Part shown: in pieces, positions 1 to 64,000 of the stretch
How the letters are laid out: the number at the start of each line of letters is the position of its first letter
Numbering within the stretch: position 1 is the stretch's first letter
Origin: Bacilli bacterium
GTDB lineage: Bacteria > Bacillota_I > Bacilli_A > RF39 > UBA660
Assembly (NCBI GenBank): GCA_017404385.1
Contig: JAFRCK010000023.1
Span: 124,001 to 188,000 of the forward strand
Length of the DNA: 64,000 bases
Direction of reading: 5' to 3'
Notes under the pieces: model-generated
Seen by the model: the letters and a program-made list of their open reading frames with translations, nothing else
Databases searched by the model: none
What the model was told of the DNA's origin: nothing
Made by a program: the position numbers and the translations under genes

Positions 1-521
1 ATGTTAAAATGAAATCTGGTCTTCCAGCTGGTAAAGTAATTGGAACTGGTACATTATTAGATATTGAAAGATTAAAGTTCTTATTAAGTCAAAAAATAAA
101 AATTAACACAGAAAATATTCATGCATATGTTTTAGGAGAACATGGTGATAGTTCATTTGTAGTTTGGTCTAAATCAACTGTTGGAATGGTACCAATTCTA
201 AATACCGTTTCAAAAGATGACTTAGATGCCATTGAAACAGAAGTAAAACAGTTAGCATATAAAATAATCAATTATAAAGATTATACTAATTATGGTGTTG
301 CTATGTGTTTATTAAAGATAACAAAGGCTATATTAAAAGATGAAAATCTTGTTTTAAATGTTTCTTCGTTTGTAGATGATATTTATATAGGAATGCCATC
401 TGTTGTAGGAATTGGTGGAGTAAAAGGTACTATGAAGATTAATTTTACAGAAGAAGAAAAAGAAAAGTATGAAAATTCTAAAAGGGTTATTAAAGAAGCT
501 ATAGAATCTATGGAGGTGTAA
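1..521 (+). CDS. ldh: L-lactate dehydrogenase, C-terminal part (truncated by window edge)
   Basis: NAD-dependent enzyme interconverting pyruvate and lactate in the cytoplasm. The reading frame is open from position 3, so the start and the Rossmann NAD-binding half lie before the window; about 172 residues remain. The motif LGEHGDSS, with the catalytic His, and the preceding GTLLDIERL segment are typical of LDH/malate dehydrogenase. The C-terminal VVGIGGVKG...NFTEEE pattern fits bacterial L-LDH. It ends 5 bases before efp and may be cotranscribed with it. Malate dehydrogenase is the alternative; the substrate-specificity loop is outside the window. Confidence 0.85.
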   Translation, partial: VKMKSGLPAGKVIGTGTLLDIERLKFLLSQKIKINTENIHAYVLGEHGDSSFVVWSKSTVGMVPILNTVSKDDLDAIETEVKQLAYKIINYKDYTNYGVAMCLLKITKAILKDENLVLNVSSFVDDIYIGMPSVVGIGGVKGTMKINFTEEEKEKYENSKRVIKEAIESMEV

Positions 522-526
522 AGATT

Positions 527-1087
527 ATGATGATAGATATTAATGATATAAAAAATGGTATGACTGTTATTATAGAAGGTCAATTATATCAAATAGTAGA
601 TTTTTTACATGTTAAACCAGGTAAAGGATCTGCATTCATGAAAATGAAATTAAAAAATTTACGTGCAGGAACTACATTAGAAAAGACTATGAATACAAAT
701 ATTAAAATTGAAAAGGCAAATGTTACTAAAATGCCTATGTCTTATTTATATTCAACTGGTGATTCTTATGTATTTATGAATATGCAAACTTATGATCAAG
801 TTGAATTAAGTGGTAAACAAATTCCGGAAGAAAGTAAATTTTTAAAAGAAAATTTAGATGTTGAATTAACTTATTTTGGTGATGAATTATTAGGATTAAA
901 TTTACCAGAAAAAATAGATTATATTGTTACTAATACAATGGATGCTGTTAAAGGTAATACAACTAATAATGCACAAAAAGATGCTGAATTAGAAAATGGT
1001 TTAGTTGTTAAAGTACCTTTATTCATTAATAATGGTGACGAAATAGTTGTTTCGACTAAAGATGGAAAGTATGTATCAAGAAAGTAA
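527..1087 (+). CDS. efp: Translation elongation factor P
   Basis: EF-P relieves ribosome stalling at polyproline stretches by binding near the P-site tRNA. At 186 residues it has the normal family length and the three-domain layout: an N-terminal KOW-like domain with the KPGKGSAF loop, whose Lys is the modification site in Bacillus, then two OB folds. Two ATG codons occur in tandem (527 and 530) and either could start. In Bacillus subtilis efp sits just upstream of the spoIIIA operon. Here it is followed by spoIIIAH alone. Confidence 0.96.
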   Translation: MMIDINDIKNGMTVIIEGQLYQIVDFLHVKPGKGSAFMKMKLKNLRAGTTLEKTMNTNIKIEKANVTKMPMSYLYSTGDSYVFMNMQTYDQVELSGKQIPEESKFLKENLDVELTYFGDELLGLNLPEKIDYIVTNTMDAVKGNTTNNAQKDAELENGLVVKVPLFINNGDEIVVSTKDGKYVSRK

Positions 1088-1103
1088 TATACTTTCTTTT
1101 TTT
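1079..1103 (+). terminator. Rho-independent terminator after efp
   Basis: AGAAAGTA and TACTTTCT form an 8-bp perfect stem with loop ATA followed by a T run; it overlaps the efp stop codon. Confidence 0.8.
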
Positions 1104-1153
1104 GTCATAAATATTTTTAAAAATCAATATAATATACTAAACTGGAGGTAATT

Positions 1154-1651
1154 ATGATAAAAAAACAAAGTATTTGGGCTTTAACATTATTTAGTTTAAT
1201 ATTAGTATTAAGTGTATATTATATTACTTTGCCTGAAGAGATAGAAACTAGTACTAAGAAAGAAGTAAAAGAGACAATTGAAGAAGTACAAGATAATGAG
1301 ATTATTACTACTTTAAAGATGGAAAACGAGGAAGAAAAAAATAAGAAAACAAAAGAATATCAAGATATACTAAGTAAAGAAGATGCTACTAAAGAAGAAA
1401 AAAATAATGCATATGAAGGTTTAAAACTTTTAAATATTATTAAAGGAAAAGAAGAGGAAATAGCTCTAAAAATAAAAGATAAATTTAATTTAGATAATTT
1501 TGTAAAAATAGATGATGATAAGGTAATGATAACTCTTATAAAAAAAGATCATAATTCTTCATTAGCTTCGGAAATTATGACCTTTGTACAATCATTCTTT
1601 GATAAAAAAATGTATATAACTATTAAATTTGAAACTGAAAAAGAACAATAA
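1154..1651 (+). CDS. spoIIIAH: Stage III sporulation protein AH (SpoIIIAH-like)
   Basis: SpoIIIAH is a mother-cell membrane protein whose extracellular domain binds forespore SpoIIQ, forming the channel that joins the two cells during engulfment. The N-terminus (MIKKQSIWALTLFSLILVLS) is the hallmark opening of this family: KKQ, then one membrane segment. A charged helical linker rich in Glu and Lys follows, then a C-terminal domain with the ring-building-motif pattern (about residues 80-160). Length 165 is somewhat short. The RBS is ggaggt. A possible sigma-E-like -10 (CAATATAAT, 1125-1133) lies upstream, but AT richness makes this weak. The other spoIIIA genes are not beside it. Confidence 0.85.
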   Translation: MIKKQSIWALTLFSLILVLSVYYITLPEEIETSTKKEVKETIEEVQDNEIITTLKMENEEEKNKKTKEYQDILSKEDATKEEKNNAYEGLKLLNIIKGKEEEIALKIKDKFNLDNFVKIDDDKVMITLIKKDHNSSLASEIMTFVQSFFDKKMYITIKFETEKEQ

Positions 1652-1668
1652 CATTTTTGTTCTTTTTT
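1640..1668 (+). terminator. Terminator after spoIIIAH
   Basis: AAAGAACAA pairs with TTGTTCTTT followed by T residues; it overlaps the end of the gene. Confidence 0.75.
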
Positions 1669-1677
1669 CATATAATA
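1651..1677 (+). promoter_or_regulatory. Possible sigma-K promoter of gerE
   Basis: The sequence AC (1651-1652), 16 bases, then CATATAATA (1669-1677) matches the sigma-K pattern AC-N16-CATAnnnTA. gerE is a sigma-K target in Bacillus, which fits. The pattern is short and the DNA very AT-rich, so chance is a real alternative. Confidence 0.35.
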
Positions 1678-1721
1678 TTATGAGTAATTGATATACCTCT
1701 ATAGAAAGTGAGGGAAATAAG

Positions 1722-1928
1722 TTGTCAAAAGGAATATTAACAAAAAGAGAAAGGGAAGTATTTGAATTATTGATAATTAATTATACAACTAAGGAAATAG
1801 CAAATAAATTAAACATTAGTGAGAAAACAGTTAGAAATCATATTTCTAATGTTATGCAAAAACTTGATGTAAAAGGTAGAAGTAGTGCTGTAGTTGAATT
1901 ACTTAAATTAAATGAGATTTCTTTATAG
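1722..1928 (+). CDS. gerE: GerE, LuxR-type DNA-binding regulator of late spore-coat genes
   Basis: GerE is a stand-alone helix-turn-helix protein acting in the mother cell late in sporulation, activating and repressing sigma-K-dependent coat genes. The 68-residue protein is almost only the HTH domain. The segments LTKREREVFELL, TTKEIANKLNISEKTVRNH and MQKLDVKGRS.AVVELL follow Bacillus GerE nearly residue for residue. Start is TTG at 1722, preceded by gtgaggg at good spacing. It lies between spoIIIAH and gerM, so this is a small sporulation cluster. Other small LuxR regulators are less likely given this degree of match. Confidence 0.93.
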   Translation: MSKGILTKREREVFELLIINYTTKEIANKLNISEKTVRNHISNVMQKLDVKGRSSAVVELLKLNEISL

Positions 1929-1943
1929 AATTCTCATTTTTTT
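1911..1943 (+). terminator. Terminator after gerE
   Basis: AATGAGA (1911-1917) pairs with TCTCATT (1932-1938), followed by T residues. Confidence 0.65.
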
Positions 1944-1978
1944 AATTACTTTTTCATAGAATTTTAGTAGGTGATAAT

Positions 1979-2869
1979 ATGATAAAAAGATTATCTTTAA
2001 CTAAAATTTTAAGAATGACTTTATTATTATTTGTATTATTATTGCTGTATATATTTCCTAATAGTAATGAATACATAGAAACAAAACAAGTTAATGCATC
2101 TTCTTATTATCATGATATATATTTAATTGATAAAAAAGGGTATGTTTCTAAAACTAATATATCTGTTTCTTCTATTGAAAAAGAAAAACTTGCAAAAGAT
2201 TTGATATTATCGCTTACTGTAAATAGTAAAAATAAGAATAAGATTCCAGAAGGATTTGCATCTACTATACCAAAAAAAACTAATGTACAAAAAATAAGAA
2301 TTGATAATGAAAGTATAACTATATCTTTTTCTAGTGATATTAAAAATAGTAAGTCAAAAAGTAAAATGATAGAAAGTATAGTATATACTTTAACAAGTAT
2401 TAACAATATAAAAAAAGTATATTTAATGATTGATAATAAAGAAGATCCATTTTTTGAAAAAGAATATACTAGATCTATAGGAATAAACAAACAATATGAT
2501 ATAACTTCTATGCATAATTTACTCCCCGTAACAATATATTATGTATCAAAAGAAAATGATTTAAAATACTATATTCCTGTAACAAAAATTATTAATTCAA
2601 AAGATGATAAGATTAAAGTAATAATTGATGAATTATCATCAAAATCTTCTTATGAGAGTAATTTAATGAGTTATTTAAACTATGAGACCAAATTAATTAA
2701 TTATACAATTGAAGAAAATGATTTAAATCTTTATTTTGATAATTCAATATTATCTAGTAGTGGAGAAAACAAATTACTAGAAGAAGTAATATATAGTATT
2801 TCATATTCTATAATGGATTCAATAGAAGTATCAAATATTCACTTTTTTGTAAATGGTGAAGAAATTTAA
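1979..2869 (+). CDS. gerM: GerM-like spore protein with two GerMN domains
   Basis: GerM in Bacillus is a mother-cell envelope protein needed for proper engulfment and germination. This 296-residue protein has an N-terminal membrane segment (residues about 10-28) and two tandem GerMN-type domains, about 45-155 and 180-290. Both repeat the pattern of a short beta strand, a basic helix and VYLMID / IHFFVN near the end. Unlike Bacillus GerM there is no lipobox Cys, so it is likely held by an uncleaved helix. Its place next to gerE supports the call. The RBS is taggtgat. Confidence 0.8.
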   Translation: MIKRLSLTKILRMTLLLFVLLLLYIFPNSNEYIETKQVNASSYYHDIYLIDKKGYVSKTNISVSSIEKEKLAKDLILSLTVNSKNKNKIPEGFASTIPKKTNVQKIRIDNESITISFSSDIKNSKSKSKMIESIVYTLTSINNIKKVYLMIDNKEDPFFEKEYTRSIGINKQYDITSMHNLLPVTIYYVSKENDLKYYIPVTKIINSKDDKIKVIIDELSSKSSYESNLMSYLNYETKLINYTIEENDLNLYFDNSILSSSGENKLLEEVIYSISYSIMDSIEVSNIHFFVNGEEI

Positions 2870-2877
2870 TAATTTAC

Positions 2878-2906
2878 TTGAAAAATATAATAAATTGTGA
2901 TATTAT
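2878..2906 (+). promoter_or_regulatory. Promoter of tRNA-Arg
   Basis: TTGAAA (2878-2883), 17-base spacer, TATTAT (2901-2906). It lies about 25 bases before the tRNA, with a small hairpin (atgtctt/aagacat, 2911-2928) in the precursor leader. Confidence 0.65.
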
Positions 2907-2930
2907 TTATATGTCTTCAAAAAGACATGT

Positions 2931-3007
2931 GGCTCAGTAGCTCAGTTGGATAGAGCAACGCCCTTCTAAGGCGGCGGTCGGGGGTTCGAATCCCTCCTGG
3001 GTCACCA
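2931..3007 (+). tRNA. tRNA-Arg (anticodon TCT)
   Basis: Full 77-base cloverleaf with encoded CCA. Acceptor GGCTCAG pairs with CTGGGTC. The D stem is GCTC/GAGC. The anticodon loop CTTCTAA gives TCT, and the T arm holds GGTTCGAATCC. It reads AGA, by far the preferred Arg codon of these genes. The downstream flank carries mobile-element remnants, so the tRNA may have served as an integration target. Confidence 0.97.
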
Positions 3008-3045
3008 TAGTGATTTTTAGTCGAACTAGTCGACTTAATATAAAT

Positions 3046-3073
3046 AAAGGTTAATTTCGGTTAACCTTTTTTA
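3046..3073 (+). terminator. Terminator of tRNA-Arg
   Basis: AAAGGTTAA pairs with TTAACCTTT with loop TTTCGG, followed by T residues. Confidence 0.85.
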
Positions 3074-3099
3074 TATGCTTTGAGAGGAGTTGATTAGTT

Positions 3100-3400
3100 A
3101 TGCAAATAATAAAGGAAAAATATGAAATTGAGGAAACATTAAATAAATGAGTATGAAATATGTTAATGTTTCTAAATCTTAAAGGTAAATTAGAAGAAGA
3201 AAATAAATATCTTAAAAGATAAAGTAAATAGACTTAAAAAGGCATATTTAAATCAAATAATAGATATTGATGAATATAAATTAGATAAAGAACATTTAGA
3301 TAATAGAATAAAAGAAACAAAAGATAAATTAAAAGTAGAAAATGAATTAGAAGAATTTAATTATAGTTTTGAGGATGTAGTGCTTACTAGAGATTTATAA
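3100..3400 (+). pseudogene. Decayed serine-recombinase C-terminal fragment
   Basis: An ATG with a good RBS (gagagga) at 3100 opens a reading frame that is soon broken by TGA codons and a frameshift near 3220. After the shift the frame runs to 3400. It encodes RLKKAYLNQIIDIDEYK and a following charged coiled coil, the pattern of the C-terminal helical region of large serine site-specific recombinases. No catalytic domain is present. The reading is a relic of an integrase or resolvase beside the tRNA. Assignment rests on a short motif, so the exact family is uncertain. Confidence 0.5.
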
Positions 3401-3402
3401 AA

Positions 3403-3648
3403 GAATACGCTAAATTATTTAGTGATGGTGGATTAACTAGACATATTGATGTAAGTTCAAATAAAGATACTTCTGAAATGGAAGTATGTTAACCAATGAC
3501 AAGAGAAGAAGCAGAGCAATATGTTGATAAATTATCAAGACATTGTCCGATAGAATATTTTGAAGTTAAAAAACAAAAATATGGGAATAATCAATTTAGA
3601 TTAGATTATATAAATGCAGAAGAAAATAATCAAATGCTCGGACTTTAG
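3403..3648 (+). pseudogene. Broken ORF of unknown function in mobile-element remnant
   Basis: A single frame runs from about 3403 to 3648, interrupted by one in-frame TAA at about 3490. The part after the stop can restart at ATG 3496 and encodes 50 residues, beginning MTREEAEQYVDKLSRHCP. I do not recognise the family. Continuity of the frame on both sides of the stop suggests a recently inactivated gene. No convincing RBS precedes 3496. From 3649 to 3749 I see only the leader of the next gene. Confidence 0.4.
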
Positions 3649-3749
3649 TATTTTTTTGAACTCTTTTATAAATTGTAATTTAGGTGAAAAAAATCAAAAA
3701 TATGTGCTATAATAAATTCAGAATATATTAATATAGGAGTGTGCTATTA

Positions 3750-5039
3750 GTGAGATTTAAGAAAATATTTTTTTATGTCATGTTAATGTTAATTTGCGCT
3801 ATTGGAGTAAATGCACCATTAAAAGTTAATGCTGCAACATATGAAGTTAATGTACAGGATAAGCAAGGAAATAATGAAAGACAATATGAAGTGTCACCTA
3901 TAATTACTATTGCTGAATTAAAAGGTATGATTGCTGAAGAAACTAATATTCCAGCTGCAAGACAAAAATTAGTGTTTAGTAATACTGAACTGGAAGATAG
4001 TAAAACAATTGCAGAATATAATATTCAAAGTGATGCCACAATTACTTTAATACCAACATGGAAATTAACCTTTGATTCAAAAGTAAATAATGATGCAACC
4101 GATATAACTGAAGTTTATGTTGAAGATTATGATTATTATTCTCCACAAACCCCAGTAAAAAATGGATACACATTTGGTGGATGGTTTGCAGAAAATAATA
4201 ATCAAACAAGATTTAATTTCGGTATTACTAGAATAAATAGTGATCTGAATTTTCATGCATACTGGGCAGAAGAAATTTCTGAAATTAGTGTGGTTTTAAA
4301 TGCACCACATGTTGGAGATAGCATTACTTTAGATGGATTGGGTTATCCAGATAGTTTACCTGTAGTTACTACAACGGATTCAAGATTACAAGTTTACGCA
4401 TACTGGATTAAAGGAACATGCGAGAAAGGTTTATGTGAAGAGTTATTTAGTGGTACTTTTCAAAAAAATCAATATTATTATGCGTATATTGAATTGGAAA
4501 TAATTGATGCTAATTCATATCTTTTTGTACCTGAAGTATCAAATAATATAAGTATAAATGGTAAAGCGCCAGAAGAAGTTTTTGATGGTTCATCAATTCA
4601 TACATGGTTTATTGCAAAAGTTCAAGCACAATCTACAACATATAAAATATTATCTGATAAACAAACTTATATTCTTAATTCAAATAATGCTATATCTATA
4701 ACTGCTGATGGAAATTTAAATAAGTTAACTGGAATAATGGTTGATGGAATTTTAATTTCTTCAGAAAATTATGATTTAGAAAATGGCAGTACAGTTCTTA
4801 CATTAAAATCTTCATATTTAGATACTTTAAGTGTTGGTAATCATACATTAGAATTTGTTTATAGTGATGGTAGTGTTGAAACTTTATTTGCGGTTAGTAA
4901 TGCAAAAGATAAAGTTTTAGCATCCGATCAGAATACAATCAACCCTCAAACTGGAGATAATGTAATGTGCTATATTTCAATGTTAGGATTAAGTGTTATA
5001 GTTCTTGCAGGAATAGGATTCTATGTAAAAAAGAAATGA
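3750..5039 (+). CDS. Sortase-anchored surface protein with ubiquitin-like domain
   Basis: Predicted cell-wall protein of 429 residues. A signal peptide covers residues 1-28 (ending VNA). Residues about 30-103 match ubiquitin: from the TI at the start of the central helix to the strand before the tail, 49 positions align without gaps to remembered human ubiquitin, with 19 identities including LEDSKT and EYNIQ. A Listeria-Bacteroides (InlB B-type) repeat follows at about 107-175 (GYTFGGW ... FHAYWAE), then an uncharacterised beta-rich region. The C-terminus has NPQTGD, a hydrophobic helix and KKK, a sortase signal. GTG 3750 is preferred over GTG 3741 because aggag (3735-3739) is then 10 bases away. 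The ubiquitin-like part lacks the diglycine tail and Lys48, so conjugation is unlikely. It sits next to recombinase relics, suggesting transfer. Confidence 0.8.
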   Translation: MRFKKIFFYVMLMLICAIGVNAPLKVNAATYEVNVQDKQGNNERQYEVSPIITIAELKGMIAEETNIPAARQKLVFSNTELEDSKTIAEYNIQSDATITLIPTWKLTFDSKVNNDATDITEVYVEDYDYYSPQTPVKNGYTFGGWFAENNNQTRFNFGITRINSDLNFHAYWAEEISEISVVLNAPHVGDSITLDGLGYPDSLPVVTTTDSRLQVYAYWIKGTCEKGLCEELFSGTFQKNQYYYAYIELEIIDANSYLFVPEVSNNISINGKAPEEVFDGSSIHTWFIAKVQAQSTTYKILSDKQTYILNSNNAISITADGNLNKLTGIMVDGILISSENYDLENGSTVLTLKSSYLDTLSVGNHTLEFVYSDGSVETLFAVSNAKDKVLASDQNTINPQTGDNVMCYISMLGLSVIVLAGIGFYVKKK

Positions 5040-5043
5040 TATA

Positions 5044-5068
5044 ACTAGGAAATACTCCTAGTTTTCTT
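5044..5068 (+). terminator. Terminator after surface protein
   Basis: ACTAGGA pairs with TCCTAGT with loop AATAC, followed by TTTCTT. Confidence 0.8.
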
Positions 5069-5142
5069 ATTTTAAAAGAGTTCAGAAACTTTTGATATTA
5101 TGTACTTTTTAAAACAAAAAAGATTGATTAAATTCTTAAAAA

Positions 5143-5157
5143 TGAAAATAATTTTCA
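5143..5157 (+). promoter_or_regulatory. Fur-family operator, upstream copy
   Basis: TGAAAATAATTTTCA is a perfect 7-1-7 palindrome of the Fur/Zur box type, just upstream of the -35 element of the following promoter. Confidence 0.75.
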
Positions 5158-5165
5158 ATTTACTA

Positions 5166-5194
5166 TTGATTTTTCTTTAAGATAGCAATATAAT
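5166..5194 (+). promoter_or_regulatory. Promoter of the Fur-permease operon
   Basis: TTGATT (5166-5171), 17-base spacer, TATAAT (5189-5194). Fur-type palindromes lie on both sides, so repressor bound at both sites would bracket the RNA polymerase site. Confidence 0.8.
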
Positions 5195-5199
5195 TAAAA

Positions 5200-5214
5200 T
5201 GAAAATGATTTTCA
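5200..5214 (+). promoter_or_regulatory. Fur-family operator, downstream copy
   Basis: TGAAAATGATTTTCA is a perfect 7-1-7 palindrome covering the expected transcription start. It differs from the upstream copy only at the central position. Confidence 0.8.
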
Positions 5215-5229
5215 AATTGGAGGAAAGAC

Positions 5230-5616
5230 ATGACATATAATACTAAACAAAAGGATATTATACTCGAAGTTATTAAACATAAACATACAGATTTTACTAT
5301 TAAAGACATTCTAAATGAATTAAATGGTAGAATTGGTCTTACTACTATATATAGATTAGTAGATAAATTAGTTAATGAGGGAACTATTTGTAAAGATAGT
5401 AAAGGAAACTATCAATATCTTGGTAAATGTGATAAGAATAATCATTTTTTTATAAAATGTGAAAACTGCGGCAAGTTAGAACACGTTGATTGCGACTGTA
5501 TAACAAGCTTATGGGATCATATATATAATGAACATAAGTTTTTACCGACAAAAGATCAAATTGTTATTAATGGGGTTTGCGCTAAATGTGATGGAAAAGG
5601 AGTTAAAATATGCTAG
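5230..5616 (+). CDS. Fur-family metal-responsive repressor (Zur/Fur type)
   Basis: DNA-binding metalloregulator, 128 residues, somewhat short for the family. The N-terminal winged helix includes GLTTIYRLVDKLVNEG. The C-terminal dimerisation domain carries the structural zinc pairs CENC and CAKC, plus HVDCDC and a terminal Cys. Two matching operators flank its promoter, so it is very likely autoregulated. It overlaps the next gene by 7 bases and heads a four-gene operon of membrane proteins. Whether it senses zinc, iron or manganese cannot be told from the sequence; Zur is my first guess because related permease pairs are zinc-linked in Bacilli. Confidence 0.9.
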   Translation: MTYNTKQKDIILEVIKHKHTDFTIKDILNELNGRIGLTTIYRLVDKLVNEGTICKDSKGNYQYLGKCDKNNHFFIKCENCGKLEHVDCDCITSLWDHIYNEHKFLPTKDQIVINGVCAKCDGKGVKIC

Positions 5617-6449
5617 ATTGTTTGATTGATGGTTTAATTGATACATTAAAGTTATTACCATATTTATTAGTTACATTTATAATACTTGAGTTTTTAGAAC
5701 ATAAATTAAAGGGTAATAATGAAAAATTACTTAAAAAAAATAAAAAGTTTGGTCCTATTATTGGAGGTATATTAGGAGTTCTACCTCAATGTGGTTTTAG
5801 TTCTATGGCATCAAGTTTATTTTCTGGTAGAGTTATTACTATGGGTACTTTAATAGCTGTATTTTTATCTACTAGTGATGAAATGTTACCTATTATGTTA
5901 GGTGAAAAAGTTGATATAATGTTAATGCTTAAAATAGTAGGATTTAAAGTATTAATAGGTATAACAGTTGGATATTTAGTTGATTTATTATATAGAAAAA
6001 AGATTGATAAACATATGCATATACATGAAATATGTGATGATGAACATTGTGATTGCGAACATCATGGTATATTATTATCAAGTTTAATTCATACTTTAAA
6101 AATAGGTATTTTTGTTTTAATAGCTAATTTAGCAATTAATTTAGTTATTTATTATATAGGTGAAGATAATTTAAAAAATATTCTATTAAATAAGAATATA
6201 TTTACATATTTTATTAGTAGTGGTGTAGGACTTATTCCAAATTGTGCCAGCAGTGTTATATTAACAGAATTATATTTATCTAATTTATTAACAATTGGAA
6301 ATTTAATGGCAGGTTTATTAACTGGAAGTGGATTAGGAATACTATTGTTGTTTAAGACTAATAAGAATATAAAAGAAAATTTGTTAATTATGTCAATTAT
6401 ATATTTTGTAGGTGTTTTGGTTGGAATTATAGTAGATTTTATTATATAA
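5610..6449 (+). CDS. Putative 10-TM heavy-metal exporter (ArsP_2-like)
   Basis: Integral membrane protein of 279 residues with about 8-10 hydrophobic segments. Two half-repeats carry related motifs, GVLPQCGFSS (about residue 55) and GLIPNCASS (about 205), as in the putative ArsP_2 heavy-metal exporter family. Between the halves is a cytoplasmic loop rich in metal ligands (HMHIHEICDDEHCDCEHH). Translationally coupled to the Fur-family gene upstream, so its substrate is probably the ion sensed by that regulator. Direction of transport is not established. Confidence 0.75.
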   Translation: MLDCLIDGLIDTLKLLPYLLVTFIILEFLEHKLKGNNEKLLKKNKKFGPIIGGILGVLPQCGFSSMASSLFSGRVITMGTLIAVFLSTSDEMLPIMLGEKVDIMLMLKIVGFKVLIGITVGYLVDLLYRKKIDKHMHIHEICDDEHCDCEHHGILLSSLIHTLKIGIFVLIANLAINLVIYYIGEDNLKNILLNKNIFTYFISSGVGLIPNCASSVILTELYLSNLLTIGNLMAGLLTGSGLGILLLFKTNKNIKENLLIMSIIYFVGVLVGIIVDFII

Positions 6450-6465
6450 TATAAAGGGTGATAAC

Positions 6466-7356
6466 ATGATAAAAGATATTGGAGTTATATTTACGTCTAT
6501 ATTTTTTGAAAGCTTACCCTTTTTATTATTGGGTGCTTTTATTTCTGCTTTGATTGAAACATTTATATCTAATGAAAAAATAGTAAAATTTATACCAAAA
6601 AATAAAATATTAGGGTCGATAGTAGGTGTCTTTTTAGGATTCTTTTTGCCTGCGTGTGATTGTGCAGTTATTCCTATATCTAAAAGATTGTTAAAGAAAA
6701 AAGTACCAATAAATGTAGCTATATCCTTTATGCTTGCATCTCCTATAATTAATCCTGTTGTACTATTATCTACTTATTACGCATTTTATAGTACTAATCC
6801 AGAAATATTCTGGTATAGATTATTATTTGGTATATTAATTGCTTTAATAATAGGTATTATAATGGGTATAATTTATAATAAAAAGAATGTAATTATAAAT
6901 AGTTCTGATGAAGAATGTGAACATTGTTCTTGTGAACATCACCATGAACATGATAATAAATTTATGTCTATTATAAGACATACTGCCTTGGATTTTTTCG
7001 ATGTTGTTAAATATCTTATGTTTGGTGCATTATTAGCAAGCTTAGTTCAAGTTTTATTACCAAGAGATTTATTATTAGTATTTAGAGATAATAATATATT
7101 ATCAGTATTAATTTTAATGTTATTTGCATATCTTATATCTCTTTGTTCAACATCAGATTCATTTGTTGGAAAATCATTATTATCTTCTTTTGGAAAAAGT
7201 TCTATTATTGCATATTTATTACTTGGCCCTATGATAGATATTAAAAATACAATAGTTTTAGTAGGTAATTTTAAGAAAAAATTTGTTACTACTTTAATAG
7301 CTTTAATATTTGCTTTAGTATTTGTATTTAGTGTATTGGTGGTGAATGCGCTATGA
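6466..7356 (+). CDS. Permease of the ArsP_1/YraQ (YcgR) family
   Basis: 296-residue membrane protein with about 8 TM segments. Characteristic motifs are FFLPACDCAVIPI (about residue 60), ASPIINPVV and LCSTSDSFV in the second half. A His/Cys-rich cytoplasmic loop (CEHCSCEHHHEHD) separates the halves, similar in style to the upstream protein. It overlaps the next gene by 4 bases. In Bacilli this permease is paired with a YcgQ-type protein, as here, and the pair is thought to move a metal ion or metal complex. Confidence 0.8.
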   Translation: MIKDIGVIFTSIFFESLPFLLLGAFISALIETFISNEKIVKFIPKNKILGSIVGVFLGFFLPACDCAVIPISKRLLKKKVPINVAISFMLASPIINPVVLLSTYYAFYSTNPEIFWYRLLFGILIALIIGIIMGIIYNKKNVIINSSDEECEHCSCEHHHEHDNKFMSIIRHTALDFFDVVKYLMFGALLASLVQVLLPRDLLLVFRDNNILSVLILMLFAYLISLCSTSDSFVGKSLLSSFGKSSIIAYLLLGPMIDIKNTIVLVGNFKKKFVTTLIALIFALVFVFSVLVVNAL

Positions 7357-8177
7357 AAAATAAGTATTTAGGAATAATATGTATACTATTTTCAGGAATA
7401 ATATTTTATGTATGGTTTACAAATAGTTTAAAAAATTTCTTAGCACCTAATATGCAAATATATTTAAAAATTAGTGCTTTTGCTTTACTTGTTATTGGTT
7501 TTACAATATTTTTTTCAAAATTTCATTATAATTTTAAAATTGTAGATATAGTTTTGTTTTTACCATTAATAGTATTAATTACCGCAGGTGATGGTAGACT
7601 AAGTACAAGTTTTGCTAGTAATAGAAGTTCTAATATATCAGTTAAAAAAGTTGTAAAAGAAGAAAATAAAGTTGATGAAAAATCAAGAGAACAAAAAGAA
7701 CCAGTTTCTAAATCAATTGAAAAAGAAGACGAATATGATTTTTCTAATCCATTTTTTGATATAAAGGATGAAAATTATCAAGATTTAGCTAATTATCTTA
7801 CTTTTAATAAAAATGCTCTTGAATTTTTAGATAAAACTATTAGAGTTAGAGGGTTTATATCTAATCAATCAGAATATTTGCCAGAAGGTTATGTAGGTAT
7901 TGGTAAATATGGAGTAACATGTTGTACTGCGGATGCTGGTTTTACAGGTTTTATTATAAAAAAAGAGGATCTTAATATTGAAGAAAATAAATGGTATGAG
8001 ATAGAGGGAGTATTTGAAAAAGCAAATACACTAGTAGAAGAAGATTTTTTATATATTAAAGTAATTAATATTAAAGAAATTGATTCAAGTTCAGAAGAAC
8101 AATATGTGTATGCATGTTATACTTACGGAGATGGAAGATGTGAATCAGTAAAGAAGTATAATTTAAAATATAGATAA
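7353..8177 (+). CDS. YcgQ/TIGR03943-family partner of the permease
   Basis: 274 residues. Two N-terminal membrane helices (about 7-25 and 40-58) are followed by a charged linker and an extracellular or peripheral C-terminal domain. That domain carries the family signature GVTCCTADAG (about residues 188-197), with a vicinal Cys pair. The extreme C-terminus has two further Cys (YACYTYGDGRC). The pairing with the YcgR-like permease is conserved across Firmicutes. The vicinal cysteines could bind metal; this is inference. Confidence 0.8.
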   Translation: MKNKYLGIICILFSGIIFYVWFTNSLKNFLAPNMQIYLKISAFALLVIGFTIFFSKFHYNFKIVDIVLFLPLIVLITAGDGRLSTSFASNRSSNISVKKVVKEENKVDEKSREQKEPVSKSIEKEDEYDFSNPFFDIKDENYQDLANYLTFNKNALEFLDKTIRVRGFISNQSEYLPEGYVGIGKYGVTCCTADAGFTGFIIKKEDLNIEENKWYEIEGVFEKANTLVEEDFLYIKVINIKEIDSSSEEQYVYACYTYGDGRCESVKKYNLKYR

Positions 8178-8200
8178 ATCATTTTAGATTTATCTTTTTT
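8173..8200 (+). terminator. Terminator of the Fur-permease operon
   Basis: GATAAATC pairs with GATTTATC (loop ATTTTA), followed by TTTTTT; it overlaps the last codons. Confidence 0.85.
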
Positions 8201-8237
8201 ATGTTATAATTAAATAGGGTTATAAAAAGGAGAATTT

Positions 8238-9134
8238 ATGAAAAAAAGTAAAATACTATTTGTGATTCCAAGCTTATTAATTACATTTTTAATAAGTGCA
8301 TATCCAACATTATTAATTATGAAAGATATTAAAAAATATAATAGTCCTTTATTTGGAATGATATGGGTTGGGTATTTATTAGTATTGATATTGATGTTTA
8401 TTTGGTTATTATATCAATTAATTGTCTTAATAAGATTTGTTATTAAATCTGAAATGAAAGCTCCAATAAAGATATTATGGATAATTATGTTAATAGTTTT
8501 TAACGTTTTAATAATACCTTATTTTTATATTAAATTTATAAATCAAAATAGAAATATAATTGTTAGAGCGTTATTATATTTATTACCGATGATTGCATTT
8601 ACTTTTATATTCTTTTTTGGATTAAATAAATATGATTCTGAGTTAAAAAGAATAGAAGAAGAAAAGAAAGCGATTGAAGCTGAAAGACATACATATACAT
8701 CAAAAGATGGTAGTGTTTCCTTTACTTTTAGGCATGGCTATGTAAATAGTGATGTAGGTGAATATGATTTATATGTAAAAAATGATGAAGAAAAAGTAGT
8801 ATTTACTACTTTTGTATATAATACAGCTTTATATGATCAACAAACTTCAGATGATTTTTTATCAAAAGGAATTAATGATATATCCGCAAATAAAAAAGTA
8901 TTTGATTTATTTGAAGATAAAATAGAAAAAGATTATGAGGATAAAGTTATAAAAACTATTAGTTATAAAGGTAAAACGGAATCTTCTGCCTTATGTATAT
9001 ATAGAATCTCAACAATTGAATTTAAAAATGTACCAAATTATTTAGTTTATACAGTTGAAATAGTTACTGAAAGTAATTATAAGAAAGAATTAAACAAATT
9101 GGATGAAATTTTAATAAGTGCGAAAAAAAATTAA
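8238..9134 (+). CDS. Uncharacterised 4-TM membrane protein
   Basis: 298 residues; family not recognised. Four membrane segments fall at about residues 5-27, 40-65, 74-96 and 108-126. A short charged helix (KRIEEEKKAIEAERH) follows, then a soluble C-terminal domain beginning TYTSKDGSVSFTF. The domain looks beta-rich and resembles small lipid- or envelope-facing domains that measure sigmoid beta sheets in DUF-type proteins, but I cannot name it. Monocistronic, with the RBS aggagaa. No link to the neighbouring metal operon or the exporter is visible. Confidence 0.75.
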   Translation: MKKSKILFVIPSLLITFLISAYPTLLIMKDIKKYNSPLFGMIWVGYLLVLILMFIWLLYQLIVLIRFVIKSEMKAPIKILWIIMLIVFNVLIIPYFYIKFINQNRNIIVRALLYLLPMIAFTFIFFFGLNKYDSELKRIEEEKKAIEAERHTYTSKDGSVSFTFRHGYVNSDVGEYDLYVKNDEEKVVFTTFVYNTALYDQQTSDDFLSKGINDISANKKVFDLFEDKIEKDYEDKVIKTISYKGKTESSALCIYRISTIEFKNVPNYLVYTVEIVTESNYKKELNKLDEILISAKKN

Positions 9135-9135
9135 A

Positions 9136-9165
9136 AAATTTCCTATATTATAGGGGATTTTTTTA
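9136..9165 (+). terminator. Terminator before the exporter gene
   Basis: AAATTTCCTATA can pair with TATAGGGGATTT (two G-T pairs), followed by a T run. Its 3' arm overlaps the GGGGA element of the putative sigma-H promoter. Confidence 0.6.
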
Positions 9166-9184
9166 TTTTGACGGAGAATATAAT
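9153..9184 (+). promoter_or_regulatory. Putative sigma-H promoter of the peptide exporter
   Basis: GGGGATTT, 14 bases, then AGAAT (GAAT at 9176-9179) fits the sigma-H pattern AGGAnnT-N14-HGAAT. The 19-base block TTTTGACGGAGAATATAAT (9166-9184), and the 13-base offset from GGGGA, recur exactly before dnaG. Transcription would start almost at the Shine-Dalgarno sequence (ggaggg, 9189-9194), giving a very short leader. Confidence 0.6.
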
Positions 9185-9199
9185 CTTTGGAGGGAGATT

Positions 9200-11158
9200 A
9201 TGTTCAAATACACAAAACAAGAAGGATTACAAGATTGTGGTATTTGTTGTCTATTAAATATTATCAGATATTATGGAGGAAATACTGATATTGAAAAACT
9301 TAGGAAGATGACAAATACTAATGAAGGTGGTACTTCAATTTACAATTTGCTGGAAGCATCAAATAAATTAGGTTTTGAATCTAAAGCATATAAATGTAAA
9401 ATTAATGATTTAGATTCTCAGACATATCCTTTGATTGCATACATTAAGATAAAAGGATATAATCATTTTGTTATTATTAATGATATAACAAATGATTTAG
9501 TTGATATATTTGATCCTATAAGGGGTAGAATTAAATATAAAATTAATGATTTTTTAAATGAATGGCAAAATGTAATTATAACATTTGATAGGAAAGGGGA
9601 TATCATTAAAGAAAATAGTGATTATACTAATTACATTTTAAATATTTTTAAAAATTATAAGAAAAAAATTATTATAATAGCTGCTTTTTCCTTTTTAAGT
9701 AGTATATTTTCCATTATATACTCTTTATTTATAAAAATTCTATTTGATAATAAATTCACTTCTAATACCTTAATTCTTTTTTTATTTTTTATACTACTTA
9801 AAGGAATTATAGATTATTATCGTAACAAACAATCAATTGATATGAACAACAAATTGGATTTTGATATTACAAATAGTGTATATAAGAAAATACTCTCTCT
9901 CCCATTAAAATATCATCATGATAGACCAGTAGGTGATATTATTTATAGAATAAATGATTTAAATAATATTAAAGAATTCTTTAATACTTTTATAATTTCA
10001 TCAATTATCGATATCCTATTTTTCATTATTGCATTGTTCATACTTCTTTTTATTAGTTTTAAATTATTTTTAATTATTATATTAATAACTATTTCATTTG
10101 TTTTTATATACATATATTTTAGAAGGAATAATATTTTGTATATTAATGAATTGAAAGAAATAAGTTCAACTAACAATGCTGATTTAAGTGAAATGTTATA
10201 TGGAATTGACACAATTAAAAACTTAAATATAGAAGATAAATTTGAAAACAAACATAATTTAATATTTAATGAATATTTAAATTCGTTTAAAAAAACCTCA
10301 TCTTATTTTAATAAAGAAAATATAATATTTAATTATATAGAATCATCCGGTTTAATATTAATTATGTTTATAGGTTTGGCTTTACTAAAAGGTCATTCAA
10401 TATCTCTTGGTGAATTATCTTTAGTTTTTTCATTATATATTTCATATTTTGGGGCATTGAAAAATATTTTATCATTAGATAGATTAATTGTTCAATCTAA
10501 GATTTCATTTAAAAGGATTAATAATCTTTTAAATATTAAAAAAACTAGTCGAACTTGTAAATCCTTTCTAAAAAAAATAGATGAAATTAAATTTACTGGT
10601 AAATTAAATTTAACAGTTAATAAAGGTGATTTTGTTTTAGTAAATGGTATAAGTGGTATTGGAAAATCAACATTATTTAAATCTTTATATGAAAGCAATA
10701 ATAGTATTTTTATAAATAATAAACCTATTGATGAAATAAGTATCAATAGTATCAAAAATAATATTTGTTATGTTGGTCAAAATGAATATTTATTTACAGG
10801 TTCTTTAAAAAGTAATCTTTTAATGTTTAAGGGATCAAACAATAAGGAAATTAATAAAGCATTGAAAACGACTTTGTTAGATAAAACAATTAAGTCTAAG
10901 AACATTAATTTAGATTATCTATTAGAAGAAAATGGTCACAATTTATCTGGTGGTGAAAAGAAAAAAATATTATTAACTAGAGCTCTTCTTAGGAATACAG
11001 ATTACATTATTTTTGATGAAACTTTTGATGAAATAGATATAGAAAGTGAAAGAAAAATAATTAATAATATAAAAACAAATTATAAAAAAACTATAATTGT
11101 TATTTCTCATAGATTAAGTAATTGTGATTTGTATAATAAGAAAGTTCAAATGATGTAA
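9200..11158 (+). CDS. C39-peptidase ABC exporter for double-glycine peptides
   Basis: Bifunctional transporter that cuts the leader of a peptide after Gly-Gly and exports the rest. The N-terminal C39 domain has Cys13 in QDCGICCL, His89 in GYNHFVII and Asp105 in IFDP, a complete catalytic triad. A membrane domain with about 5-6 helices follows (about 155-430). The nucleotide-binding domain has Walker A GISGIGKST (about 483-492), signature LSGGEKKK (about 580), Walker B IIFDET and switch ISHR. At 652 residues it is shorter than typical exporters (about 700-720). Two tiny leader-peptide genes follow directly, the first RBS overlapping its stop codon. No HlyD-type accessory protein is present. 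Codon and base use match the neighbours. Confidence 0.9.
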   Translation: MFKYTKQEGLQDCGICCLLNIIRYYGGNTDIEKLRKMTNTNEGGTSIYNLLEASNKLGFESKAYKCKINDLDSQTYPLIAYIKIKGYNHFVIINDITNDLVDIFDPIRGRIKYKINDFLNEWQNVIITFDRKGDIIKENSDYTNYILNIFKNYKKKIIIIAAFSFLSSIFSIIYSLFIKILFDNKFTSNTLILFLFFILLKGIIDYYRNKQSIDMNNKLDFDITNSVYKKILSLPLKYHHDRPVGDIIYRINDLNNIKEFFNTFIISSIIDILFFIIALFILLFISFKLFLIIILITISFVFIYIYFRRNNILYINELKEISSTNNADLSEMLYGIDTIKNLNIEDKFENKHNLIFNEYLNSFKKTSSYFNKENIIFNYIESSGLILIMFIGLALLKGHSISLGELSLVFSLYISYFGALKNILSLDRLIVQSKISFKRINNLLNIKKTSRTCKSFLKKIDEIKFTGKLNLTVNKGDFVLVNGISGIGKSTLFKSLYESNNSIFINNKPIDEISINSIKNNICYVGQNEYLFTGSLKSNLLMFKGSNNKEINKALKTTLLDKTIKSKNINLDYLLEENGHNLSGGEKKKILLTRALLRNTDYIIFDETFDEIDIESERKIINNIKTNYKKTIIVISHRLSNCDLYNKKVQMM

Positions 11159-11167
11159 AGGAGGTTT

Positions 11168-11308
11168 ATGAGAGAATTATCTATAAAAGAAAAAAGTGAG
11201 ATTACCGCAGGTGGATTAAGCTTTTTTGGTTTTGCGGCAATTGCATCGGGTATTTCATTTATAGTAGGTATATTTGATGGTATAGCTCGTGTTTTAAAAT
11301 GTCATTAA
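11168..11308 (+). CDS. Double-glycine leader peptide 1 (putative bacteriocin/signal)
   Basis: 46 codons, RBS aaaggagg overlapping the exporter stop codon. The leader MRELSIKEKSEITAGG (16 residues) is a classic double-glycine leader. The predicted mature peptide of 30 residues is hydrophobic and Gly/Ala/Ile-rich (starting LSFFGFAAIASG), with GxxxG-like spacing, and ends VLKCH. The leader is shared with the next small gene, arguing that both are processed by the adjacent C39 exporter. Most likely one half of a class IIb-type two-peptide bacteriocin; a secreted signal or sporulation-linked toxin is also possible. Confidence 0.85.
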   Translation: MRELSIKEKSEITAGGLSFFGFAAIASGISFIVGIFDGIARVLKCH

Positions 11309-11321
11309 AGGGGGGGATTAT

Positions 11322-11486
11322 ATGAGAGAACTATCAAAAAAAGAATCTATGGAATTATATGGTGGTGGTATAACCGCAGCGTTATTTAACGCAATTACAA
11401 AGGGATTTAGTATTTTTGTTGATATAGGTAGATTCTTAGGTTCTTCTATAAGAAGAATATTTGACAATAAGTTATGCGATTATTAA
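11322..11486 (+). CDS. Double-glycine leader peptide 2 (putative bacteriocin/signal)
   Basis: 54 codons, RBS gggggga at good spacing, 13 bases after peptide 1. The leader MRELSKKESMELYGGG aligns with that of peptide 1 without gaps (MRELS, KE and GG in common), so cleavage after residue 16 leaves 38 residues. The mature part is amphipathic (GFSIFVDIGRFLGSS, then IRRIF) and ends KLCDY, with one Cys near the C-terminus as in peptide 1. The two mature parts are only loosely similar, as in two-component bacteriocins. Confidence 0.85.
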   Translation: MRELSKKESMELYGGGITAALFNAITKGFSIFVDIGRFLGSSIRRIFDNKLCDY

Positions 11487-11487
11487 A

Positions 11488-11516
11488 AAAAAGAGGGTAT
11501 TTCCCTCTTTTAGTAT
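11488..11516 (+). terminator. Terminator of the exporter-peptide operon
   Basis: AAAGAGGG pairs with CCCTCTTT (loop TATTT), followed by T residues. It marks the operon as exporter plus the two peptides. Confidence 0.9.
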
Positions 11517-11560
11517 TTTATATAGTGTGATATAATTAAAATTCGTGAGGAGTGAATCGC

Positions 11561-12865
11561 ATGAATTCAGAATTAAAAAAAGAATATGATAAAATAGAAG
11601 GTATTTTAAAAGAATTATATGATATGCTTAATAAAGCTAAAAGTAATGGAACACCAGAAAAAGGTATTAATTATATTTTAGATGCTATAAAAAGTGTTCG
11701 AGAAGATGAAAGCAAGATAGTTAAACAAATAAGAGATAATATATATAAGAGATATACAATTAAAGATATAAATGAATATGCATCTTTAAGGGAAGAATAT
11801 TTAAAGAAAAAAGAAGAAAAAGAAAAGAGAAGAAGACTAATAATTGAAAAAAATAATCAAATGTTTTCTGATGCTTATATTATTTTTGATGGTGTATATA
11901 AAATTATTTATAATGATGGAAAAGGAGTTCTTACACGTAGACTTGATAGACAACTACTAGATAAAGATGATAATAATAAAATGGATTATAATATATGTGA
12001 TTTTTTAAGATCTATTGATTCAGATTATAACACTAATTTGTTTAAGAAATATCTTGAAGGTAATTTACCAGTTACTTATGATTTTTCAAAAGCTACTAAA
12101 CTTGATAGAAAATCATATAAAAGATTAAAAAAAGTTGCTAATAAAGGAATTGAATCTAATGATAAAATTGATGTTATTGGTAAGAAAAACAAATTAAAAT
12201 ATGCAGGTGCTTTAGTAGCTTTAGGAACAATGTTTGTTTTATCAGCAATTGGCATTAAGCAAAAAAATAAGACTACAGAAGTAGAAGATAATATTTCAGT
12301 ATCTAACGAAGTAAAAAAAGAAGAATCCACTATAGAATTGATTGCCAAAGAAATATATCAAGGAAAAAAAGAAGAACAACCAGTAATAATAAAAAAAGAA
12401 ACTCCTATTAATATTAAAGTAGAACAAAATAAGCAAAAGGATAAAATAGAAGAAGTTAAAAAAATAAAAATAAATATAGATAATAAAGAACAAGAAGTAA
12501 TATCAAAAGAAGATGAGTTTAATGGTTTATCAATTGGTTCAACTGTTAAATTACCTGATATGGATTTATATTATTCAAGTACAGAAAATAAACCGGTTAG
12601 TAATACAAAATATTTATCTGCACCAACAGGCATATATAAAATAAGTTTAATCTCAATTGTTTATAAAGGTAGATGTTTAGAAGTAATATCTAAAGAAACA
12701 TCACTTGATACATTAAGAGAGTATGTAGATTTAAAATATGGAGAAGATGTTAAGGTTTTTGTAAATTTTGATGTTGTTACGGAACAAGGGAAAACAGTAT
12801 ATAAGAATGTAGGTTGGACTGATAGTGAGATTTTATATAAAAAAAGTAAAGTAATGATTAAATAA
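11561..12865 (+). CDS. Uncharacterised single-pass membrane protein
   Basis: 434 residues from ATG 11561, chosen over GTG 11552 because gaggag lies 8 bases before it. The N-terminal cytoplasmic half is helical and charged (about 1-210). One membrane segment follows at about 213-232 (GALVALGTMFVLSAIG), then a long Lys/Glu-rich linker and a C-terminal extracellular domain of about 130 residues (from LSIGSTVKLPDMDLYYSS). The family is not recognised. It starts after the terminator of the peptide cassette, so it is probably a separate unit. An immunity role cannot be excluded but nothing in the sequence shows it. Confidence 0.75.
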   Translation: MNSELKKEYDKIEGILKELYDMLNKAKSNGTPEKGINYILDAIKSVREDESKIVKQIRDNIYKRYTIKDINEYASLREEYLKKKEEKEKRRRLIIEKNNQMFSDAYIIFDGVYKIIYNDGKGVLTRRLDRQLLDKDDNNKMDYNICDFLRSIDSDYNTNLFKKYLEGNLPVTYDFSKATKLDRKSYKRLKKVANKGIESNDKIDVIGKKNKLKYAGALVALGTMFVLSAIGIKQKNKTTEVEDNISVSNEVKKEESTIELIAKEIYQGKKEEQPVIIKKETPINIKVEQNKQKDKIEEVKKIKINIDNKEQEVISKEDEFNGLSIGSTVKLPDMDLYYSSTENKPVSNTKYLSAPTGIYKISLISIVYKGRCLEVISKETSLDTLREYVDLKYGEDVKVFVNFDVVTEQGKTVYKNVGWTDSEILYKKSKVMIK

Positions 12866-12878
12866 CATTACTTTTTTT
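12848..12878 (+). terminator. Terminator before recD2
   Basis: AAAGTAATG pairs with CATTACTTT, followed by a T run; it overlaps the preceding stop codon. Confidence 0.85.
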
Positions 12879-12901
12879 GATATAATTAGGGAGGTGATAT
12901 T

Positions 12902-15079
12902 ATGGAATCTTATATAAAAGGAATATTTAAGAAAATAATTTTTAAATCCAATAATAATTATATTGTTGGTCTTTTTAGGGTAAAAGATTCTAGCGATGAT
13001 ATGACTGATTTTATTAATAAAACCATAACTATTACAGGTTATTTTCATGATCTTAATATTGATGAATCATATATTATGAATGGAGAATTAGTAGATAATC
13101 CAAAATATGGTATGCAATATAGTGTTAAGGATTATAAAAGAGTTACTCCTGAAGATAAAGATGGTATAGTTGAATTCTTATCTAGTAGTTTATTCCCAAG
13201 GGTAGGTGAAAAATTAGCTACTTCAATTGTTAATACATTAGGAGAAGATGCATTAACTCAAATTGAAGAAGATTATACATGTTTATTCTTGGTACCTAAA
13301 ATGACTAATAAAAAGGCCAAAGAAATAAATGAAATACTTGTTAAATATAATGAAAGTTATAATACTATTGTGTATTTGAATAATATAGGTTTTACTACTA
13401 AAGATTCATTAACTATATATAATTATTATAAAAAAGATACAATTGATATCATAAATAACAATGTATATTCAATAACAGATGATTTAAATGAGATTAATTT
13501 TACAAAAATTGAAAAAGTTAGAAATAAATTAGGAATAGAGGATTCAGATAAGAATAGAATAATGTATATGATTATTTATGTTATGAATAATCTTTGTTTT
13601 AATAAAGGAGATACTTATTTATATATAGAAGATATATTATCAGAGGTCAATAGAATGATAGAATTAAGTATCGATGAATTAGAATATTATATGTATGAAT
13701 TACAGAAAAAAAATAGGGTAATAATAGATGACAATAGATATTTTTTAAAGGAATATTATGTGGCTGAAAAGAATATAAGTGAAACATTATATTATTTAAC
13801 TAATAAAAAAGATACAAAGTATAAAAATATCAATAATGAGATAGATAATACTGAATTATATTTTGATATAGAATATAATGATGAACAAAGAAAAGCAATT
13901 AAGAACGCATTAGAAAAAAATCTAGTAGTTATTACTGGTGGACCGGGTACTGGTAAGACTACAATTATTAAAGGAATAGTTGAGGTATTTAAAAAAGTAC
14001 ATAATCTTAGTATTCTAGATTTACAAAATAAGATTGCATTACTTGCTCCTACAGGTAGAGCAGCTAAAAGAATGGGAGAAGCAGCATTAATGCCAGCTTT
14101 AACTATACATAGATTTTTAAAATGGAATAGAGAAACTGATAAATTTATGATAAATGAACAAAATAAATCCGATGTAGATTTTGTTATTGTAGATGAAGTT
14201 AGTATGGTTGATACATTATTATTAAATAATCTATTAAATGGTCTTAAAAAGGACGTTAAAATTGTTATGATAGGGGACTATAATCAATTAGAAAGTGTTT
14301 CGCCTGGTAAAGTATTAAAGGACATTATAGATAGTGATATTGCTAATACTATTAAATTAACAGAATTATATAGACAAAAAGACAATTCCTATATTTCTTT
14401 ACTTGCTAACGAAATTAAAAATAATGATATAGATTTAAATTTTGATATTAAAAAAGATGATTTTAATTTTTATGAGTCAGATAATTTAAATATAAAAAAC
14501 TATATTACTAAACTATGCGAAAAAGCTATAGAAAAAGGATATAATTCTAATGACATTCAAGTTCTGGCACCTATGTATAAAGGTGAAAATGGAATTGATA
14601 ATTTAAATAAAATTTTACAAAATATATTTAATCCAGATGTAGGACAAAATTTTGTTTTATCAGGTGATGTTGTATATAGAGAAAACGATAAAATACTATT
14701 GCTTGAAAATGATCCTGATAATAATGTATTTAATGGTGATATAGGTTATATAGTTGAAATAGAAGATAGTACTTTATATATAGATTTTTATGGGAGTATA
14801 GTTAAATATACACCTAAAAATTTTAATTTAATTAAACATGGATATGCTATTAGTATACATAAATCTCAGGGTAGTGAATTTAAATTAGTATTCCTACCAA
14901 TAAGTTTTTCATATAGAATTATGCTATATAAAAAAATTGTCTATACAGCTGTTACTAGAGCTAGAGAATCACTTGCAATTATAGGTAGCAAAGATGCCTT
15001 TTTATATGCTGTTAACAATAATAATACATATGAAAGAAAAACATGTCTAAAGGAATTTTTATTGGAGTGTATAAATTAA
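12902..15079 (+). CDS. recD2: RecD2-type DNA helicase (SF1B)
   Basis: 5'-3' DNA helicase of the RecBC-independent RecD2 family, acting in repair and replication-fork maintenance. 725 residues, close to the Bacillus protein. An N-terminal OB/helix-hairpin-helix region is followed by the helicase core: Walker A GGPGTGKTT (about residue 345), TGRAAKRM, DEVSMVD (Walker B), GDYNQLESVSPG, the SH3-like insert, IHKSQGSEF and VTRARESL near the end. The RBS ggaggtgat is strong. The N-terminal 330 residues are divergent, as usual for the family. Confidence 0.93.
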   Translation: MESYIKGIFKKIIFKSNNNYIVGLFRVKDSSDDMTDFINKTITITGYFHDLNIDESYIMNGELVDNPKYGMQYSVKDYKRVTPEDKDGIVEFLSSSLFPRVGEKLATSIVNTLGEDALTQIEEDYTCLFLVPKMTNKKAKEINEILVKYNESYNTIVYLNNIGFTTKDSLTIYNYYKKDTIDIINNNVYSITDDLNEINFTKIEKVRNKLGIEDSDKNRIMYMIIYVMNNLCFNKGDTYLYIEDILSEVNRMIELSIDELEYYMYELQKKNRVIIDDNRYFLKEYYVAEKNISETLYYLTNKKDTKYKNINNEIDNTELYFDIEYNDEQRKAIKNALEKNLVVITGGPGTGKTTIIKGIVEVFKKVHNLSILDLQNKIALLAPTGRAAKRMGEAALMPALTIHRFLKWNRETDKFMINEQNKSDVDFVIVDEVSMVDTLLLNNLLNGLKKDVKIVMIGDYNQLESVSPGKVLKDIIDSDIANTIKLTELYRQKDNSYISLLANEIKNNDIDLNFDIKKDDFNFYESDNLNIKNYITKLCEKAIEKGYNSNDIQVLAPMYKGENGIDNLNKILQNIFNPDVGQNFVLSGDVVYRENDKILLLENDPDNNVFNGDIGYIVEIEDSTLYIDFYGSIVKYTPKNFNLIKHGYAISIHKSQGSEFKLVFLPISFSYRIMLYKKIVYTAVTRARESLAIIGSKDAFLYAVNNNNTYERKTCLKEFLLECIN

Positions 15080-15114
15080 AAAATACTGTATATACTATTT
15101 ATAGAGGTGAATAT

Positions 15115-15267
15115 ATGAAAAAAGCAATTGGTATGATGGCTTTAGGAGCTGGCTTTGGTGCTGGAATGATGTATGTTGTTGATAAATATAGAAATGGTGA
15201 TTTATCTAAATCTGTTGATAAAGGCGCTAAAGAAATCTCAAAAGCAGTAAATAAAATGAAAAATTAA
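15115..15267 (+). CDS. Small membrane protein (YtxH-like)
   Basis: 50 residues from ATG 15115, with RBS agaggtga. One Gly/Met-rich membrane helix (MMALGAGFGAGMMYVVDKY) is followed by a short amphipathic tail. I cannot assign a family firmly; the layout is that of small YtxH-like membrane proteins. An upstream in-frame extension to 15043 overlaps recD2 and has no RBS, so the short form is preferred. Confidence 0.65.
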   Translation: MKKAIGMMALGAGFGAGMMYVVDKYRNGDLSKSVDKGAKEISKAVNKMKN

Positions 15268-15294
15268 AAATGATTCATTGAATCATTTTTTTTA
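15266..15294. terminator. Bidirectional terminator between convergent genes
   Basis: AAAAATGATTCA and TGAATCATTTTT form a near-perfect palindrome with A and T runs on both sides. It serves the small membrane protein gene (+) and sigK (-). Confidence 0.75.
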
Positions 15295-15984
15295 TTTTTC
15301 AAAATTCTTATTTTTAATAAATTCTCTTAATAATTTAGTCAATGCTCTTTTTTCTATTCTACTAACATAACTTCTAGATATTTTTAATTCTTTTGCTATT
15401 TCTTTTTGCGTTTGTTCATCGTAATTAAATAATCCATATCTTTTATAGATTATTATTTTTTCCCTTTCTGATAATATATTTAAATATTTTTCTAGCATAT
15501 TAATATTATCTTTTATATTTATGTTTTCTACATAATCAATATTTGGAGTTTTTAGTAAATCTAGTAATGATATTTCATTTCCATCTTTATCAAATCCTAC
15601 TTGATCATCTAAACTAATATTTTGAGAATTTTTTTTATTATTTCTAAAATACATTAATATTTCATTATCAATACATCTTGCACAATAGGTTGTTAGTTTA
15701 CTTCCTTTTTCATTTGAAAAACTATCAATCCCTTTTATTAAACCAATGATTCCAATACTTATTAAATCATCTGTATCATAAGTATTACTATATTTTTTTA
15801 CTATGTGTGATACTAGTCTTAAATTATGTTCAATTAAGGTGTTTCTAGCTTTCTTATCTTTTTTTAATAATAGCTTTATTTGTTCCTCTTCCTCTTCTTT
15901 AGTTAATGGTTCTGGAAAGGCATTATTGGAATAAGAACCAGTAAAAATCATACATTTTATTATCGATGTTAATAATCCTATCAT
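15292..15984 (-). CDS. sigK: RNA polymerase sigma-K precursor, late mother-cell sporulation
   Basis: Sigma-70 family factor directing late mother-cell genes for coat and cortex. The 230 residues follow Bacillus sigma-K closely: NNAFPEPLT, ARNTLIEHNLRLVSHIVKKY, DLISIGIIGLIKGIDS, LTTYCARCIDNEILM and, in region 4, ISRSYVSRIEKRAL. About 20 residues precede NNAFPEPL, a hydrophobic pro-sequence like that removed by SpoIVFB, which is encoded at the end of this window. The gene is continuous, with no skin-type element. It is transcribed divergently from the PrsW gene; the 95-base gap has several sigma-E-like AT motifs, too ambiguous to call. Confidence 0.95.
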   Translation of the reverse strand: MIGLLTSIIKCMIFTGSYSNNAFPEPLTKEEEEEQIKLLLKKDKKARNTLIEHNLRLVSHIVKKYSNTYDTDDLISIGIIGLIKGIDSFSNEKGSKLTTYCARCIDNEILMYFRNNKKNSQNISLDDQVGFDKDGNEISLLDLLKTPNIDYVENINIKDNINMLEKYLNILSEREKIIIYKRYGLFNYDEQTQKEIAKELKISRSYVSRIEKRALTKLLREFIKNKNFEK

Positions 15985-16080
15985 AATATCACTTCCTAAT
16001 AAAAAATATGTAAAATTTTATGTTTTTATGAAATAATTATTATAAATATATGATATAATTTTTGATAGTAGGTGAATAGT

Positions 16081-16944
16081 ATGAACTTATTATATGATTT
16101 TAGTAATCTATTACAACGAGTAGATCCATCTAAGTTAATAATAGTACTATTATTAACTATTTTACCTAGCATATTATTATTTAGTTTGATTCTTTATTCA
16201 GACAGAAAGTCTAAAGAACCTATATTACTAATACTAATATGCATTTTTTCAGGTGCATTTACTATATGCTTTTCACTTATTATAGATAAATTATTATTGA
16301 AATATAATTTAGTCATTGGAAATCAGATAGCCAGTATACAAGGCTATAATTTATTTAGAATATTCATATTTGCATCTGTAGAAGAAATATGTAAATTACT
16401 GGTACTGATTTTATTCTTGTATAGAAATAAAAATTATGATGACATATTTGATGGATTTGTTTATGCTTCTATAATAGCATTATCATTTTCACTAGTTGAA
16501 ACGATATTATATGTATTAAAAGAAAAAACTTTCTCAGATATGAGTTCTTTAGCTTTATTAAGAAACTTTACATCAATTCCGTTACATGTAGTATGTGGTA
16601 TAGTGATGGGCTATTTTATATCATTATGTAAATTTGCGAAAATAAAAAGAAAAAAGATTAAAAATATAATATTAGCTATTATAACTCCAATTTTTATACA
16701 TACAATTTATAATTTATTCTTTGAATTATCCTATGTAGCTTCAACAACTGATGAAAATGGTAAATCTATAATAGTTATAATACTGTTTGTATTAAGTATA
16801 TATTTTGTTGGAATTATGTTTATATTAAAAACTAATTTATTAAATAAAATATATGTAGCTAATGGAGTATATCCAAAAAGAAAAAATTATTTAATGACTA
16901 AAAATGAATTTATTATTAGAGAAAGTAAAAAATACACATATTAA
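16081..16944 (+). CDS. PrsW-family intramembrane metalloprotease
   Basis: Polytopic protein of 287 residues with about 8 membrane segments. The PrsW signatures are visible: SVEEICKLL (about residue 98, the EExxK zinc-site motif), DGFVYASIIALSFSLVE (about 126) and PLHVVCGIVMGYF with a conserved His. In Bacillus PrsW makes the first cut in the anti-sigma factor RsiW. The substrate here is unknown. ATG 16081 is favoured over GTG 16072 because the RBS aggtg overlaps the latter. It is divergent from sigK, but a functional tie is not shown. Confidence 0.85.
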   Translation: MNLLYDFSNLLQRVDPSKLIIVLLLTILPSILLFSLILYSDRKSKEPILLILICIFSGAFTICFSLIIDKLLLKYNLVIGNQIASIQGYNLFRIFIFASVEEICKLLVLILFLYRNKNYDDIFDGFVYASIIALSFSLVETILYVLKEKTFSDMSSLALLRNFTSIPLHVVCGIVMGYFISLCKFAKIKRKKIKNIILAIITPIFIHTIYNLFFELSYVASTTDENGKSIIVIILFVLSIYFVGIMFILKTNLLNKIYVANGVYPKRKNYLMTKNEFIIRESKKYTY

Positions 16945-17000
16945 TTTACTTTTGAAAAAGCAAATGATATAATATAAAAGAATAGGAAGAGGGATTTATA

Positions 17001-18284
17001 ATGAAGAAAAGAGTTTTTAAGGTATTATTCCTGATTACTTTATTAATAGTATTGCCTATAAATATAAAGGCTGTTACTTTTACAGTAACAAAATCAAAAG
17101 ATAATATGAAACCAGGAGAAGATTTTAGTTTTGTAATTAAAGCATCAGATTTTGAGAAAGATGAAAAACTATCTGGTTATCGTTTAACTATTGATTATGA
17201 TGTAAGCAAAGTTGAATTTGCTGGTGATGCAGGTAGCAATTATAGTAATGTTTCTTCTGATGGAGGCAAACTTACTATTACAAATAAATCTGAATTGAAT
17301 CAAAAATCTGAATTTGAAGTAGCTAAAGTGAATATGAGAGTAAAAGGCAATGCTGGTTCAGGTACAACTAATTTAACTTTAGGTGGATCTTGTAATTCAA
17401 TTATTGATGATGGGGCAGTAATTACTAATAATGGAAGTTGTAATTATAGAGCTTCAACTGTAACGATAAAAGCATTGAGTAATGACTCTAATTTATCTTC
17501 GTTAAATCTTTCTGGTTTTTCTATTTCACCAGCCTTTGATTCTGGGGTAACTAATTATAAAGCTAGTGTTAAAGATGTTACATCGGTTACAATTGAAGCT
17601 AAAGCAGCAGATGCTAATGCCAAGGTAGAAGGTACAGGAGCTAGAAACATTTCTAAAGGAGATAATAAGTTAGAAGTAAAAGTTACTAGTGAGGATGGAA
17701 ATAGTTCTAAAGTTTATACAATAAATGTTAGTGCAACTATGAGTCCAACAGATGAAGAATTAAAAAAAGCAGATGCTACATTAAAAGAATTAAAAATAAA
17801 AGGTCAAGAGTTGGAATTTGATCCTACTGAAAAGAAATATTATTTATCTGTTAATAATGATATTACTAAACTAGAAATAACAGCTACTCCAACTAATGAT
17901 AAAGCAAAAGTAAAAGTAGAAAATAACAATAAAATTAATGTAGGAAAAAATACAATTAAAATAACAGTTACTAGTGAAGATGGTACTAAGACTGAAGATT
18001 ATCAAATAATAGTAACAAGAAAAGAAAAAGAAAAAGAAGTTGTTAAGACATGTCCAAATATGAATAACATGTCTAATTGGACTAGTTATATATGGGTTGT
18101 TCTTAGTGTAGCTACAGCTGTAATGTTTACTCTAGGAATAGTTCTTGGATATATTTTAGGAAAACATCATTTATTAGGAAGAATATTTAAAAAGAAAGAA
18201 AAAAAAGAAGAACCTGTTGCTATAGAAACATTATCTAACACAATAGATTTAAGTGATACAATTAATCAAATTAATAATAAATAA
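17001..18284 (+). CDS. Membrane-anchored protein with cohesin-like and cadherin-like domains
   Basis: 427 residues. A signal peptide covers about 1-24. A cohesin-type beta sandwich covers about 25-155 (KPGEDFSFVIKASDF ... GYRLTIDYDVSKVEF). Two cadherin-like beta-sandwich domains follow: about 163-248 (LSSLNLSGFSISPAFDSGVTN) and about 255-340 (LKELKIKGQELEFDPTEK), each ending EDGxxxxxYxIxV. A C-terminal membrane helix (about 358-384) and a basic cytoplasmic tail replace a sortase signal. Probably an envelope adhesion or scaffold protein. Partner and function are unknown. Confidence 0.8.
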   Translation: MKKRVFKVLFLITLLIVLPINIKAVTFTVTKSKDNMKPGEDFSFVIKASDFEKDEKLSGYRLTIDYDVSKVEFAGDAGSNYSNVSSDGGKLTITNKSELNQKSEFEVAKVNMRVKGNAGSGTTNLTLGGSCNSIIDDGAVITNNGSCNYRASTVTIKALSNDSNLSSLNLSGFSISPAFDSGVTNYKASVKDVTSVTIEAKAADANAKVEGTGARNISKGDNKLEVKVTSEDGNSSKVYTINVSATMSPTDEELKKADATLKELKIKGQELEFDPTEKKYYLSVNNDITKLEITATPTNDKAKVKVENNNKINVGKNTIKITVTSEDGTKTEDYQIIVTRKEKEKEVVKTCPNMNNMSNWTSYIWVVLSVATAVMFTLGIVLGYILGKHHLLGRIFKKKEKKEEPVAIETLSNTIDLSDTINQINNK

Positions 18285-18289
18285 TAAAA

Positions 18290-18327
18290 AAAATGTAAAA
18301 TTTATGACAAATTTTGCATTTTTTTTA
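18290..18327 (+). terminator. Terminator before the dnaG operon
   Basis: AAAATGTAAAATTT pairs with AAATTTTGCATTTT (one T-G pair), followed by a T run. Confidence 0.75.
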
Positions 18328-18345
18328 ATTTTTTTGCATAAAACC

Positions 18346-18377
18346 GGGGAATTTTGCCTTTTGACGGAGAATATAAT
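18346..18377 (+). promoter_or_regulatory. Putative sigma-H promoter of dnaG-rpoD
   Basis: GGGGAATT, 14 bases, AGAAT (GAAT at 18369-18372) fits AGGAnnT-N14-HGAAT. The block TTTTGACGGAGAATATAAT (18359-18377) is identical to that before the peptide exporter and at the same 13-base distance from GGGGA. A sigma-H promoter is known in the Bacillus sigA operon, which supports the reading. The predicted start lies just before the RBS ggaaggtg. Confidence 0.65.
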
Positions 18378-18395
18378 TATTGGAAGGTGTTTTTT

Positions 18396-20138
18396 ATGAA
18401 CAAACCATCTTATGAAGAGATTCTTAATATTCAGAAGAAAATAAACATCGTCGATATAGTTAGAGATTATGTTCCACTTGTTCAAAAAGGAAAAAATTAT
18501 TTTGGGATATGTCCTTTTCATGATGATCATAATCCTAGTATGAGTGTTTCTAATGAAAAACAGATGTACAAATGCTTTGTTTGCGGAGCTGCAGGCAATG
18601 TTTTTAATTTTGTTAAAGACTATAATAAAATATCCTATTATGAGGCAGTACAAGAAGTTGCTAATAAAGTGGGTATTAATATTAAAATTGATAAAAATTT
18701 AAAAACACAAGAGAATAAGTTTCAAAAACAATATGACATATATGATATTAGTAATAAGTTTTATCAAAATAATCTAAATACAAATTTAGGTAAAATTGCT
18801 AGAAGTTATCTTAAAGATAGATTGATAAATGAAGAAATAATTAAACATTTTGAAATTGGTTTATCTTTTAATGATAATAATTTAACTAAATTATTAAAGA
18901 ACAAGGGTTTTGATGATGATTTATTAGTAAAATCAGGTATTTGTGTTAAGAATAATAATAGCATATATGATATTTATAGAGATAGGATTATGTTTCCTTT
19001 ATGGGATATAAATGGAAAAACGATTGGTTTTTCAGGAAGAATATATGAAGGAAATGATTCTAGCAAATATATTAATACAATGGAAACGGATATATTTAAA
19101 AAAGGATCACTTCTATATAACTATCATAATGCAAGAGAATTTGTTTTAAAAGAAAATAAATTAATTATTGTTGAAGGCTTTATGGATGTTATTAGATTAT
19201 ATTCGATAGGTGTATATAATGTAGTAGCATCAATGGGAACTGCAATTACAAAAGAACAAATATCTCTTATTAGAAAAATAACAAATAATGTAGTATTAAT
19301 GTTTGATGGAGATTCAGCTGGTGAAAAAGCAACCAATTCCTTTATTGAAGTTTCTAAAGATGTTGATTTTGATATTAGTGTCGTTAGATTAGAAGAGGAT
19401 TTAGATCCAGATGACTATATAATAAAAAAAGGTAAAGAAAAGATGATTTATCATTTGAATAATGCTAAATCATTAATAGATTATAAATTAAATAAAGAAA
19501 AAAAGAATTTAGATATTAATAATGGAGAAGAAGTATCTAGGTTTATAAATAAGATAGCGCCATCGCTTTCTAAAATAAATGATGATATTGCTTTAGAAGT
19601 AGAAATTAATAAATTAGCAAAAATGATTGGTTTAAGTGTTGATTTAATTAAGTCTAGAATAAAAAAAGATGTGCAAATAAATAAAAAAAGTGATAGAATA
19701 GTTATTCGTCCAACGAGAAAAGGAGAAAATAAATATAATAAAGCTTCAAAGTTAATTTTATTTAATATGATTAGACACAATAATTTAATTTTATATTATT
19801 ACAACAATCTATGTTATTTACCAGATGAGATAGATAGAAATTTAGCAAATGAAATTGTTTTATTTTATAAAAAATATGAAAGTTTTAATATAAATGATTT
19901 TATTGTATATCTAGAAGATAAAAATAATTTAATAAATAGATTAGTTGAAATTGATGAATTAAATTATTCAGAAAATTATACGATGGAAGAAATAGACAGT
20001 TATTTTAAGACTATTAAAGAGTATTCAAATAAGAATCAAATTGAAGAGTTAAAGAAAAAATTAAAAAATGAGACAAATGATGTTGTTAGAAAAGAACTAG
20101 CAAAGAAAATAGAAGTGTTAATTAAGGAGTGTAAATAA
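18396..20138 (+). CDS. dnaG: DNA primase
   Basis: Makes RNA primers at the replication fork. 580 residues from ATG 18396 (RBS ggaaggtg); the in-frame extension to 18354 would run through the promoter. The N-terminal CHC2 zinc finger is intact (CPFHDDH ... CFVCGAAG, about residues 40-65). The RNA-polymerase core follows, with a Toprim domain at about 250-335 ([33 protein letters not shown]). The helicase-binding C-terminus is divergent. The stop codon overlaps the rpoD start, so the two are translationally coupled. Confidence 0.96.
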
Positions 20139-21472
20139 TGGAAAAATCAAGTGTGATAGAAAGTAAGAAGAAAGAATTATTAAAATTAAGTAAGAAAAAA
20201 GGATATATAACTGCTGAATCATTAAATGCAATATTTGATGATGATTCAATTACATCAGAAGAAATAGATGAACTATATACATTTTTAAAAGATAATGAAA
20301 TAGATATAGTAACAGCTGATTTAAACGATATGCCAGAGCCTGATATAATTGAAGAAAAACCAAAGGGTAAGAAAAGTATTATTAAAGATTCTACACCAAT
20401 TAAAACAATTGATGAAAGAAAAGATAATTTATTAAAAAAAGGAAAAGAACAAGGATTCTTAACATTTGAACAATTGGCTGATGAACTTAAAGGTTTAGAA
20501 ATGGATACTGAAAGTTTAGATGACTTATATAATTTTTTAAGAGATAATAATATTGAAGTAGTAGAATCTGGTGAAGAAGAAAGCGATGATGATACTGATT
20601 TAGATTTAGAATTTGATGAATCTACTTTACCAAAAAATTTAAGCATTAATGATCCGGTTAGAATGTATCTTAAAGAGATTGGTAGAATATCATTACTTTC
20701 TTTAGATGAAGAATTAGCCTTATCAAAAAGAATTGATGAAGGTGATGAAGAAGCAAAAAGAATTCTTGCTGAATCAAATTTACGTCTTGTAGTTAGTATA
20801 GCTAAAAGATATGTTGGTAGAAATTTATCTTTCCTTGATTTAATTCAAGAAGGTAATATAGGCTTGATGAAAGCAGTAGATAAATTTGATTCGTCAAAAG
20901 GTTATAAATTTAGTACCTATGCAACTTGGTGGATACGTCAAGCAATAACAAGAGCTATTGCCGATCAGGCTAAAACAATAAGAGTACCAGTTCATATGGT
21001 TGAAACTATTAATAAATTAAAAAGAGTTCAGAGACAATTAACTCTTGAATTAAATAGAGAACCTACTGAAAAAGAATTATCTGATAAATTAAAGATTCCA
21101 GAAGATAAAGTTAGAGAAATAATTAAAATTAGTTTAGATCCACTTTCTTTAGAAACACCAATAGGTGAAGAAGAAGATTCTCATTTAGGAGATTTTGTTA
21201 AAGATGAAAGTACGTTAAGTCCAGAAGAATATGCAATAAATGAAGTTTTAAAAGATGAAATTGCAGAAGTACTTCTTACATTAACTGAAAGAGAAGAGCA
21301 AGTGTTAAAACTAAGATTTGGATTAGTAGATGGAACTTGTAGAACACTTGAAGAAGTAGGTACTATATTTGGTGTTACAAGAGAAAGAATTCGTCAAATA
21401 GAAGCTAAAGCATTAAGAAAATTACGTCATCCTTCTAGAAGTAAGAAATTGAAAGATTACTTGGTGGATTAA
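20138..21472 (+). CDS. rpoD: Primary (housekeeping) sigma factor with duplicated region 1.1
   Basis: Sigma-A/RpoD, 444 residues. Regions 1.2-4.2 are canonical: [57 protein letters not shown] (-10 recognition) and [17 protein letters not shown] (-35 helix). Oddly, the N-terminus has two region-1.1-type modules, residues 10-58 and 94-142. Both follow the pattern KKxxLLKxxKKxGxxTxExL ... LDxLYxFLxDNxIxxV. An acidic stretch (about 143-160) follows. It sits in a dnaG-rpoD-trmK operon, as in Bacillus. Confidence 0.96.
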
Positions 21473-21473
21473 A

Positions 21474-22175
21474 ATGAAGATATCTGAAAGATTAAAAGAA
21501 ATATGTGAATTTATATCACCAGAAGATAGAATAATAGATATTGGTTGTGATCATGCACTCCTTGATATATATTTATGTGAACAATATAAAGATTTGAAAG
21601 TAATAGCTTCTGATATTCATGAAGGAGCACTTAATAATGCAATTAAAAATGTAAAAAATCATAATTTGATTGATAGAATAAGTTTAAGACTTGGTGATGG
21701 TCTTACAATAGTTAATGCTGATGAATTTGATACTATATTAATATCTGGTATGGGCTTTTATACTATTAAAGATATATTATCAAATGAACCTAAAATGGTT
21801 AATGTTAAAAAGATTGTTGTTCAATCTAATACAGATGTTGTTAAACTTAGAAAATTTATTATTAAACTTGGATTTAAAATAGTAAATGAAAAATTAGTTA
21901 AAGATAATGATATAATTTATACTATTATTGAATTTGGTTTAGGAAAAGAAAAATATACATATGATGAAATATATTTTGGACCTATAATATTAAAAAATAA
22001 AGATGAATTATTCTATGAATATTATAGTAAAAAGTTATTAAAATATGAAAATTTATTATTACAAATTCCAAAATATGAAATTAAAAGTAAATTACATCAT
22101 AAAAAGTTAATAAAAATTATAAGAAGAGCATTAACATCTACTGAGAATAAAGTTGACGAAAAAAAAGAAAAGTAA
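21474..22175 (+). CDS. trmK: tRNA (adenine(22)-N1)-methyltransferase TrmK
   Basis: SAM-dependent enzyme that methylates A22 of tRNA. 233 residues. SAM-binding motif IIDIGCDHALLDIYL (about residue 20) and LISGMGFYTIKDIL (about 85) are typical of TrmK (YqfN). It follows rpoD after one base, the same order as in Bacillus. The C-terminal coiled coil is present. The -35 element of the glyS leader promoter lies inside its 3' end. Confidence 0.9.
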   Translation: MKISERLKEICEFISPEDRIIDIGCDHALLDIYLCEQYKDLKVIASDIHEGALNNAIKNVKNHNLIDRISLRLGDGLTIVNADEFDTILISGMGFYTIKDILSNEPKMVNVKKIVVQSNTDVVKLRKFIIKLGFKIVNEKLVKDNDIIYTIIEFGLGKEKYTYDEIYFGPIILKNKDELFYEYYSKKLLKYENLLLQIPKYEIKSKLHHKKLIKIIRRALTSTENKVDEKKEK

Positions 22176-22181
22176 TATAAT
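22153..22181 (+). promoter_or_regulatory. Promoter of the glyS T-box leader
   Basis: TTGACG (22153-22158), 17-base spacer, TATAAT (22176-22181). It overlaps the end of trmK; start expected near 22188. Confidence 0.75.
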
Positions 22182-22187
22182 TTAGTT

Positions 22188-22307
22188 ATGAAGTGATGAT
22201 TAGGCTTGGAAACCTAGGAGCTATATATAAAAGAGCAGATTCTTTTGAATAAGTAGGGTGGAACCGCGGATAATATTCGTCCCTATAATCAAAGGGGTCT
22301 TTTTTTG
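22188..22307 (+). promoter_or_regulatory. T-box riboswitch (glycine), very short Stem I
   Basis: The T-box core AGGGTGGAACCGCGG (22255-22269) and its partner TCCCT are clear, followed by the TCCCT/AGGGG terminator and T run (22280-22307). The tRNA-binding tetrad TGGA matches a U discriminator, as expected for tRNA-Gly. The region upstream of the T-box is only about 65 bases, so Stem I is much reduced. The likely specifier is GGA at 22217-22219; GGC at 22203 is the alternative. Confidence 0.85.
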
Positions 22308-22323
22308 TTAAGGAGGAATAAAT

Positions 22324-23703
22324 ATGGAAAAGGTTTCAATGGAAAAAATAGTTAATGTTTGTAAACAATATGGTTTTATATTTCAAGGAAGTGAAATATA
22401 TGATGGACTTGCTAATACATGGGATTATGGTCCAGTTGGTATACAACTAAAGAATAGTATTAAAAAAGCATGGTGGAAGAGATTTATTCAAGAAAGAAAT
22501 GATAGTTATGGAATAGATGCTGCAATATTAATGAATCCAGAAGTATGGGTAGCATCAGGTCATGTTACATCATTTTCTGATCCATTAATAGATTGTAAGT
22601 CTTGTAAATCTCGTCATAGGGCAGATAAATTAATCGAGGAATTTACTGAAGGTAAAGAAACTGGTGATGGTTGGTCTAATGAAGAGTTAGAAAAATTCAT
22701 TTCTGATAATAAAATTGTATGTCCTAAATGTGGTAAATCTGATTTTACTAAAATAAGACAATTTAATTTGTTATTTGAAACTAGTATGGGTGTTACTGAA
22801 GATACTAAAAATAAAGTTTATTTAAGAGGAGAAACTGCTCAAGGTATATTTGTTAATTTTTTAAATGTTCAAAGAACTATGAGAGCTAAAATTCCATTTG
22901 GAGTAGGTCAAATAGGTAAGAGTTTTAGAAATGAAATTACTCCAGGTAATTTTACTTTTAGAACAAGAGAATTTGAACAAATGGAATATGAATTCTTTTG
23001 TAAACCAGGTGAAGATTTAGAATGGTTTAAATATTTTGAAGAATATTGCATGAATTTCTTAAAAGATTTAGGAATAAAAGAAGAAAATCTAAGACTTAGA
23101 AAACATAAACCAGAAGAATTAGTGTTCTATAGTAAGGGTACAACTGATATAGAATACAATTATCCGATGGGATTTGGAGAATTATGGGGTATTGCAGATA
23201 GAACAGATTATGATTTAACAGTTCATACAAAGCATTCGGGAAAAGAATTGAAATATCTAGATCCAGAAACTAATGAAAAATATACACCATATGTGGTTGA
23301 ACCAGCAGTTGGTTTAGATAGACTTGCTTTAGCAGTTCTTTGTGATGCATATGAAGAAGAACAATTAGAAGATGGACAAACTAGAGAAGTTATGCATTTT
23401 ATACCAGCTTTAGCACCATATAAGGTAGCTATATTACCTTTAATGAAAAAGAACCATAGTGAAAAAGCTAAAGAAATATATAACGAATTATCTAAATACT
23501 TTATGTGTACATATGATGAGTCAGGTAATATTGGTAAAAGATATAGAAGAGAAGATGTTATAGGTACACCTTGGTGTATAACAATAGATGATGATACATT
23601 AAATAATAATACAGTAACAGTTAGAGATAGAGATACTATGAAACAAGTTACAATTAAAGTTGATGAAATAAAAGACTTTGTTGAAGAAAAGATAAAATTT
23701 TAA
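22324..23703 (+). CDS. glyS: Glycyl-tRNA synthetase (single-chain class II type)
   Basis: Charges tRNA-Gly. 459 residues of the homodimeric eukaryote/archaea-like type, not the GlyQ/GlyS heterotetramer. Motifs: YGFIFQGSEIYDGLANTWDYGP at the N-terminus, zinc-type Cys pairs CKSC and CPKCG, motif 2 GKSFRNEITPGNFTFRTREF, motif 3 GLDRLALAVL and the C-terminal anticodon-binding domain. Controlled by the Gly T-box directly upstream. RBS aaggagg. Confidence 0.97.
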   Translation: MEKVSMEKIVNVCKQYGFIFQGSEIYDGLANTWDYGPVGIQLKNSIKKAWWKRFIQERNDSYGIDAAILMNPEVWVASGHVTSFSDPLIDCKSCKSRHRADKLIEEFTEGKETGDGWSNEELEKFISDNKIVCPKCGKSDFTKIRQFNLLFETSMGVTEDTKNKVYLRGETAQGIFVNFLNVQRTMRAKIPFGVGQIGKSFRNEITPGNFTFRTREFEQMEYEFFCKPGEDLEWFKYFEEYCMNFLKDLGIKEENLRLRKHKPEELVFYSKGTTDIEYNYPMGFGELWGIADRTDYDLTVHTKHSGKELKYLDPETNEKYTPYVVEPAVGLDRLALAVLCDAYEEEQLEDGQTREVMHFIPALAPYKVAILPLMKKNHSEKAKEIYNELSKYFMCTYDESGNIGKRYRREDVIGTPWCITIDDDTLNNNTVTVRDRDTMKQVTIKVDEIKDFVEEKIKF

Positions 23704-23710
23704 TAAAAAA

Positions 23711-23746
23711 AAGATATACTATATTTTTAGAGTATATCCTTTTTTA
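23711..23746. terminator. Bidirectional terminator after glyS
   Basis: GATATACT pairs with AGTATATC, with A-rich and T-rich flanks. It overlaps the 3' end of the convergent minus-strand gene. Confidence 0.75.
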
Positions 23747-24327
23747 TTTAATGGACTTTTTAATTTTCCATGTTTTGAATTAATTTGATTTAATTTATCT
23801 ATATCATAATCATTTTTTCTTTGTTCTAATACAAAGTATGCATATATATGTGATGAAAAGTTATCTTCATCTAATCCTCTTAATCTTTTTGAATAATGAA
23901 CTGCACTCCATAATCTAAATTTTTCATAGTATTTAGCATAGAATGGATGAATTCTTTTTAAATAGTCATATTCATTAAAATATGGAACTATTTCTTTAGT
24001 AATATCATCTTCTTCTTCACCATTTTCTAAACAATGAATAAGATGAGTAATTTCATGTATACATACCATTTCATCATATAGTGTTTCTCTTTTTGGTACT
24101 AAACAAGAAATTTCATCACCATTTTGATATATACCAGCTTCTTTTTTAAAATTTGTTTCTTGTATACATGACATAATAGAATCAACATCTGTAACATATC
24201 TTAATACAAATTCATTTAAATATGCTTGATATCTTTCCTCATTTGCTGGTGAATAAAAGTTTTGTTCATTATAATCAATATCTTTAACATCTTTTAATTC
24301 ATTTATAATAATTCTAAATTTATCCAT
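23719..24327 (-). CDS. Uncharacterised protein with HExxH zincin motif
   Basis: 202 residues, no signal peptide or membrane segment. The motif CIHEITHLIHCLE (about residues 88-100) is the HExxH zinc-protease signature, and acidic residues in EIVPYFNEY (about 112-120) could supply the third ligand. This suggests a small cytoplasmic metallopeptidase or an inactive relative; the family is not recognised. RBS aagaggtg is well placed. It is the only minus-strand gene between glyS and sepF. Confidence 0.75.
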   Translation of the reverse strand: MDKFRIIINELKDVKDIDYNEQNFYSPANEERYQAYLNEFVLRYVTDVDSIMSCIQETNFKKEAGIYQNGDEISCLVPKRETLYDEMVCIHEITHLIHCLENGEEEDDITKEIVPYFNEYDYLKRIHPFYAKYYEKFRLWSAVHYSKRLRGLDEDNFSSHIYAYFVLEQRKNDYDIDKLNQINSKHGKLKSPLNKKGYTLKI

Positions 24328-24464
24328 AATAACACCTCTTTTTATAACAATGTATATTATAATAAAAATAAGTGTAAAGTCAAGAAAATGTGTAAAATAT
24401 GTTTTCTTTTCACTGATTTTATGATAGAATTATTTATAGTAAAATAATAAAGGAGAGATTAAAT

Positions 24465-24866
24465 ATGGGCGTATTTGATAAAATATTAGGAAAAGGTGAA
24501 GAAATTGAAACTACATCAGAAGATGAATTCTATACAATGAGTGCACAAGAAGCATATAAAGATAATAGTAGTGAAGGAAATAAGATGATTCTTTTAGAAC
24601 CAAGAGCTTATTCTGAAAGCCAACAAATAGCTGATCATTTAAAGAAAAGAAATACAGTTGTTGTAAATTTAAAAAGAGTTACTCCAGAACAAGCAAAAAG
24701 AATAGTAGATTTCTTAAGTGGAACACTTTACGCTATTGGTGGAGATTTACAAAAATTAGGTTCAGGTATTTTCTTATGTACACCTAAGAATATAAATGTA
24801 CAAGGAAAAATGACTGATGAAGAAGAAAAAAAAACAAGAACTAAAAATGATGATGTAGAAATTTAG
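24465..24866 (+). CDS. sepF: Cell division protein SepF
   Basis: Membrane-binding FtsZ partner that aligns filaments at the septum. 133 residues. A short N-terminal amphipathic helix (MGVFDKIL) is followed by an acidic linker and the core domain (about 40-120: LEPRAYSESQQIADHLKKR, RIVDFLSGT, AIGGDLQKLGSGIFLCTP). It lies just before divIVA and ileS, the Bacillus ylm-divIVA-ileS order without ylmG and ylmH. Confidence 0.93.
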   Translation: MGVFDKILGKGEEIETTSEDEFYTMSAQEAYKDNSSEGNKMILLEPRAYSESQQIADHLKKRNTVVVNLKRVTPEQAKRIVDFLSGTLYAIGGDLQKLGSGIFLCTPKNINVQGKMTDEEEKKTRTKNDDVEI

Positions 24867-24928
24867 TACTTGATAAAAAAGAATAAAAGTGTTATTATAT
24901 AGCACATAGTTTGAGGGTGATTAGGTAA

Positions 24929-25414
24929 ATGGATAGATTTAGTAGAACCCTTCATGGCTATAATCCAGAAGAAGTAAATAAGTTTTTGGATGATGTTATA
25001 GTTCAAGTAGAAAGAATTATTGAATCAAATAAAGAAAAAGATAAAGAAATAGAAAAATTAAAAAAAGAAGTAAGTGATTTAATAAATACTAAAGCTACAA
25101 ATGAAACTATTACAAAAGCTAAGAAGTTTGATGAACTCCAAGGAGCACTTGTAGACGCTATTGATATGGCTAGAAATACTGGAGAACATATGAGAGCTGT
25201 TGCTAAAAAAGAACGTAATCTTATATTAGCTGAAGCTAAACAAAATGCTAATTTAATAATTAAAGAAGCTTTAGAAAAATCTAGTAGAATTGAATATCAA
25301 GCAAACTTGCTTAGAAGAAACATAATTTCATTTAAAAGAAGATTAAAAATTAATTTAGAAGAACAAATGAAATTAGTTGACGAAATTGAAATTATTGATT
25401 TAGAAAATAAATGA
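24929..25414 (+). CDS. divIVA: DivIVA-family cell-pole/septum protein
   Basis: Coiled-coil protein that marks curved membrane at poles and septa. 161 residues. The N-terminal lipid-binding domain is clear (FSRTLHGYNPEEVNKFLDDV), then two coiled coils. The usual membrane-binding Phe near the N-terminus is FSR (residues 4-6). Its position upstream of ileS is the conserved Bacillus arrangement. The Ile T-box starts right after it, and no clear separate promoter was seen, so the T-box may act within a divIVA read-through transcript. Confidence 0.93.
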   Translation: MDRFSRTLHGYNPEEVNKFLDDVIVQVERIIESNKEKDKEIEKLKKEVSDLINTKATNETITKAKKFDELQGALVDAIDMARNTGEHMRAVAKKERNLILAEAKQNANLIIKEALEKSSRIEYQANLLRRNIISFKRRLKINLEEQMKLVDEIEIIDLENK

Positions 25415-25429
25415 TAGAGACGTGTATTT

Positions 25430-25617
25430 ATGATATTTTAAGAGAGTTAACGGTTGGTGAGAGTTAATAATTATTAAATACAAGATCACTCTAGATATCC
25501 CCATTTGAATAGTTAGATTGGGGCGTAAAAATGCGTTAATATTTAAGAGCATAGAAATATCTATGAAGTAAGGTGGTACCGCTAGAAATAGTCCTTACAT
25601 CATAGATATTTTTTATT
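25430..25617 (+). promoter_or_regulatory. T-box riboswitch (isoleucine)
   Basis: Stem I elements agagagttaacggttggtgag (about 25441-25461) and specifier ATC (25485-25487, followed by A) mark an Ile leader. The T-box AAGGTGGTACCGC starts at 25570, and its TGGT tetrad fits an A discriminator. The terminator arm CCTTACATCATAGAT (25593-25607) pairs with ATCTATGAAGTAAGG just upstream. Bases 25543-25607 are identical to the Val T-box at 53692-53756. Confidence 0.9.
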
Positions 25618-25628
25618 TAGGAGGAAAT

Positions 25629-26588
25629 ATGATAGTATATATTTTATTATTACTAGTGGGGTTTGTTCTATTAATAAAGGGTGCTGATATATTTGTAGAT
25701 GGTGCTTCTTCACTTGCAGAGAATTTTAAAGTACCTAAGATGGTTATAGCATTAACTATAGTTGCATTTGGTACATCAGCTCCAGAACTGGCTGTTAGTA
25801 TACAAGCAATATTAGCTGGTAGTTCTGATATAGTTCTTGGTAATGTTGTTGGATCTAATATTCTTAATATTTTAATGATATTAGGTATATCAAGTTTATT
25901 TGGATCAATGGGTGTTAAAAGTAATACTGTACATAAAGAGATACCATTAACTATTTTAATGTCTACTTTATTAATGGCACTTGCATTTGATAATATGTTT
26001 GATAAAACAGCAACTAATGTAGTAACAAGAACAGATGGTTTGGTAATAATACTATTTTTTACAATATTTGTTTATTATTTATTTAGTGTAATGAAAAATA
26101 GGGATAAGAATGAAAAAACAAATCCAAAATTTAAAATACCAATGTCATTATTATTGCTAGCTTTAGGTCTTGCTGGAATAATTCTAGGAAGTAATTTTGT
26201 TGTAGATAATGCATCAGAAATTGCTAAAGTATTAGGTGTTTCTGATAAGATGATAGCTTTAACAGTTGTTGCTTTAGGTACTTCATTACCTGAACTTGTA
26301 ACTAGTATACAAGCAGCGAGAAAAGGTGAAAATGATATTGCAATTGGTAATATCATAGGAAGTAATATATTTAATGTAGGTATAGTTATTGGTATTCCGG
26401 CATTCTTTGTTGGTGATATAGCTGTAGGTGCATTTAATTATGTTGATATGATTACAATGATAGGTAGTGCAATATTGTTATTTATATTAACGTTTAAGCA
26501 ACAAAAAATTGATAGAAAAGAAGGTATAATAATGCTTTGTATGTTTATTGCGTATTATACTTATGTAATTATAGGAGGGTTAAAATGA
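25629..26588 (+). CDS. Calcium/sodium antiporter, CaCA family (YrbG-like)
   Basis: Cation/proton or Na+/Ca2+ exchanger in the membrane. 319 residues, 10 TM segments in two inverted halves. The two alpha-repeats are clear: TIVAFGTSAPELAVS ... GNVVGSNILNI (about residues 40-85) and TVVALGTSLPELVTS ... GNIIGSNIFNV (about 210-255). Its stop overlaps the ileS start (ATGA). Unusually, it lies between an Ile T-box and ileS, so it should be induced by Ile-tRNA starvation. Confidence 0.9.
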   Translation: MIVYILLLLVGFVLLIKGADIFVDGASSLAENFKVPKMVIALTIVAFGTSAPELAVSIQAILAGSSDIVLGNVVGSNILNILMILGISSLFGSMGVKSNTVHKEIPLTILMSTLLMALAFDNMFDKTATNVVTRTDGLVIILFFTIFVYYLFSVMKNRDKNEKTNPKFKIPMSLLLLALGLAGIILGSNFVVDNASEIAKVLGVSDKMIALTVVALGTSLPELVTSIQAARKGENDIAIGNIIGSNIFNVGIVIGIPAFFVGDIAVGAFNYVDMITMIGSAILLFILTFKQQKIDRKEGIIMLCMFIAYYTYVIIGGLK

Positions 26589-29500
26589 TATTTAAAAAAT
26601 TAGAAAAAGAAACTAACTTTGAGATGAATCAAAGAATTAGTAATTATTGGAAAGAAAATAAAATATTTGAAAAATCGATAGATAATAGAGATAAGAACTT
26701 TGTGTTTTATGATGGGCCAATATATGCGAATGCAAAACCTGGTCTTCATCATATGTACGCAAAAGAAATAAAGGATGCTTTTTGTAGATATAAAACTATG
26801 AGAGGTTATAAAGTACTAAGAAAAATAGGGCTTGATACTCATGGTCTACCTGTAGAAGTTAATGTAGAGAAAAAATTAGGTTTTAATGGAAAAGATGATA
26901 TAGAAAAATTTGGTATTCAAAATTTTATAGATGAATGCCGTAATACAACAGATACATGTATTGATGATGTTAAAAAGTTAACTAATATGATGGGCCAATT
27001 TATTGATATGGATAATCCTTATGTAACATGTTCAAATGAATATATAGAATCTGAATGGTGGATTATTAATGAAATGCATAAAAAAGGTCTTATATATGAG
27101 GGAAATAGGGTTTTACCATATTGTCCTAGATGTGGTACTGAATTATCTAACTTTGAAGTAGCTCAAGGTTATAAAGAAGTAGCTGTTAATACAGTTATAG
27201 TCCCTTTTAAAGTAGAAGGAAAAGATGAATACTTCTTAGCGTGGACAACAACACCATGGACTTTAATGGCTAATTTAGCATTATGTGTTAATCCAAAAGA
27301 AGATTATGTAAAAGCTGAAAGTATGGGATATAAATTTATACTTGCGAAAGCATTAGCAGATAAAGTTTTAGGCGATGATTATTCGATTATTGAATCATGT
27401 AAAGGTAAAGATTTAGTAGGCACTAAGTATGAACAATTAATGCCATTTTGTAAAGTTGAAGGTAAAGCATTTGAAGTTATCGCTGATGATTATGTAACAA
27501 TGGAAGATGGTACTGGTATAGTACACATTGCTCCTGCGTATGGTGTTGATGATAATAGAATATCTAAAGATAACGGAATTACATTTGTTAATCCAGTTGG
27601 TTTAGATGGTAAATATACAGTTGGTCCTTGGGGAGGTAGATTAGTTACTGATCCAGAACTTGAAATAGATATTATAAAATGGTTAAAAGAAAATGATAAA
27701 TTATTTAAAAAGATAAAAATAACTCACGATTACCCACATTGCTGGAGATGTAAACAACCATTAATATATTTTGCTAAACCAGCTTGGTATTTAAATAATA
27801 CTTCTTATAAAGATAAAATTATAAAAGCTAATAGTAAGATTAATTGGCATCCATCATTTGTTGGAGAAAAAAGATTTAATAATTGGCTTGAAAATATGAT
27901 AGATTGGGGTATTGGAAGAAATAGATATTGGGGATGTCCACTTCCAATATGGAAATGTTCTTGTGGTCATTTTGATGTAATAGGTTCTATAGCTGAATTA
28001 AAAGAAAAATCTATTGAAGAAATTAAAGATTCAGAACTAGATTTACATAGACCTTATGTAGATAATATTCATATCAAGTGTTCTAAGTGTGGTAAAACAA
28101 TGGATAGAGTAAGTGAAGTTATGGATGTTTGGTTTGATTCAGGATCAATGCCTTATGCTCAGTTCCATTATCCATTTGAAAATAAAGAGCTTTTTGAAAG
28201 TCAATTTCCAGCTGATTTTATCGCAGAAGGTATTGACCAAACAAGAGGTTGGTTCTATGTTCTATTAGTTATATCAACTATTATTTCAGGAGAAAGTTCT
28301 TATAAGAATGTTCTTGTTAATGATTTAATGCTTGATGCTAATGGTAAAAAGATGAGTAAATCTTTAGGTAATATAGTTGAACCATTCACAACAATTGAAA
28401 ACTATGGTGCTGATTCAGTTAGATTTTATTTGATGAATATAGGCCCAGTTTGGTCACCTATAAAATTTGATCATAAAGCATTAGATGAAGTTGTATCTAA
28501 ATTCTATAATACATTAAAAAATACGTATACTTTCTTTGAAATGTACGCTAATACTGATGAAGTTGATCCGAGAAAATTTGATGTTAAATATGAAGAATTA
28601 GAAGAAATAGATAAATGGTTATTATCTAAATATAATAATCTAATAAAAAATGTTACTGATTCCTATGAAGAATATGATTTAAATAAAGTTGTTAAATATT
28701 TAATAACATTCTTAAATGATGACTTATCTAACTGGTATATAAGAAGAAATAGAAGAAGATTCTGGGCATCAGAACTTGATACTTCTAAAAAAGCAGTTTA
28801 TAAAACAACATATGATGTATTAATTGGTTTCTTAAAATTAGTCGCACCAATAACTCCATTTATTACAGATGATATATATACTAAATTAACTAATGATGAA
28901 TCAATTCATTTGACTGATTTCCCAGAATATGATGAATCTAAAGTAAATGAAAAAATTGAAAAGAGAATGGATTTAGTTAAAGATTTAATATCTCTTGGAA
29001 GAAATGCTAGAGAAGAAGCTAAGATAAAAGTAAGACAACCTATTAATGAAGTTATTCTTGATGGTAAAAATAAAGAATTAATAAGTGATTTAACTCCATT
29101 AATAAATGAAGAATTAAATGTTAAAAATGTAACATTTGTTTCAGACTTAACAGAATATATGACACTTTCAGTTAAACCTAACTTTAGAGTATGTGGTCGT
29201 ATGTTCGGTAAAAACATAAATGAATATGCAAAAGAGTTAGAAAAATTATCACAAAAAGATATCACTACATTACAAAATGGTGGATCAATAATAATTAAGT
29301 TTAATGATGAAGATCTAGAAGTAAATGGTGAAATGGTAGAAATAAGAGTATCTTCTAAAGAAGGTTATGATGCAGCATTCTTAAATGATAATTTTATTGT
29401 TATTGATACAACATTAACTGATGAATTATTGCTTGAAGGTATAGCTAGAGAATTAGTTAGTAAAGTACAAAATCTTAGAAAAGAAAAAGATTTTGATATT

Positions 29501-29674
29501 GCTGATAGAATTAAACTATATTATAATGGCGATATTAAAGATGTTATTTCTAAATTTGAAGATTATATTAAGTCAGAAACTCTATCAACTGAAATAATTG
29601 AATCAGATAAATTAGATAACGGATATGATTTAAATGGTAAAAATGTTAAGTTAGATGTAGAAAGAGTTAAATAA
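26585..29674 (+). CDS. ileS: Isoleucyl-tRNA synthetase (IleS2-like)
   Basis: Charges tRNA-Ile. 1029 residues from ATG 26585 (overlapping the exchanger stop; RBS ggaggg). The class I signatures are PGLHHMYAKE in place of the HIGH box, the form seen in the eukaryote-like IleS2 clade, and KMSKSLGN. An editing domain (TTTPWTLMAN, GTGIVHIAPAYG) and two C4-type Cys clusters (CPRCG, CSKCG) are present, as is the long C-terminal domain. IleS2 enzymes are often less sensitive to mupirocin; this is family knowledge, not shown here. Confidence 0.96.
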   Translation: MIFKKLEKETNFEMNQRISNYWKENKIFEKSIDNRDKNFVFYDGPIYANAKPGLHHMYAKEIKDAFCRYKTMRGYKVLRKIGLDTHGLPVEVNVEKKLGFNGKDDIEKFGIQNFIDECRNTTDTCIDDVKKLTNMMGQFIDMDNPYVTCSNEYIESEWWIINEMHKKGLIYEGNRVLPYCPRCGTELSNFEVAQGYKEVAVNTVIVPFKVEGKDEYFLAWTTTPWTLMANLALCVNPKEDYVKAESMGYKFILAKALADKVLGDDYSIIESCKGKDLVGTKYEQLMPFCKVEGKAFEVIADDYVTMEDGTGIVHIAPAYGVDDNRISKDNGITFVNPVGLDGKYTVGPWGGRLVTDPELEIDIIKWLKENDKLFKKIKITHDYPHCWRCKQPLIYFAKPAWYLNNTSYKDKIIKANSKINWHPSFVGEKRFNNWLENMIDWGIGRNRYWGCPLPIWKCSCGHFDVIGSIAELKEKSIEEIKDSELDLHRPYVDNIHIKCSKCGKTMDRVSEVMDVWFDSGSMPYAQFHYPFENKELFESQFPADFIAEGIDQTRGWFYVLLVISTIISGESSYKNVLVNDLMLDANGKKMSKSLGNIVEPFTTIENYGADSVRFYLMNIGPVWSPIKFDHKALDEVVSKFYNTLKNTYTFFEMYANTDEVDPRKFDVKYEELEEIDKWLLSKYNNLIKNVTDSYEEYDLNKVVKYLITFLNDDLSNWYIRRNRRRFWASELDTSKKAVYKTTYDVLIGFLKLVAPITPFITDDIYTKLTNDESIHLTDFPEYDESKVNEKIEKRMDLVKDLISLGRNAREEAKIKVRQPINEVILDGKNKELISDLTPLINEELNVKNVTFVSDLTEYMTLSVKPNFRVCGRMFGKNINEYAKELEKLSQKDITTLQNGGSIIIKFNDEDLEVNGEMVEIRVSSKEGYDAAFLNDNFIVIDTTLTDELLLEGIARELVSKVQNLRKEKDFDIADRIKLYYNGDIKDVISKFEDYIKSETLSTEIIESDKLDNGYDLNGKNVKLDVERVK

Positions 29675-29699
29675 CTCTTTCTATTATCTGGAGGTTATT

Positions 29700-30188
29700 A
29701 TGATTATTGATTTAACAAAATTAATATACAATCAAATAGATAAAATAGATATTGATGATTCTATTTCTATAGGAAAAGAATATATTGATGGTAGTGATAT
29801 AAAAGAAATAAGTGATGTCAAAATAATAGGTAGTATTGAAGAAGAAGGGCCATCATATATTGTAAATCTTAATATAAAGTGTGAATTAACATTAACTTGC
29901 GCTGTTTCATTAAAAGATGTAAAATATCCAATTGATATTAATATTAATGAAATAATTAACGAAAATGATGAAAATATTGAAATTTTTGACAAAATTGTTA
30001 ATAATTCTATTGATTTAGTTCCAATTATATGGCAAAATATATTAATGGAAGTTCCGATTAGGGTTGTAAGTCCAGATATCAAAGAAGAAAATATATATGG
30101 TGATGGATGGAAGTTTATAACTAAAGAGGAAGAAAAGAAAGAAATTGATCCAAGATTATCAAAACTTAAAGATTTTTTAAGTGAATAA
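29700..30188 (+). CDS. yceD: DUF177/YceD-family protein
   Basis: 162 residues. Family proteins lie before rpmF (ribosomal protein L32) in most bacteria and are linked to 23S rRNA accumulation in plants and bacteria. The core pattern CELTLTCAVSLKDVKYPI ... WQNILMEVPIRV is typical. It is 17 bases from rpmF and likely cotranscribed. The ileS stop is close (25 bases), so these genes may share the T-box transcript. Confidence 0.85.
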   Translation: MIIDLTKLIYNQIDKIDIDDSISIGKEYIDGSDIKEISDVKIIGSIEEEGPSYIVNLNIKCELTLTCAVSLKDVKYPIDININEIINENDENIEIFDKIVNNSIDLVPIIWQNILMEVPIRVVSPDIKEENIYGDGWKFITKEEEKKEIDPRLSKLKDFLSE

Positions 30189-30205
30189 AGAGAGGAGTGA
30201 ATAAT

Positions 30206-30517
30206 ATGGCAGTTCCATTTAGAAAAATTTCAAAAACTAGAGGAAGAATGAGAAGAACTCACTACAAATTAGAAGCAGCTAATACTGTTGTATGTAAGAA
30301 TTGTGGTGCTAGTATTAAACCACATAGAGTTTGTCCAGAATGTGGTTTCTACAAAGGAAAAAATGTAATTGAAAAGGCTGAAGTAAAAGAAGAAAAAGTT
30401 ACTAAAGCAGTTAAAACTGAAAATAAAGCAACTAAACCAGCTAAAAAAGAAACTGAAAAAAAAGAAACTAAAAAAACAACTAAGACTACAAAAAAGACTG
30501 AAAAATCATCTAAATAA
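30206..30517 (+). CDS. rpmF: 50S ribosomal protein L32 with Lys/Thr-rich extension
   Basis: Large-subunit protein. Residues 1-58 are a standard L32 (MAVPFRKISKTRGRMRRTHYK, zinc ribbon CKNCGA ... CPECGFYKGK). The four zinc ligands are intact, so this is the zinc-dependent form. The remaining 45 residues are a low-complexity Lys/Thr/Glu tail not found in ordinary L32 (about 57-60 residues). ATG 30206 is the start; agaggag overlaps the alternative GTG at 30197. Confidence 0.95.
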   Translation: MAVPFRKISKTRGRMRRTHYKLEAANTVVCKNCGASIKPHRVCPECGFYKGKNVIEKAEVKEEKVTKAVKTENKATKPAKKETEKKETKKTTKTTKKTEKSSK

Positions 30518-30532
30518 TAGATGATTTTTTTT
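30501..30532 (+). terminator. Terminator after rpmF
   Basis: AAAATCATCTA pairs with TAGATGATTTT, then T residues; it overlaps the stop codon. Confidence 0.85.
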
Positions 30533-30572
30533 ATAATAATATGCTATAATTAATTTAGAAAAGAGGGAAAGT

Positions 30573-31136
30573 ATGAAAGAGGGAAAATTAATTGTAGTAT
30601 CAGGTCCATCAGGTGTAGGTAAAGATACAATTGTAAATAAGTATTTAGAAAAACATTCTGAAGATGAATTATCTATCTCTATGACAAGTAGGCCTATAAG
30701 AGATGGAGAAGTTAATGGGGTTAATTATTATTTTAAGACTAAAGAAGAGTTTGAAGAAGCAATAAAAAATAATGAAATGTTAGAGTTTGCTTTATATAAC
30801 GGTAATTATTATGGTACTCCAAAAGCTGAAGTTGAAGAAAGAATAAAAAATGGAATCAATGTTATTTTAGTAATAGAAGTTGTTGGAGCTATGAACGTTA
30901 AAAATATAATGGGTGATAAATGTACTCTTATATTCATTATGCCACCTTCTATGGAAGTATTAAAAAATAGATTAATGAATAGAGGTACTGATTCTAAAGA
31001 ATCAATTGAAGGTAGATTAGATATTGCTAAAAAGGAAATTGGAATTAGTGATAAATATGATTTCATAATCATTAATGATAATTTAGAAAAAGCTGTTCGT
31101 GATTTAGAAAATGTAATTAAGAATAATATTAATTAG
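30573..31136 (+). CDS. gmk: Guanylate kinase
   Basis: Converts GMP to GDP. 187 residues, normal length. P-loop GPSGVGKDT (about residues 10-18), GMP-binding SMTSRPIRDGEVNGVNYYF and EVVGAMNVK are all present. RBS gaggga. The next gene follows after 34 bases. Confidence 0.95.
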   Translation: MKEGKLIVVSGPSGVGKDTIVNKYLEKHSEDELSISMTSRPIRDGEVNGVNYYFKTKEEFEEAIKNNEMLEFALYNGNYYGTPKAEVEERIKNGINVILVIEVVGAMNVKNIMGDKCTLIFIMPPSMEVLKNRLMNRGTDSKESIEGRLDIAKKEIGISDKYDFIIINDNLEKAVRDLENVIKNNIN

Positions 31137-31170
31137 TTATTAGTGGTATACTATTAATAGAGGTGTTACT

Positions 31171-32334
31171 ATGAAAGATAATGATAAGAAGAAAATTGAT
31201 GTCAAGAATATTAATGAAATGACTTCTATTGGCACTAAGATATTAAAAATACTTTATTTTTTAATTATAATTCTTGCTATATATGCAGTAACTTTAATTA
31301 ATAAAGAATGGGGAATTTTTAAATTTATATTAACTATATTATCTGTTATTTCACCATTATTTATCGGAATTATAATTGCTTATTTACTTAATCCTTTAAT
31401 CAATAGAATGACTAGAAATAAAAAGATGAATCGAACGGTTGCGACAAGTATAGTATTCATAATCTTACTTATAGTTATTTATTTATCTTGTTCTTATTTA
31501 TTTCCGGTTATTGGAAAAGAAGTAAGGGATCTTATAAAATATATTCCTAATGTAATAGATTCAGTTAATGATTTTATAAATGGTATATTACATAGATTAA
31601 ATATTAGTGGAATGAGCGCAGAATTAACAGAAAGTATTAAAAACACAATTACAAGTGGTTTAACTAGTTTTACAACAGATATTCCAAATCATATGTTTGG
31701 AGCAATTAGTAGTGTTATAAAGGATGTCATATTAATATTATTTGGATTTGTTATTAGTTTTTATTTATTAATTGATTTTGACAGAGCGCAAGATTATATA
31801 TATGTATTCGTACCAAAAAAATATAGAAAAGATGTTCATTATTTGTTAAGTACAATTAGTGAACAAATATTTAGTTTTGTAAAAGGAACTGGGTTTGTAG
31901 CTTTATTAGTATTTATAGTATCAGCGGTTTGTTTTGGATGCGCAGGTTTAAGAGCGGCTATTTTCTTTGCTTTATGGAATGCCATAACTAATATTATTCC
32001 ATATATAGGACCATATATAGGAGGTATTCCAATAGTCGCAGTAGCTTTCGCAACAGATTATAAATTAGGAATCATAATATTAATAATAGTATTAGCTATT
32101 CAATTAATAGAAAGTTATATATTAAGTCCAATAGTCATGAGTAAGACTATGAAATTACATCCTGTAACAATTATTATTAGTTTATTAATATTTGATTATT
32201 TCTTTGGAATAATAGGTATGTTAATCGCAACACCTTTAACAGCTATAATTAAAACTATAATTTTGTTTATTGATGAAAAATTAAATATAAGAGATAGATT
32301 ACGTAAAAGAAATTCTTTTGGAGATGATTTGTAA
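31171..32334 (+). CDS. AI-2E family transporter (YtvI/TqsA-like)
   Basis: 387 residues with about 8 TM segments: pairs near the N-terminus (about 28-82), a long periplasm-facing loop with amphipathic helices (DLIKYIPNVIDSVNDFING), then C-terminal helices with NIIPYIGPYIGGIP (about 285-298) and LSPIVMSKTMKLHP. These motifs define the AI-2E family. Members export small molecules or act as Na+/H+ antiporters; the substrate here is unknown. Confidence 0.85.
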   Translation: MKDNDKKKIDVKNINEMTSIGTKILKILYFLIIILAIYAVTLINKEWGIFKFILTILSVISPLFIGIIIAYLLNPLINRMTRNKKMNRTVATSIVFIILLIVIYLSCSYLFPVIGKEVRDLIKYIPNVIDSVNDFINGILHRLNISGMSAELTESIKNTITSGLTSFTTDIPNHMFGAISSVIKDVILILFGFVISFYLLIDFDRAQDYIYVFVPKKYRKDVHYLLSTISEQIFSFVKGTGFVALLVFIVSAVCFGCAGLRAAIFFALWNAITNIIPYIGPYIGGIPIVAVAFATDYKLGIIILIIVLAIQLIESYILSPIVMSKTMKLHPVTIIISLLIFDYFFGIIGMLIATPLTAIIKTIILFIDEKLNIRDRLRKRNSFGDDL

Positions 32335-32348
32335 TCATCTCTTTTTTA
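32321..32348 (+). terminator. Terminator after AI-2E gene
   Basis: GAGATGATT pairs with AATCATCTC, followed by TTTTTT; it overlaps the stop codon. Confidence 0.85.
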
Positions 32349-32392
32349 TTTATGGTATAATTTAAATAGGCATATGAAAGGGGAAATGAAGT

Positions 32393-32647
32393 ATCAAAAA
32401 ACTAGTTGTTAAAGAAATAAATGGTTATGATTATATATTAACGGATAATAATAAAGATTATGTTAAGAATATTGAGTTTATAGATATAAAAGTAAATATA
32501 GGTGATGTTATATATGCACCAGATTATCTTATTAAAGAAAATAATTTATATACATATGGCCCATTATTAAAAGATACATCTATTGAAGACGCAATTAAGG
32601 TTATACAAAACGGGGAAGAAATATTTTTAACTAGATATTATGGTTAA
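32393..32647 (+). CDS. Small uncharacterised protein with apparent ATC start
   Basis: An open frame of 85 codons fills the gap before the first LRR gene but has no ATG, GTG or TTG start. The frame opens after a TGA at 32387, and ATC 32393 lies 9 bases after AAGGGG (32378-32383). The protein (84 residues, beginning KKLVVKEINGYDYILTDN after the start) has alternating beta strands and ends FLTRYYG. Its TAA forms part of the RBS of the next gene, suggesting translational coupling. A damaged start codon is the alternative. Family not recognised. Confidence 0.55.
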   Translation: MKKLVVKEINGYDYILTDNNKDYVKNIEFIDIKVNIGDVIYAPDYLIKENNLYTYGPLLKDTSIEDAIKVIQNGEEIFLTRYYG

Positions 32648-32658
32648 GGAGTACTAAT

Positions 32659-34644
32659 ATGGAAATAGATGATTTAAAAGAAATTAAAAAGCATTATGGC
32701 GAAAATATGATGCATCTATGTAGAGAATTGTTTTCTACTATATTAGAAGAAAAAGGAAGATTATTTCAACTAATTAGTCAGCATTTTGAATATATTAGAA
32801 CATTATACGATGATATAGTTAATCATCATCTTCAGGAAGAATTTAAAGATTATATATATAGTTTTATTGATGTAGAACAAGATTCTATTGCTACTTCTAA
32901 AACACCAGCTGAGTTACTTGATATGGCAAATTATGATCTATTTGAATGTCATTCTGAAAGTGAAATACAATCTTTTAGGAAATATTATGAACCACATGAA
33001 GAATTATGTACATTTACTTTTGGTGGTAGATTACATAGATGCTTTGTATTTTTTGCTGTAAAAAAAGATGTTGATAATATTATTAGATCGGATTTTACTA
33101 AACCAGATAGACAGGATAGATATGGTACCTCCGTTATTAGCATTCAATTTACAAGAGGAAATAATAATACTGTTTCTATAAAAAATAGATATAATCATTC
33201 TGTAAATAATCCAGATGCTACTTTTGGTAATAACTTGGATAATATAATCCCAGGTTTAACATATGCTTTTAATAAAACATATAATCTTAATATTACTCCT
33301 ATTACTAGATATTTTGATTTACATAATTATGTTCTAACTAATGAAGGTAAATACATTAAATATAATAGTGAAGTAAATGGTGTTTATTATTGTAGAGATA
33401 ATATAATATATCTTAATGGTCAAGTTAAAAGATATGATAAACAAAAATATATTGTCATGGATTATTTTATTTTAGATAAAGTAAATAAAGAAATTACATT
33501 ATTAGATAGTTCAATTTCTGATTCTTTTATAAAATCTATTGGTAGAATTGAAAGAATAGAAGAATTTGTTGATAAAAGTACGAAAGATAGAAAAGTATTA
33601 ATTAATAGTAATATTGAAATATTATTAGATAGGGATAATAGAATAATAAGCTATGTTAATAAAAATGTAGAAGAAATCGGTAATAATTTTATGTATTATA
33701 ACCGTTGGATGCAAAATATTGATATTCCAAATGCAACTAGAGTAGGTAAAGGATTTTTAAGAAAAAATAATTTTTTAAAGACATATGATTTTTCAAATAT
33801 AAAAACAGTAGGAGATGATTTCCTACTTCATAATAAGGGAATAGAGGATTTATCTATGCCTAATTTAATTAGTACAGGGAAACAATTTTTAGGCTATATA
33901 TTTCATTTAAATAGTATTAATATGCCTAAATTACAAATTGCTGGTGATGATTTCCTATTTAGTGTTACTAACATTGGAGAAAAGATAGAATTTCCAAATC
34001 TTGAGGAAATAGGAGACTCATTTTTAGATAAAAATACAAGTCTTGTTAGTTTTTCTGCTCCAAAGTTAAGACATGTTGGTGATAATTTTATTTCATTAAA
34101 TAAAAAAATACATTTTCTTGATCTACCAGAACTTGAAGAATTAGGCCATAACTTTTTATCTAATAATGAATCAATTTTAGAATTATCTTTACCAAAATTA
34201 AGAACAGTTGGAAGAAATTTTTTACATAAAAATAAAATAATTAAAAGAGTATCTTTACCTAGTGTTATAGAAATAAAATCTAATTTCTTGCATGATGCTG
34301 AAGAATTAATTTCTGTAGATTTACCAAATGTTGATTTTATCGATAATAATTTTTTAGTGTATTGTAGATCGTTAGGAGAAATTATTTTACCTAATGTTAA
34401 TATAATTGGGAATTGTTTTTTACATAATTGTGTAAATATAGAGAAAGTTATTATGCCTAATGTAGGATCAGTAGGACATGGTTTTTTAACTGAGGCAAAT
34501 AATATTACAGAATTATATATACCTAATATTATTGTTATAGATGATGAAGCCTTTTTATCTAGTTCTCCTGAAGAATTAAGAAATAAATACAAAGATAAAT
34601 TTATTAGTTTAGAAACATCATCAAGTAATAAAAGAAAGAGATAA
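32659..34644 (+). CDS. Cytoplasmic leucine-rich repeat protein, paralogue 1
   Basis: 661 residues without signal peptide or TM segment. An N-terminal domain (about 1-330) begins LKEIKKHYGENMMHLCREL and includes YGTSVISIQF and NRYNHSVNNPDATFGNNLD; I know of it only as a conserved region of uncharacterised gut Firmicutes proteins. From about 335 to the end are some 13 repeats of about 23 residues, with pattern LPxLxxIGxxFLxxNxxLxxL, a variant of the BspA-type LRR. The C-terminus is basic (SSNKRKR). It is followed by a close paralogue. A role in protein binding is likely; the partner is unknown. Confidence 0.8.
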   Translation: MEIDDLKEIKKHYGENMMHLCRELFSTILEEKGRLFQLISQHFEYIRTLYDDIVNHHLQEEFKDYIYSFIDVEQDSIATSKTPAELLDMANYDLFECHSESEIQSFRKYYEPHEELCTFTFGGRLHRCFVFFAVKKDVDNIIRSDFTKPDRQDRYGTSVISIQFTRGNNNTVSIKNRYNHSVNNPDATFGNNLDNIIPGLTYAFNKTYNLNITPITRYFDLHNYVLTNEGKYIKYNSEVNGVYYCRDNIIYLNGQVKRYDKQKYIVMDYFILDKVNKEITLLDSSISDSFIKSIGRIERIEEFVDKSTKDRKVLINSNIEILLDRDNRIISYVNKNVEEIGNNFMYYNRWMQNIDIPNATRVGKGFLRKNNFLKTYDFSNIKTVGDDFLLHNKGIEDLSMPNLISTGKQFLGYIFHLNSINMPKLQIAGDDFLFSVTNIGEKIEFPNLEEIGDSFLDKNTSLVSFSAPKLRHVGDNFISLNKKIHFLDLPELEELGHNFLSNNESILELSLPKLRTVGRNFLHKNKIIKRVSLPSVIEIKSNFLHDAEELISVDLPNVDFIDNNFLVYCRSLGEIILPNVNIIGNCFLHNCVNIEKVIMPNVGSVGHGFLTEANNITELYIPNIIVIDDEAFLSSSPEELRNKYKDKFISLETSSSNKRKR

Positions 34645-34667
34645 TAAAAATCTTTTTCTTTTTTTTT
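34631..34667 (+). terminator. Terminator between the LRR paralogues
   Basis: AAAGAAAGAGAT pairs with ATCTTTTTCTTT (one G-T pair), then T residues; it overlaps the stop codon. Confidence 0.65.
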
Positions 34668-34705
34668 AAATTGTTATATAATATTTGAATTAGTCGGGTG
34701 GTAGT

Positions 34706-36658
34706 ATGTTAAATCAGGATTTAAAAGATATTAAAAAGTATTATGGTGAAAACATGATGCATTTATGTAGAGAGTTATTTCCTAGTTTATTAGAACAAGA
34801 AGGATTACTATTTAGAATAATTTCCGATCATTTTGATTATAGTAAACTTTTATATGATGATATAATTGCTGAAAATATGGAAGAAGAATTTAAGGACTAT
34901 ATATATAGTTTTATTGATGTAGAAAAAGATAGAATAGTAACCAATAAAACTCCTAAAGAACTATTAGATGAAGCTGGCTATGATTTATATGAATGTCATT
35001 CAGAACATGATATACAAAGTTTTAGAAAGTATTATGATGAAGATGAAGTATTATGTACTATAAAATATGGTGGTAGATTAAATAGATGTTTTGTATTCTT
35101 TGCTGTAAAAAAAGATGCTGAAAATATAAAAAGAACTGATTTTAAGAAACCAAAAAGGCAAGATGAATATGGAACATCAGTAATTAGTATTCAATTTAGA
35201 AAAGGTCAAATAAATACTGTTTCCATAAAGAATAGATATAATCATACAGTGAATAATCCAGATGCGACTTTTGGTAATAATTTAGATAGTATTATTTTAG
35301 GATTAACAGATGCTTTTGAAAGAGAATATGGTTTTAATATCAATTCTAGCTATTCTGATTTTGAACTAAATAGTTATTATTTAGGTAGTGATGGTAAATT
35401 TTATAAGATAAATTATGAAGTAGATGATATTTGTTTTGGTTCAAATAATGTTCTTTTAGAAAATGGCAGACCTAATAAACTGGATAAAGCAAGATATGTT
35501 ATAATGGACTATTTTGTTTTAGATAAAGTTGAAAAAACAATTAAGATTTGTAATGAAGATTTAAGGGATACATTCGCCGATACAATTGGACATATAGATA
35601 AAATAGAAGAATTTGTTGATAAAAAGACAAAAGAAAGAACAATTGTTATTAATGATAAAATTAAGATTGTAGTTGATAAAATAGGAGTAATTATCAAGTA
35701 TATAAATGAAGATATTACGGAAATAGATGATAATTTTCTATCTTATAATCCATGTCTTCAAGAAATTGAAATACCTAATGTTACTAAAATAGGAAATAAT
35801 TTTCTAAGAAATAATAGAATAATGTTATCTTTTAAATCTGAAAAATTAACTGAAGTAGGTGAAGATTTTCTATATATGAACACTAAAATGAGTCTTCTAA
35901 AATTACCTAATTTACTACGTGTTAGTGATAATTTTATGTATGAATCACAAATAGATCATATTAGTTTTCCTAAATTAAAGTATATTGGCGATCATTTTAT
36001 GTGTGAAAATCAATTATTATCTAGTATATTATTTTTACCTGAAGTAGAAATTATTGGGAAAGATTTCTTATATAAGAATATCAAAGTTAATCAAGTAATA
36101 ATGCCTTTAGTAGAAAAAGTAGGATTGGATTTTATTTCTTCTAATTCTATTATTGAAAGTGTTTTTATGCCTAAATTAAAAAAAGCAGGTTCCTTTTTCT
36201 TATCTGGAAATAAATGTTTAACATATTTAGAATTAGATTCACTAGAGGAAGCAGGTGATATGTTTTTAAGAGATAATAAATTAATAGATACTATTATTTT
36301 ACCGAAAGTAAAGAAAATTTGTGGTGATTTTTGTTATCGAGCTTTTGGTCCAATTAATATAGAATTACCTGAAGTTGAAGAGATAGGACCTAGCTTTTTA
36401 TCTAACTGTGAAGAAATGGAAAGAATAGAATTACCTAAAGTAAAAACTATAATGAGATGGTTTTTACCTAGATGTAAAGAAATTCATGAAGTTATTTTAC
36501 CAGAAGCAATAGATGTTTGCGGTGAAGGTTTCTTAAGAGATTCTGATAAGAAAAAGATAGAAAGATTTTATGCACCAAAATATTTAGAAAAAATATCAGA
36601 TGAACATAAACCTAAATTTTTAAAAGAATTAAAATTAAAAAACAAACATATTACTTAA
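34706..36658 (+). CDS. Cytoplasmic leucine-rich repeat protein, paralogue 2
   Basis: 650 residues. The N-terminal 330 residues are closely similar to the preceding gene product (KKYYGENMMHLCREL, KDYIYSFIDVEKD, RYNHTVNNPDATFGNNLD). The repeat region has the same roughly 23-residue LRR unit (LPKVKTIMRWFLPRCKEI) but has diverged more, and the C-terminus ends LKLKNKHIT. A tandem duplication with a terminator between copies implies separate expression. RBS gggtggt is modest. Confidence 0.8.
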   Translation: MLNQDLKDIKKYYGENMMHLCRELFPSLLEQEGLLFRIISDHFDYSKLLYDDIIAENMEEEFKDYIYSFIDVEKDRIVTNKTPKELLDEAGYDLYECHSEHDIQSFRKYYDEDEVLCTIKYGGRLNRCFVFFAVKKDAENIKRTDFKKPKRQDEYGTSVISIQFRKGQINTVSIKNRYNHTVNNPDATFGNNLDSIILGLTDAFEREYGFNINSSYSDFELNSYYLGSDGKFYKINYEVDDICFGSNNVLLENGRPNKLDKARYVIMDYFVLDKVEKTIKICNEDLRDTFADTIGHIDKIEEFVDKKTKERTIVINDKIKIVVDKIGVIIKYINEDITEIDDNFLSYNPCLQEIEIPNVTKIGNNFLRNNRIMLSFKSEKLTEVGEDFLYMNTKMSLLKLPNLLRVSDNFMYESQIDHISFPKLKYIGDHFMCENQLLSSILFLPEVEIIGKDFLYKNIKVNQVIMPLVEKVGLDFISSNSIIESVFMPKLKKAGSFFLSGNKCLTYLELDSLEEAGDMFLRDNKLIDTIILPKVKKICGDFCYRAFGPINIELPEVEEIGPSFLSNCEEMERIELPKVKTIMRWFLPRCKEIHEVILPEAIDVCGEGFLRDSDKKKIERFYAPKYLEKISDEHKPKFLKELKLKNKHIT

Positions 36659-36666
36659 AGTAAATC

Positions 36667-36695
36667 TTGAAATTTGTATATTAATTTGATATAAT
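36667..36695 (+). promoter_or_regulatory. Promoter of the cmk-alaS T-box leader
   Basis: TTGAAA (36667-36672), 17-base spacer, TATAAT (36690-36695); start near 36702. Confidence 0.8.
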
Positions 36696-36701
36696 TAAAT
36701 A

Positions 36702-36900
36702 AATTCATTTGATGAACGAGTAATTAATTATTTATTTAAAGAGAATTAGTGGTTGGTGAGAACTAATAATAGATTTTAATGAACGCTATCATCAATAAGA
36801 AGCATGAAAACATGCCGGTTTAAGCCGTTATTTAAATTAAGTTAAATAAAGGATGGTACCGCCCAAAAGGCTCCTTAAAAGGATGTACCATCTTTTTTTT
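36702..36900 (+). promoter_or_regulatory. T-box riboswitch (alanine)
   Basis: Stem I contains gagaattagtggttggtgag (about 36741-36760), and specifier GCT lies at 36785-36787 followed by A. The T-box AAGGATGGTACCGCC starts at 36849. The terminator combines TCCTT/AAGGA with GATGGTAC (36852-36859) pairing GTACCATC (36885-36892), then eight T. The terminator therefore masks the tRNA-binding TGGT directly. It controls cmk and alaS. Confidence 0.92.
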
Positions 36901-36910
36901 GGGAGGATTT

Positions 36911-37558
36911 ATGAAAATAATTGCAATTGATGGACCAAGTGGTTCAGGGAAAGGAACTATAGCTAAAGAAGTAGCTAAAAGATTAAATTATACTTATATA
37001 GATACAGGTGCAATGTATAGATGTGTATCACTTATGAGCTTAAGAGAAAACCTAAAAGAAACTGATGAAAAAGAAATCGTTGATTTACTTAAAAAAGCAG
37101 ATATTAGATTAACTAATGAAGGTAAAGTATTTCTTAATAGTGAAGATGTTTCTGATAAAATAAGAACTATGGAAGTAACTCATAGAGTATCTAAGATTAG
37201 TTCTATAATAGCATTAAGAGAAGTAATGAGAGAAAAACAAAGAGAATTCGCTACTAAAAATAGTATCGTAATGGAAGGAAGAGATATAACAACTGAAGTA
37301 TTTCCTGATGCAGATTATAAATTTTATTTAGATGCTTCTGTAGAAGAAAGAGCAAGAAGAAGACAATTACAAAATGAAGAAAAAGGTATTGAAAGTACAT
37401 ATGAAGAGGTAAAAGCAGCTATTGAAGAAAGAGATTATGATGATATGCATAGACCTGTTGGAGCTTTAACTAGAACTGATGATCAAATATATATTGATTC
37501 AAGCAATATGGAAATTGAAGAAGTAATAAACTTTATATTAGAAAAAGTAGGTGAATAA
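36911..37558 (+). CDS. cmk: Cytidylate kinase
   Basis: Phosphorylates CMP/dCMP. 215 residues from ATG 36911 (RBS gggagg). P-loop DGPSGSGKGT (residues 6-15), YIDTGAMYRCVSL, EGRDITTEVFPDA and RARRRQLQ are standard. It lies between the Ala T-box and alaS, with alaS starting one base after its stop, so Cmk is expected to rise during Ala-tRNA limitation. Confidence 0.96.
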   Translation: MKIIAIDGPSGSGKGTIAKEVAKRLNYTYIDTGAMYRCVSLMSLRENLKETDEKEIVDLLKKADIRLTNEGKVFLNSEDVSDKIRTMEVTHRVSKISSIIALREVMREKQREFATKNSIVMEGRDITTEVFPDADYKFYLDASVEERARRRQLQNEEKGIESTYEEVKAAIEERDYDDMHRPVGALTRTDDQIYIDSSNMEIEEVINFILEKVGE

Positions 37559-37559
37559 T

Positions 37560-39296
37560 ATGAATTTAAAAGATAAATATATAGAATTTTTTGTTAGTAA
37601 AGGACATAAGCATATACCAAGTGCTCCAGTAGTACCAGAAAATGATCCGTCTGTTTTATTTAATACAGCTGGTATGCAACCACTTATTCCTTATTTAATG
37701 GGTGAGCCTCATCCATATGGAACAAGATTAGTAGATTACCAAAAATGTATTAGAACAAATGATTTAGATGAAATAGGTGATAAAACTCATCATACATTTT
37801 TTGAAATGCTTGGTAATTGGTCTTTAGGAGATTATTTTAAAAAAGAAAGTATTACATGGAGTTTTGAATTCTTAACAGATGTATTAAAAATACCAGTAGA
37901 AAGACTTGCAGTAACTGTATATGCAGGAGATGATAAAGTACCATATGATAAAGAAGCGCATGATTTATGGCTTAATTTAGGTATAAGTGAAGAACATATT
38001 GCTTCAACTAAAGAAGATAATTTCTGGGCTGCAGGAGAAACTGGTCCATGTGGTACGGATACAGAAATATTCTATTTTAGAAGTGAAGATGATATACCAA
38101 AAGTTTTTGATCCAGAAGATGATAGATGGGTTGAAATTTGGAATAATGTGTTCATGGAATTTAATAGAACTAAAGATGGCAAAATAGAAAATCTTGCTAA
38201 AAAGAATATAGATACTGGTATGGGATATGAAAGAGTAGTAGCGGTTTTAGAAGGTAAAACTGATAACTATACATCATCACTTTGGGAAGATGTTATTAAG
38301 TTAATAGAAGATATATCTGGTAAATCTTATACTGGTAATGAAGAAAGCATGAGAATAATTGCAGATCATATGAGAACAGCAGTCTTTATAGCAGCTGATG
38401 ATGCAGGTATTAAACCATCTAATAAAGATCAAGGATATATTTTAAGAAGATTAATAAGAAGAGCTATTAGACACGCTAAAAAACTAGAAATAGACGTAAA
38501 TAGTGATTGGGAAGAAAGAATAGTTAATTTACTTATAGAAAAATATAAAAAATATTATGAAGAAATAGATAGAAATAAAGATGCAGTAATTGAGGCATTA
38601 AAAACTGAAACAGTTAAATTTAATAAAACTATTGAAAAAGGTTTAAAAGAATTTGAAAAGAAATCAGATAAAGATATAGATGCTGAAACTGCATTTCATT
38701 TATATGATACATTTGGTTTTCCAATAGAATTAACTATTGAATTAGCTAATGAAAAAGGTTTAAAAGTAGATATTGCTGGTTTTAATAAAAGATTTAAAGA
38801 ACATCAAGAATTATCTAGAACTGCATCAGCAGGTAAGTTTAAAGGCGGTTTAGCAGGAGATTCAGAAATAGAAACTAAATATCATACTGCAACTCATTTA
38901 TTAAATGCTGCTCTTAAAATAACAGTAAATAAAGATTGTCACCAAATGGGTTCTAATATAAATACAGAAAGAATGAGATTTGATTTTAACTGTGATCACA
39001 AATTAACAGATGAAGAAATTAAGAATACAGAGGATTTAGTTAATAAATGGATAAGTGAGTCTCTTCCAGTTCATAAAGAAGAGATGACTAAAGATGAAGC
39101 ATTAAAATCAGGTGCTGAATGTAGATTTATTGAAAAATATCCTGATATTGTTACTGTATACTTTATTGGAAATGTTTCAAAAGAATTGTGTGGTGGTCCT
39201 CATGTTTCAAATACTAATGAAATAGGTCATTTTAAAATAACTAAAGAAGAAGCTTGTTCTGCAGGAGTAAGAAGAATTAAAGCTATAATTGAATAA
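37560..39296 (+). CDS. alaS: Alanyl-tRNA synthetase lacking the C-terminal domain
   Basis: Charges tRNA-Ala. 578 residues against about 875 in most bacteria. The catalytic core is intact (HTFFEMLGNWSLGDYFK, FWAAGETGPCGTDTEIF, DTGMGYERV). The editing site is intact (HTATH at about 447 and CGGPH at about 558). The protein ends at IKAIIE right after the editing domain, so the oligomerisation and C-Ala (DHHA1) region is missing. No remnant of it follows: the next 80 bases are noncoding and then mltG starts. ATG 37560 preferred over GTG 37551. Confidence 0.95.
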   Translation: MNLKDKYIEFFVSKGHKHIPSAPVVPENDPSVLFNTAGMQPLIPYLMGEPHPYGTRLVDYQKCIRTNDLDEIGDKTHHTFFEMLGNWSLGDYFKKESITWSFEFLTDVLKIPVERLAVTVYAGDDKVPYDKEAHDLWLNLGISEEHIASTKEDNFWAAGETGPCGTDTEIFYFRSEDDIPKVFDPEDDRWVEIWNNVFMEFNRTKDGKIENLAKKNIDTGMGYERVVAVLEGKTDNYTSSLWEDVIKLIEDISGKSYTGNEESMRIIADHMRTAVFIAADDAGIKPSNKDQGYILRRLIRRAIRHAKKLEIDVNSDWEERIVNLLIEKYKKYYEEIDRNKDAVIEALKTETVKFNKTIEKGLKEFEKKSDKDIDAETAFHLYDTFGFPIELTIELANEKGLKVDIAGFNKRFKEHQELSRTASAGKFKGGLAGDSEIETKYHTATHLLNAALKITVNKDCHQMGSNINTERMRFDFNCDHKLTDEEIKNTEDLVNKWISESLPVHKEEMTKDEALKSGAECRFIEKYPDIVTVYFIGNVSKELCGGPHVSNTNEIGHFKITKEEACSAGVRRIKAIIE

Positions 39297-39374
39297 AACT
39301 TTACATATTTTAAAAAAAACAGGTGTTTATTTTTACAAATTAATGTTATTATTAAAATATGCGTAGGAGGTTTT

Positions 39375-40451
39375 ATGAAAGTTATAATTAAAAGATTATT
39401 ATTTATTATACCTGTAATATTTGTAGTGATTTTTATAGGTATACTTATTTTATATAAAAATTCAATTAAATCGGTATCTAGTGATGATATACCAGTTGAA
39501 TTTATTGTTGAAAAAGGTACTACTCCAAATGAAGTGATTCCTAAATTAAAAGAAGCAGACTTAATTAAAAGTGAGTTTTATACTAAAGTTTATGTGAAGT
39601 TAAATAATATTCATGCGATTCATGCAGGAAAATATATATTAAATAAAAATATGGATGTAAAAAAAATATTTGATACTATTGCTGATACAAAAAATCAAAT
39701 AGCAAGTATAGTTAAAATTACTTTCCCTGAAGGTAAGAATATGAGAGATTATGCAAAAATAATTTCAAATAATACTAAAATTACTGAAGAACAAATATAT
39801 AGTACACTTTCTGATAAGGAATATATAAGATCTCTTGTAAATACATATTGGTTTTTACCGGAAGAAGTGCTAGACGATAGAATTTATTATCCGCTTGAAG
39901 GTTATTTAGCTCCTAATACATATGAATTTGATGAAGATGTAACTATTAAAGATATATTTAAGGTTCTATTAGATCAACAAGATAAAGTATTAAGTAAATA
40001 TAAAGACAAAATTAATAATAGTAATTTTAATTTACATCAAATACTTACTTTAGCATCTATTGCTGAATTAGAAGGTAATAATTTAGAAGACAGAAAGAAT
40101 ATAGTTGGTGTATTTATTAATAGAATGAACAATAATATACCTTTAGGTAGTGATGTTACAACTTATTATGCAGCTAAAATAAATATGGGAGAAAGAGATT
40201 TGACTCAAGAAGAAATAATAGCTGAAAATCCATATAATACAAGACCATATTCATCAGCAGGTAGTTTACCAATAGGTCCTATATGTAATATAACTGATGA
40301 AACAATTGAAGCAGTTGTAGATTATATACCAAACGAATATTTCTATTTTGTAGCGGATAAAAATGGTAAACTATATTTTAGTAAAACAGAGGATGAACAT
40401 ACAGATATTATTGATGATTTAAAAGAAAAAGGATTATGGTTTGAATATTAA
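39375..40451 (+). CDS. mltG: Endolytic murein transglycosylase MltG
   Basis: Membrane-anchored lytic transglycosylase that cuts nascent glycan strands and sets their length. 358 residues. N-terminal TM (about 9-28), a LysM-like domain (VEFIVEKGTTPNEVIPKLKEADLI), then the YceG core with ILTLASIAELEGNN (catalytic Glu about residue 233), PLGSDVTTYYA and NTRPYSSAGSLPIGPI. Strong RBS aggagg. Confidence 0.95.
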   Translation: MKVIIKRLLFIIPVIFVVIFIGILILYKNSIKSVSSDDIPVEFIVEKGTTPNEVIPKLKEADLIKSEFYTKVYVKLNNIHAIHAGKYILNKNMDVKKIFDTIADTKNQIASIVKITFPEGKNMRDYAKIISNNTKITEEQIYSTLSDKEYIRSLVNTYWFLPEEVLDDRIYYPLEGYLAPNTYEFDEDVTIKDIFKVLLDQQDKVLSKYKDKINNSNFNLHQILTLASIAELEGNNLEDRKNIVGVFINRMNNNIPLGSDVTTYYAAKINMGERDLTQEEIIAENPYNTRPYSSAGSLPIGPICNITDETIEAVVDYIPNEYFYFVADKNGKLYFSKTEDEHTDIIDDLKEKGLWFEY

Positions 40452-40476
40452 GAATAGTTTTAACTATTCTTTTTTT
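40449..40476 (+). terminator. Terminator after mltG
   Basis: AGAATAGTT pairs with AACTATTCT, then T residues; it overlaps the stop codon. Confidence 0.85.
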
Positions 40477-40514
40477 GTTATTTATGATATAATTTAATCG
40501 TTAGAGGTGATTTT

Positions 40515-40766
40515 ATGGATAATGGCAAGACAAACGTATTTGATATTAAAAATATCAATGATATAGTTGTTAAACAGACTATTTATGAAGCAGTTGAAGC
40601 TCTTGAAGAAAGGGGATATAATCCTATTAATCAAATAGTTGGTTATATAATTAGTGGTGACCCAGGGTATATATCTAATTATAAAGAGACTAGACAAAAA
40701 CTATCTAAGATTGATAGAACTGACATTGTAGAAGTATTACTTCGTGATTATTTAAAAACTGAATGA
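40515..40766 (+). CDS. ireB: IreB-family (UPF0297) regulatory phosphoprotein
   Basis: 83 residues. IreB is a small dimeric substrate of the Ser/Thr kinase IreK in Enterococcus that affects cephalosporin resistance. Family features AVEALEERGYNPINQIVGYIISGDPGYIS and the N-terminal Thr-containing tail are present. It overlaps ruvX by 4 bases, the conserved Firmicutes order (ireB-ruvX-DUF1292). Confidence 0.93.
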   Translation: MDNGKTNVFDIKNINDIVVKQTIYEAVEALEERGYNPINQIVGYIISGDPGYISNYKETRQKLSKIDRTDIVEVLLRDYLKTE

Positions 40767-41179
40767 GATATATTGGATTAGATTTAGGTACAAAAACACT
40801 AGGTGTTTCTATTAGTGATAAACTAGGAATACTTGCATCTTCATATAAGACTATTAAATTTGAAAATGAAGATTATAGAAGTTTAATTCCAGAATTAAAA
40901 AGCATAGTAGAAGAATATAAGATTACTACTGCTATTTTAGGTTTGCCAAAAAACATGAATAATTCTCTTGGTTTTGCATCAGAGAGAAGTATAAATTTTA
41001 AAAAAATAATTGAAGAAAATATAGATATTGAAGTAATTTTTGAAGATGAAAGATTATCTTCTGTTGAAGCAAATAATGTTATGATAAATGCTGATTTATC
41101 TAGAAAAAAAAGAAAAGAAAAAGTAGATGCTCTTGCGGCTACTATTATTTTACAAAGATATTTGGATAGGAGAAAGTAA
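40763..41179 (+). CDS. ruvX: Holliday-junction resolvase-like RuvX/YqgF
   Basis: RNase H-fold nuclease linked to pre-16S rRNA processing and Holliday junctions. 138 residues. YIGLDLGTKTLGVS at the N-terminus, LGLPKNMN, FEDERLSSVEA and VDALAATIILQRYL carry the four acidic or otherwise conserved positions. Coupled to ireB. Confidence 0.95.
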   Translation: MRYIGLDLGTKTLGVSISDKLGILASSYKTIKFENEDYRSLIPELKSIVEEYKITTAILGLPKNMNNSLGFASERSINFKKIIEENIDIEVIFEDERLSSVEANNVMINADLSRKKRKEKVDALAATIILQRYLDRRK

Positions 41180-41181
41180 CA

Positions 41182-41457
41182 ATGCCAAAGAATGATAGAA
41201 AAAATTATTTTACTTATATAGATAACGAAGGTAATAAAAAGGAATGTAAAATATTATATACTTTTGATTTAGCTAAAACTGGTAAAAATTATATTGTATA
41301 TACCGACGAAACAAAAGATGATAATGGAAATTTTAGAACATATGCTGCAACTTTTGATCCCACAAAAGATTTATGCGATTTAGGACCAATTGAGACAGAA
41401 GAAGAATGGAAGCTAATAGAAGGTATTTTGGCTAATCTTACTAAAGAAGAAAGATAA
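41182..41457 (+). CDS. DUF1292 protein (YrzB-like)
   Basis: 91 residues, acidic. The pattern FTYIDNEGNKKECKILYTFDLAKTGKNYIVYTD and a C-terminal EEWKLIEGIL match DUF1292 proteins, which follow ruvX in most Firmicutes. No biochemical function is established. Confidence 0.88.
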   Translation: MPKNDRKNYFTYIDNEGNKKECKILYTFDLAKTGKNYIVYTDETKDDNGNFRTYAATFDPTKDLCDLGPIETEEEWKLIEGILANLTKEER

Positions 41458-41458
41458 T

Positions 41459-42043
41459 ATGAATGAATTAATAAAAAATATGGAAGATTATGCCATAAAA
41501 AATGATATTCCAATTATGCAAAAAGATGGAATAGATTTTTTATGTGATTATATAAAACAAAATAATGTGAAAACAATTCTTGAAATAGGAACTGCAATAG
41601 GTTATTCATCAATTAGAATGGCTTTAGTAAATGAAGATATTAATGTTATTACTATTGAAAGAGATGAAAAAAGATATAATGAAGCATTAAAAAACATAAA
41701 AAAAGCAAATCTAGAAGACAGAATAAAAGTATATTTAGAAGATGCACTTTATTTTGAAACAAATGATATGTTTGATTTAATTTTTATTGATGCTGCAAAA
41801 GCTCAATATATTAAATTCTTTAATAAATATAGTTCTAATTTAAATAAAAAAGGAACAATTATAAGCGATAATTTGTTATTTCATGGATTTGTTGAAGATA
41901 TAGAAAAGGTAAAAAGTAAAAATCTTAGACAATTAGTTAAAAAGATTATTAAATATAGAAAATTTTTAGAAGAAAATACTGAATTTAAAACAATTTTTTA
42001 TAATATCGGCGATGGAGTAGCAGTAACTAGAAGGGAGGAATAA
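41459..42043 (+). CDS. trmR: tRNA 5-hydroxyuridine O-methyltransferase TrmR (YrrM)
   Basis: SAM-dependent O-methyltransferase, 194 residues. ILEIGTAIGYSSIRMA (about residue 40), DLIFIDAAKAQYIKFF and ISDNLLFHG are diagnostic. In Bacillus YrrM/TrmR makes mo5U34 from ho5U34 in tRNA and sits with yrrN and yrrO. Here the next two genes are those partners, giving a compact wobble-modification cluster. Confidence 0.88.
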   Translation: MNELIKNMEDYAIKNDIPIMQKDGIDFLCDYIKQNNVKTILEIGTAIGYSSIRMALVNEDINVITIERDEKRYNEALKNIKKANLEDRIKVYLEDALYFETNDMFDLIFIDAAKAQYIKFFNKYSSNLNKKGTIISDNLLFHGFVEDIEKVKSKNLRQLVKKIIKYRKFLEENTEFKTIFYNIGDGVAVTRREE

Positions 42044-42044
42044 T

Positions 42045-42944
42045 ATGACAGAAATATATATACCTCTACCATCAAAAGAAAATTTTGAACTATATTCACA
42101 TCAATGTTTTGATGGTTTTTTTATAGGTATAAAAGGTTTAAGTAGTAATTTTAATAGCTATATAGATGAAAAAGAATTAAAGAGTGTAATCGATGTTTTA
42201 AATAAATCAAAGAAAAAAATATTTATATGCTTAAATAGACTTTATTATAATAGTGAAATTGATAAAGTAAAAGATTTCATTATAAAGATTTCTAAATTTG
42301 ATATTACAGGTATTTGTTATACTGATTTAGGTGTTTTAAACATATTAAATGAAATTAGATATGATAAAGATATTTTTTGGATTTCTAATCATTTAGGAAC
42401 TAATTCTAAGACTGTTAACTTTTTAGAAAAAAGAAATGTAAGTTATGCCTTATTATCAACTGAAATTACTTTAGATGAAGTTATAAGTATTAAAAAGAAT
42501 ACTAATATCAACATTGGTATAAAACTTTATGGTTTCTTAAATATGGCTACATCTTCAAGAAAACTATTATCTAATTATTTTGATTATATTAAAGAAAATA
42601 ACGAAAAGAATAATTATATTATTGAAGATAAAGTAAAAAAAGAAAAATATAAAGTAGTTGAGGATAGAGATACTAATTTCTTTACAGGCAAAGTTTTAAA
42701 TGGTATTAAGTATTTGCCGAAGTTAATTGATAATGGTTTAGATTTTATTATTTTGGATGATTATATGTTAAGTACTAATGATTTTTATAATATAATTGAG
42801 GCATTTTCTTCACTTAGAAATGCTAAAGATGATAAAGATTTTGTTAATAATATAATAGATGTAGTTAATTGTAATACATATTATGATATTTTTGATGGTT
42901 TTTTAAATAAGAAAACAGTATATAAGGTGGAAGATTATGAGTAA
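42045..42944 (+). CDS. trhP1: U32-family protein TrhP1 (YrrN)-like
   Basis: 299 residues resembling the degenerate first U32 protein of the yrrN-yrrO pair, which with its partner makes ho5U34 in tRNA. Visible family features are KKIFICLNRLYYN, DITGICYTDLGVL and NHLGTNSKTVNFLEKRNVSYALLSTEI. It lacks the Cys motifs of the second protein. It overlaps that gene by 8 bases, supporting joint function. Confidence 0.8.
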   Translation: MTEIYIPLPSKENFELYSHQCFDGFFIGIKGLSSNFNSYIDEKELKSVIDVLNKSKKKIFICLNRLYYNSEIDKVKDFIIKISKFDITGICYTDLGVLNILNEIRYDKDIFWISNHLGTNSKTVNFLEKRNVSYALLSTEITLDEVISIKKNTNINIGIKLYGFLNMATSSRKLLSNYFDYIKENNEKNNYIIEDKVKKEKYKVVEDRDTNFFTGKVLNGIKYLPKLIDNGLDFIILDDYMLSTNDFYNIIEAFSSLRNAKDDKDFVNNIIDVVNCNTYYDIFDGFLNKKTVYKVEDYE

Positions 42945-44133
42945 GGTTGAATTATTAGCTCCAGCTGGAGATTTAGAAAGATTAAAATGGGCTGTATTAT
43001 ATGGTGCTGATGCTGTTTATTTAGGTGGATGGAAATATTCTCTTAGATCAAATGCTGTTAATTTTAGTATGGAAGATATTAAAGAGGGTGTTTTGTTTGC
43101 TCATGATCATAATGTTAAAGTATATATAACTGTAAATATAGTATTTCATGAAAATGATTATGATGAATTAGTAGATTATTTAAAAGATTTAGAGAAATAT
43201 AAAGTTGATGCCATTATAGCTTCTGATATTTTTATATTAGATTTATTAAAAGAAAATAATATTAATTTAGAATTTCATTTAAGTACTCAAAGTTCATGTA
43301 TGAATAAAGAAGCAGTTAAGTTCTTTCAAAAAGAAGGTGTTAAAAGAGTAGTATTAGCGCGTGAATGTTCTAAAGAAGATATTAAAGGTATAATAGATGA
43401 AACAGGTATAGATACAGAAGTTTTTATACATGGTGCTATGTGTATGGGTTATAGCGGAAGATGTACTTTATCTAATTATCTAACGAATAGAGATTCTAAT
43501 AGAGGTGCCTGTGCTCAAATATGTAGATGGGTATTTGATTTGTATGATGAAGATAAGAAAATTAATAAAGAAACTGATTTTTCATTTAGCCCAAAGGATT
43601 TGTCATTGATAAATTATATACCTGATTTAATAGAACTAGGTGTTAAGTCTTTTAAAATAGAAGGGAGAATGAAATCTATCTACTATGTAGCTACACTATT
43701 ATCCGTATATAGAAGAGTAATAGATGCATACTATAATGGAACATATAAGTTTAATAAAAATGATCAATTAGAATTATATAGATGTGCAAATAGAGATGCT
43801 TTGCCTCAATATTTTGATAAGTTTCCTAGTACTAATGAACAATATTATATTGGAAGACAGGAAAATACAAATCAAGACTTTTTAGGTGTAGTACTAGATT
43901 ATGATGAAGATAATAAAGAAATAGTTTTAGAACAAAGAAATTTCTTTAAAGTAGGAGATTCTATTAATATTTTTGGCCCTAAAAAAGAAGCATTTAGTAT
44001 TGATGTAAAATATATAAAAAATGAAGATGGTGAAGAAGTAGATGCTGCTAGACATCCTCAGGAGATACTTCGTATACCTTGTGACAAGAAAGTTGATAAA
44101 TTTGATCTAATTAGGATTAATTTCTTTAATTAA
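42937..44133 (+). CDS. trhP2: U32-family protein TrhP2 (YrrO), tRNA ho5U synthesis
   Basis: 398 residues. U32 signatures are ELLAPAGDLERLKWAVLYGADAVYLGG at the N-terminus and EVFIHGAMCMGYSGRCTLSNYL (about 165). The conserved Cys set (MCMGYSGRC, GACAQIC, YRCAN) could bind an iron-sulfur cluster. FKIEGRMKSIYYVA follows. Family members hydroxylate U34 with prephenate as a donor. RBS aaggtgg lies inside the preceding gene. Confidence 0.9.
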   Translation: MSKVELLAPAGDLERLKWAVLYGADAVYLGGWKYSLRSNAVNFSMEDIKEGVLFAHDHNVKVYITVNIVFHENDYDELVDYLKDLEKYKVDAIIASDIFILDLLKENNINLEFHLSTQSSCMNKEAVKFFQKEGVKRVVLARECSKEDIKGIIDETGIDTEVFIHGAMCMGYSGRCTLSNYLTNRDSNRGACAQICRWVFDLYDEDKKINKETDFSFSPKDLSLINYIPDLIELGVKSFKIEGRMKSIYYVATLLSVYRRVIDAYYNGTYKFNKNDQLELYRCANRDALPQYFDKFPSTNEQYYIGRQENTNQDFLGVVLDYDEDNKEIVLEQRNFFKVGDSINIFGPKKEAFSIDVKYIKNEDGEEVDAARHPQEILRIPCDKKVDKFDLIRINFFN

Positions 44134-44179
44134 TATTATAAAGATGGTACAATTATTATAGATATAATAGGAGTACGTT

Positions 44180-44512
44180 ATGAATATTAATTTAAAAGAT
44201 TATTTATTAAACAACTGGAATCAATCATTAAATTTAAATGACAAAGAAACAATAGAATTGTTATTATTACAAGCAAAAGCAGATAGAATATCACTAGGAG
44301 ATTTTATTAATAAGTACATGAATAGTACAATTGAAGAATCTTCATATTTTGATATATTATCTGCTTTTTATAGTTATAAAGACGATATTATAATTACTGA
44401 TACTAGGAATAATTTATTTAATAAAAATGGTTTAGAAAAGAAAAAACTATTATTACAAATGTATGGTAATTCTAGATACGAAGACGATGATGATGATGCA
44501 TTAAATTATTAA
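44180..44512 (+). CDS. Uncharacterised small acidic protein
   Basis: 110 residues, helical, with an Asp-rich C-terminus (RYEDDDDDALNY). No signal, membrane segment or recognised motif. RBS ataggag is good and a weak promoter region precedes it. It lies alone between trhP2 and greA. Confidence 0.65.
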   Translation: MNINLKDYLLNNWNQSLNLNDKETIELLLLQAKADRISLGDFINKYMNSTIEESSYFDILSAFYSYKDDIIITDTRNNLFNKNGLEKKKLLLQMYGNSRYEDDDDDALNY

Positions 44513-44538
44513 TTATTATTTTTTTATTTATATCTTTA

Positions 44539-44567
44539 TTGACAAAAACATATTTTTATAGTATCAT
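44539..44567 (+). promoter_or_regulatory. Promoter of greA
   Basis: TTGACA (44539-44544), 17-base spacer, TATCAT (44562-44567). Confidence 0.8.
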
Positions 44568-44602
44568 TTTTAACTGTTAAAACAAGAAGAGGTGAACCGT
44601 TT

Positions 44603-45073
44603 ATGAAAAACAAGAAAGAAGTGTTTTTAACAAAACAGGGTTTGGAAGAAGTTGCAGTTGAATTAGATAATTTAAAACAAAATGTTAGACCAGAAGTTAT
44701 TCAACAAATTAAGGAAGCAAGAGCTCAAGGAGATTTATCAGAAAATGCTGAATATCATTCTGCTAGAGATAGACAAGGTCAAGTTGAAGCTAGAATTAAA
44801 GAATTAGAATATTTATTAGATAATGCTACTATTATTGAAGAAACTAAGTCAGATGTTGTAACAGTAGGTTCAAAAGTTAAAATAAAATATGTTGATGATG
44901 ATGAAGAAGAAGAATATTCAATTGTTGGTAGTACAGAAGCTGATCCATTTGAAAATAAGATTTCAAACGAATCTCCAATTGCTAAGGTTATAATGGGTAA
45001 GAAAAAAGGAGATACAGTAACTGTTGAAAGTCCAAATGGAAGCTATGAGATTAAGATAGTATCTATAAATTAA
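44603..45073 (+). CDS. greA: Transcription elongation factor GreA
   Basis: Rescues backtracked RNA polymerase by stimulating transcript cleavage. 156 residues. The N-terminal coiled coil with the acidic tip (ARAQGDLSENAEYHSARDRQ) and C-terminal FKBP-like domain (SNESPIAKVIMGKKKGDTV) are complete. RBS agaggtg. Confidence 0.96.
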   Translation: MKNKKEVFLTKQGLEEVAVELDNLKQNVRPEVIQQIKEARAQGDLSENAEYHSARDRQGQVEARIKELEYLLDNATIIEETKSDVVTVGSKVKIKYVDDDEEEEYSIVGSTEADPFENKISNESPIAKVIMGKKKGDTVTVESPNGSYEIKIVSIN

Positions 45074-45078
45074 AAAAT

Positions 45079-45122
45079 GAGACTATTAGTTTACATTTTA
45101 AACTAAAATGTCTCTTTTTTTC
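45079..45122 (+). terminator. Terminator after greA
   Basis: GAGAC...TTAGTTTA pairs with TAAACTAA...GTCTC with one bulged region, then T residues. Confidence 0.75.
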
Positions 45123-45176
45123 TTGATATATATAATAATATATTATATAATAAAGTAGATTTTTTGGGGAGGAAGT

Positions 45177-46418
45177 ATGAAAAATATTCATGAAATAGAA
45201 ATTAAATTAGAAGGAAAAGAATGGGAAACAGCTTTAGATAAAGCATTTAAATCTGAAGTACAAAAAGCTAATGTTCCAGGGTTTAGAAAAGGTAAAGTAC
45301 CAAAAGAAGTTTATTTAAAAAAATATGGAGTTGAATCTTTATTCTATACTGCAATTAACGGTGAATTAAACACTTTATATTTAAAAGTTTTAAAAGATAA
45401 TAAATTAGAACCTATTATGGATCCTAATGTTGATGTAGTAGAAGTAGATGAAAAGAAATTAGTTGTTAAATTTACTATTACTACTAAACCAGAAGTAAAG
45501 ATTAAAAAATATAAAGGATTAGGTGTTAAGAAAGAAACTGTTAAAGTTACAAAAGAAGAAATTAATACTGAAATAGATAATTTAAGAGCTAGATTTGCTG
45601 AATTAATTATTAAAGATGGTAAAATTGAATCTGGTGATATCGCAGTAATAGATTTTGAAGGATTTCTTGGTAAAAAAGCTTTTGAAGGTGGTAAAGGAGA
45701 AAACTATTCATTAACAATTGGAAGTAATACATTTATTCCAGGCTTTGAAGATCAATTAATTGGTCATAAAGCTGGTGATGAAGTTGATGTTAATGTAACA
45801 TTCCCTGAAGATTATCAATCTGAGGAATTAAAAGGAAAGAAAGCTTTATTTAAAGTAAAGATTCATGAAGTTAAAACAAAAGAATTACCTAAATTAGATG
45901 AAGACTTCTTCTTAGACTTAGAAATGGAAGGGGTTAATTCTGAAGAAAAACTAAAAGAAGTAGTTGAAGAACAAATAAAAGCAAGAAAGACTTATGATAT
46001 AGAAAATAAATATGTAGATGATTTACTTGCTGAAGTAGCTAAGAATACTGAAGTAGAAATACCTAATGAATTAGTTGAAGAAGAAATAGATAGAATGATG
46101 CATGAATATGCTCATAACTTAGAACATCAAGGATTAACTTTAGAAATGTTCTATAAATTTACTAATTCTGATGAACAAGCATTAAGAGAACAAATGAGAA
46201 ATGATGCTACTACTAGAGTTAAATATAGATTTATGTTAGAAGAAATTGCTAGTCTTGAAAATGTTAAGGTAACTGATAAAGAAGTTAGTGCTGAAGCAGA
46301 TAAATTAGCTAAACAATATAATACAACTAAAGAAGAATTCTTATCTCATTTTGGTGGAGAAGAATCATTAAAATATGATATGACTATGCAAAAAGTTATT
46401 GATATAATTAAAGAATAA
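45177..46418 (+). CDS. tig: Trigger factor
   Basis: Ribosome-bound chaperone with prolyl isomerase activity. 413 residues. The ribosome-binding signature is clear (VPGFRKGKVPKEVYLKKYG, about residues 35-53). The FKBP domain lies at about 150-235 (GDIAVIDFEGFL, FIPGFEDQLIGHKAGDEV) and is followed by the helical C-terminal domain. It precedes lon, as in many Firmicutes (tig-clpX-lon), but clpX is absent here. Confidence 0.96.
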   Translation: MKNIHEIEIKLEGKEWETALDKAFKSEVQKANVPGFRKGKVPKEVYLKKYGVESLFYTAINGELNTLYLKVLKDNKLEPIMDPNVDVVEVDEKKLVVKFTITTKPEVKIKKYKGLGVKKETVKVTKEEINTEIDNLRARFAELIIKDGKIESGDIAVIDFEGFLGKKAFEGGKGENYSLTIGSNTFIPGFEDQLIGHKAGDEVDVNVTFPEDYQSEELKGKKALFKVKIHEVKTKELPKLDEDFFLDLEMEGVNSEEKLKEVVEEQIKARKTYDIENKYVDDLLAEVAKNTEVEIPNELVEEEIDRMMHEYAHNLEHQGLTLEMFYKFTNSDEQALREQMRNDATTRVKYRFMLEEIASLENVKVTDKEVSAEADKLAKQYNTTKEEFLSHFGGEESLKYDMTMQKVIDIIKE

Positions 46419-46447
46419 AAGTTATTTGAAAAAATAACTTTTTTTTA
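46418..46447 (+). terminator. Terminator after tig
   Basis: AAAGTTATTT pairs with AAATAACTTT, then T residues. Confidence 0.85.
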
Positions 46448-46458
46448 TTGAATTCACG

Positions 46459-46486
46459 TTGACATTTTACTCATTTGAATTATAAT
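46459..46486 (+). promoter_or_regulatory. Promoter of lon
   Basis: TTGACA (46459-46464), 16-base spacer, TATAAT (46481-46486). No CtsR or CIRCE operator is visible. Confidence 0.8.
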
Positions 46487-46524
46487 AATAAACATTGTAT
46501 TTGAAAAATCATCAGGAGGTGAGT

Positions 46525-48831
46525 ATGATGTTAAAAACTAAATTGCCAGTTATAGTTTTAAGAAACATGATACTCTTACCTCAAGGTGAAATTAAACTTG
46601 AAATTCAAGAAGAACAAGATAAGACAATTATTTATAACGCTATCAATGACCATAATGGTTATGTTTTACTTGTTTCTCCTAGATTTGCTACTTTAGATTT
46701 AAAAAAAGAAGATTTACCTCAGTATGGAATAATAGGTAAAATAAGTAGTAATTTTGAACTACCTAACGGTAATATTAGAATTAATTTATTGGGTATTAAT
46801 AGAGCATTTGTATTTGAATACATTGAAAAGGACTTTATAGTATTAGATGCGATTATAGGGCCAGTTAAAATAGAAGAAATAGATGAAGTTGAAGAAGAAG
46901 CTAAAATTAGATTATTAAAAGATTCATTTTCTGAATATGTAACAATTATTCCAAATTTATCTAATTATTTAATAACTAAAATAAATGAAGAAAAATCATT
47001 AGAGACATTAACTGATATAATAGTAAATGTTATTCCTCTAAAATTTGAAGATAAATATATGTTTATTGGAGAAGAAAGTGCATCTAATAGAGCTGATTAT
47101 TTAATAAAATTATTACATAAAGAAAAGAATGTTGGATCTATTGAAAAAGAAATTGAAGAAAAATTAAAAATAGAGATGGATAATCAACAAAAAGAATATG
47201 TGTTAAGAGAAAAAATCAAATTAATAAAAAAAGAGTTAAATGAGGATGATTCTAAAGAAAATGAAATCGAAGAATTAAGGGATAAAATAACTAAGTTAAA
47301 AGCACCTAAAGAGATAAAGGATAAATTAAAAAAAGAATTAAAAAAATATGAATCTATGCCTATTTCTTCACCAGAAGTAACTATATCTAAGAATTATATT
47401 GATACGATGTTATCATTGCCATGGAATATATATACAAAAGACGAAGTAGATTTAGATAAATGTGAACAAATATTAAATGAATCGCATTTTGGTTTAGACA
47501 AAGTTAAGGAAAGAGTTATAGAATATATAGCAGTAAAAAAGATGTCTAAAGAAGAAAATGCTCCTATATTATGTTTAGTTGGTCCACCTGGTGTTGGTAA
47601 AACTACATTAGCATTTTCTATTGCAAAAGCTTTAAATAAAAATTTTGTAAAAATTTCCGTTGGTGGAGTTTCAGATGAATCTGAAATTGTAGGACATAGA
47701 AGAACATATGTAGGTGCAGAACCAGGTAGAATTATTAATACCATGATTAAAGCTAAAAGCATGAACCCTTTATTCTTAATAGATGAAATAGATAAAATGA
47801 CTAGAGGATATAATGGAGATCCTGAAAGTGCGATGTTAGAGGTATTAGATAGAGAACAAAATAAGTACTTCACAGATAATTTTTTAGAAGAACCATTTGA
47901 TTTATCTAAAGTATCTTTTGTTTTAACAGCTAATGATAAAAATGAAATTCCATATCCATTATTAGATCGATTAGAAATAATTGAACTATCTAGTTATACT
48001 GAGTTTGAAAAATTACATATTGTTAGATCTCATATGTTTGAAAACCTTTTAAATACACATGGTTTAACTAATGATAATTTAGAGATATCTGATGATATGA
48101 TTATATATATTATAGAAAATTATACTAAAGAAGCTGGTGTAAGAGAATTAGAAAGAATTATTAGTAAAATAATGAGAAAAGTTACAAGAAAAGTATTAGT
48201 TAATAAAGATACTAAAATAGTTATTGATAAGGATAATATTAATGAATTCCTTGGTAAAGAAAAATATCATTTTATTACTAATAATAAAAATAGTGCCGGT
48301 GTGGTAAATGGACTTGCTTATACACCATTTGGTGGTGTTATATTACCTATAGAAGTTAGTTTTTATAAAGGTACAGGTAATATAATTCTAACAGGTAGTT
48401 TAGGTGATGTAATGATAGAAAGCGCTAAAATTGCAATAGGGTATGTAAAAAGTAATAGTAAGTTATTTAATATAAAAGAAGACTTCTTTACTAAAAATGA
48501 TATTCATATAAATGCATATGAAGGTGCAGTACCTAAGGATGGACCTTCGGCAGGTATAGCTTTAACAAGTGCTATTATTAGTTCCTTAACAAATAAAACA
48601 GTTTCTAATAAATTAGCAATGACAGGAGAGATATCTTTAAAAGGTAATATTCTTCCTATAGGTGGTTTAAGAGAAAAGACAATAGGAGCTTATAATTCGA
48701 AAGTAGAAAAGATTTTTATACCTAAAGAAAATGAAAAGGATTTAGAAGATATCCCAGAAGAAATAAAAGATAATATAAAAATAGAATTAGTTGAAAAATA
48801 TGATGAAATATTCAATCAATTATTTAAATAA
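46525..48831 (+). CDS. lon: ATP-dependent protease LonA
   Basis: Cytosolic AAA+ serine protease for damaged and regulatory proteins. 768 residues from ATG 46525 (RBS aggaggtg). The N-terminal substrate domain is followed by Walker A GPPGVGKTT (about 355), Walker B PLFLIDEIDKM and, in the protease domain, the catalytic Ser of PKDGPSAG (about 672) and the Lys of GNILPIGGLREKTIGA (about 715). Order lon-spoVID-ysxE-...-valS is a shortened version of the Bacillus region. Confidence 0.97.
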   Translation: MMLKTKLPVIVLRNMILLPQGEIKLEIQEEQDKTIIYNAINDHNGYVLLVSPRFATLDLKKEDLPQYGIIGKISSNFELPNGNIRINLLGINRAFVFEYIEKDFIVLDAIIGPVKIEEIDEVEEEAKIRLLKDSFSEYVTIIPNLSNYLITKINEEKSLETLTDIIVNVIPLKFEDKYMFIGEESASNRADYLIKLLHKEKNVGSIEKEIEEKLKIEMDNQQKEYVLREKIKLIKKELNEDDSKENEIEELRDKITKLKAPKEIKDKLKKELKKYESMPISSPEVTISKNYIDTMLSLPWNIYTKDEVDLDKCEQILNESHFGLDKVKERVIEYIAVKKMSKEENAPILCLVGPPGVGKTTLAFSIAKALNKNFVKISVGGVSDESEIVGHRRTYVGAEPGRIINTMIKAKSMNPLFLIDEIDKMTRGYNGDPESAMLEVLDREQNKYFTDNFLEEPFDLSKVSFVLTANDKNEIPYPLLDRLEIIELSSYTEFEKLHIVRSHMFENLLNTHGLTNDNLEISDDMIIYIIENYTKEAGVRELERIISKIMRKVTRKVLVNKDTKIVIDKDNINEFLGKEKYHFITNNKNSAGVVNGLAYTPFGGVILPIEVSFYKGTGNIILTGSLGDVMIESAKIAIGYVKSNSKLFNIKEDFFTKNDIHINAYEGAVPKDGPSAGIALTSAIISSLTNKTVSNKLAMTGEISLKGNILPIGGLREKTIGAYNSKVEKIFIPKENEKDLEDIPEEIKDNIKIELVEKYDEIFNQLFK

Positions 48832-48857
48832 GAAGTTCTAATTTAGAACTTCTTTTA
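48831..48857 (+). terminator. Terminator after lon
   Basis: AGAAGTTCTA pairs with TAGAACTTCT, then TTTT. Confidence 0.75.
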
Positions 48858-48885
48858 ATATTATTTAATAGAAAAGAGGGATAAT

Positions 48886-49506
48886 ATGAAAAAAATAATA
48901 CCATTTTCTAAAGATATATTATTTAATACAAATATATATGAAATAAATAGTATTTCTTTAGAACATAATTTAAATCTTAAAACAGAAAACGAATTAACTG
49001 GTGAATTTATTATAAGTGGGGATTATAAAGAAAGTGATAATTCTATCAAAGATGAACCTTTTATATTTAATTTACCATTTGATATTAATTTAGATAATAA
49101 ATATGAAGTAGATAATGTTAAATTAGATATTGATAATTTTGAATATGAATTAGTAAATAATGATACTCTTAAAATAAATATAATTATTTCTTTAGATGGA
49201 GTAGAAGTTATTGATAAAGAAGAAAATATTATTGAAGTTATAGATAAAGTTGATGAACCAGTAGTGGAAGAGACAAAAGAAGTATTTAATGATGCAAGTT
49301 CTTCTAAAGAAGCAACATCTATTTTTGATAATTTTGAAGATGATAATGATACTTATGTTACTTATAATGTTCATATTTATAGAGAAAAAGATGATATAAA
49401 TGAAATAATAAAAAAATATAATACTAGTAAAGAAGAACTTGAAGAATATAATGATCTAAGCACTATTTCTTTAGGAAGTAAAATAATCATACCTAGTAAT
49501 GAATAA
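48886..49506 (+). CDS. spoVID: SpoVID-like spore coat morphogenetic protein with LysM
   Basis: Mother-cell protein that helps the coat encase the forespore. 206 residues, much shorter than Bacillus SpoVID. The N-terminal beta domain (about 1-125) begins with hydrophobic/acidic strands typical of SpoVID. An acidic linker follows, then a C-terminal LysM (about 160-205: YNVHIYREKDDINEIIKKY...SLGSKIIIPS). It overlaps ysxE by 8 bases, as expected for the pair. Domain likeness plus synteny support the name; the sequence is divergent. Confidence 0.78.
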   Translation: MKKIIPFSKDILFNTNIYEINSISLEHNLNLKTENELTGEFIISGDYKESDNSIKDEPFIFNLPFDINLDNKYEVDNVKLDIDNFEYELVNNDTLKINIIISLDGVEVIDKEENIIEVIDKVDEPVVEETKEVFNDASSSKEATSIFDNFEDDNDTYVTYNVHIYREKDDINEIIKKYNTSKEELEEYNDLSTISLGSKIIIPSNE

Positions 49507-50395
49507 ATATAAAAACTTAATAAAAAAAAATGACCTAAAGGTAAATAAAGTTACTATAAAAGGAAATCTAACTATAATTAGTACGCCTTTAGGTCAATTT
49601 GTTTTAAAAGAAAATAAAGGTATAAAAATATATGATTATTTACTATCAAGAGGATTTAATTACTTTCCTAGTATTATAGATTATGATAACGAAGGAATAT
49701 TATTTAAATATATACAACCAGTAGACTATAATTATAATGAAAAAGCAAGAGATTTGGTAAAACTCCTAACTTTATTACATAGCAAGACTACTTATTTTAT
49801 AGATGTTGAGAGTAATGATATTATAAAGTTATATGAATCAATAAAAGACGATATTAATGATAAATATCTTTTTTATAATAACTTAATAAATATTATAGAT
49901 AATAAGGAGTATCCATCACCAAATGAATACTTAATTCAAAAAAGTATTAGTTTAATTTTATCCGCTATTAATTATTGCTTTAGTAAATTGGAAGAGTGGA
50001 AAGATGCTTGTTTAAATGATAATAAAAAAAGAATTGTTACTATATTTAATAACAATAGTCTTAATAATGTAATAAGAGATAAAGAAAATATATATTTATT
50101 AAATTTAGAAAACACTAAAATTGATAATCCAATTTATGATTTAATAGATTTATATAATAGATATTATAAAGACTTAGATTTTATTTCATTATTAGAATAT
50201 TATGAGAAGTATTTTCCTTTATTAAAAAATGAAAAAGTATTGTTTTTATTACTTATTTCAATACCTGAAAAAGTAGATATAAAAGACATAATAGATATTA
50301 AAAATAAAATTGAAAAGGTGTATAAGTCTCTTGAAATATTAAATTTTGAAGAAGAAAAAACAAGAAATACACATAAGAATGAAAATAATAAATAA
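49499..50395 (+). CDS. ysxE: YsxE-like spore coat protein (CotS kinase-like family)
   Basis: 298 residues with an aminoglycoside-phosphotransferase/CotS-like fold: GNLTIISTPLGQFVLKEN (glycine-poor loop and Lys), PSIIDYDNEGILFKYIQ and LVKLLTLLHSKTTYF. Catalytic motifs are degenerate, as in coat members. It follows spoVID, as in Bacillus (spoVID-ysxE-valS). Probably a coat-associated protein made in the mother cell. Confidence 0.75.
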   Translation: MNKYKNLIKKNDLKVNKVTIKGNLTIISTPLGQFVLKENKGIKIYDYLLSRGFNYFPSIIDYDNEGILFKYIQPVDYNYNEKARDLVKLLTLLHSKTTYFIDVESNDIIKLYESIKDDINDKYLFYNNLINIIDNKEYPSPNEYLIQKSISLILSAINYCFSKLEEWKDACLNDNKKRIVTIFNNNSLNNVIRDKENIYLLNLENTKIDNPIYDLIDLYNRYYKDLDFISLLEYYEKYFPLLKNEKVLFLLLISIPEKVDIKDIIDIKNKIEKVYKSLEILNFEEEKTRNTHKNENNK

Positions 50396-50533
50396 TAAAA
50401 ATGCATTAATTGATGTAGTAATAAATAAAAGTATTATTATTTGATAAAAAAGTATAATGAATAATGAAATAGTTATTAAAAATAATATTAGTTTTTTTGT
50501 ATTTCTTAATAAAAAACATAAAAAGTTATTCAT
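50339..50533 (-). CDS. Possible small two-helix membrane protein
   Basis: 64 codons on the minus strand with a well-placed aggtgat before the ATG. The product is almost wholly hydrophobic (two TM helices), ending CFFFFKI. It covers the ysxE-nuclease gap and overlaps the last 57 bases of ysxE. The RBS and start favour a real gene, but AT-rich DNA readily gives hydrophobic frames, so doubt remains. The rest of the gap (50534-50621) holds only promoter-like AT sequence. Confidence 0.4.
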   Translation of the reverse strand: MNNFLCFLLRNTKKLILFLITISLFIILFYQIIILLFITTSINAFLLFIIFILMCISCFFFFKI

Positions 50534-50621
50534 ATAATCACCTAATATATGTTATGCGTTTATATAAAAAATGATATACATTAAAAATAATTTATGATAT
50601 ATTTATAATAGTGGTGATAGT

Positions 50622-51185
50622 ATGAAGAAGCATATTTTATTATTTTTGTTTTTATTGATGATACCAGTTGTTACCGAAGCAAAGGATAAGGTTAAATTAT
50701 CTAAATGTGTTGATGGAGATACTGCAAGATTTATATTAAAGGGCGAAGAAATTAAAGTTAGGTTTTTAGGAATTAATGCACCTGAAATTGCTGGATCAAA
50801 TAAAAAAGCAGAGGAATTTGGAGATACAGCTGCTGATTATACATGTAATAAATTAAAAAAAGCAGAGAAGATAGAACTTGAATATGATAAAGCGAGTGAT
50901 AAAGTAGATAAATATGATAGATATTTAGCTTATGTATTTGTAGATGATAAGTTATTAGAAGCTGAAATACTAAAAAAGGGTTATGCAAAAGTTCAATATA
51001 TAACTAACAAGTATAAATACTATGATGATCTTGTTAAAGCGGAAGAAAAAGCTAAAAAAAATAGACTTGGAATATATGGAGAAGTAGAAGAAAAAAAAGA
51101 AAGTGATTGGAAATCTGTTATTAAATATATAAAAAAGAATGCAAAGAAATTAATTAGTAATATTTTTGATGAAATTTTTAATTAA
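50622..51185 (+). CDS. Secreted thermonuclease (SNase family)
   Basis: Calcium-dependent nuclease, 187 residues. A signal peptide covers about 1-21. The SNase core retains the catalytic residues: VRFLGINAPE (Arg and Glu, about 46-56) and DRYLAYVF (second Arg, about 103), with VDGDTA for Ca2+. A basic C-terminal extension follows. Probably scavenges extracellular nucleic acid. Bacillus has no such gene in this position. Confidence 0.93.
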   Translation: MKKHILLFLFLLMIPVVTEAKDKVKLSKCVDGDTARFILKGEEIKVRFLGINAPEIAGSNKKAEEFGDTAADYTCNKLKKAEKIELEYDKASDKVDKYDRYLAYVFVDDKLLEAEILKKGYAKVQYITNKYKYYDDLVKAEEKAKKNRLGIYGEVEEKKESDWKSVIKYIKKNAKKLISNIFDEIFN

Positions 51186-51236
51186 TTTCTTCATTTTTTT
51201 ATTTATTATGATATAATTGAAATCAAGGTGATAATT

Positions 51237-53513
51237 GTGATTAAAAATTTTATAAATAATATAAAATTAACTAAATTATCATATTTGCTTGAAGTAATAG
51301 AGGTTAGGGATTTTAAAAGCAAAATAAGAGCATTCGAAAAAATTAAAAGAATGAAATTTACTAAAGAAATGGGTTTAATGATATTAGATGATGCTAATTT
51401 TGATCATAACGATGATTTTAGTGACTTTAATATTAGTTTATCTCTTATTTCTTTAGTTTTTAGAGAATACTATGATGAGTATACAGATAAAATTAAAGAG
51501 ATATTTCCTAAACTAACAAATGAAAGTAAATATGAAGTAGCTAACTTACTTTCTAGTACAAAAAATGAAAGTGCAATCGTTTTATATAAAAAATTAATTT
51601 TAAAATATTTTACTAATATGGAAAATATTCCTATTGGTTTATTATCAAACAATACTAATTTTTATGATATTGTTTTTCCTGATTTATTTAAAACATTTAA
51701 TTTTGATATTGAAAGAAATAACGTTATATTACTTTTTAATGATTATTTAAATTCTGGTGTTGTCTTAGAAAAAGATCTAAAAAAGAATAAAAAATTAATA
51801 CAATCAGCAATTATTGATATATTAAAAAAAGGATGTAATTATAAATTTAAGAAAGATGAAAACTTTATGCAAAATAAAGATTACATCAATCTTAGAATGT
51901 TTTTAGAATCAGCAATTAATATTGAATACTATGTATCTAATAAAACTACTCAAAGTTATTTAGAAAAATTATATAAGAAAAAAGATAATCAATTAAAATT
52001 ATTTGTATTAGATAATTATATAAGAAAAGGTAAGAATATATCAAAATATAGTTTTAGTAGTATTGCTAAGGATGATTTGAGTAGATATCCATTATTCTCA
52101 TTTTTAAATTTTTATGGATTATCTAAATTAATGCCTAAAAAATATAATAATAATGTGGAACTAGCTAAATCTGATTTATATATTAATTATTGTATCAGTA
52201 ATAATTATACGAGTTTTCCATTAGATATGGAATTTATTGAAGAAAAATTAATTAACGATTATAAATATTATTATTTTAAATTTAAAACTAATTATAATTA
52301 TTATAATGAGGTTCAAGATCCGGCAACAGATTATATATTAAAAACTGTTGATGTAGACAAATTATTAGTTGAAAATACATATGCAAATTATTTAGGTATT
52401 TCAGGTGGCTATAATAAAGATTTAGATCCTTCTATTATTGAAAAAAATCTTAAAATACCATGCTTTATCAAAATAGATAAAGATATTAATGATTTAATTG
52501 AGGAATTTAATCCTGATAAATCATTTATTCAAAAAGATAACATAACTAAAAAGAAATTTGCATTTCCTTTCTTTAAGAAAAAGAATAAAATAAAAATTAA
52601 TGAAGAAGTTCTTAAAAAGAAAGAAAAAGAAGAAATAACTGAAAGTACAGCTATAGAACCTATAAAAGAAGAAACTAAGAAAGAAGAACATGTTACTGAA
52701 AAAGTATCGTTTATTACTAAATTAAAAAATAAATTTAAGAAAAAAGATAAAGTAGAAATAATTGATAAACCTAAAGAAGAAAAAGTAATTGAAGAAGTAG
52801 ATATACCTAAAGAAGAAGTTGAAGTTGAAAAAGAAATAAGTATATTCTATAGAGTTATAAAAAAGATTTTTTCTATGAATACTTTATTGATTGCAATTTT
52901 CTTTGTTTTTGTTTGTTGCGCAACTATTTTAGTGTTATTTATGTTTAATATAGATATATTTCATTTAAGAAAAAATGTTAATAAGTATTCAGCACTAAAT
53001 GTTAGCGCAACTACTATTGATAATGATAAGTTTAAAGAAATATCATATACAGATATTTTTAATAAAGAAGATCAAATATATTATGTACTATTCTATAAAA
53101 AGAAGAAAACAAGTACATATCATTATTATATTGATGAATTATTAGATAATAATTATGTTATATATTATGTTGATTTAAATAAAAAAGATAATGAAGCAAT
53201 TTATCAAGGTAATCCAACTGGATTCGTAATAAAAGATGAAACATTTTTAAAAGTAAATACAAAAGAATATGAATTCTATGTTGTAGGGAAAAATAACATT
53301 TTAAGAGAATTTGAAGATAATATTAAATATATAGAAAAATTAAAAGAAGAAAAGAGTAAAAAAGAAGAAGAATCAATAGAAACAAAAAATGATGAAGAAA
53401 TTAAGAAAAAACAAGAAGAGAATAAAAAGAAAGCAAAAGAGATAATTAAAAAGATAGAGGAAGAAAGTAAAACTAATTCTGAAGAAACTGAAAAAGAAGA
53501 AAAAACTGAATAA
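51237..53513 (+). CDS. Large uncharacterised membrane protein
   Basis: 758 residues from GTG 51237 (RBS aaggtg 9 bases before). The N-terminal part (about 1-420) is alpha-helical and HEAT-like. A Lys/Glu-rich low-complexity segment (about 440-545) and one TM helix (about 550-575, TLLIAIFFVFVCCATILVLF) follow. An outer domain then begins YSALNVSATTID, with YYVLFYKKKKTSTYHYYIDELL. That segment has the strand-helix layout of thioredoxin-like proteins but no CxxC. The tail is an acidic/basic coiled coil. Family not recognised. Confidence 0.75.
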   Translation: MIKNFINNIKLTKLSYLLEVIEVRDFKSKIRAFEKIKRMKFTKEMGLMILDDANFDHNDDFSDFNISLSLISLVFREYYDEYTDKIKEIFPKLTNESKYEVANLLSSTKNESAIVLYKKLILKYFTNMENIPIGLLSNNTNFYDIVFPDLFKTFNFDIERNNVILLFNDYLNSGVVLEKDLKKNKKLIQSAIIDILKKGCNYKFKKDENFMQNKDYINLRMFLESAINIEYYVSNKTTQSYLEKLYKKKDNQLKLFVLDNYIRKGKNISKYSFSSIAKDDLSRYPLFSFLNFYGLSKLMPKKYNNNVELAKSDLYINYCISNNYTSFPLDMEFIEEKLINDYKYYYFKFKTNYNYYNEVQDPATDYILKTVDVDKLLVENTYANYLGISGGYNKDLDPSIIEKNLKIPCFIKIDKDINDLIEEFNPDKSFIQKDNITKKKFAFPFFKKKNKIKINEEVLKKKEKEEITESTAIEPIKEETKKEEHVTEKVSFITKLKNKFKKKDKVEIIDKPKEEKVIEEVDIPKEEVEVEKEISIFYRVIKKIFSMNTLLIAIFFVFVCCATILVLFMFNIDIFHLRKNVNKYSALNVSATTIDNDKFKEISYTDIFNKEDQIYYVLFYKKKKTSTYHYYIDELLDNNYVIYYVDLNKKDNEAIYQGNPTGFVIKDETFLKVNTKEYEFYVVGKNNILREFEDNIKYIEKLKEEKSKKEEESIETKNDEEIKKKQEENKKKAKEIIKKIEEESKTNSEETEKEEKTE

Positions 53514-53514
53514 C

Positions 53515-53543
53515 TTGATTTTTAATTATATTTGTTATATAAT
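53515..53543 (+). promoter_or_regulatory. Promoter of the valS T-box leader
   Basis: TTGATT (53515-53520), 17-base spacer, TATAAT (53538-53543). Confidence 0.8.
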
Positions 53544-53549
53544 CTTTTC

Positions 53550-53766
53550 ATAAACGTTGAAAAAGAGGAGTAAAATATTATTAATTTTAAGAGAGTTAGT
53601 GTTTGGTGTAAACTAATAATTAATATATTTGAAGGTAGCTTTTGAGTTTAATATCTAAGTTAATAGGATGTTACGTTATACGCGTTAAGTATTAAGAGCA
53701 TAGAAATATCTATGAAGTAAGGTGGTACCGCTAGAAATAGTCCTTACATCATAGATTTTTTTTATT
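53550..53766 (+). promoter_or_regulatory. T-box riboswitch (valine)
   Basis: Stem I has gagagttagtgtttggtgta (53591-53610) and specifier GTA (53635-53637, followed by G). The T-box AAGGTGGTACCGC starts near 53719, and its TGGT tetrad fits an A discriminator. The 65 bases 53692-53756, including Stem III, T-box and terminator arm, are identical to the Ile leader. It controls the HD-domain gene and valS. Confidence 0.92.
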
Positions 53767-53781
53767 TAGGAGGGAATAAAA

Positions 53782-54492
53782 ATGGAAAATGAGATTAAAT
53801 TTTTTGAGGAATATGTAAATAAGTTTGATAAAAATAATGAAAAAGTAAATCATAAATATAATCATACTTACCGAGTGGTTGGCTATGCTAAAGATATTGC
53901 TAAATCACTTAATTTAGATGAAAAAGAATTTAATAGAGCTAGTGTTTGCGCTTTATTTCATGATTTAGGTAGATTTGAACAAGTTACTAAATATGATACT
54001 TATGAAGATTCTAAATCTATAGATCATGGTGATAGAAGTTATGAAATATTAATTGAAAATAATTATAATGATGAAATAGTTCAAAAAGCGGTTAAATATC
54101 ATAATAAAAAAGAAGTCCCTAAATTTGATGAATTAACAGATATGCATTGTAAATTAGTTAGAGACGCTGATAAAGTTGATATTTTAATTATTCATGGTAC
54201 TAGTGTTAAAGATAATAATTATAAAATTGATGATGTTATTATAAATAATTTTAAAAATAGAGAATTAATTGATAATGGATATGGAGCTTCTAATGATTTT
54301 ATGTATGTTTTAAGAGAACTTGCATTCTTCTTTGATGTAAATTTTAAAAGATCAATGGAAATCATATTAGAAAATGATTTATTGAATAAAAAATTAAATT
54401 TAATTAGAAGTGATTTAAATAAAGAACAAGTAAATATAATAGAAAAAGAATTAAAAGAATTTATAAAAGAAAGGTTTGATATAGAATGTTAG
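53782..54492 (+). CDS. HD-domain phosphohydrolase
   Basis: 236 residues. HD-superfamily metal site: HTYRVVGYAKDIA (His), CALFHDLGRFEQ (HD pair, about 52-60) and VRDADKVD (Asp). Likely a cytoplasmic nucleotide phosphohydrolase or phosphodiesterase of unknown substrate. It overlaps valS by 7 bases and lies behind the Val T-box, so it is expressed with valS. Confidence 0.85.
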   Translation: MENEIKFFEEYVNKFDKNNEKVNHKYNHTYRVVGYAKDIAKSLNLDEKEFNRASVCALFHDLGRFEQVTKYDTYEDSKSIDHGDRSYEILIENNYNDEIVQKAVKYHNKKEVPKFDELTDMHCKLVRDADKVDILIIHGTSVKDNNYKIDDVIINNFKNRELIDNGYGASNDFMYVLRELAFFFDVNFKRSMEIILENDLLNKKLNLIRSDLNKEQVNIIEKELKEFIKERFDIEC

Positions 54493-57059
54493 ATACAAAA
54501 TATAATCATTTAGATGTAGAAAAAGATAAATATGAAAATTGGAAAGAAAAAGGATATTTTAAATGTGGTGATACAAGTAAAGAACCATTTACTATAATAT
54601 TACCTCCTCCAAATGTTACAGGTAAATTACATTTAGGTCATGCATGGGATGTATCTTTACAAGATATTATGGCTAGATATAAAAGAATGGATGGTTATGA
54701 TGTTTTATGGCTTCCAGGTACTGATCACGCAGCTATTGCAACTGAATCAAAAGTAGTTAAAAAGTTAAAATCTGAAGGCATAAATAAATATGATTTAGGA
54801 AGAGAAAAGTTCTTAGAAGCTTGTTGGGACTGGACTCGTGAGTATGGCGGAAATATACGTAAAGAATGGGCTCATATGGGTTGTTCTTTAGATTATTCAA
54901 AAGAAAGATTTACTTTAGATGAATATTCAGTTAAAGCCGTTAATAAAGTATTTATAGAAATGTATAAAAAAGGTCTTATATATAAAGGAAAAAGAATAAT
55001 AAACTGGGATCCAGAAGCTAAAACAGCTTTATCTAATGAAGAAGTTATATATAAAGATACTAAAGGTGCATTTTATCATATTAAATATTTTATTGAAGGA
55101 ACTAATGACTATTTAGATGTAGCGACAACTCGTCCTGAAACATTATTTGGAGATACTGCAGTAGCGGTTAATCCAAAAGATGATAGATATAAAGATTTAA
55201 TAGGTAAAAATGTAATAGTACCTATTGTAGATAGAGTAGTACCAATAATTGGTGATATACATGCAGATATAGATAAAGGTACTGGTGTAGTTAAAATAAC
55301 TCCAGCACATGATCCTAATGACTTTGAAGTAGGTAATAGACATAATCTAGAAAGAATAGTTATTATGGATGAAACTGCTCATATGAATGAAGAAACTGGT
55401 AAATATAACGGTTTAGATAGATTTGAATGCAGAGATAAATTATTAAAAGAGTTAGAAGAAAAAGATCTATTAATTGGAATAGAAGAAATAACTCACTCAG
55501 TTGGATATTCTGAAAGAACTGATGTAATGGTTGAGCCATATTTATCAGAACAATGGTTTGTTAAAATGGAAGGACTTGCTAAAGATTTAATAAATATGCA
55601 ACAAGATAAAGATAATAAAGTTAATTTTTATCCTAAAAGATATGAAAAAACTATTATTCAAAAAGCAGAAGAATGCTATGACTGGTGTATATCTAGACAA
55701 TTATGGTGGGGTATAAGAATACCTATTTGGTATAAAAATGATGAAATAAAAGCATCCGTTGAATCCCCTGGAGAAGGTTGGGTACAAGATAAAGATGTTT
55801 TAGATACTTGGTTTTCATCTGCATTATGGCCATTTAGTACACTTGGTTGGGCTATGGAAGATAAATCATTATTTGAAAGATATTATCCAACTAATTTTAT
55901 GTCTACAGGATATGATATTTTATTCTTCTGGGTATATAGAATGATGTTCCAAGGAGAACAATTTACTGGTAAAAATCCATTTAAAGATTGTTATATGCAT
56001 GGTCTTATAAGAGCTAAAGATGGAAGAAAGATGAGTAAATCACTTGGTAATGGTGTAGAACCAATTGAAATGGTAGAAAAATATGGAGCAGATGCTTTAA
56101 GATTCTATTTAACTACTAGTTCTGCGCCTGGGTTAGACTTAAGATTTGATGAAGAAAAATTATCTGCCACATGGAACTTTATAAATAAAATATGGAATGC
56201 ATCAAGATTTACTCTAATGAATATTGAAGATATTAAAGAAATTAATTTAGATAATTTATCCTTCAGCGATAAATGGATACTAACAAAATATAACGATACG
56301 GTAAAAATAGTTCGTAAAAATATGGACAAATATGAATTCCAAAATGTTGGTACAGAACTATATAATTTTATCTGGTCAGATTTTTGTGATTTCTATATAG
56401 AAGCTTCTAAATTTGATATAGATAATGAAGGGACTAAGTCAACATTGTTATATGTATTAACAGGTATTTTAAAAATGCTTCATCCATTCATGCCATTTGT
56501 TACGGAAGAAATATATCAGATGTTACCAGTTAAATCTGCTGAAAGTATTATGATTAGTAATTATCCAAAATATGAAAAGAAATTAGTATTTAGTGATACA
56601 TTAGAGTTAATGAATTCTATTAGAGATTTTATTACTAAGGCTAGAATATCAAAGAAAGATAATAATATTAAAAAAGATTGCAAGTATACTTTTAGATGTA
56701 GTACTGATCAAAAAATAGAAAACTTAATTTGTGATATGCTTAAATTAACAAAAGAAAACATTGCATATCAAGAAGAAATTGATACTTTTGAAAGTATTAG
56801 TGTTGATTATGATAATCATATATTTAATGCTAATTTAGTATTCTATTTTGAAGTTAGTAGTGAAGATAAGGCTAAAGAACAAGAGTCTTTATTAAAACAA
56901 AAGGAAGTATTAGAATCTCAAATAGCAAGAAGAGAAAAATTATTATCTAATCAAGGTTATGTTAATAACGCACCTAAAGAATTAGTTGAAGAAGAAAGAA
57001 CTAAGTTAGATAATGAAAAGAAAGAGCTTGAATTAATCAATTTAAAACTAAAAGACTAG
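54486..57059 (+). CDS. valS: Valyl-tRNA synthetase
   Basis: Charges tRNA-Val. 857 residues. PPPNVTGKLHLGHA (HIGH motif, about residues 37-50), KMSKSLGN (about 520), editing domain (TTRPETLFGDTAVAV, GTGVVKITPAHDPNDFEVG) and the C-terminal coiled coil are complete. Translationally coupled to the HD protein and under the Val T-box. Confidence 0.97.
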   Translation: MLDTKYNHLDVEKDKYENWKEKGYFKCGDTSKEPFTIILPPPNVTGKLHLGHAWDVSLQDIMARYKRMDGYDVLWLPGTDHAAIATESKVVKKLKSEGINKYDLGREKFLEACWDWTREYGGNIRKEWAHMGCSLDYSKERFTLDEYSVKAVNKVFIEMYKKGLIYKGKRIINWDPEAKTALSNEEVIYKDTKGAFYHIKYFIEGTNDYLDVATTRPETLFGDTAVAVNPKDDRYKDLIGKNVIVPIVDRVVPIIGDIHADIDKGTGVVKITPAHDPNDFEVGNRHNLERIVIMDETAHMNEETGKYNGLDRFECRDKLLKELEEKDLLIGIEEITHSVGYSERTDVMVEPYLSEQWFVKMEGLAKDLINMQQDKDNKVNFYPKRYEKTIIQKAEECYDWCISRQLWWGIRIPIWYKNDEIKASVESPGEGWVQDKDVLDTWFSSALWPFSTLGWAMEDKSLFERYYPTNFMSTGYDILFFWVYRMMFQGEQFTGKNPFKDCYMHGLIRAKDGRKMSKSLGNGVEPIEMVEKYGADALRFYLTTSSAPGLDLRFDEEKLSATWNFINKIWNASRFTLMNIEDIKEINLDNLSFSDKWILTKYNDTVKIVRKNMDKYEFQNVGTELYNFIWSDFCDFYIEASKFDIDNEGTKSTLLYVLTGILKMLHPFMPFVTEEIYQMLPVKSAESIMISNYPKYEKKLVFSDTLELMNSIRDFITKARISKKDNNIKKDCKYTFRCSTDQKIENLICDMLKLTKENIAYQEEIDTFESISVDYDNHIFNANLVFYFEVSSEDKAKEQESLLKQKEVLESQIARREKLLSNQGYVNNAPKELVEEERTKLDNEKKELELINLKLKD

Positions 57060-57076
57060 ATTTTAGTCTTTTTTTG
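57050..57076 (+). terminator. Terminator after valS
   Basis: AAAGACTA pairs with TAGTCTTT, then T residues; it overlaps the stop codon. Confidence 0.85.
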
Positions 57077-57125
57077 ATTTCGATAAAATAGTTCTTTATG
57101 CTATAATAAAAATAGAGGTGATAAT

Positions 57126-57806
57126 ATGTCTAATAAAAATAATAAGATTCCATTCATAATTCTTGGAATTATTTTAGGTGTAATTGGTATTACATTAGCA
57201 GTATATTTTATATTTTTTAATGGAAAGTGTTCAGGTAATGATCCAGATGAACCTTTAGATAAAAAACCAGTTATTTATTTATATCCTAAAAATACTACTG
57301 ATTTGACTGTTAAACTAGGAAAACCTGATAATATAACTATTTCATATCCAGAATATAAAAACGGATGGGAAATTACTGCAAATCCGGATGGTACTATAAT
57401 AGATAAAACTTCTGGTAGAAAACTTTATTCTTTATATTATGAAGCACTTCATAGTGAAGAATTTAGTAAAGAAGATGGATTTGTTGTTAAGGGTAGTGAT
57501 ATAAGTAAGTTTTTAGAAGAAAAATTAGCTATTCTTGGTTTAAATGAATATGAAGCAGAGGAATTTATAATATATTGGTTACCGATATTAGAAAAAAATA
57601 AATATAATTATATTAGATTTGCTACCATCGATGAAATAAATAAGAATATGCCATTAAGTTTATCAGTTAAACCTGATTCAATAATTAGAGTATTAATGGA
57701 ATATAAACCAATAAATGATTATATAGAAATGCCTGAACAAAAATTAATAACTCCAAAAAGAACAGGATTTGTTTTAGTAGAATGGGGCGGAGTTGAAATA
57801 AAATAA
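57126..57806 (+). CDS. Membrane-anchored protein with PVIYLYP domain
   Basis: 226 residues. N-terminal TM helix (about 9-30, ILGIILGVIGITLAVYFIFF), then an extracellular domain starting KKPVIYLYPKNTTDLTVKL with GWEITANPDGTI. This PVIYLYP domain recurs in uncharacterised bacterial proteins; its function is unknown to me. The C-terminus ends VLVEWGGVEIK. RBS agaggtg. Monocistronic between two terminators. Confidence 0.75.
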   Translation: MSNKNNKIPFIILGIILGVIGITLAVYFIFFNGKCSGNDPDEPLDKKPVIYLYPKNTTDLTVKLGKPDNITISYPEYKNGWEITANPDGTIIDKTSGRKLYSLYYEALHSEEFSKEDGFVVKGSDISKFLEEKLAILGLNEYEAEEFIIYWLPILEKNKYNYIRFATIDEINKNMPLSLSVKPDSIIRVLMEYKPINDYIEMPEQKLITPKRTGFVLVEWGGVEIK

Positions 57807-57840
57807 AAAAATAGAAATTTTAAAAATTTCTATTTTTGTT
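57805..57840. terminator. Bidirectional terminator between convergent genes
   Basis: AAAAATAGAAATTT pairs with AAATTTCTATTTTT, with A and T runs outside. Confidence 0.8.
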
Positions 57841-58749
57841 TTGATAACTTTTAGTTAATGGTTTAACATTAATTTTATATTTTAAATTATCTAATGAAGA
57901 GTCAAAATCATATTTTAAATCTGTATCACAAACTTCATCATATTCTTTTAATATTTCTTCATTTGTTTTATTGCCTCTATCAAAACCAGAAGCAAAGTCA
58001 TATAGATCTCCTTTTTTTAATTCTCCATTTTCATTAGTAAATTCAAAATATTTACATGTTCTATTTGTTATACCTTCATACATTGGATCATTAGTTTTAC
58101 CAAAGTAATTATATAATGTATATAATGCTAAGTCTGGATTATCAGATTCTTTAATTGCTGTAGCAATTTTACCATAATCTAGCCAATATTCACAATATGT
58201 TTCATGTTCTCCATTCCCTACATCTCTAGTTTTGTACATAGGATGAGAACTACTTAGAACTACATGATCTAACATTTCTTTATATGGAGCCATTTTCTCA
58301 TTTTTAACATGTCTATAATATAAGTTTTCTCCAACTTTTGAACTTAAAGTAGCAATACCAGTTAAAACTAAACCTCCAACTATTATTCCAGAAGCAATTT
58401 TAATCCATTTTTTCTTTCTTTTTTTAGGTTTATTACTATTTTCTTCAATTTTTTTATTATTTTCAGTAGTAATCTTCATAACTTTTGGAATATTATCTTG
58501 ATTTTGAACTTTAATTCTATCTAAGATAGTTTCTTTTTTTTCATCTTCATCTTCAAATTCTTTATCAGCTGCTTTTAATTTTTCATCTAATTCTTTCATA
58601 CGAATTTGTCTATATAGTTCTAACATTTCACTATAAGATAATTTTCCGCTATCAGAATCAAAATCAATACCTTTAGTAGCTAATTCTTTTCTAATTTTAG
58701 CTAATGCAGTAATAAGAGCTAATTCTTCATCTGTTCTTCTTTTACTCAT
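57820..58749 (-). CDS. Uncharacterised single-pass membrane protein
   Basis: 309 residues from the ATG ending at 58749 (RBS aaggaga, 8 bases before; the TTG three bases upstream is too close). An N-terminal charged helical part (about 1-120) is followed by one TM (WIKIASGIIVGGLVLTGIATL, about 122-145) and an outer domain with Cys in HETYCEYWLDYG, RTCKYFEF and DEVCDTD. Family not recognised. The 185-base divergent region to proS holds promoter-like AT sequence (TATAAT near 58908) and nothing else I can name. Confidence 0.7.
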   Translation of the reverse strand: MSKRRTDEELALITALAKIRKELATKGIDFDSDSGKLSYSEMLELYRQIRMKELDEKLKAADKEFEDEDEKKETILDRIKVQNQDNIPKVMKITTENNKKIEENSNKPKKRKKKWIKIASGIIVGGLVLTGIATLSSKVGENLYYRHVKNEKMAPYKEMLDHVVLSSSHPMYKTRDVGNGEHETYCEYWLDYGKIATAIKESDNPDLALYTLYNYFGKTNDPMYEGITNRTCKYFEFTNENGELKKGDLYDFASGFDRGNKTNEEILKEYDEVCDTDLKYDFDSSLDNLKYKINVKPLTKSYQNKNRNF

Positions 58750-58934
58750 CAATTATTTCTCCTTTGTTATTAATACGAAAAACCCCTTTTTCGCAAGAAA
58801 ATATACTATCACTTTTAATACTTTTTGTCAAATGATTTAAGTGTTAAAAAAATGATAAATAATTATAAAAAATAACAGTTTATTTCTTTTTTATTTAATA
58901 TTTGGTATAATATTTGAAGAAAAGGGAAATTATT

Positions 58935-60638
58935 ATGAGATTAAAAAACAGCTATTTTTATACATTAAGAGAAGATAATAAAGAAGAAGACTCTGTTTCT
59001 GGTAATTTACTTGTAAGAGGTGGGTTTGTTAAGAAAAGTTCATCTGGTGTTTACATGTATTTACCACTTGGATTTAAAGTATTGAAAAATATTGAAAAAA
59101 TTATTAGAGAAGAAATGGATTCTTCAGGTGCTGATGAAGTTTTAATGCCTGCGCTTATTAATGAAGAATACTTTGCTAAATCTAATAGATTAGGATCTTT
59201 TGGTAAAGAAATGTTTAAATTAGAAGATAGATTTGAAAAAAAATATACATTAGGTCCTACTCATGAAGAATTATTTGCAGTTGCTGCTTCTATGAAAGTA
59301 AAATCATTTAAAGATTTACCATTCACTTTATATCAAATACAAACCAAGTTTAGAGATGAAGCTAGACCAAGATATGGCTTACTTAGATTAAGAGAATTTA
59401 TGATGAAAGATGCATATTCTTTTGATAAAGATGAAAATGGTCTTTCTGAAAGTTATAATACTATGTTTAATGCTTATAAAAAGATATTTGGTAGATTAGG
59501 TATTAATTATAAAATAGTAAGAGCGGATACTGGTAAAATGGGTGGTTCTTTATCAGAAGAATTCCAAGCAATTACTGATATAGGTGAAGATACAATAGTA
59601 TTATGTGATAAATGTGATTATGCATCTAATATTGAAGTATGTTCAACAATAATTATGGATACTGAATCTAAAGAAAAGATATTAGAAAAAGATTTGGTTT
59701 ATACCCCTGATGCTAAAACAATTGAAGAAGTTGCTAAAATACTTCCAGAAGCCAATAATAAGTTAGTTAAATCACTTATTTATAAAATAGATAAAAAATA
59801 TTATTTAGTTTTGTTAAAAGGTGATTCTATAGTTAATGAAGATAAATTAGCGCGATTAATGAATGCTAATGAAGTTGACCTTGCTACACCTGAGGAAATT
59901 AAAAAGAAAGTTAAAACTGAAACTGGTTTTGTTGGCCCAATCGATATAAATATACCTGTTATTATGGATAATGAAGTAGAAGTAATGACTAATTTTGTAG
60001 TTGGTGCTAATAAAAAAGATTATCATTATAAAAACGTAAATTTAACAGATTTTAATGTAGACTTTAAAGGAGATATTAGAAATGTTAAAGAAGGAGATTC
60101 ATGCCCTGAATGTGGTGGCAAATTATATTTCAAGAAGGGTATAGAATGTGGTAATACTTTTAAACTAGGTACTAAATACTCAGAAAGTTTTGATTTAAAA
60201 TATTTAGATAGTGAAAATAACCTTCAACCGGTCTATATGGGATCATATGGTATAGGGCTTGGCAGATGCTTAGCTGCTATAGTAGAACAAAGAAACGATG
60301 AAAATGGAATTATATGGCCAATTAGTATAGCTCCATATAAAGTGGCCATTATTGTTATAGACATTCTTAATGTTGATCAAATGGATGCGGCTAATCACTT
60401 ATATAATGAATTAAGAGATTTAGGTATAGAAACTATACTTGATGATAGAGATATAAGACCAGGGGTAAAATTTAATGATATGGACTTAATTGGAATTCCT
60501 ATTAGAATTACTATAGGTAAAAAGATAGTAGAACATATTATTGAATTAAAGAAAAGAAATGAAGAAGAAAGCATAGAAACATCTATATTTGATGTAATAT
60601 ATCATATACAAGATATAATAGAAGAAGAAAATATATAA
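58935..60638 (+). CDS. proS: Prolyl-tRNA synthetase (bacterial type)
   Basis: Charges tRNA-Pro. 567 residues from ATG 58935 (RBS aaaggga). Class II motifs: FVKKSSSGVYMYLPLGFKVLKN, TLGPTHEELFAVAASM, QIQTKFRDEARPRYGLLRLREF and GSYGIGLGRCLAAIVEQ. An INS editing domain (about 225-385, KLVKSLIYK ... GFVGPI) is present, marking the bacterial type. No T-box precedes it, unlike the other four synthetase operons here. Confidence 0.96.
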   Translation: MRLKNSYFYTLREDNKEEDSVSGNLLVRGGFVKKSSSGVYMYLPLGFKVLKNIEKIIREEMDSSGADEVLMPALINEEYFAKSNRLGSFGKEMFKLEDRFEKKYTLGPTHEELFAVAASMKVKSFKDLPFTLYQIQTKFRDEARPRYGLLRLREFMMKDAYSFDKDENGLSESYNTMFNAYKKIFGRLGINYKIVRADTGKMGGSLSEEFQAITDIGEDTIVLCDKCDYASNIEVCSTIIMDTESKEKILEKDLVYTPDAKTIEEVAKILPEANNKLVKSLIYKIDKKYYLVLLKGDSIVNEDKLARLMNANEVDLATPEEIKKKVKTETGFVGPIDINIPVIMDNEVEVMTNFVVGANKKDYHYKNVNLTDFNVDFKGDIRNVKEGDSCPECGGKLYFKKGIECGNTFKLGTKYSESFDLKYLDSENNLQPVYMGSYGIGLGRCLAAIVEQRNDENGIIWPISIAPYKVAIIVIDILNVDQMDAANHLYNELRDLGIETILDDRDIRPGVKFNDMDLIGIPIRITIGKKIVEHIIELKKRNEEESIETSIFDVIYHIQDIIEEENI

Positions 60639-60652
60639 TTCTTCTTTTTTTT
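60620..60652 (+). terminator. Terminator after proS
   Basis: AGAAGAAGAA pairs with TTCTTCTTTT around AATATATAA; it overlaps the gene end. Confidence 0.65.
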
Positions 60653-60699
60653 GACATTTTTTTTGAATATTTTCTTTTATTATTTAAATGGTGATAGAA

Positions 60700-61161
60700 A
60701 TGCAATATTTTAAAAAAATGTCTTTTTTTCTTTTTATTATAGTTTTAGGAGTTTTATCTGGTTTTTATATTTTTAAACAGTATGAGAAAGAAAAAGCAAC
60801 TGAATTATTAAGCGAAACTAGTACAGTATATCTACTTCAATATGGAGTCTATAAAGACATCGATAATATGAAAACTGCTGGTGCTAGTATAGCAGACTAT
60901 TTTTATTATAAAGAAAATGATGGTTATCATATTATAATTGGCATAACAGAGAAAAAAGATTTATCTAATAAAATAAAGGATGCTTATAAAATTGATAATA
61001 ATATTTATATTAAAGAAAAAAAGATAAATAATAATGAATTCCTTGAAAGTTTAAGACAATATGACAGTTTAGTATCTAGTAGTGACTCTGATATAGCAAT
61101 AACAAATGCTGAAAAACAAATACTAAGTAAATATGAGGAGTTAGTTCTTAAAAATGAATAA
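60700..61161 (+). CDS. SpoIIB-like membrane protein with SPOR-type domain
   Basis: 153 residues from ATG 60700 (weak RBS ggtgat). One TM (about 6-25) is followed by an outer domain with the SPOR-like pattern TVYLLQYGVYKDIDNMKTAGASI ... YHIIIGITEKKDL, then a helical tail. In Bacillus spoIIB, a SPOR-domain protein of engulfment, lies just before maf-radC-mreBCD. Here radC follows with an 8-base overlap, so SpoIIB is the best guess, based mainly on layout and place. Confidence 0.6.
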   Translation: MQYFKKMSFFLFIIVLGVLSGFYIFKQYEKEKATELLSETSTVYLLQYGVYKDIDNMKTAGASIADYFYYKENDGYHIIIGITEKKDLSNKIKDAYKIDNNIYIKEKKINNNEFLESLRQYDSLVSSSDSDIAITNAEKQILSKYEELVLKNE

Positions 61162-61837
61162 GGTTTTAATTAAAGATATACCAGTATTTGATAGACCAAG
61201 AGAAAGATTATTAAAATATGGTTCATATTCGCTTAGCAATGAGGAATTATTATCTATTATTTTAAGAACAGGTACAATTAATTATTCAGTGAAAGATTTA
61301 TCTAATAATATATTAAAAGAAATAAAAGACATTACTAATTTAAAAGAATATTCAGTAAATAAACTTACTAAAATAAATGGTGTAGGGGAAGTAAAGGCAA
61401 TTACTTTACTCGCATCTATTGAATTAGGTAGAAGAGTATATAGTAATAAGAATAAAAAAAGAATTAACTTAAGTAAACCAATTGATGTATTTAATTATAT
61501 TAAAGATGATTTAAAAGATAAAAAACAAGAATTCTTTTATTGTTTATACTTAGATACTAAAAATAATTTGATTGATAAAAAAATACTATTTGTGGGTACT
61601 TTAAATAAGTCTATTGTTCATCCAAGGGAGGTATTTAAAAATGCATATTTATTATCAGCAAATTCAATAATATGTGTTCATAATCATCCTTCGAATGATT
61701 TACTTCCTTCTATTGAAGATATAGAATTAACTAAAAATATAATTAAAATAGGTAAAATACAAGGAATAAATGTTATAGATCATATTATAGTTGGGAATAA
61801 TAATTATTATAGTCTATTAGAAAATAAGGATATTTAG
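61154..61837 (+). CDS. radC: RadC/JAB-domain protein
   Basis: 227 residues. An N-terminal helix-hairpin-helix region (RPRERLLKYGSYSLSNEELLSIILRTG, INGVGEVKAITLLASIELG) precedes the C-terminal JAB/MPN metallo-domain, with ICVHNHPSNDLLPSIEDIELT carrying the His, His, Asp zinc site. The name is historical; a repair role is doubtful. Position between a spoIIB-like gene and mreC matches Bacillus. Confidence 0.94.
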   Translation: MNKVLIKDIPVFDRPRERLLKYGSYSLSNEELLSIILRTGTINYSVKDLSNNILKEIKDITNLKEYSVNKLTKINGVGEVKAITLLASIELGRRVYSNKNKKRINLSKPIDVFNYIKDDLKDKKQEFFYCLYLDTKNNLIDKKILFVGTLNKSIVHPREVFKNAYLLSANSIICVHNHPSNDLLPSIEDIELTKNIIKIGKIQGINVIDHIIVGNNNYYSLLENKDI

Positions 61838-61845
61838 GTGAATAT

Positions 61846-62595
61846 ATGAAAAAGAATAAAAGAAAGAAAAAATATATATTATTTGTTGGAATAGGAATTG
61901 TTTCTATTATATTAGTATATTTTTTTGTTAATGATAAAAATAAGTTTTTAGATATATTTAAAGGATTAAGTGCAAGTACTTTTTATATAGATAAAGATTT
62001 TAATTTTAATAAGGATGTTTTAGAAAATGAAATAAAGGATCTAAATAATCAAATTAATGATTTAAAAAGAATGAATGAAATTGACAATGTATTATCAGAT
62101 AAAATTAATATAAATGCATCAATTATTAAACGAAGTCCAAATTATTGGTATGATATTATAACAATTAATAAAGGGAAGAAAGATGGCGTTAAAAAAGGAT
62201 TTGGTGTAATATCTAATAATGGTTTGATTGGTGAAATTATAACTGTTAATAATCATTCTAGTGAAGTAAGATTAATATGTAATACTAGTGAAAATTATAT
62301 ATCGGCAAAATTTTCATATGAAGGAAAAGATTATTATGGAATTATTAAAGAATATAATTTAATAAAAAATGAATTATATTTAGAAAATGTTATAGGTGAT
62401 TTAAATAATATATCTAATATAGATATAGTCACATCTGGTTTATCAAACAATATTCCAAGCGGTATATTAATTGGTAAAATTAAAGATATAAAAAAAGATG
62501 AATTCAATTTATCTAATACTTTAATTATTACACCATCTGCGGATTTTAATGATATAAATTTAGTTAGAGTAGTTGGCTTAGTAGGTGTAAGATGA
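61846..62595 (+). CDS. mreC: Rod-shape protein MreC
   Basis: Elongasome membrane protein linking MreB to wall synthases. 249 residues. TM at about 8-25, a coiled coil (ENEIKDLNNQINDLKRMNEI), then a beta domain with IIKRSPNYWYDIITINKGKKDGVKKGFGVI and GLIGEI. Overlaps mreD by 4 bases. mreB is not between radC and mreC, unlike in Bacillus. Confidence 0.93.
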   Translation: MKKNKRKKKYILFVGIGIVSIILVYFFVNDKNKFLDIFKGLSASTFYIDKDFNFNKDVLENEIKDLNNQINDLKRMNEIDNVLSDKININASIIKRSPNYWYDIITINKGKKDGVKKGFGVISNNGLIGEIITVNNHSSEVRLICNTSENYISAKFSYEGKDYYGIIKEYNLIKNELYLENVIGDLNNISNIDIVTSGLSNNIPSGILIGKIKDIKKDEFNLSNTLIITPSADFNDINLVRVVGLVGVR

Positions 62596-63035
62596 TTACT
62601 TTTTTATCAGTTTTTATCGATTTAATAATTAATAATATTATAAAAAGAAATTCACTATTCTTACCATTATTTTCATTAATGTCTATCTTATTTATTGAAA
62701 AAAAAGATAAATATAAGTACTTATTAAAAGTATCTATAATTGGAATAATCTATGATATTTTCTATAGTAATTTTTATATTTTAAATGGAATTATTTTCTT
62801 TTTATTAGGTTTAATCACTTATTATTTTTATAAAAAGTATAAACCAAGTATTATTATTAACACTTTATATGCATTATTTCTGATAGTTAGTTACCAATTA
62901 TTATTGTTTTTAATTTATAACATTACAAAATATAGAATAATTAATATTAGTGAATTAATATTTATTATATATCATTATTTAATTATAAATATAATATATG
63001 TTTTGATTATGTCTATTATTAGAAAAAGAACTTAA
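62592..63035 (+). CDS. mreD: Rod-shape protein MreD
   Basis: 147 residues, about 5 TM segments, beginning MITFLSVFIDLIINNI. Sequence of MreD is poorly conserved; the call rests on topology and the overlap with mreC. Confidence 0.82.
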   Translation: MITFLSVFIDLIINNIIKRNSLFLPLFSLMSILFIEKKDKYKYLLKVSIIGIIYDIFYSNFYILNGIIFFLLGLITYYFYKKYKPSIIINTLYALFLIVSYQLLLFLIYNITKYRIINISELIFIIYHYLIINIIYVLIMSIIRKRT

Positions 63036-63053
63036 TGTTCTTTTTCTTTTTTT
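63021..63053 (+). terminator. Terminator after mreD
   Basis: AGAAAAAGAAC pairs with GTTCTTTTTCT (loop TTAAT), then T residues. It overlaps the mreD end and separates the mre genes from spoIVFAB. Confidence 0.85.
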
Positions 63054-63081
63054 AATTCATATATATTAATAGGTGAATATA

Positions 63082-63639
63082 ATGAAACAAAAAAATGTTG
63101 TAAATAAAATAGTTAAATCTTCAATTTTAAAAACTACTATTATTATTGTTTTAGTAATATTTGGTTCCTTAATTACTAGAAAAAGTTTAAGAATTAAAAA
63201 TTTAATATTTAATAATGTATATAATAAATATATGAGTTTTGCAGCAATAAAAAAAATATATAATAAATATTTAGGTGATGTTATACCTTTTCAAGATGTT
63301 ATTAAAACTGAGACAGTTTATTCAGATAAAATTAGATATAATGATATTAGTACATTTAATAATGGTGTTAAACTTTCATTAGATAATAATTATGCGATTC
63401 CTATATTAAAGGATGGTATAGTTATATTTATTGGAAATAAAGATGAATTAAATAGAACTGTTATTATTCAAGACGAAAATGGGGTAGATACATATTATGG
63501 CAATCTATCTAAAGTAAATGTAAAACTATATGATTATGTAAAGAAAAATGATCTTTTAGGAGAAGCTGATAATAATACTTTATATCTATTATTTCAAAAA
63601 GGTGAAGAATATCTTGATTATAAAGAATTTCTTAAATAA
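63082..63639 (+). CDS. spoIVFA: SpoIVFA-like regulator of sigma-K processing
   Basis: 185 residues from ATG 63082 (RBS aggtga). N-terminal TM (about 17-36) and a C-terminal degenerate LytM/M23 fold (IPILKDGIVIFIGNKDELNRTVIIQD ... DTYYGNLSKVNVKLYDYVKKND). The catalytic His/Asp residues are missing, as in SpoIVFA. It overlaps a downstream M50 protease gene, the exact spoIVFA-spoIVFB arrangement of Bacillus. SpoIVFA anchors and inhibits SpoIVFB in the outer forespore membrane. Confidence 0.85.
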   Translation: MKQKNVVNKIVKSSILKTTIIIVLVIFGSLITRKSLRIKNLIFNNVYNKYMSFAAIKKIYNKYLGDVIPFQDVIKTETVYSDKIRYNDISTFNNGVKLSLDNNYAIPILKDGIVIFIGNKDELNRTVIIQDENGVDTYYGNLSKVNVKLYDYVKKNDLLGEADNNTLYLLFQKGEEYLDYKEFLK

Positions 63640-64000
63640 AATTCATTTTGATAAAATTACTTATATATTTATATTTTTATGTTTAATAACTGGTTTATTT
63701 AAAGAAATTATTGGTATTATGTTGCTCATTATAATTCATGAACTAGGCCATTTTATTATGGCGTATTGTTACCATATCAATGTTAGGTCTATAAATATAT
63801 ATCCTTTTGGTGGTGTTATAAAGTATGATAGTGTTATAGATAGACCATTTAAGGAAGAATTGCTAATTAATATAATGGGACCTGTTTTTCAAATTGTTTT
63901 ATATATAGTAATTTGTTTATTATATAAAAATTATTTAATTAGTGATTATTTTTTTAATATATTTAAAAACTATCATTATTCGATGCTTTTATTAAATATT
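63614..64000 (+). CDS. spoIVFB: SpoIVFB-like M50 intramembrane protease (partial, runs off window)
   Basis: 129 codons are visible from TTG 63614 (aaaggtga about 10 bases before); the 3' end is beyond the window. The zinc-site motif IIHELGHFIMA (HExxH) sits in an early TM helix. The segment IYPFGGVIKYDSVIDRPFKEELLINIMGP is typical of SpoIVFB/M50B proteases, with the conserved GP before the next helix. SpoIVFB removes the pro-sequence of sigma-K, whose gene lies at 15.3-16.0 kb here. The TTG start is inferred; the frame overlaps spoIVFA by 26 bases. Confidence 0.85.
   Translation, partial: MIIKNFLNKIHFDKITYIFIFLCLITGLFKEIIGIMLLIIIHELGHFIMAYCYHINVRSINIYPFGGVIKYDSVIDRPFKEELLINIMGPVFQIVLYIVICLLYKNYLISDYFFNIFKNYHYSMLLLNI

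What the first reader, a model, noticed from the sequence alone, without database searches (positions are those of the whole stretch)
9153..11516. Unlisted two-peptide double-glycine cassette with its own C39 exporter
Two genes of 46 and 54 codons directly follow a C39-peptidase ABC exporter with an intact catalytic triad. They encode matched 16-residue leaders (MRELSIKEKSEITAGG and MRELSKKESMELYGGG). The mature parts are short, hydrophobic/amphipathic and only loosely similar, as in two-component (class IIb) bacteriocins. Seen directly: leaders, RBSs, exporter, terminator closing the operon. Known: C39 exporters cut after GG. Inferred: antimicrobial or signalling role. These peptides are below usual gene-calling length and so may be undescribed.
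Basis: partly seen in the sequence, partly recalled or inferred. Interest (0 to 1): 0.85.

Follow-up and report, generated by a model that had tools for sequence, protein, structure and literature searches.

The report
Order-wide exported two-peptide pair
Two tiny genes behind their own peptide exporter, which look at first like an ordinary bacteriocin, turn out to be carried by nearly every species of a whole lineage of small-genome gut bacteria, so they look less like an optional weapon and more like a core secreted two-part membrane-active system whose target nobody knows yet.

Summary
A 652-aa C39-peptidase ABC exporter (9200-11158) is followed by two GG-leader ORFs of 46 and 54 aa (11168-11308, 11322-11486) and a terminator (11489-11511). 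It is the only C39 protein in this 1.3 Mb genome. The pair is real: profiles find peptide B in 177 of 193 genomes of the window's family (137 of 148 genera) and peptide A in 172, nearly always one copy each. Across 98-102 distinct sequences, both mature peptides keep a GxxxG motif and, in nearly all, one C-terminal Cys at a fixed distance (7 residues in A, 12 in B). dN/dS is about 0.3. Every B-positive genome has a C39 exporter; 10 of 16 B-negative ones lack it. Outside the family only the leader matches. Some relatives carry a third, leaderless, membrane-anchored B-like ORF overlapping the end of B: a candidate immunity protein.

Best explanation: it works like a class IIb (two-peptide) bacteriocin, two helices pairing through GxxxG in a target membrane. 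Unlike typical bacteriocins it is a core, vertically inherited trait, with an invariant Cys in each peptide. Antimicrobial activity was not testable, and no immunity gene was identified in the window itself. Novelty: new variant of a known kind.

The parts
9200..11158 (+). C39-peptidase ABC exporter (PCAT/ComA type), 652 aa, single polypeptide: peptidase + TM + ATPase
   Evidence: only C39 in the genome
9203..9595 (+). C39 peptidase domain, residues 2-132, catalytic Q7/C13/H89/D105
   Evidence: PF03412, residues 2-132; aligned to PCAT1
11157..11164 (+). ribosome-binding site of peptide A (AAAGGAGG)
   Evidence: sequence
11168..11308 (+). peptide A precursor, 46 aa: 16-aa GG leader + 30-aa hydrophobic mature peptide with GIFDG (GxxxG) and single Cys 7 residues after the second G
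   Evidence: predicted helical
11310..11316 (+). G-rich putative ribosome-binding site of peptide B
   Evidence: sequence
11322..11486 (+). peptide B precursor, 54 aa: 16-aa GG leader + 38-aa cationic mature peptide with GRFLG (GxxxG), RR, and single Cys 12 residues after the second G
   Evidence: predicted helical
11489..11511 (+). intrinsic terminator closing the operon
8238..9134 (+). 298-aa membrane protein with an extracytoplasmic domain, neighbour of the exporter in 9 of the 11 other genus genomes and in G115; function unknown, membership in the system uncertain
   Evidence: no Pfam family

Best explanation
A class-IIb-like two-peptide system. Both precursors are recognised by their matched leaders, cut after GG and exported by the neighbouring C39 exporter (shown by anatomy and co-occurrence; cleavage itself is inferred). 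The mature peptides are helices: A is very hydrophobic (28-39 aa, GxxxG, C-terminal Cys), B is cationic (GxxxG-S-x-x-RR, C-terminal Cys). In a membrane they pair in parallel through the two GxxxG motifs, putting both C-terminal cysteines on the same side, possibly joined by a disulphide (inferred). The most likely action is to permeabilise membranes of neighbouring bacteria, in the manner of lactococcin G or plantaricin S. In about half of the other genera examined, a leaderless membrane-anchored mimic of B (ORF C) could occupy A's partner site and protect the producer (inferred). What sets it apart is that the lineage keeps it as a core, vertically inherited trait. A small-genome, possibly amino-acid-auxotrophic gut bacterium could use it for nutrient release as much as for competition (speculation).
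For: Dedicated exporter: one C39 in the genome; 177 of 177 B-positive genomes have a C39, and 10 of 16 B-negative genomes lack it, Fisher p=5e-13. Exporter closest in PDB to PCAT1, E=2e-69. Conserved pair. GxxxG in 97 of 98 A and 102 of 102 B; spacing of second G to Cys is 7 in 96 of 96 A and 12 in 100 of 101 B. Published statement that all characterised class IIb bacteriocins have GxxxG or GxxxG-like motifs (PMC6382864). TIGR03949 class IIb cut-off (21.5 bits) passed by five of five A homologues tested, best 32.0 bits; weak LcnG-alpha match of B over the GxxxG region. Helices predicted. ORF C: GxxxG small TM ORF overlapping the B stop in 27 loci; its profile matches the C-terminal half of mature B (HH E=2e-7) and not A. 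dN/dS 0.3. G008: exporter interrupted and both leaders no longer GG.
Against: Near-universality, single copy and sequence conservation are not typical of bacteriocins. No immunity gene identified in the window: no ORF C and no ~140-aa accessory there. The window's own peptides match no bacteriocin model above its cut-off. No DsbA/BdbD-like (PF13462) match above cut-off and no VKOR in the genus, so an enzymatic disulphide is not supported. Antimicrobial activity untested.
Confidence: 0.55

Rival explanations
1. Core physiological (non-antagonistic) secreted heterodimer: A and B act on the producer's own envelope or its contact with host or partner cells, for example as a membrane channel, adhesion element or nutrient-uptake pore.
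For: 177 of 193 genomes and 137 of 148 genera, 183 of 193 with the broader profile; retained in genomes of 0.4-1.9 Mb; one copy; flanked by rpsU, yqeY or rsmD in 35 of 60 loci; purifying selection and no sign of diversification; invariant Cys/GxxxG geometry.
Against: Class IIb-like anatomy; ORF C in the classical immunity position; the system is absent from some good-quality genomes, and C39 with it, so it is not strictly essential.
Confidence: 0.25
2. Peptide signalling (pheromone) system exported by the C39 transporter.
For: ComC, bacteriocin induction peptides and class II bacteriocins share this leader type and exporter (weak ComC and EntF model hits).
Against: Two peptides that both carry GxxxG and Cys; no histidine kinase or response regulator recurrently next to the genes in 60 loci; sequence conserved across genera whereas pheromones usually diverge between strains (general knowledge).
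Confidence: 0.1
3. Ordinary accessory class IIb bacteriocin cassette, horizontally acquired.
For: Leaders, exporter and GxxxG motifs; TIGR03949 hits.
Against: Near-universal in one family and absent as full-length matches elsewhere in the class; conserved neighbourhood.
Confidence: 0.07
4. Spurious ORFs downstream of an exporter.
For: None found.
Against: Family-wide conservation, dN/dS 0.3, ribosome-binding sites.
Confidence: 0.01

Closest known systems
Class IIb two-peptide bacteriocins (lactococcin G, plantaricin S/EF/JK, lactobin A/cerein 7B family TIGR03949)
   Same: Two adjacent GG-leader genes, dedicated C39 exporter, helical mature peptides of about 30 and 40 residues, GxxxG in each; several A homologues pass the TIGR03949 cut-off.
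   Different: Near-universal core trait of one lineage; a single Cys in each peptide at fixed spacing from GxxxG; the window locus lacks an identifiable immunity gene; the window's own peptides pass no model cut-off; activity unknown.
PCAT1 / ComA / Mbov_0121-type C39 exporters
   Same: Peptidase + TM + ATPase in one chain, catalytic residues kept; best NCBIfam model by E-value is NF045998 Mbov_0121.
   Different: Below the cut-offs of NF045998 and TIGR01193, so a divergent member. In 41 of 60 family loci a ~140-aa single-TM accessory protein lies between exporter and A; it is absent in the window.
Rplu-linked GG-leader protein of Mycoplasmatales-like genomes (family f4)
   Same: Leader plus the first 12-15 mature residues match the B profile; the six f4 genomes have a C39 exporter.
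   Different: One larger protein (88-130 aa), no GxxxG-Cys pair, no adjacent exporter.

Membership tests
Class IIb two-peptide bacteriocin | Two adjacent small genes with double-glycine leaders | tested here: met
   GG exact in 95 of 99 A and 100 of 102 B
Class IIb two-peptide bacteriocin | Dedicated C39-peptidase ABC exporter | tested here: met
   in 59 of 60 family loci the exporter lies just upstream
Class IIb two-peptide bacteriocin | GxxxG or GxxxG-like motif in the mature peptides | tested here: met
   97 of 98 A and 102 of 102 B; criterion from PMC6382864
Class IIb two-peptide bacteriocin | Helical membrane-active peptides | tested here: inconclusive
   Helices predicted at mean pLDDT about 75 from two-sequence alignments; membrane activity not testable
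Class IIb two-peptide bacteriocin | Immunity gene in the operon | tested here: inconclusive
   None identified in the window; candidate ORF C in 27 other loci
Class IIb two-peptide bacteriocin | Both peptides together needed for antimicrobial activity | not testable with these tools
   Needs synthesis and assay
TIGR03949 (lactobin A/cerein 7B family) | Score above the curated cut-off of 21.5 bits | tested here: not met
   Not met by the window's A or B (no match at E<=1); met by A homologues of other genera, 22.1-32.0 bits
NF045998 Mbov_0121 / TIGR01193 exporter families | Score above curated cut-off | tested here: not met
   288.8 of 500 and 264.8 of 523.85 bits
Peptidase_C39 (PF03412) | Gathering score and catalytic residues | tested here: met
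   121.5 bits against 22; Q, C, H, D aligned with PCAT1

The most novel reading that the evidence does not exclude
The pair is not an optional bacteriocin but a core secreted heterodimer, Cys-linked or thiol-based, that an entire lineage of reduced-genome gut bacteria keeps as part of its basic biology (nutrient piracy from neighbours, or action on its own or the host's surface), with a membrane-tethered copy of B as its regulator or immunity factor.
Probability: 0.35. Interest if true: 0.85.

Novelty: new variant of a known kind. Interest (0 to 1): 0.68.

Why it matters
[quoted passage not shown] A secreted two-peptide system present in about nine of ten species, single copy and conserved in sequence, is a rare experimental handle on a whole uncultured lineage: the peptides can be made chemically without growing the organism. 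If antagonistic, it would be a bacteriocin-like weapon fixed as a core trait across well over a hundred genera; if not, it would show that class IIb-like anatomy can serve ordinary physiology. The B-like ORF C gives a directly testable immunity-by-mimicry idea.

Tried and rejected
Pfam/NCBIfam on the window's peptides: nothing above cut-off; the MPN313 hit of A (E=0.0018) covers mainly the leader, and the same model gives only weak hits in the genus, so rejected as kinship. PDB search with family profiles of A and B: only leader-type matches (CtA peptide, carnobacteriocin B2) and chance. Two-component signalling partner: none recurrent among neighbour clusters. Disulphide machinery: no PF13462 above cut-off and no VKOR in the genus, which weakens but does not exclude a disulphide. 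Accessory ~140-aa protein and ORF C: no Pfam family; that the accessory is a reduced membrane-fusion-type helper of the exporter is only a guess from its one-TM, extracytoplasmic build. The upstream 298-aa protein as immunity gene: not co-conserved outside the genus and its nearest relative, not adopted. Literature: two papers on the RF39 lineage do not mention bacteriocins, and searches for RF39 with bacteriocin or class IIb terms gave nothing on such a pair; this is absence from the held library only.

Full report
WHAT IS THERE. The window carries a 652-aa exporter (9200-11158), peptide A (11168-11308) and peptide B (11322-11486), 9 and 13 nt apart, then a terminator at 11489-11511. The exporter has C39 peptidase, ABC membrane and ATPase domains, is closest in the PDB to PCAT1 (E=2e-69), and keeps the catalytic Q7, C13, H89 and D105 when aligned to it. 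It is the only C39 protein in the 1.3 Mb genome.

IS IT REAL AND HOW OLD. In the genus, 10 of 12 genomes have the adjacent pair behind the exporter. The exceptions: in G004 the contig ends in the exporter, and in G001 A is truncated and B sits about 3.6 kb downstream past a 1046-aa ORF. Profiles built from the genus were run over 193 genomes drawn evenly from the family: B in 177 (137 of 148 genera), A in 172 (134 of 148). A broader B profile finds 183 of 193 genomes of the order sample, 173 of 181 high-quality ones; all genomes drawn for the order belonged to the same family. In a 296-genome sample of the class, matches outside this family cover only the leader and the first few mature residues, for both A and B. 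So the mature pair is, at this sensitivity, a trait of one lineage. Of 60 family loci read in detail, 59 have the exporter just upstream, and 35 have rpsU, yqeY or rsmD next door (names of the neighbours read from their sequences), which points to vertical inheritance; no species-tree test was made. Pairwise dN/dS has medians of 0.32 (A) and 0.31 (B); many pairs are near synonymous saturation, but the close, unsaturated pairs also lie mostly well below 1 (0.04-0.42, one A pair 0.83). The frames are translated and under purifying selection.

EXPORTER AND PEPTIDES BELONG TOGETHER. All 177 B-positive genomes have a C39 protein, while 10 of the 16 B-negative ones lack it (Fisher p=5e-13). Relatedness among genomes is not corrected for. 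In G008 the exporter reading frame is interrupted and both leaders end in GEG/GSG instead of GG: both sides decayed together, or this is one assembly with errors.

THE INVARIANT GEOMETRY. Among 98 distinct A and 102 distinct B sequences, GxxxG is present in 97 and 102. The second Gly of the last GxxxG is exactly 7 residues before the Cys in all 96 A sequences that could be scored, and 12 in 100 of 101 B; the one outlier and the Cys-less entry trace to the truncated A of G001. Most mature peptides contain exactly one Cys (90 A, 97 B). Net charge is about +1 for A and +4 for B. Both precursors are predicted helical at moderate confidence. A parallel GxxxG-packed pair would place both Cys at the same end. 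A disulphide is therefore an attractive inference, but no BdbD/DsbA-like protein above cut-off and no VKOR was found in the genus, and these are anaerobes by inference.

OTHER PARTS IN RELATIVES. In 41 of 60 family loci a ~140-aa protein with one N-terminal TM segment and an extracytoplasmic part lies between exporter and A; no Pfam match. In 27 loci a 39-58-aa leaderless ORF, mostly overlapping the B stop codon, has an N-terminal TM helix and GxxxG. Its profile aligns with the C-terminal half of mature B (HH probability 93.6, E=2e-7) and not with A. I selected these ORFs partly for GxxxG, so the E-value is somewhat optimistic. It sits where class IIb immunity genes usually sit, and could work as a tethered decoy of B. 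The window's own genus has neither part. Its upstream 298-aa membrane protein is conserved beside the exporter in the genus, but nothing ties it to immunity.

COMPARISON WITH KNOWN SYSTEMS. All characterised class IIb bacteriocins carry GxxxG or GxxxG-like motifs (PMC6382864). Several A homologues pass the class IIb model TIGR03949 (22.1-32.0 bits against 21.5), so database annotation of some relatives as 'class IIb bacteriocin' is likely. The window's own peptides pass no model. The decisive membership feature, two-peptide-dependent antimicrobial activity, cannot be tested here. What it works like (class IIb) is better supported than what it is for.

WHAT IT IS FOR. My leading view is antagonism or nutrient release by membrane permeabilisation of neighbours. 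The near-universal, single-copy, conserved distribution is unusual for bacteriocins and leaves substantial room (0.25) for a non-antagonistic core role. Papers on the probable lineage (RF39) report small genomes, missing amino-acid pathways and mostly thin walls, and no bacteriocins (PMC7301438, PMC10868615). The lineage name is my inference, not a tool result.

Noticed in passing
L224-L228 (Mycoplasmatales-like genomes G295, G382, G452, G476, G547): A GG-leader protein (e.g. MQKLKDNELKDIKGGAASGALLNGIGSIIGKTGDFIID...) lies immediately beside rplU in four of the five loci read (not L226, which has two other GG-leader ORFs); all six f4 genomes checked have a C39 protein elsewhere. PMC6609329 says that the C39 transporter kept in JCVI-syn3A has no known GG-peptide substrate; a protein of this kind is a candidate worth checking.
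   Followed up: partly
L009/L014 (G008): Exporter reading frame interrupted and both peptide leaders lost the GG (GEG, GSG): possible joint decay.
   Followed up: partly
L041 (G001): A truncated without its Cys, and B displaced about 3.6 kb by a 1046-aa surface-protein-like ORF.
   Followed up: no
G055:C2:22877-23450: Tandem duplication A-B-A-B of the peptide genes.
   Followed up: no
L126 (G027): A methyltransferase-like ORF of 227 aa lies between A and B.
   Followed up: no
L156 (G200): Two further ABC-transporter ORFs (584 and 670 aa) follow B directly.
   Followed up: no
window 11552-12865: 437-aa coiled-coil/TM protein after the operon, fast-evolving (45% identity to G003 where neighbours are 79%), replaced by unrelated ORFs in several genus members; no Pfam family.
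   Followed up: no

What the first reader, a model, noticed from the sequence alone, without database searches (positions are those of the whole stretch)
32659..36658. Tandem cytoplasmic LRR proteins with a shared unknown N-terminal domain
Two adjacent paralogues combine a ~330-residue domain (signature YGENMMHLCREL, NPDATFGNN) with BspA-like repeats of a distinct type (IGxxFLxxN). They lack export signals, unlike most BspA-type LRR proteins, which are surface adhesins. Duplication with divergence of the repeats suggests different binding partners.
Basis: partly seen in the sequence, partly recalled or inferred. Interest (0 to 1): 0.5.

Follow-up and report, generated by a model that had tools for sequence, protein, structure and literature searches.

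The report
Diversifying repeat proteins shared with phages
Two neighbouring genes of a gut bacterium, plus a small third gene that had been overlooked, look like an optional, fast-diversifying recognition module whose front half also occurs in giant phage proteins; what it does is not yet known.

Summary
In detail: two adjacent 661- and 650-aa ORFs share an N-terminal region (60% identity) without a Pfam or NCBIfam match, followed by BspA-type LRRs. Four things extend it. (1) A missed third gene: an 85-residue frame at 32390-32647 belongs to a small-protein family that sits beside these genes. In 291 genomes, 24 of 28 strong partner hits lie next to an N-domain core; 3 of the other 4 are at contig ends beside LRR or LRR-like remnants. 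(2) The locus is optional: the same site is empty in 8 of 10 informative genomes of the genus. (3) Elsewhere the genes form head-to-tail arrays of at least 13, with a conserved N-domain and diversified LRRs. (4) The N-domain with the same 22-residue LRR type sits inside 3,561-4,031-aa phage ORFs. Best reading: an intracellular conflict module, an enzyme-like core aimed by a variable LRR arm and governed by a small partner. Toxicity, catalysis and binding are inferred, not shown. The fold search was inconclusive (Z at most 4.2).

The parts
32390..32647 (+). Small partner gene (85 residues from stop to stop; C-terminus R-Y-Y-G). No ORF with an ATG/GTG/TTG start (25 aa or more) is listed in this frame; the codon at 32393 aligns with the start region of relatives and lies 9 nt after an AAAGGGG ribosome-binding-like stretch. 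Whether it is translated is not shown.
   Evidence: ORF list; DNA; partner HMM E=3e-20; alignment A5; only hit in its genome
32659..34644 (+). ORF1, 661 aa: N-domain + LRR
32659..32868 (+). ORF1 residues 1-70, helical N-terminal part
   Evidence: AlphaFold2 model
32884..33300 (+). ORF1 residues 76-214, conserved alpha/beta core (C117, R124, R151, D153, Y155, S158, Q163, S173, K175, R177, Y178, N179, D186, T188 invariant in 97 sequences; H180 at least 90%)
33316..33678 (+). ORF1 residues 220-340, strand-rich region
33661..34575 (+). ORF1 LRR region (10 LRR-like units by pattern; boundaries approximate)
34706..36658 (+). ORF2, 650 aa: N-domain + LRR
34931..35347 (+). ORF2 conserved core
35702..36520 (+). 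ORF2 LRR region (9 LRR-like units by pattern; boundaries approximate)
31171..32334 (+). Left flank: AI-2E-type transporter gene (name recalled from the sequence); in 8 of 10 informative genomes of the genus it lies 67-209 nt from cmk
36899..37558 (+). Right flank: cmk-like gene (name recalled), preceded by a T-box leader

Best explanation
The locus is an accessory, intracellular conflict module of three genes: one small partner and two LRR proteins. Each LRR protein has an enzyme-like N-terminal core, shared with giant phage proteins, that acts in the cytoplasm. Its LRR arm chooses the target and diversifies between copies. The small partner, encoded next to and often overlapping an LRR gene, most likely binds and restrains or matures the LRR protein, as an antitoxin, immunity protein or chaperone would. 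Shown: gene structure, partner linkage, empty sites, LRR diversification, homology with phage proteins. Inferred: cytoplasmic location, enzymatic activity, target recognition, the partner's role, and whether the module defends against phages or attacks competitors.
For: Partner linkage: of 28 partner hits with E below 1e-10 in 291 genomes (3 weaker hits left out), 24 lie on the same contig and strand within 2.5 kb of an N-domain core; of the other 4, 2 are at contig ends beside a cut LRR gene, 1 at a contig end beside an LRR-like remnant (by eye) and 1 is an orphan. 21 of 23 partner genomes also match the core against 28 of the other 268 (Fisher p=1.6e-16, not corrected for kinship, assuming searches drew the same 291). 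In 72 loci gathered by the N-domain, 45 of 45 partner genes are adjacent on the same strand and 35 of 45 overlap or lie within 4 nt (biased by how the loci were found). Accessory: 49 of 291 genomes; site empty in 8 of 10 informative genomes of the genus, this one included. Enzyme-like conservation: 20 invariant residues over 97 sequences including 8 viral ones. Diversification: N more similar than LRR in 59 of 61 neighbouring pairs (57 of 58 once three pairs seen twice are removed; means 74% against 49% over the 61). Phage link: 12 viral loci; in 9 of them (about six distinct, three near-identical pairs) the N-domain is embedded in ORFs of 3,561-3,759 aa, and a further contig has a 4,031-aa ORF.
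Against: No toxicity, catalysis or binding evidence. 31 of 72 loci lack the partner, and in 16 of these no contig end interferes, so the partner is not always needed. No partner was found in the 12 viral loci. The partner frame in the window lacks an ordinary start codon. By recalled names, many of the 40 neighbour clusters listed are housekeeping genes, not defence or toxin genes. No PADLOC match. The fold search found no significant relative.
Confidence: 0.5

Rival explanations
1. Anti-phage or anti-plasmid defence: the LRR arms are sensors of phage proteins, the core is a suicidal or blocking effector, and arrays are sensor repertoires, as in NLR-like immunity.
For: Arrays of at least 13 copies with a conserved core and variable LRRs; patchy, accessory distribution; relatives in phages, which could be counter-measures or donors.
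Against: No NACHT/STAND or other known defence domain in the window proteins; the neighbour clusters listed do not look like defence genes (names recalled); a sensor need not carry a separate small partner.
Confidence: 0.25
2. Surface or secreted adhesins or effectors exported by an unrecognised route, aimed at the animal host or at other gut microbes; the LRRs bind host ligands as in classical BspA proteins.
For: BspA-type LRRs; several source MAGs are from animal guts by their titles, such as sheep ileum and deer rectum; LRR diversification.
Against: No hydrophobic segment at the N-terminus in 142 genes (best value 1.25; 1 of 142 exceeds 1.6 anywhere). The enzyme-like core and the phage relatives do not suit an adhesin.
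Confidence: 0.15
3. Domesticated leftovers of phage giant proteins with no present function, drifting towards decay.
For: Fragments or copies with stops exist in several relatives (G022, G024, G027, G039, G042); the partner frame in the window has no ordinary start.
Against: The N-domain is under purifying selection (window pair dN 0.30, dS 0.79; many pairs dN/dS near 0.2) and invariant residues persist.
Confidence: 0.1

Closest known systems
BspA-type LRR proteins (Pfam PF13306 LRR_5)
   Same: C-terminal repeats match LRR_5 above gathering score; nearest solved relatives of ORF1 are TpLRR 6mlx (E=3e-4) and 4gt6 (E=0.023), in the LRR part only.
   Different: 22-residue repeats P-x-L-x-x-[VI]-G-x-x-F-L-x-x-N-x-x-L-x-x-[LI]-x-L (part of this framework was set by the search pattern), no hydrophobic export signal, and an N-terminal domain not matched in Pfam.
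Phage polyvalent proteins (Iyer et al. 2017, PMC5512222; passages seen)
   Same: A homologous N-domain plus the same LRR type occurs inside 3,561-4,031-aa viral ORFs, several with HExxH motifs in the printed translations (L096, L097, L100, L102, L119).
   Different: The window genes are stand-alone ~650-aa proteins in a chromosome with a small partner. The terms 'LRR', 'leucine' and 'BspA' do not occur in the paper's main text; its LPD alignments were not available. In L095 I saw no HExxH in the corresponding stretch.
Viral and gut proteins with a C-x-T ... Y-G-x-S ... R-[YW]-N-H core fused to WG repeats or BspA-like LRRs (L184, L186, L188, L189)
   Same: Profile comparison links the cores (hhalign E=2.1e-5, probability 77%, about 90 columns), and core + repeats recurs (WG in L184; LRRs by eye in L186).
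   Different: Only 18-25% identity; the viral-only profile gives a weaker link (probability 43%). L188 and L189 show no such repeats by eye. The PHROGs that match the L186 protein (18805, 35892) have unknown function.
Toxin-antitoxin / effector-immunity gene pairs
   Same: Large protein and small, often overlapping, tightly linked partner.
   Different: No toxicity or neutralisation known. In several arrays one partner serves many large genes, and some loci have none.
NLR-type bacterial immune proteins (e.g. bNACHT25, PMC12169576; start of abstract in search listings only)
   Same: Idea of a variable recognition arm coupled to a fixed effector.
   Different: No NACHT/STAND NTPase domain in Pfam and no PADLOC hit.

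Membership tests
LRR_5 / BspA-type LRR | Repeat region scores above Pfam gathering cut-off | tested here: met
   60.7 and 63.3 bits against 27.7
BspA-type surface adhesin | N-terminal export signal | tested here: not met
   Hydropathy scan of 142 genes, window values 0.18 and 0.54; crude test, no dedicated predictor available
Phage polyvalent protein | Several effector domains in one very large polypeptide of an invasive element | tested here: not met
   Window proteins are 661 and 650 aa, chromosomal. The viral relatives do have the size (3,561-3,759 aa; 4,031 aa)
BECR/PBECR RNase | Match to PBECR or RelE-like Pfam models, helix-His and strand-4 Ser/Thr | tested here: inconclusive
   1 of 11 members matched YafQ_toxin at E=0.073, not significant; the fold lists did not show BECR, which does not exclude it
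GNAT acyltransferase | GNAT fold with acyl-CoA loop | tested here: inconclusive
   Most of the 50 VIA rows shown are GNATs, but best Z 4.2, rmsd 4.0, 93 aligned and best Foldseek E 0.18, below the reported noise level
Toxin-antitoxin or effector-immunity pair | Tightly linked small partner gene | tested here: met
   24 of 28 strong partner hits adjacent; 45 of 45 in gathered loci (biased by how the loci were found); but 31 of 72 loci have no partner
Toxin-antitoxin or effector-immunity pair | Toxicity of the large protein, neutralised by the small one | not testable with these tools
   needs expression
NLR/STAND defence protein | NACHT/STAND NTPase domain | tested here: not met
   No such Pfam match in the two window proteins, no PADLOC match

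The most novel reading that the evidence does not exclude
A previously undescribed prokaryotic recognition system: a new enzyme domain, exchanged between giant phage proteins and gut Bacilli, is duplicated into chromosomal repertoires of at least 13 LRR receptors. Their recognition arms diversify and recombine apart from the fixed effector, and a dedicated small partner keeps them in check.
Probability: 0.25. Interest if true: 0.8.

Novelty: new variant of a known kind. Interest (0 to 1): 0.55.

Why it matters
If the reading is right, uncultured gut Bacilli carry expandable arrays of intracellular LRR receptors with a fixed effector core that phages also build into giant proteins. It would give an enzyme-like domain (R-[YW]-N-H core), a cognate small partner and concrete residues to test, and would turn the 362 relatives found in genome contigs, whose kind of N-terminus has no family in the libraries searched, into one testable system.

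Tried and rejected
Family look-ups of the N-domain gave nothing significant: NCBIfam and PADLOC no match, Pfam best E 0.0065 in 1 of 11 members (Orthopox_F7), PHROGs best 0.0076 in 1 of 11. The small partner: Pfam best E 0.00072 in 1 of 36 members and S1_2 in 3 of 36 at best 0.0048, taken as chance; PDB profile best E 0.12; it was not run against NCBIfam or PHROGs. PDB sequence profiles of the N-domain: A1 no match, A6 best E 0.087, A7 best E 0.014, all judged chance. Foldseek and VIA on the whole N-part returned propeller-blade rows from its strand-rich end, so the core was predicted alone; that gave a weak list, GNAT-dominated in VIA (no row above Z 4.2). PARP rows, weaker in Foldseek, were dropped. 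Single-sequence scans of genome contigs and viral contigs found nothing; alignments found 362 relatives in genome contigs (80 kept, 73 loci), 12 and 13 viral loci (largely the same contigs) and 4 more distant ones. tblastn against INPHARED phages and PLSDB plasmids found no match. Prophage remnant or defence island around the window genes was considered and rejected for lack of such neighbours (names recalled). Seven literature searches (open-licence PubMed Central only; listings seen) showed no paper describing this domain or pair; that is not proof of absence. Dropped or double rows: L080 overlaps L038 and was left out of the counts, but not, where three pairs are seen twice; L045 and L048 overlap by about 1.3 kb and both were kept. 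Two of the 43 ORFs of the neighbour cluster are not partner-like from end to end but were chained in by a shared tail. The first 23-residue LRR-unit pattern had the wrong period and was replaced.
Full report
Observation. Their first 334 residues are 60% identical, and both C-terminal halves match the BspA-type LRR model LRR_5 above its gathering score. The N-domain matches no Pfam or NCBIfam family. The two copies are the only ones found in their 1.3-Mb assembly, 93.5% complete.

A third gene was missed. Clustering ORFs around relatives of the N-domain showed one neighbour family far above all others: 43 ORFs in 37 of the 73 loci, against 10 loci for the next (two of the 43 are chained in by a shared tail). 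It is a protein of about 85-95 residues ending in R-x-Y-G. A profile of it finds a frame in the window at 32390-32644, stop codon at 32645-32647, E=3e-20, 11 nt before ORF1. No ORF with an ATG, GTG or TTG start is listed in this frame (25 aa or more); the codon at 32393 aligns with the start region of relatives and follows an AAAGGGG stretch by 9 nt. Whether it is translated is open. The partner matches no Pfam family convincingly.

Linkage of the small partner. In 72 loci (73 less L080, which overlaps L038), 41 carry the partner. All 45 partner genes (E below 1e-8) are on the same strand as, and within 107 nt of, an N-domain gene; 35 of 45 overlap it or lie within 4 nt; 35 are downstream and 10 upstream of the nearest N gene. 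These loci were found through the N-domain, so that count is biased. The unbiased test is a search of 291 genomes with the partner profile: of 31 hits, 28 have E below 1e-10, and 24 of these lie within 2.5 kb of an N-domain core on the same contig and strand. Of the other four, G103:C33 and G154:C17 are at contig ends beside a cut LRR gene, G127:C37 is at a contig end beside an LRR-like remnant (by eye), and G215:C7 is an orphan between unrelated genes. Genomes: 21 have both, 28 core only, 2 strong partner only, 240 neither (this takes, with the same settings, to have drawn the same 291). Against the reading: 31 of 72 loci lack the partner, and in 16 of these no contig end explains it.

The locus is optional. 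Fifteen genomes were searched for the two flanking genes. Ten genomes of the genus, this one included, have both on one contig: the distance is 4.3-4.6 kb in two (this genome and G008) and 67-209 nt in eight (in G006 the left gene is only 45% identical). G008 carries the same kinds of genes at the same site in the order N, partner, N (locus L022, the same contig by length). In the family, 49 of 291 genomes match the core, some only by fragments. Outside the family: 13 of 98 relatives matched, none of the 39 from other families, and in a phylum-wide sample 4 of 295 genomes matched, all of this family. Record titles of the genome-contig hits say Bacilli, Tenericutes, Firmicutes, Bacillales, Erysipelotrichaceae, Clostridia or just bacterium, all MAGs (the best 80 of 362); I did not check those labels.

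Arrays and diversification. The contig behind L045 and L048 holds at least 13 head-to-tail copies, and the one behind L038 and L080 at least 10. 122 of 136 N-domain genes have at least two LRR-like units. In 59 of 61 neighbouring pairs the N-domains are more alike than the LRRs (means 74% and 49%); three pairs are counted twice there through L080, and without them it is 57 of 58. Synonymous and non-synonymous estimates show purifying selection on the N-domain (window pair dN 0.30, dS 0.79) and much freer LRRs (dN 0.69, dS 0.94; in L041, L067 and L076 LRR dN nearly equals dS). In L040 the LRR synonymous distance is 0.95 against 0.13 in the N-domain, and in L038 the first pair shows the reverse (0.15 against 0.40), so the two halves seem to have exchanged separately. 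Repeat alignments are uncertain and many distances are large, so these numbers are rough. The repeat is 22 residues long (772 units). The search pattern itself fixed or narrowed positions 1, 3, 6, 10, 11 and 22; not imposed were G at 7 (78%), N at 14 (85%) and L or I at 17 (93%). Positions 9, 12, 13, 15 and 16 vary most.

Phage relatives. A scan of IMG/VR with the 11-sequence alignment gave 12 loci. In nine (L095-L103; about six distinct, since L096/L098, L099/L100 and L101/L102 have ORFs of the same length) the N-domain lies inside ORFs of 3,561-3,759 aa. LRRs of the same 22-residue type follow it in the translations I could see and give 75 units in the five counted. HExxH motifs can be read in L096, L097, L100 and L102, not in the corresponding stretch of L095; Pfam reports only LRR_5 in the two ORFs scanned. 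A further contig, L119, came from a later scan and has a 4,031-aa ORF of the same kind. Three others (L104-L106) have the core with a different C-terminal part. None of the 12 has the small partner in the stretch fetched. Iyer et al. 2017 (PMC5512222, passages seen) describe such giant multidomain proteins of phages and conjugative elements as conflict weaponry; 'LRR' and 'BspA' do not occur in its main text.

The core. Over 97 sequences, eight of them viral, 20 positions are invariant, among them C117, R124, R151, D153, Y155, S158, Q163, S173, K175, R177, Y178, N179, D186 and T188; H180 is at least 90%. AlphaFold2 models are confident (N-part pLDDT 91, pTM 0.67; core alone pLDDT 95, pTM 0.90). 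No solved fold matches well: best Foldseek E 0.18, VIA Z at most 4.2, most of the 50 VIA rows GNAT acyltransferases. The predicted order of elements is compatible with the first half of a GNAT (my reading), but this is below the noise level and remains a lead. A weak match in genome G189 (E=2.2e-4) led to a wider superfamily. Two tandem proteins there have a core with C-x-T, Y-G-x-S and R-Y-N-H followed by WG repeats, and viral contig L186 has such a core followed by BspA-like LRRs (by eye). Profile comparison supports common descent (E=2.1e-5, probability 77%; 3.5e-5 and 72% with five sequences), though the viral-only profile is weaker (probability 43%).

Mechanism. Shown: gene structure, partner linkage, optional locus, diversification, phage homology. 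Inferred: the core acts as an enzyme in the cytoplasm, the LRR picks the target, the partner restrains or matures the LRR protein. I favour a conflict module (0.5) without deciding between attack and defence; phage defence as such I put at 0.25, surface adhesion at 0.15, relic at 0.1.

Novelty. The repeats are of a known kind. The N-domain family, its tie to the small partner and its presence in giant phage ORFs were not found described in seven searches of the open-licence library.

Noticed in passing
window 36704-36878 (+): T-box leader upstream of the cmk-alaS genes; below Rfam's gathering score (78.2 against 93 bits, E=1.8e-17), so missing from the gathering list, which shows two others at 25402-25599 and 53548-53748.
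   Followed up: yes
L184 (G189:C1:27000-34000): Tandem proteins with a related C-x-T / Y-G-x-S / R-Y-N-H core followed by WG repeats, beside DNA-methyltransferase-like genes (names recalled).
   Followed up: partly
L104, L105, L106: Viral contigs with the core fused to a different, uncharacterised C-terminal part, without LRRs; L104 and L105 also carry a ParB-like gene about 2.5-3 kb upstream.
   Followed up: no
L181 (G215:C7:5487-5768): An orphan partner gene between a prepilin-like gene and an ABC transporter (names recalled), with no N-domain gene nearby.
   Followed up: partly
L045:304-1398: An N-domain gene with no LRR (365 aa) at the upstream end of what was fetched of a 13-copy array.
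   Followed up: no
L005, L010-L013, L017-L019, L021: Fragmentary N-domain copies or copies with stops in relatives, suggesting ongoing loss.
   Followed up: no
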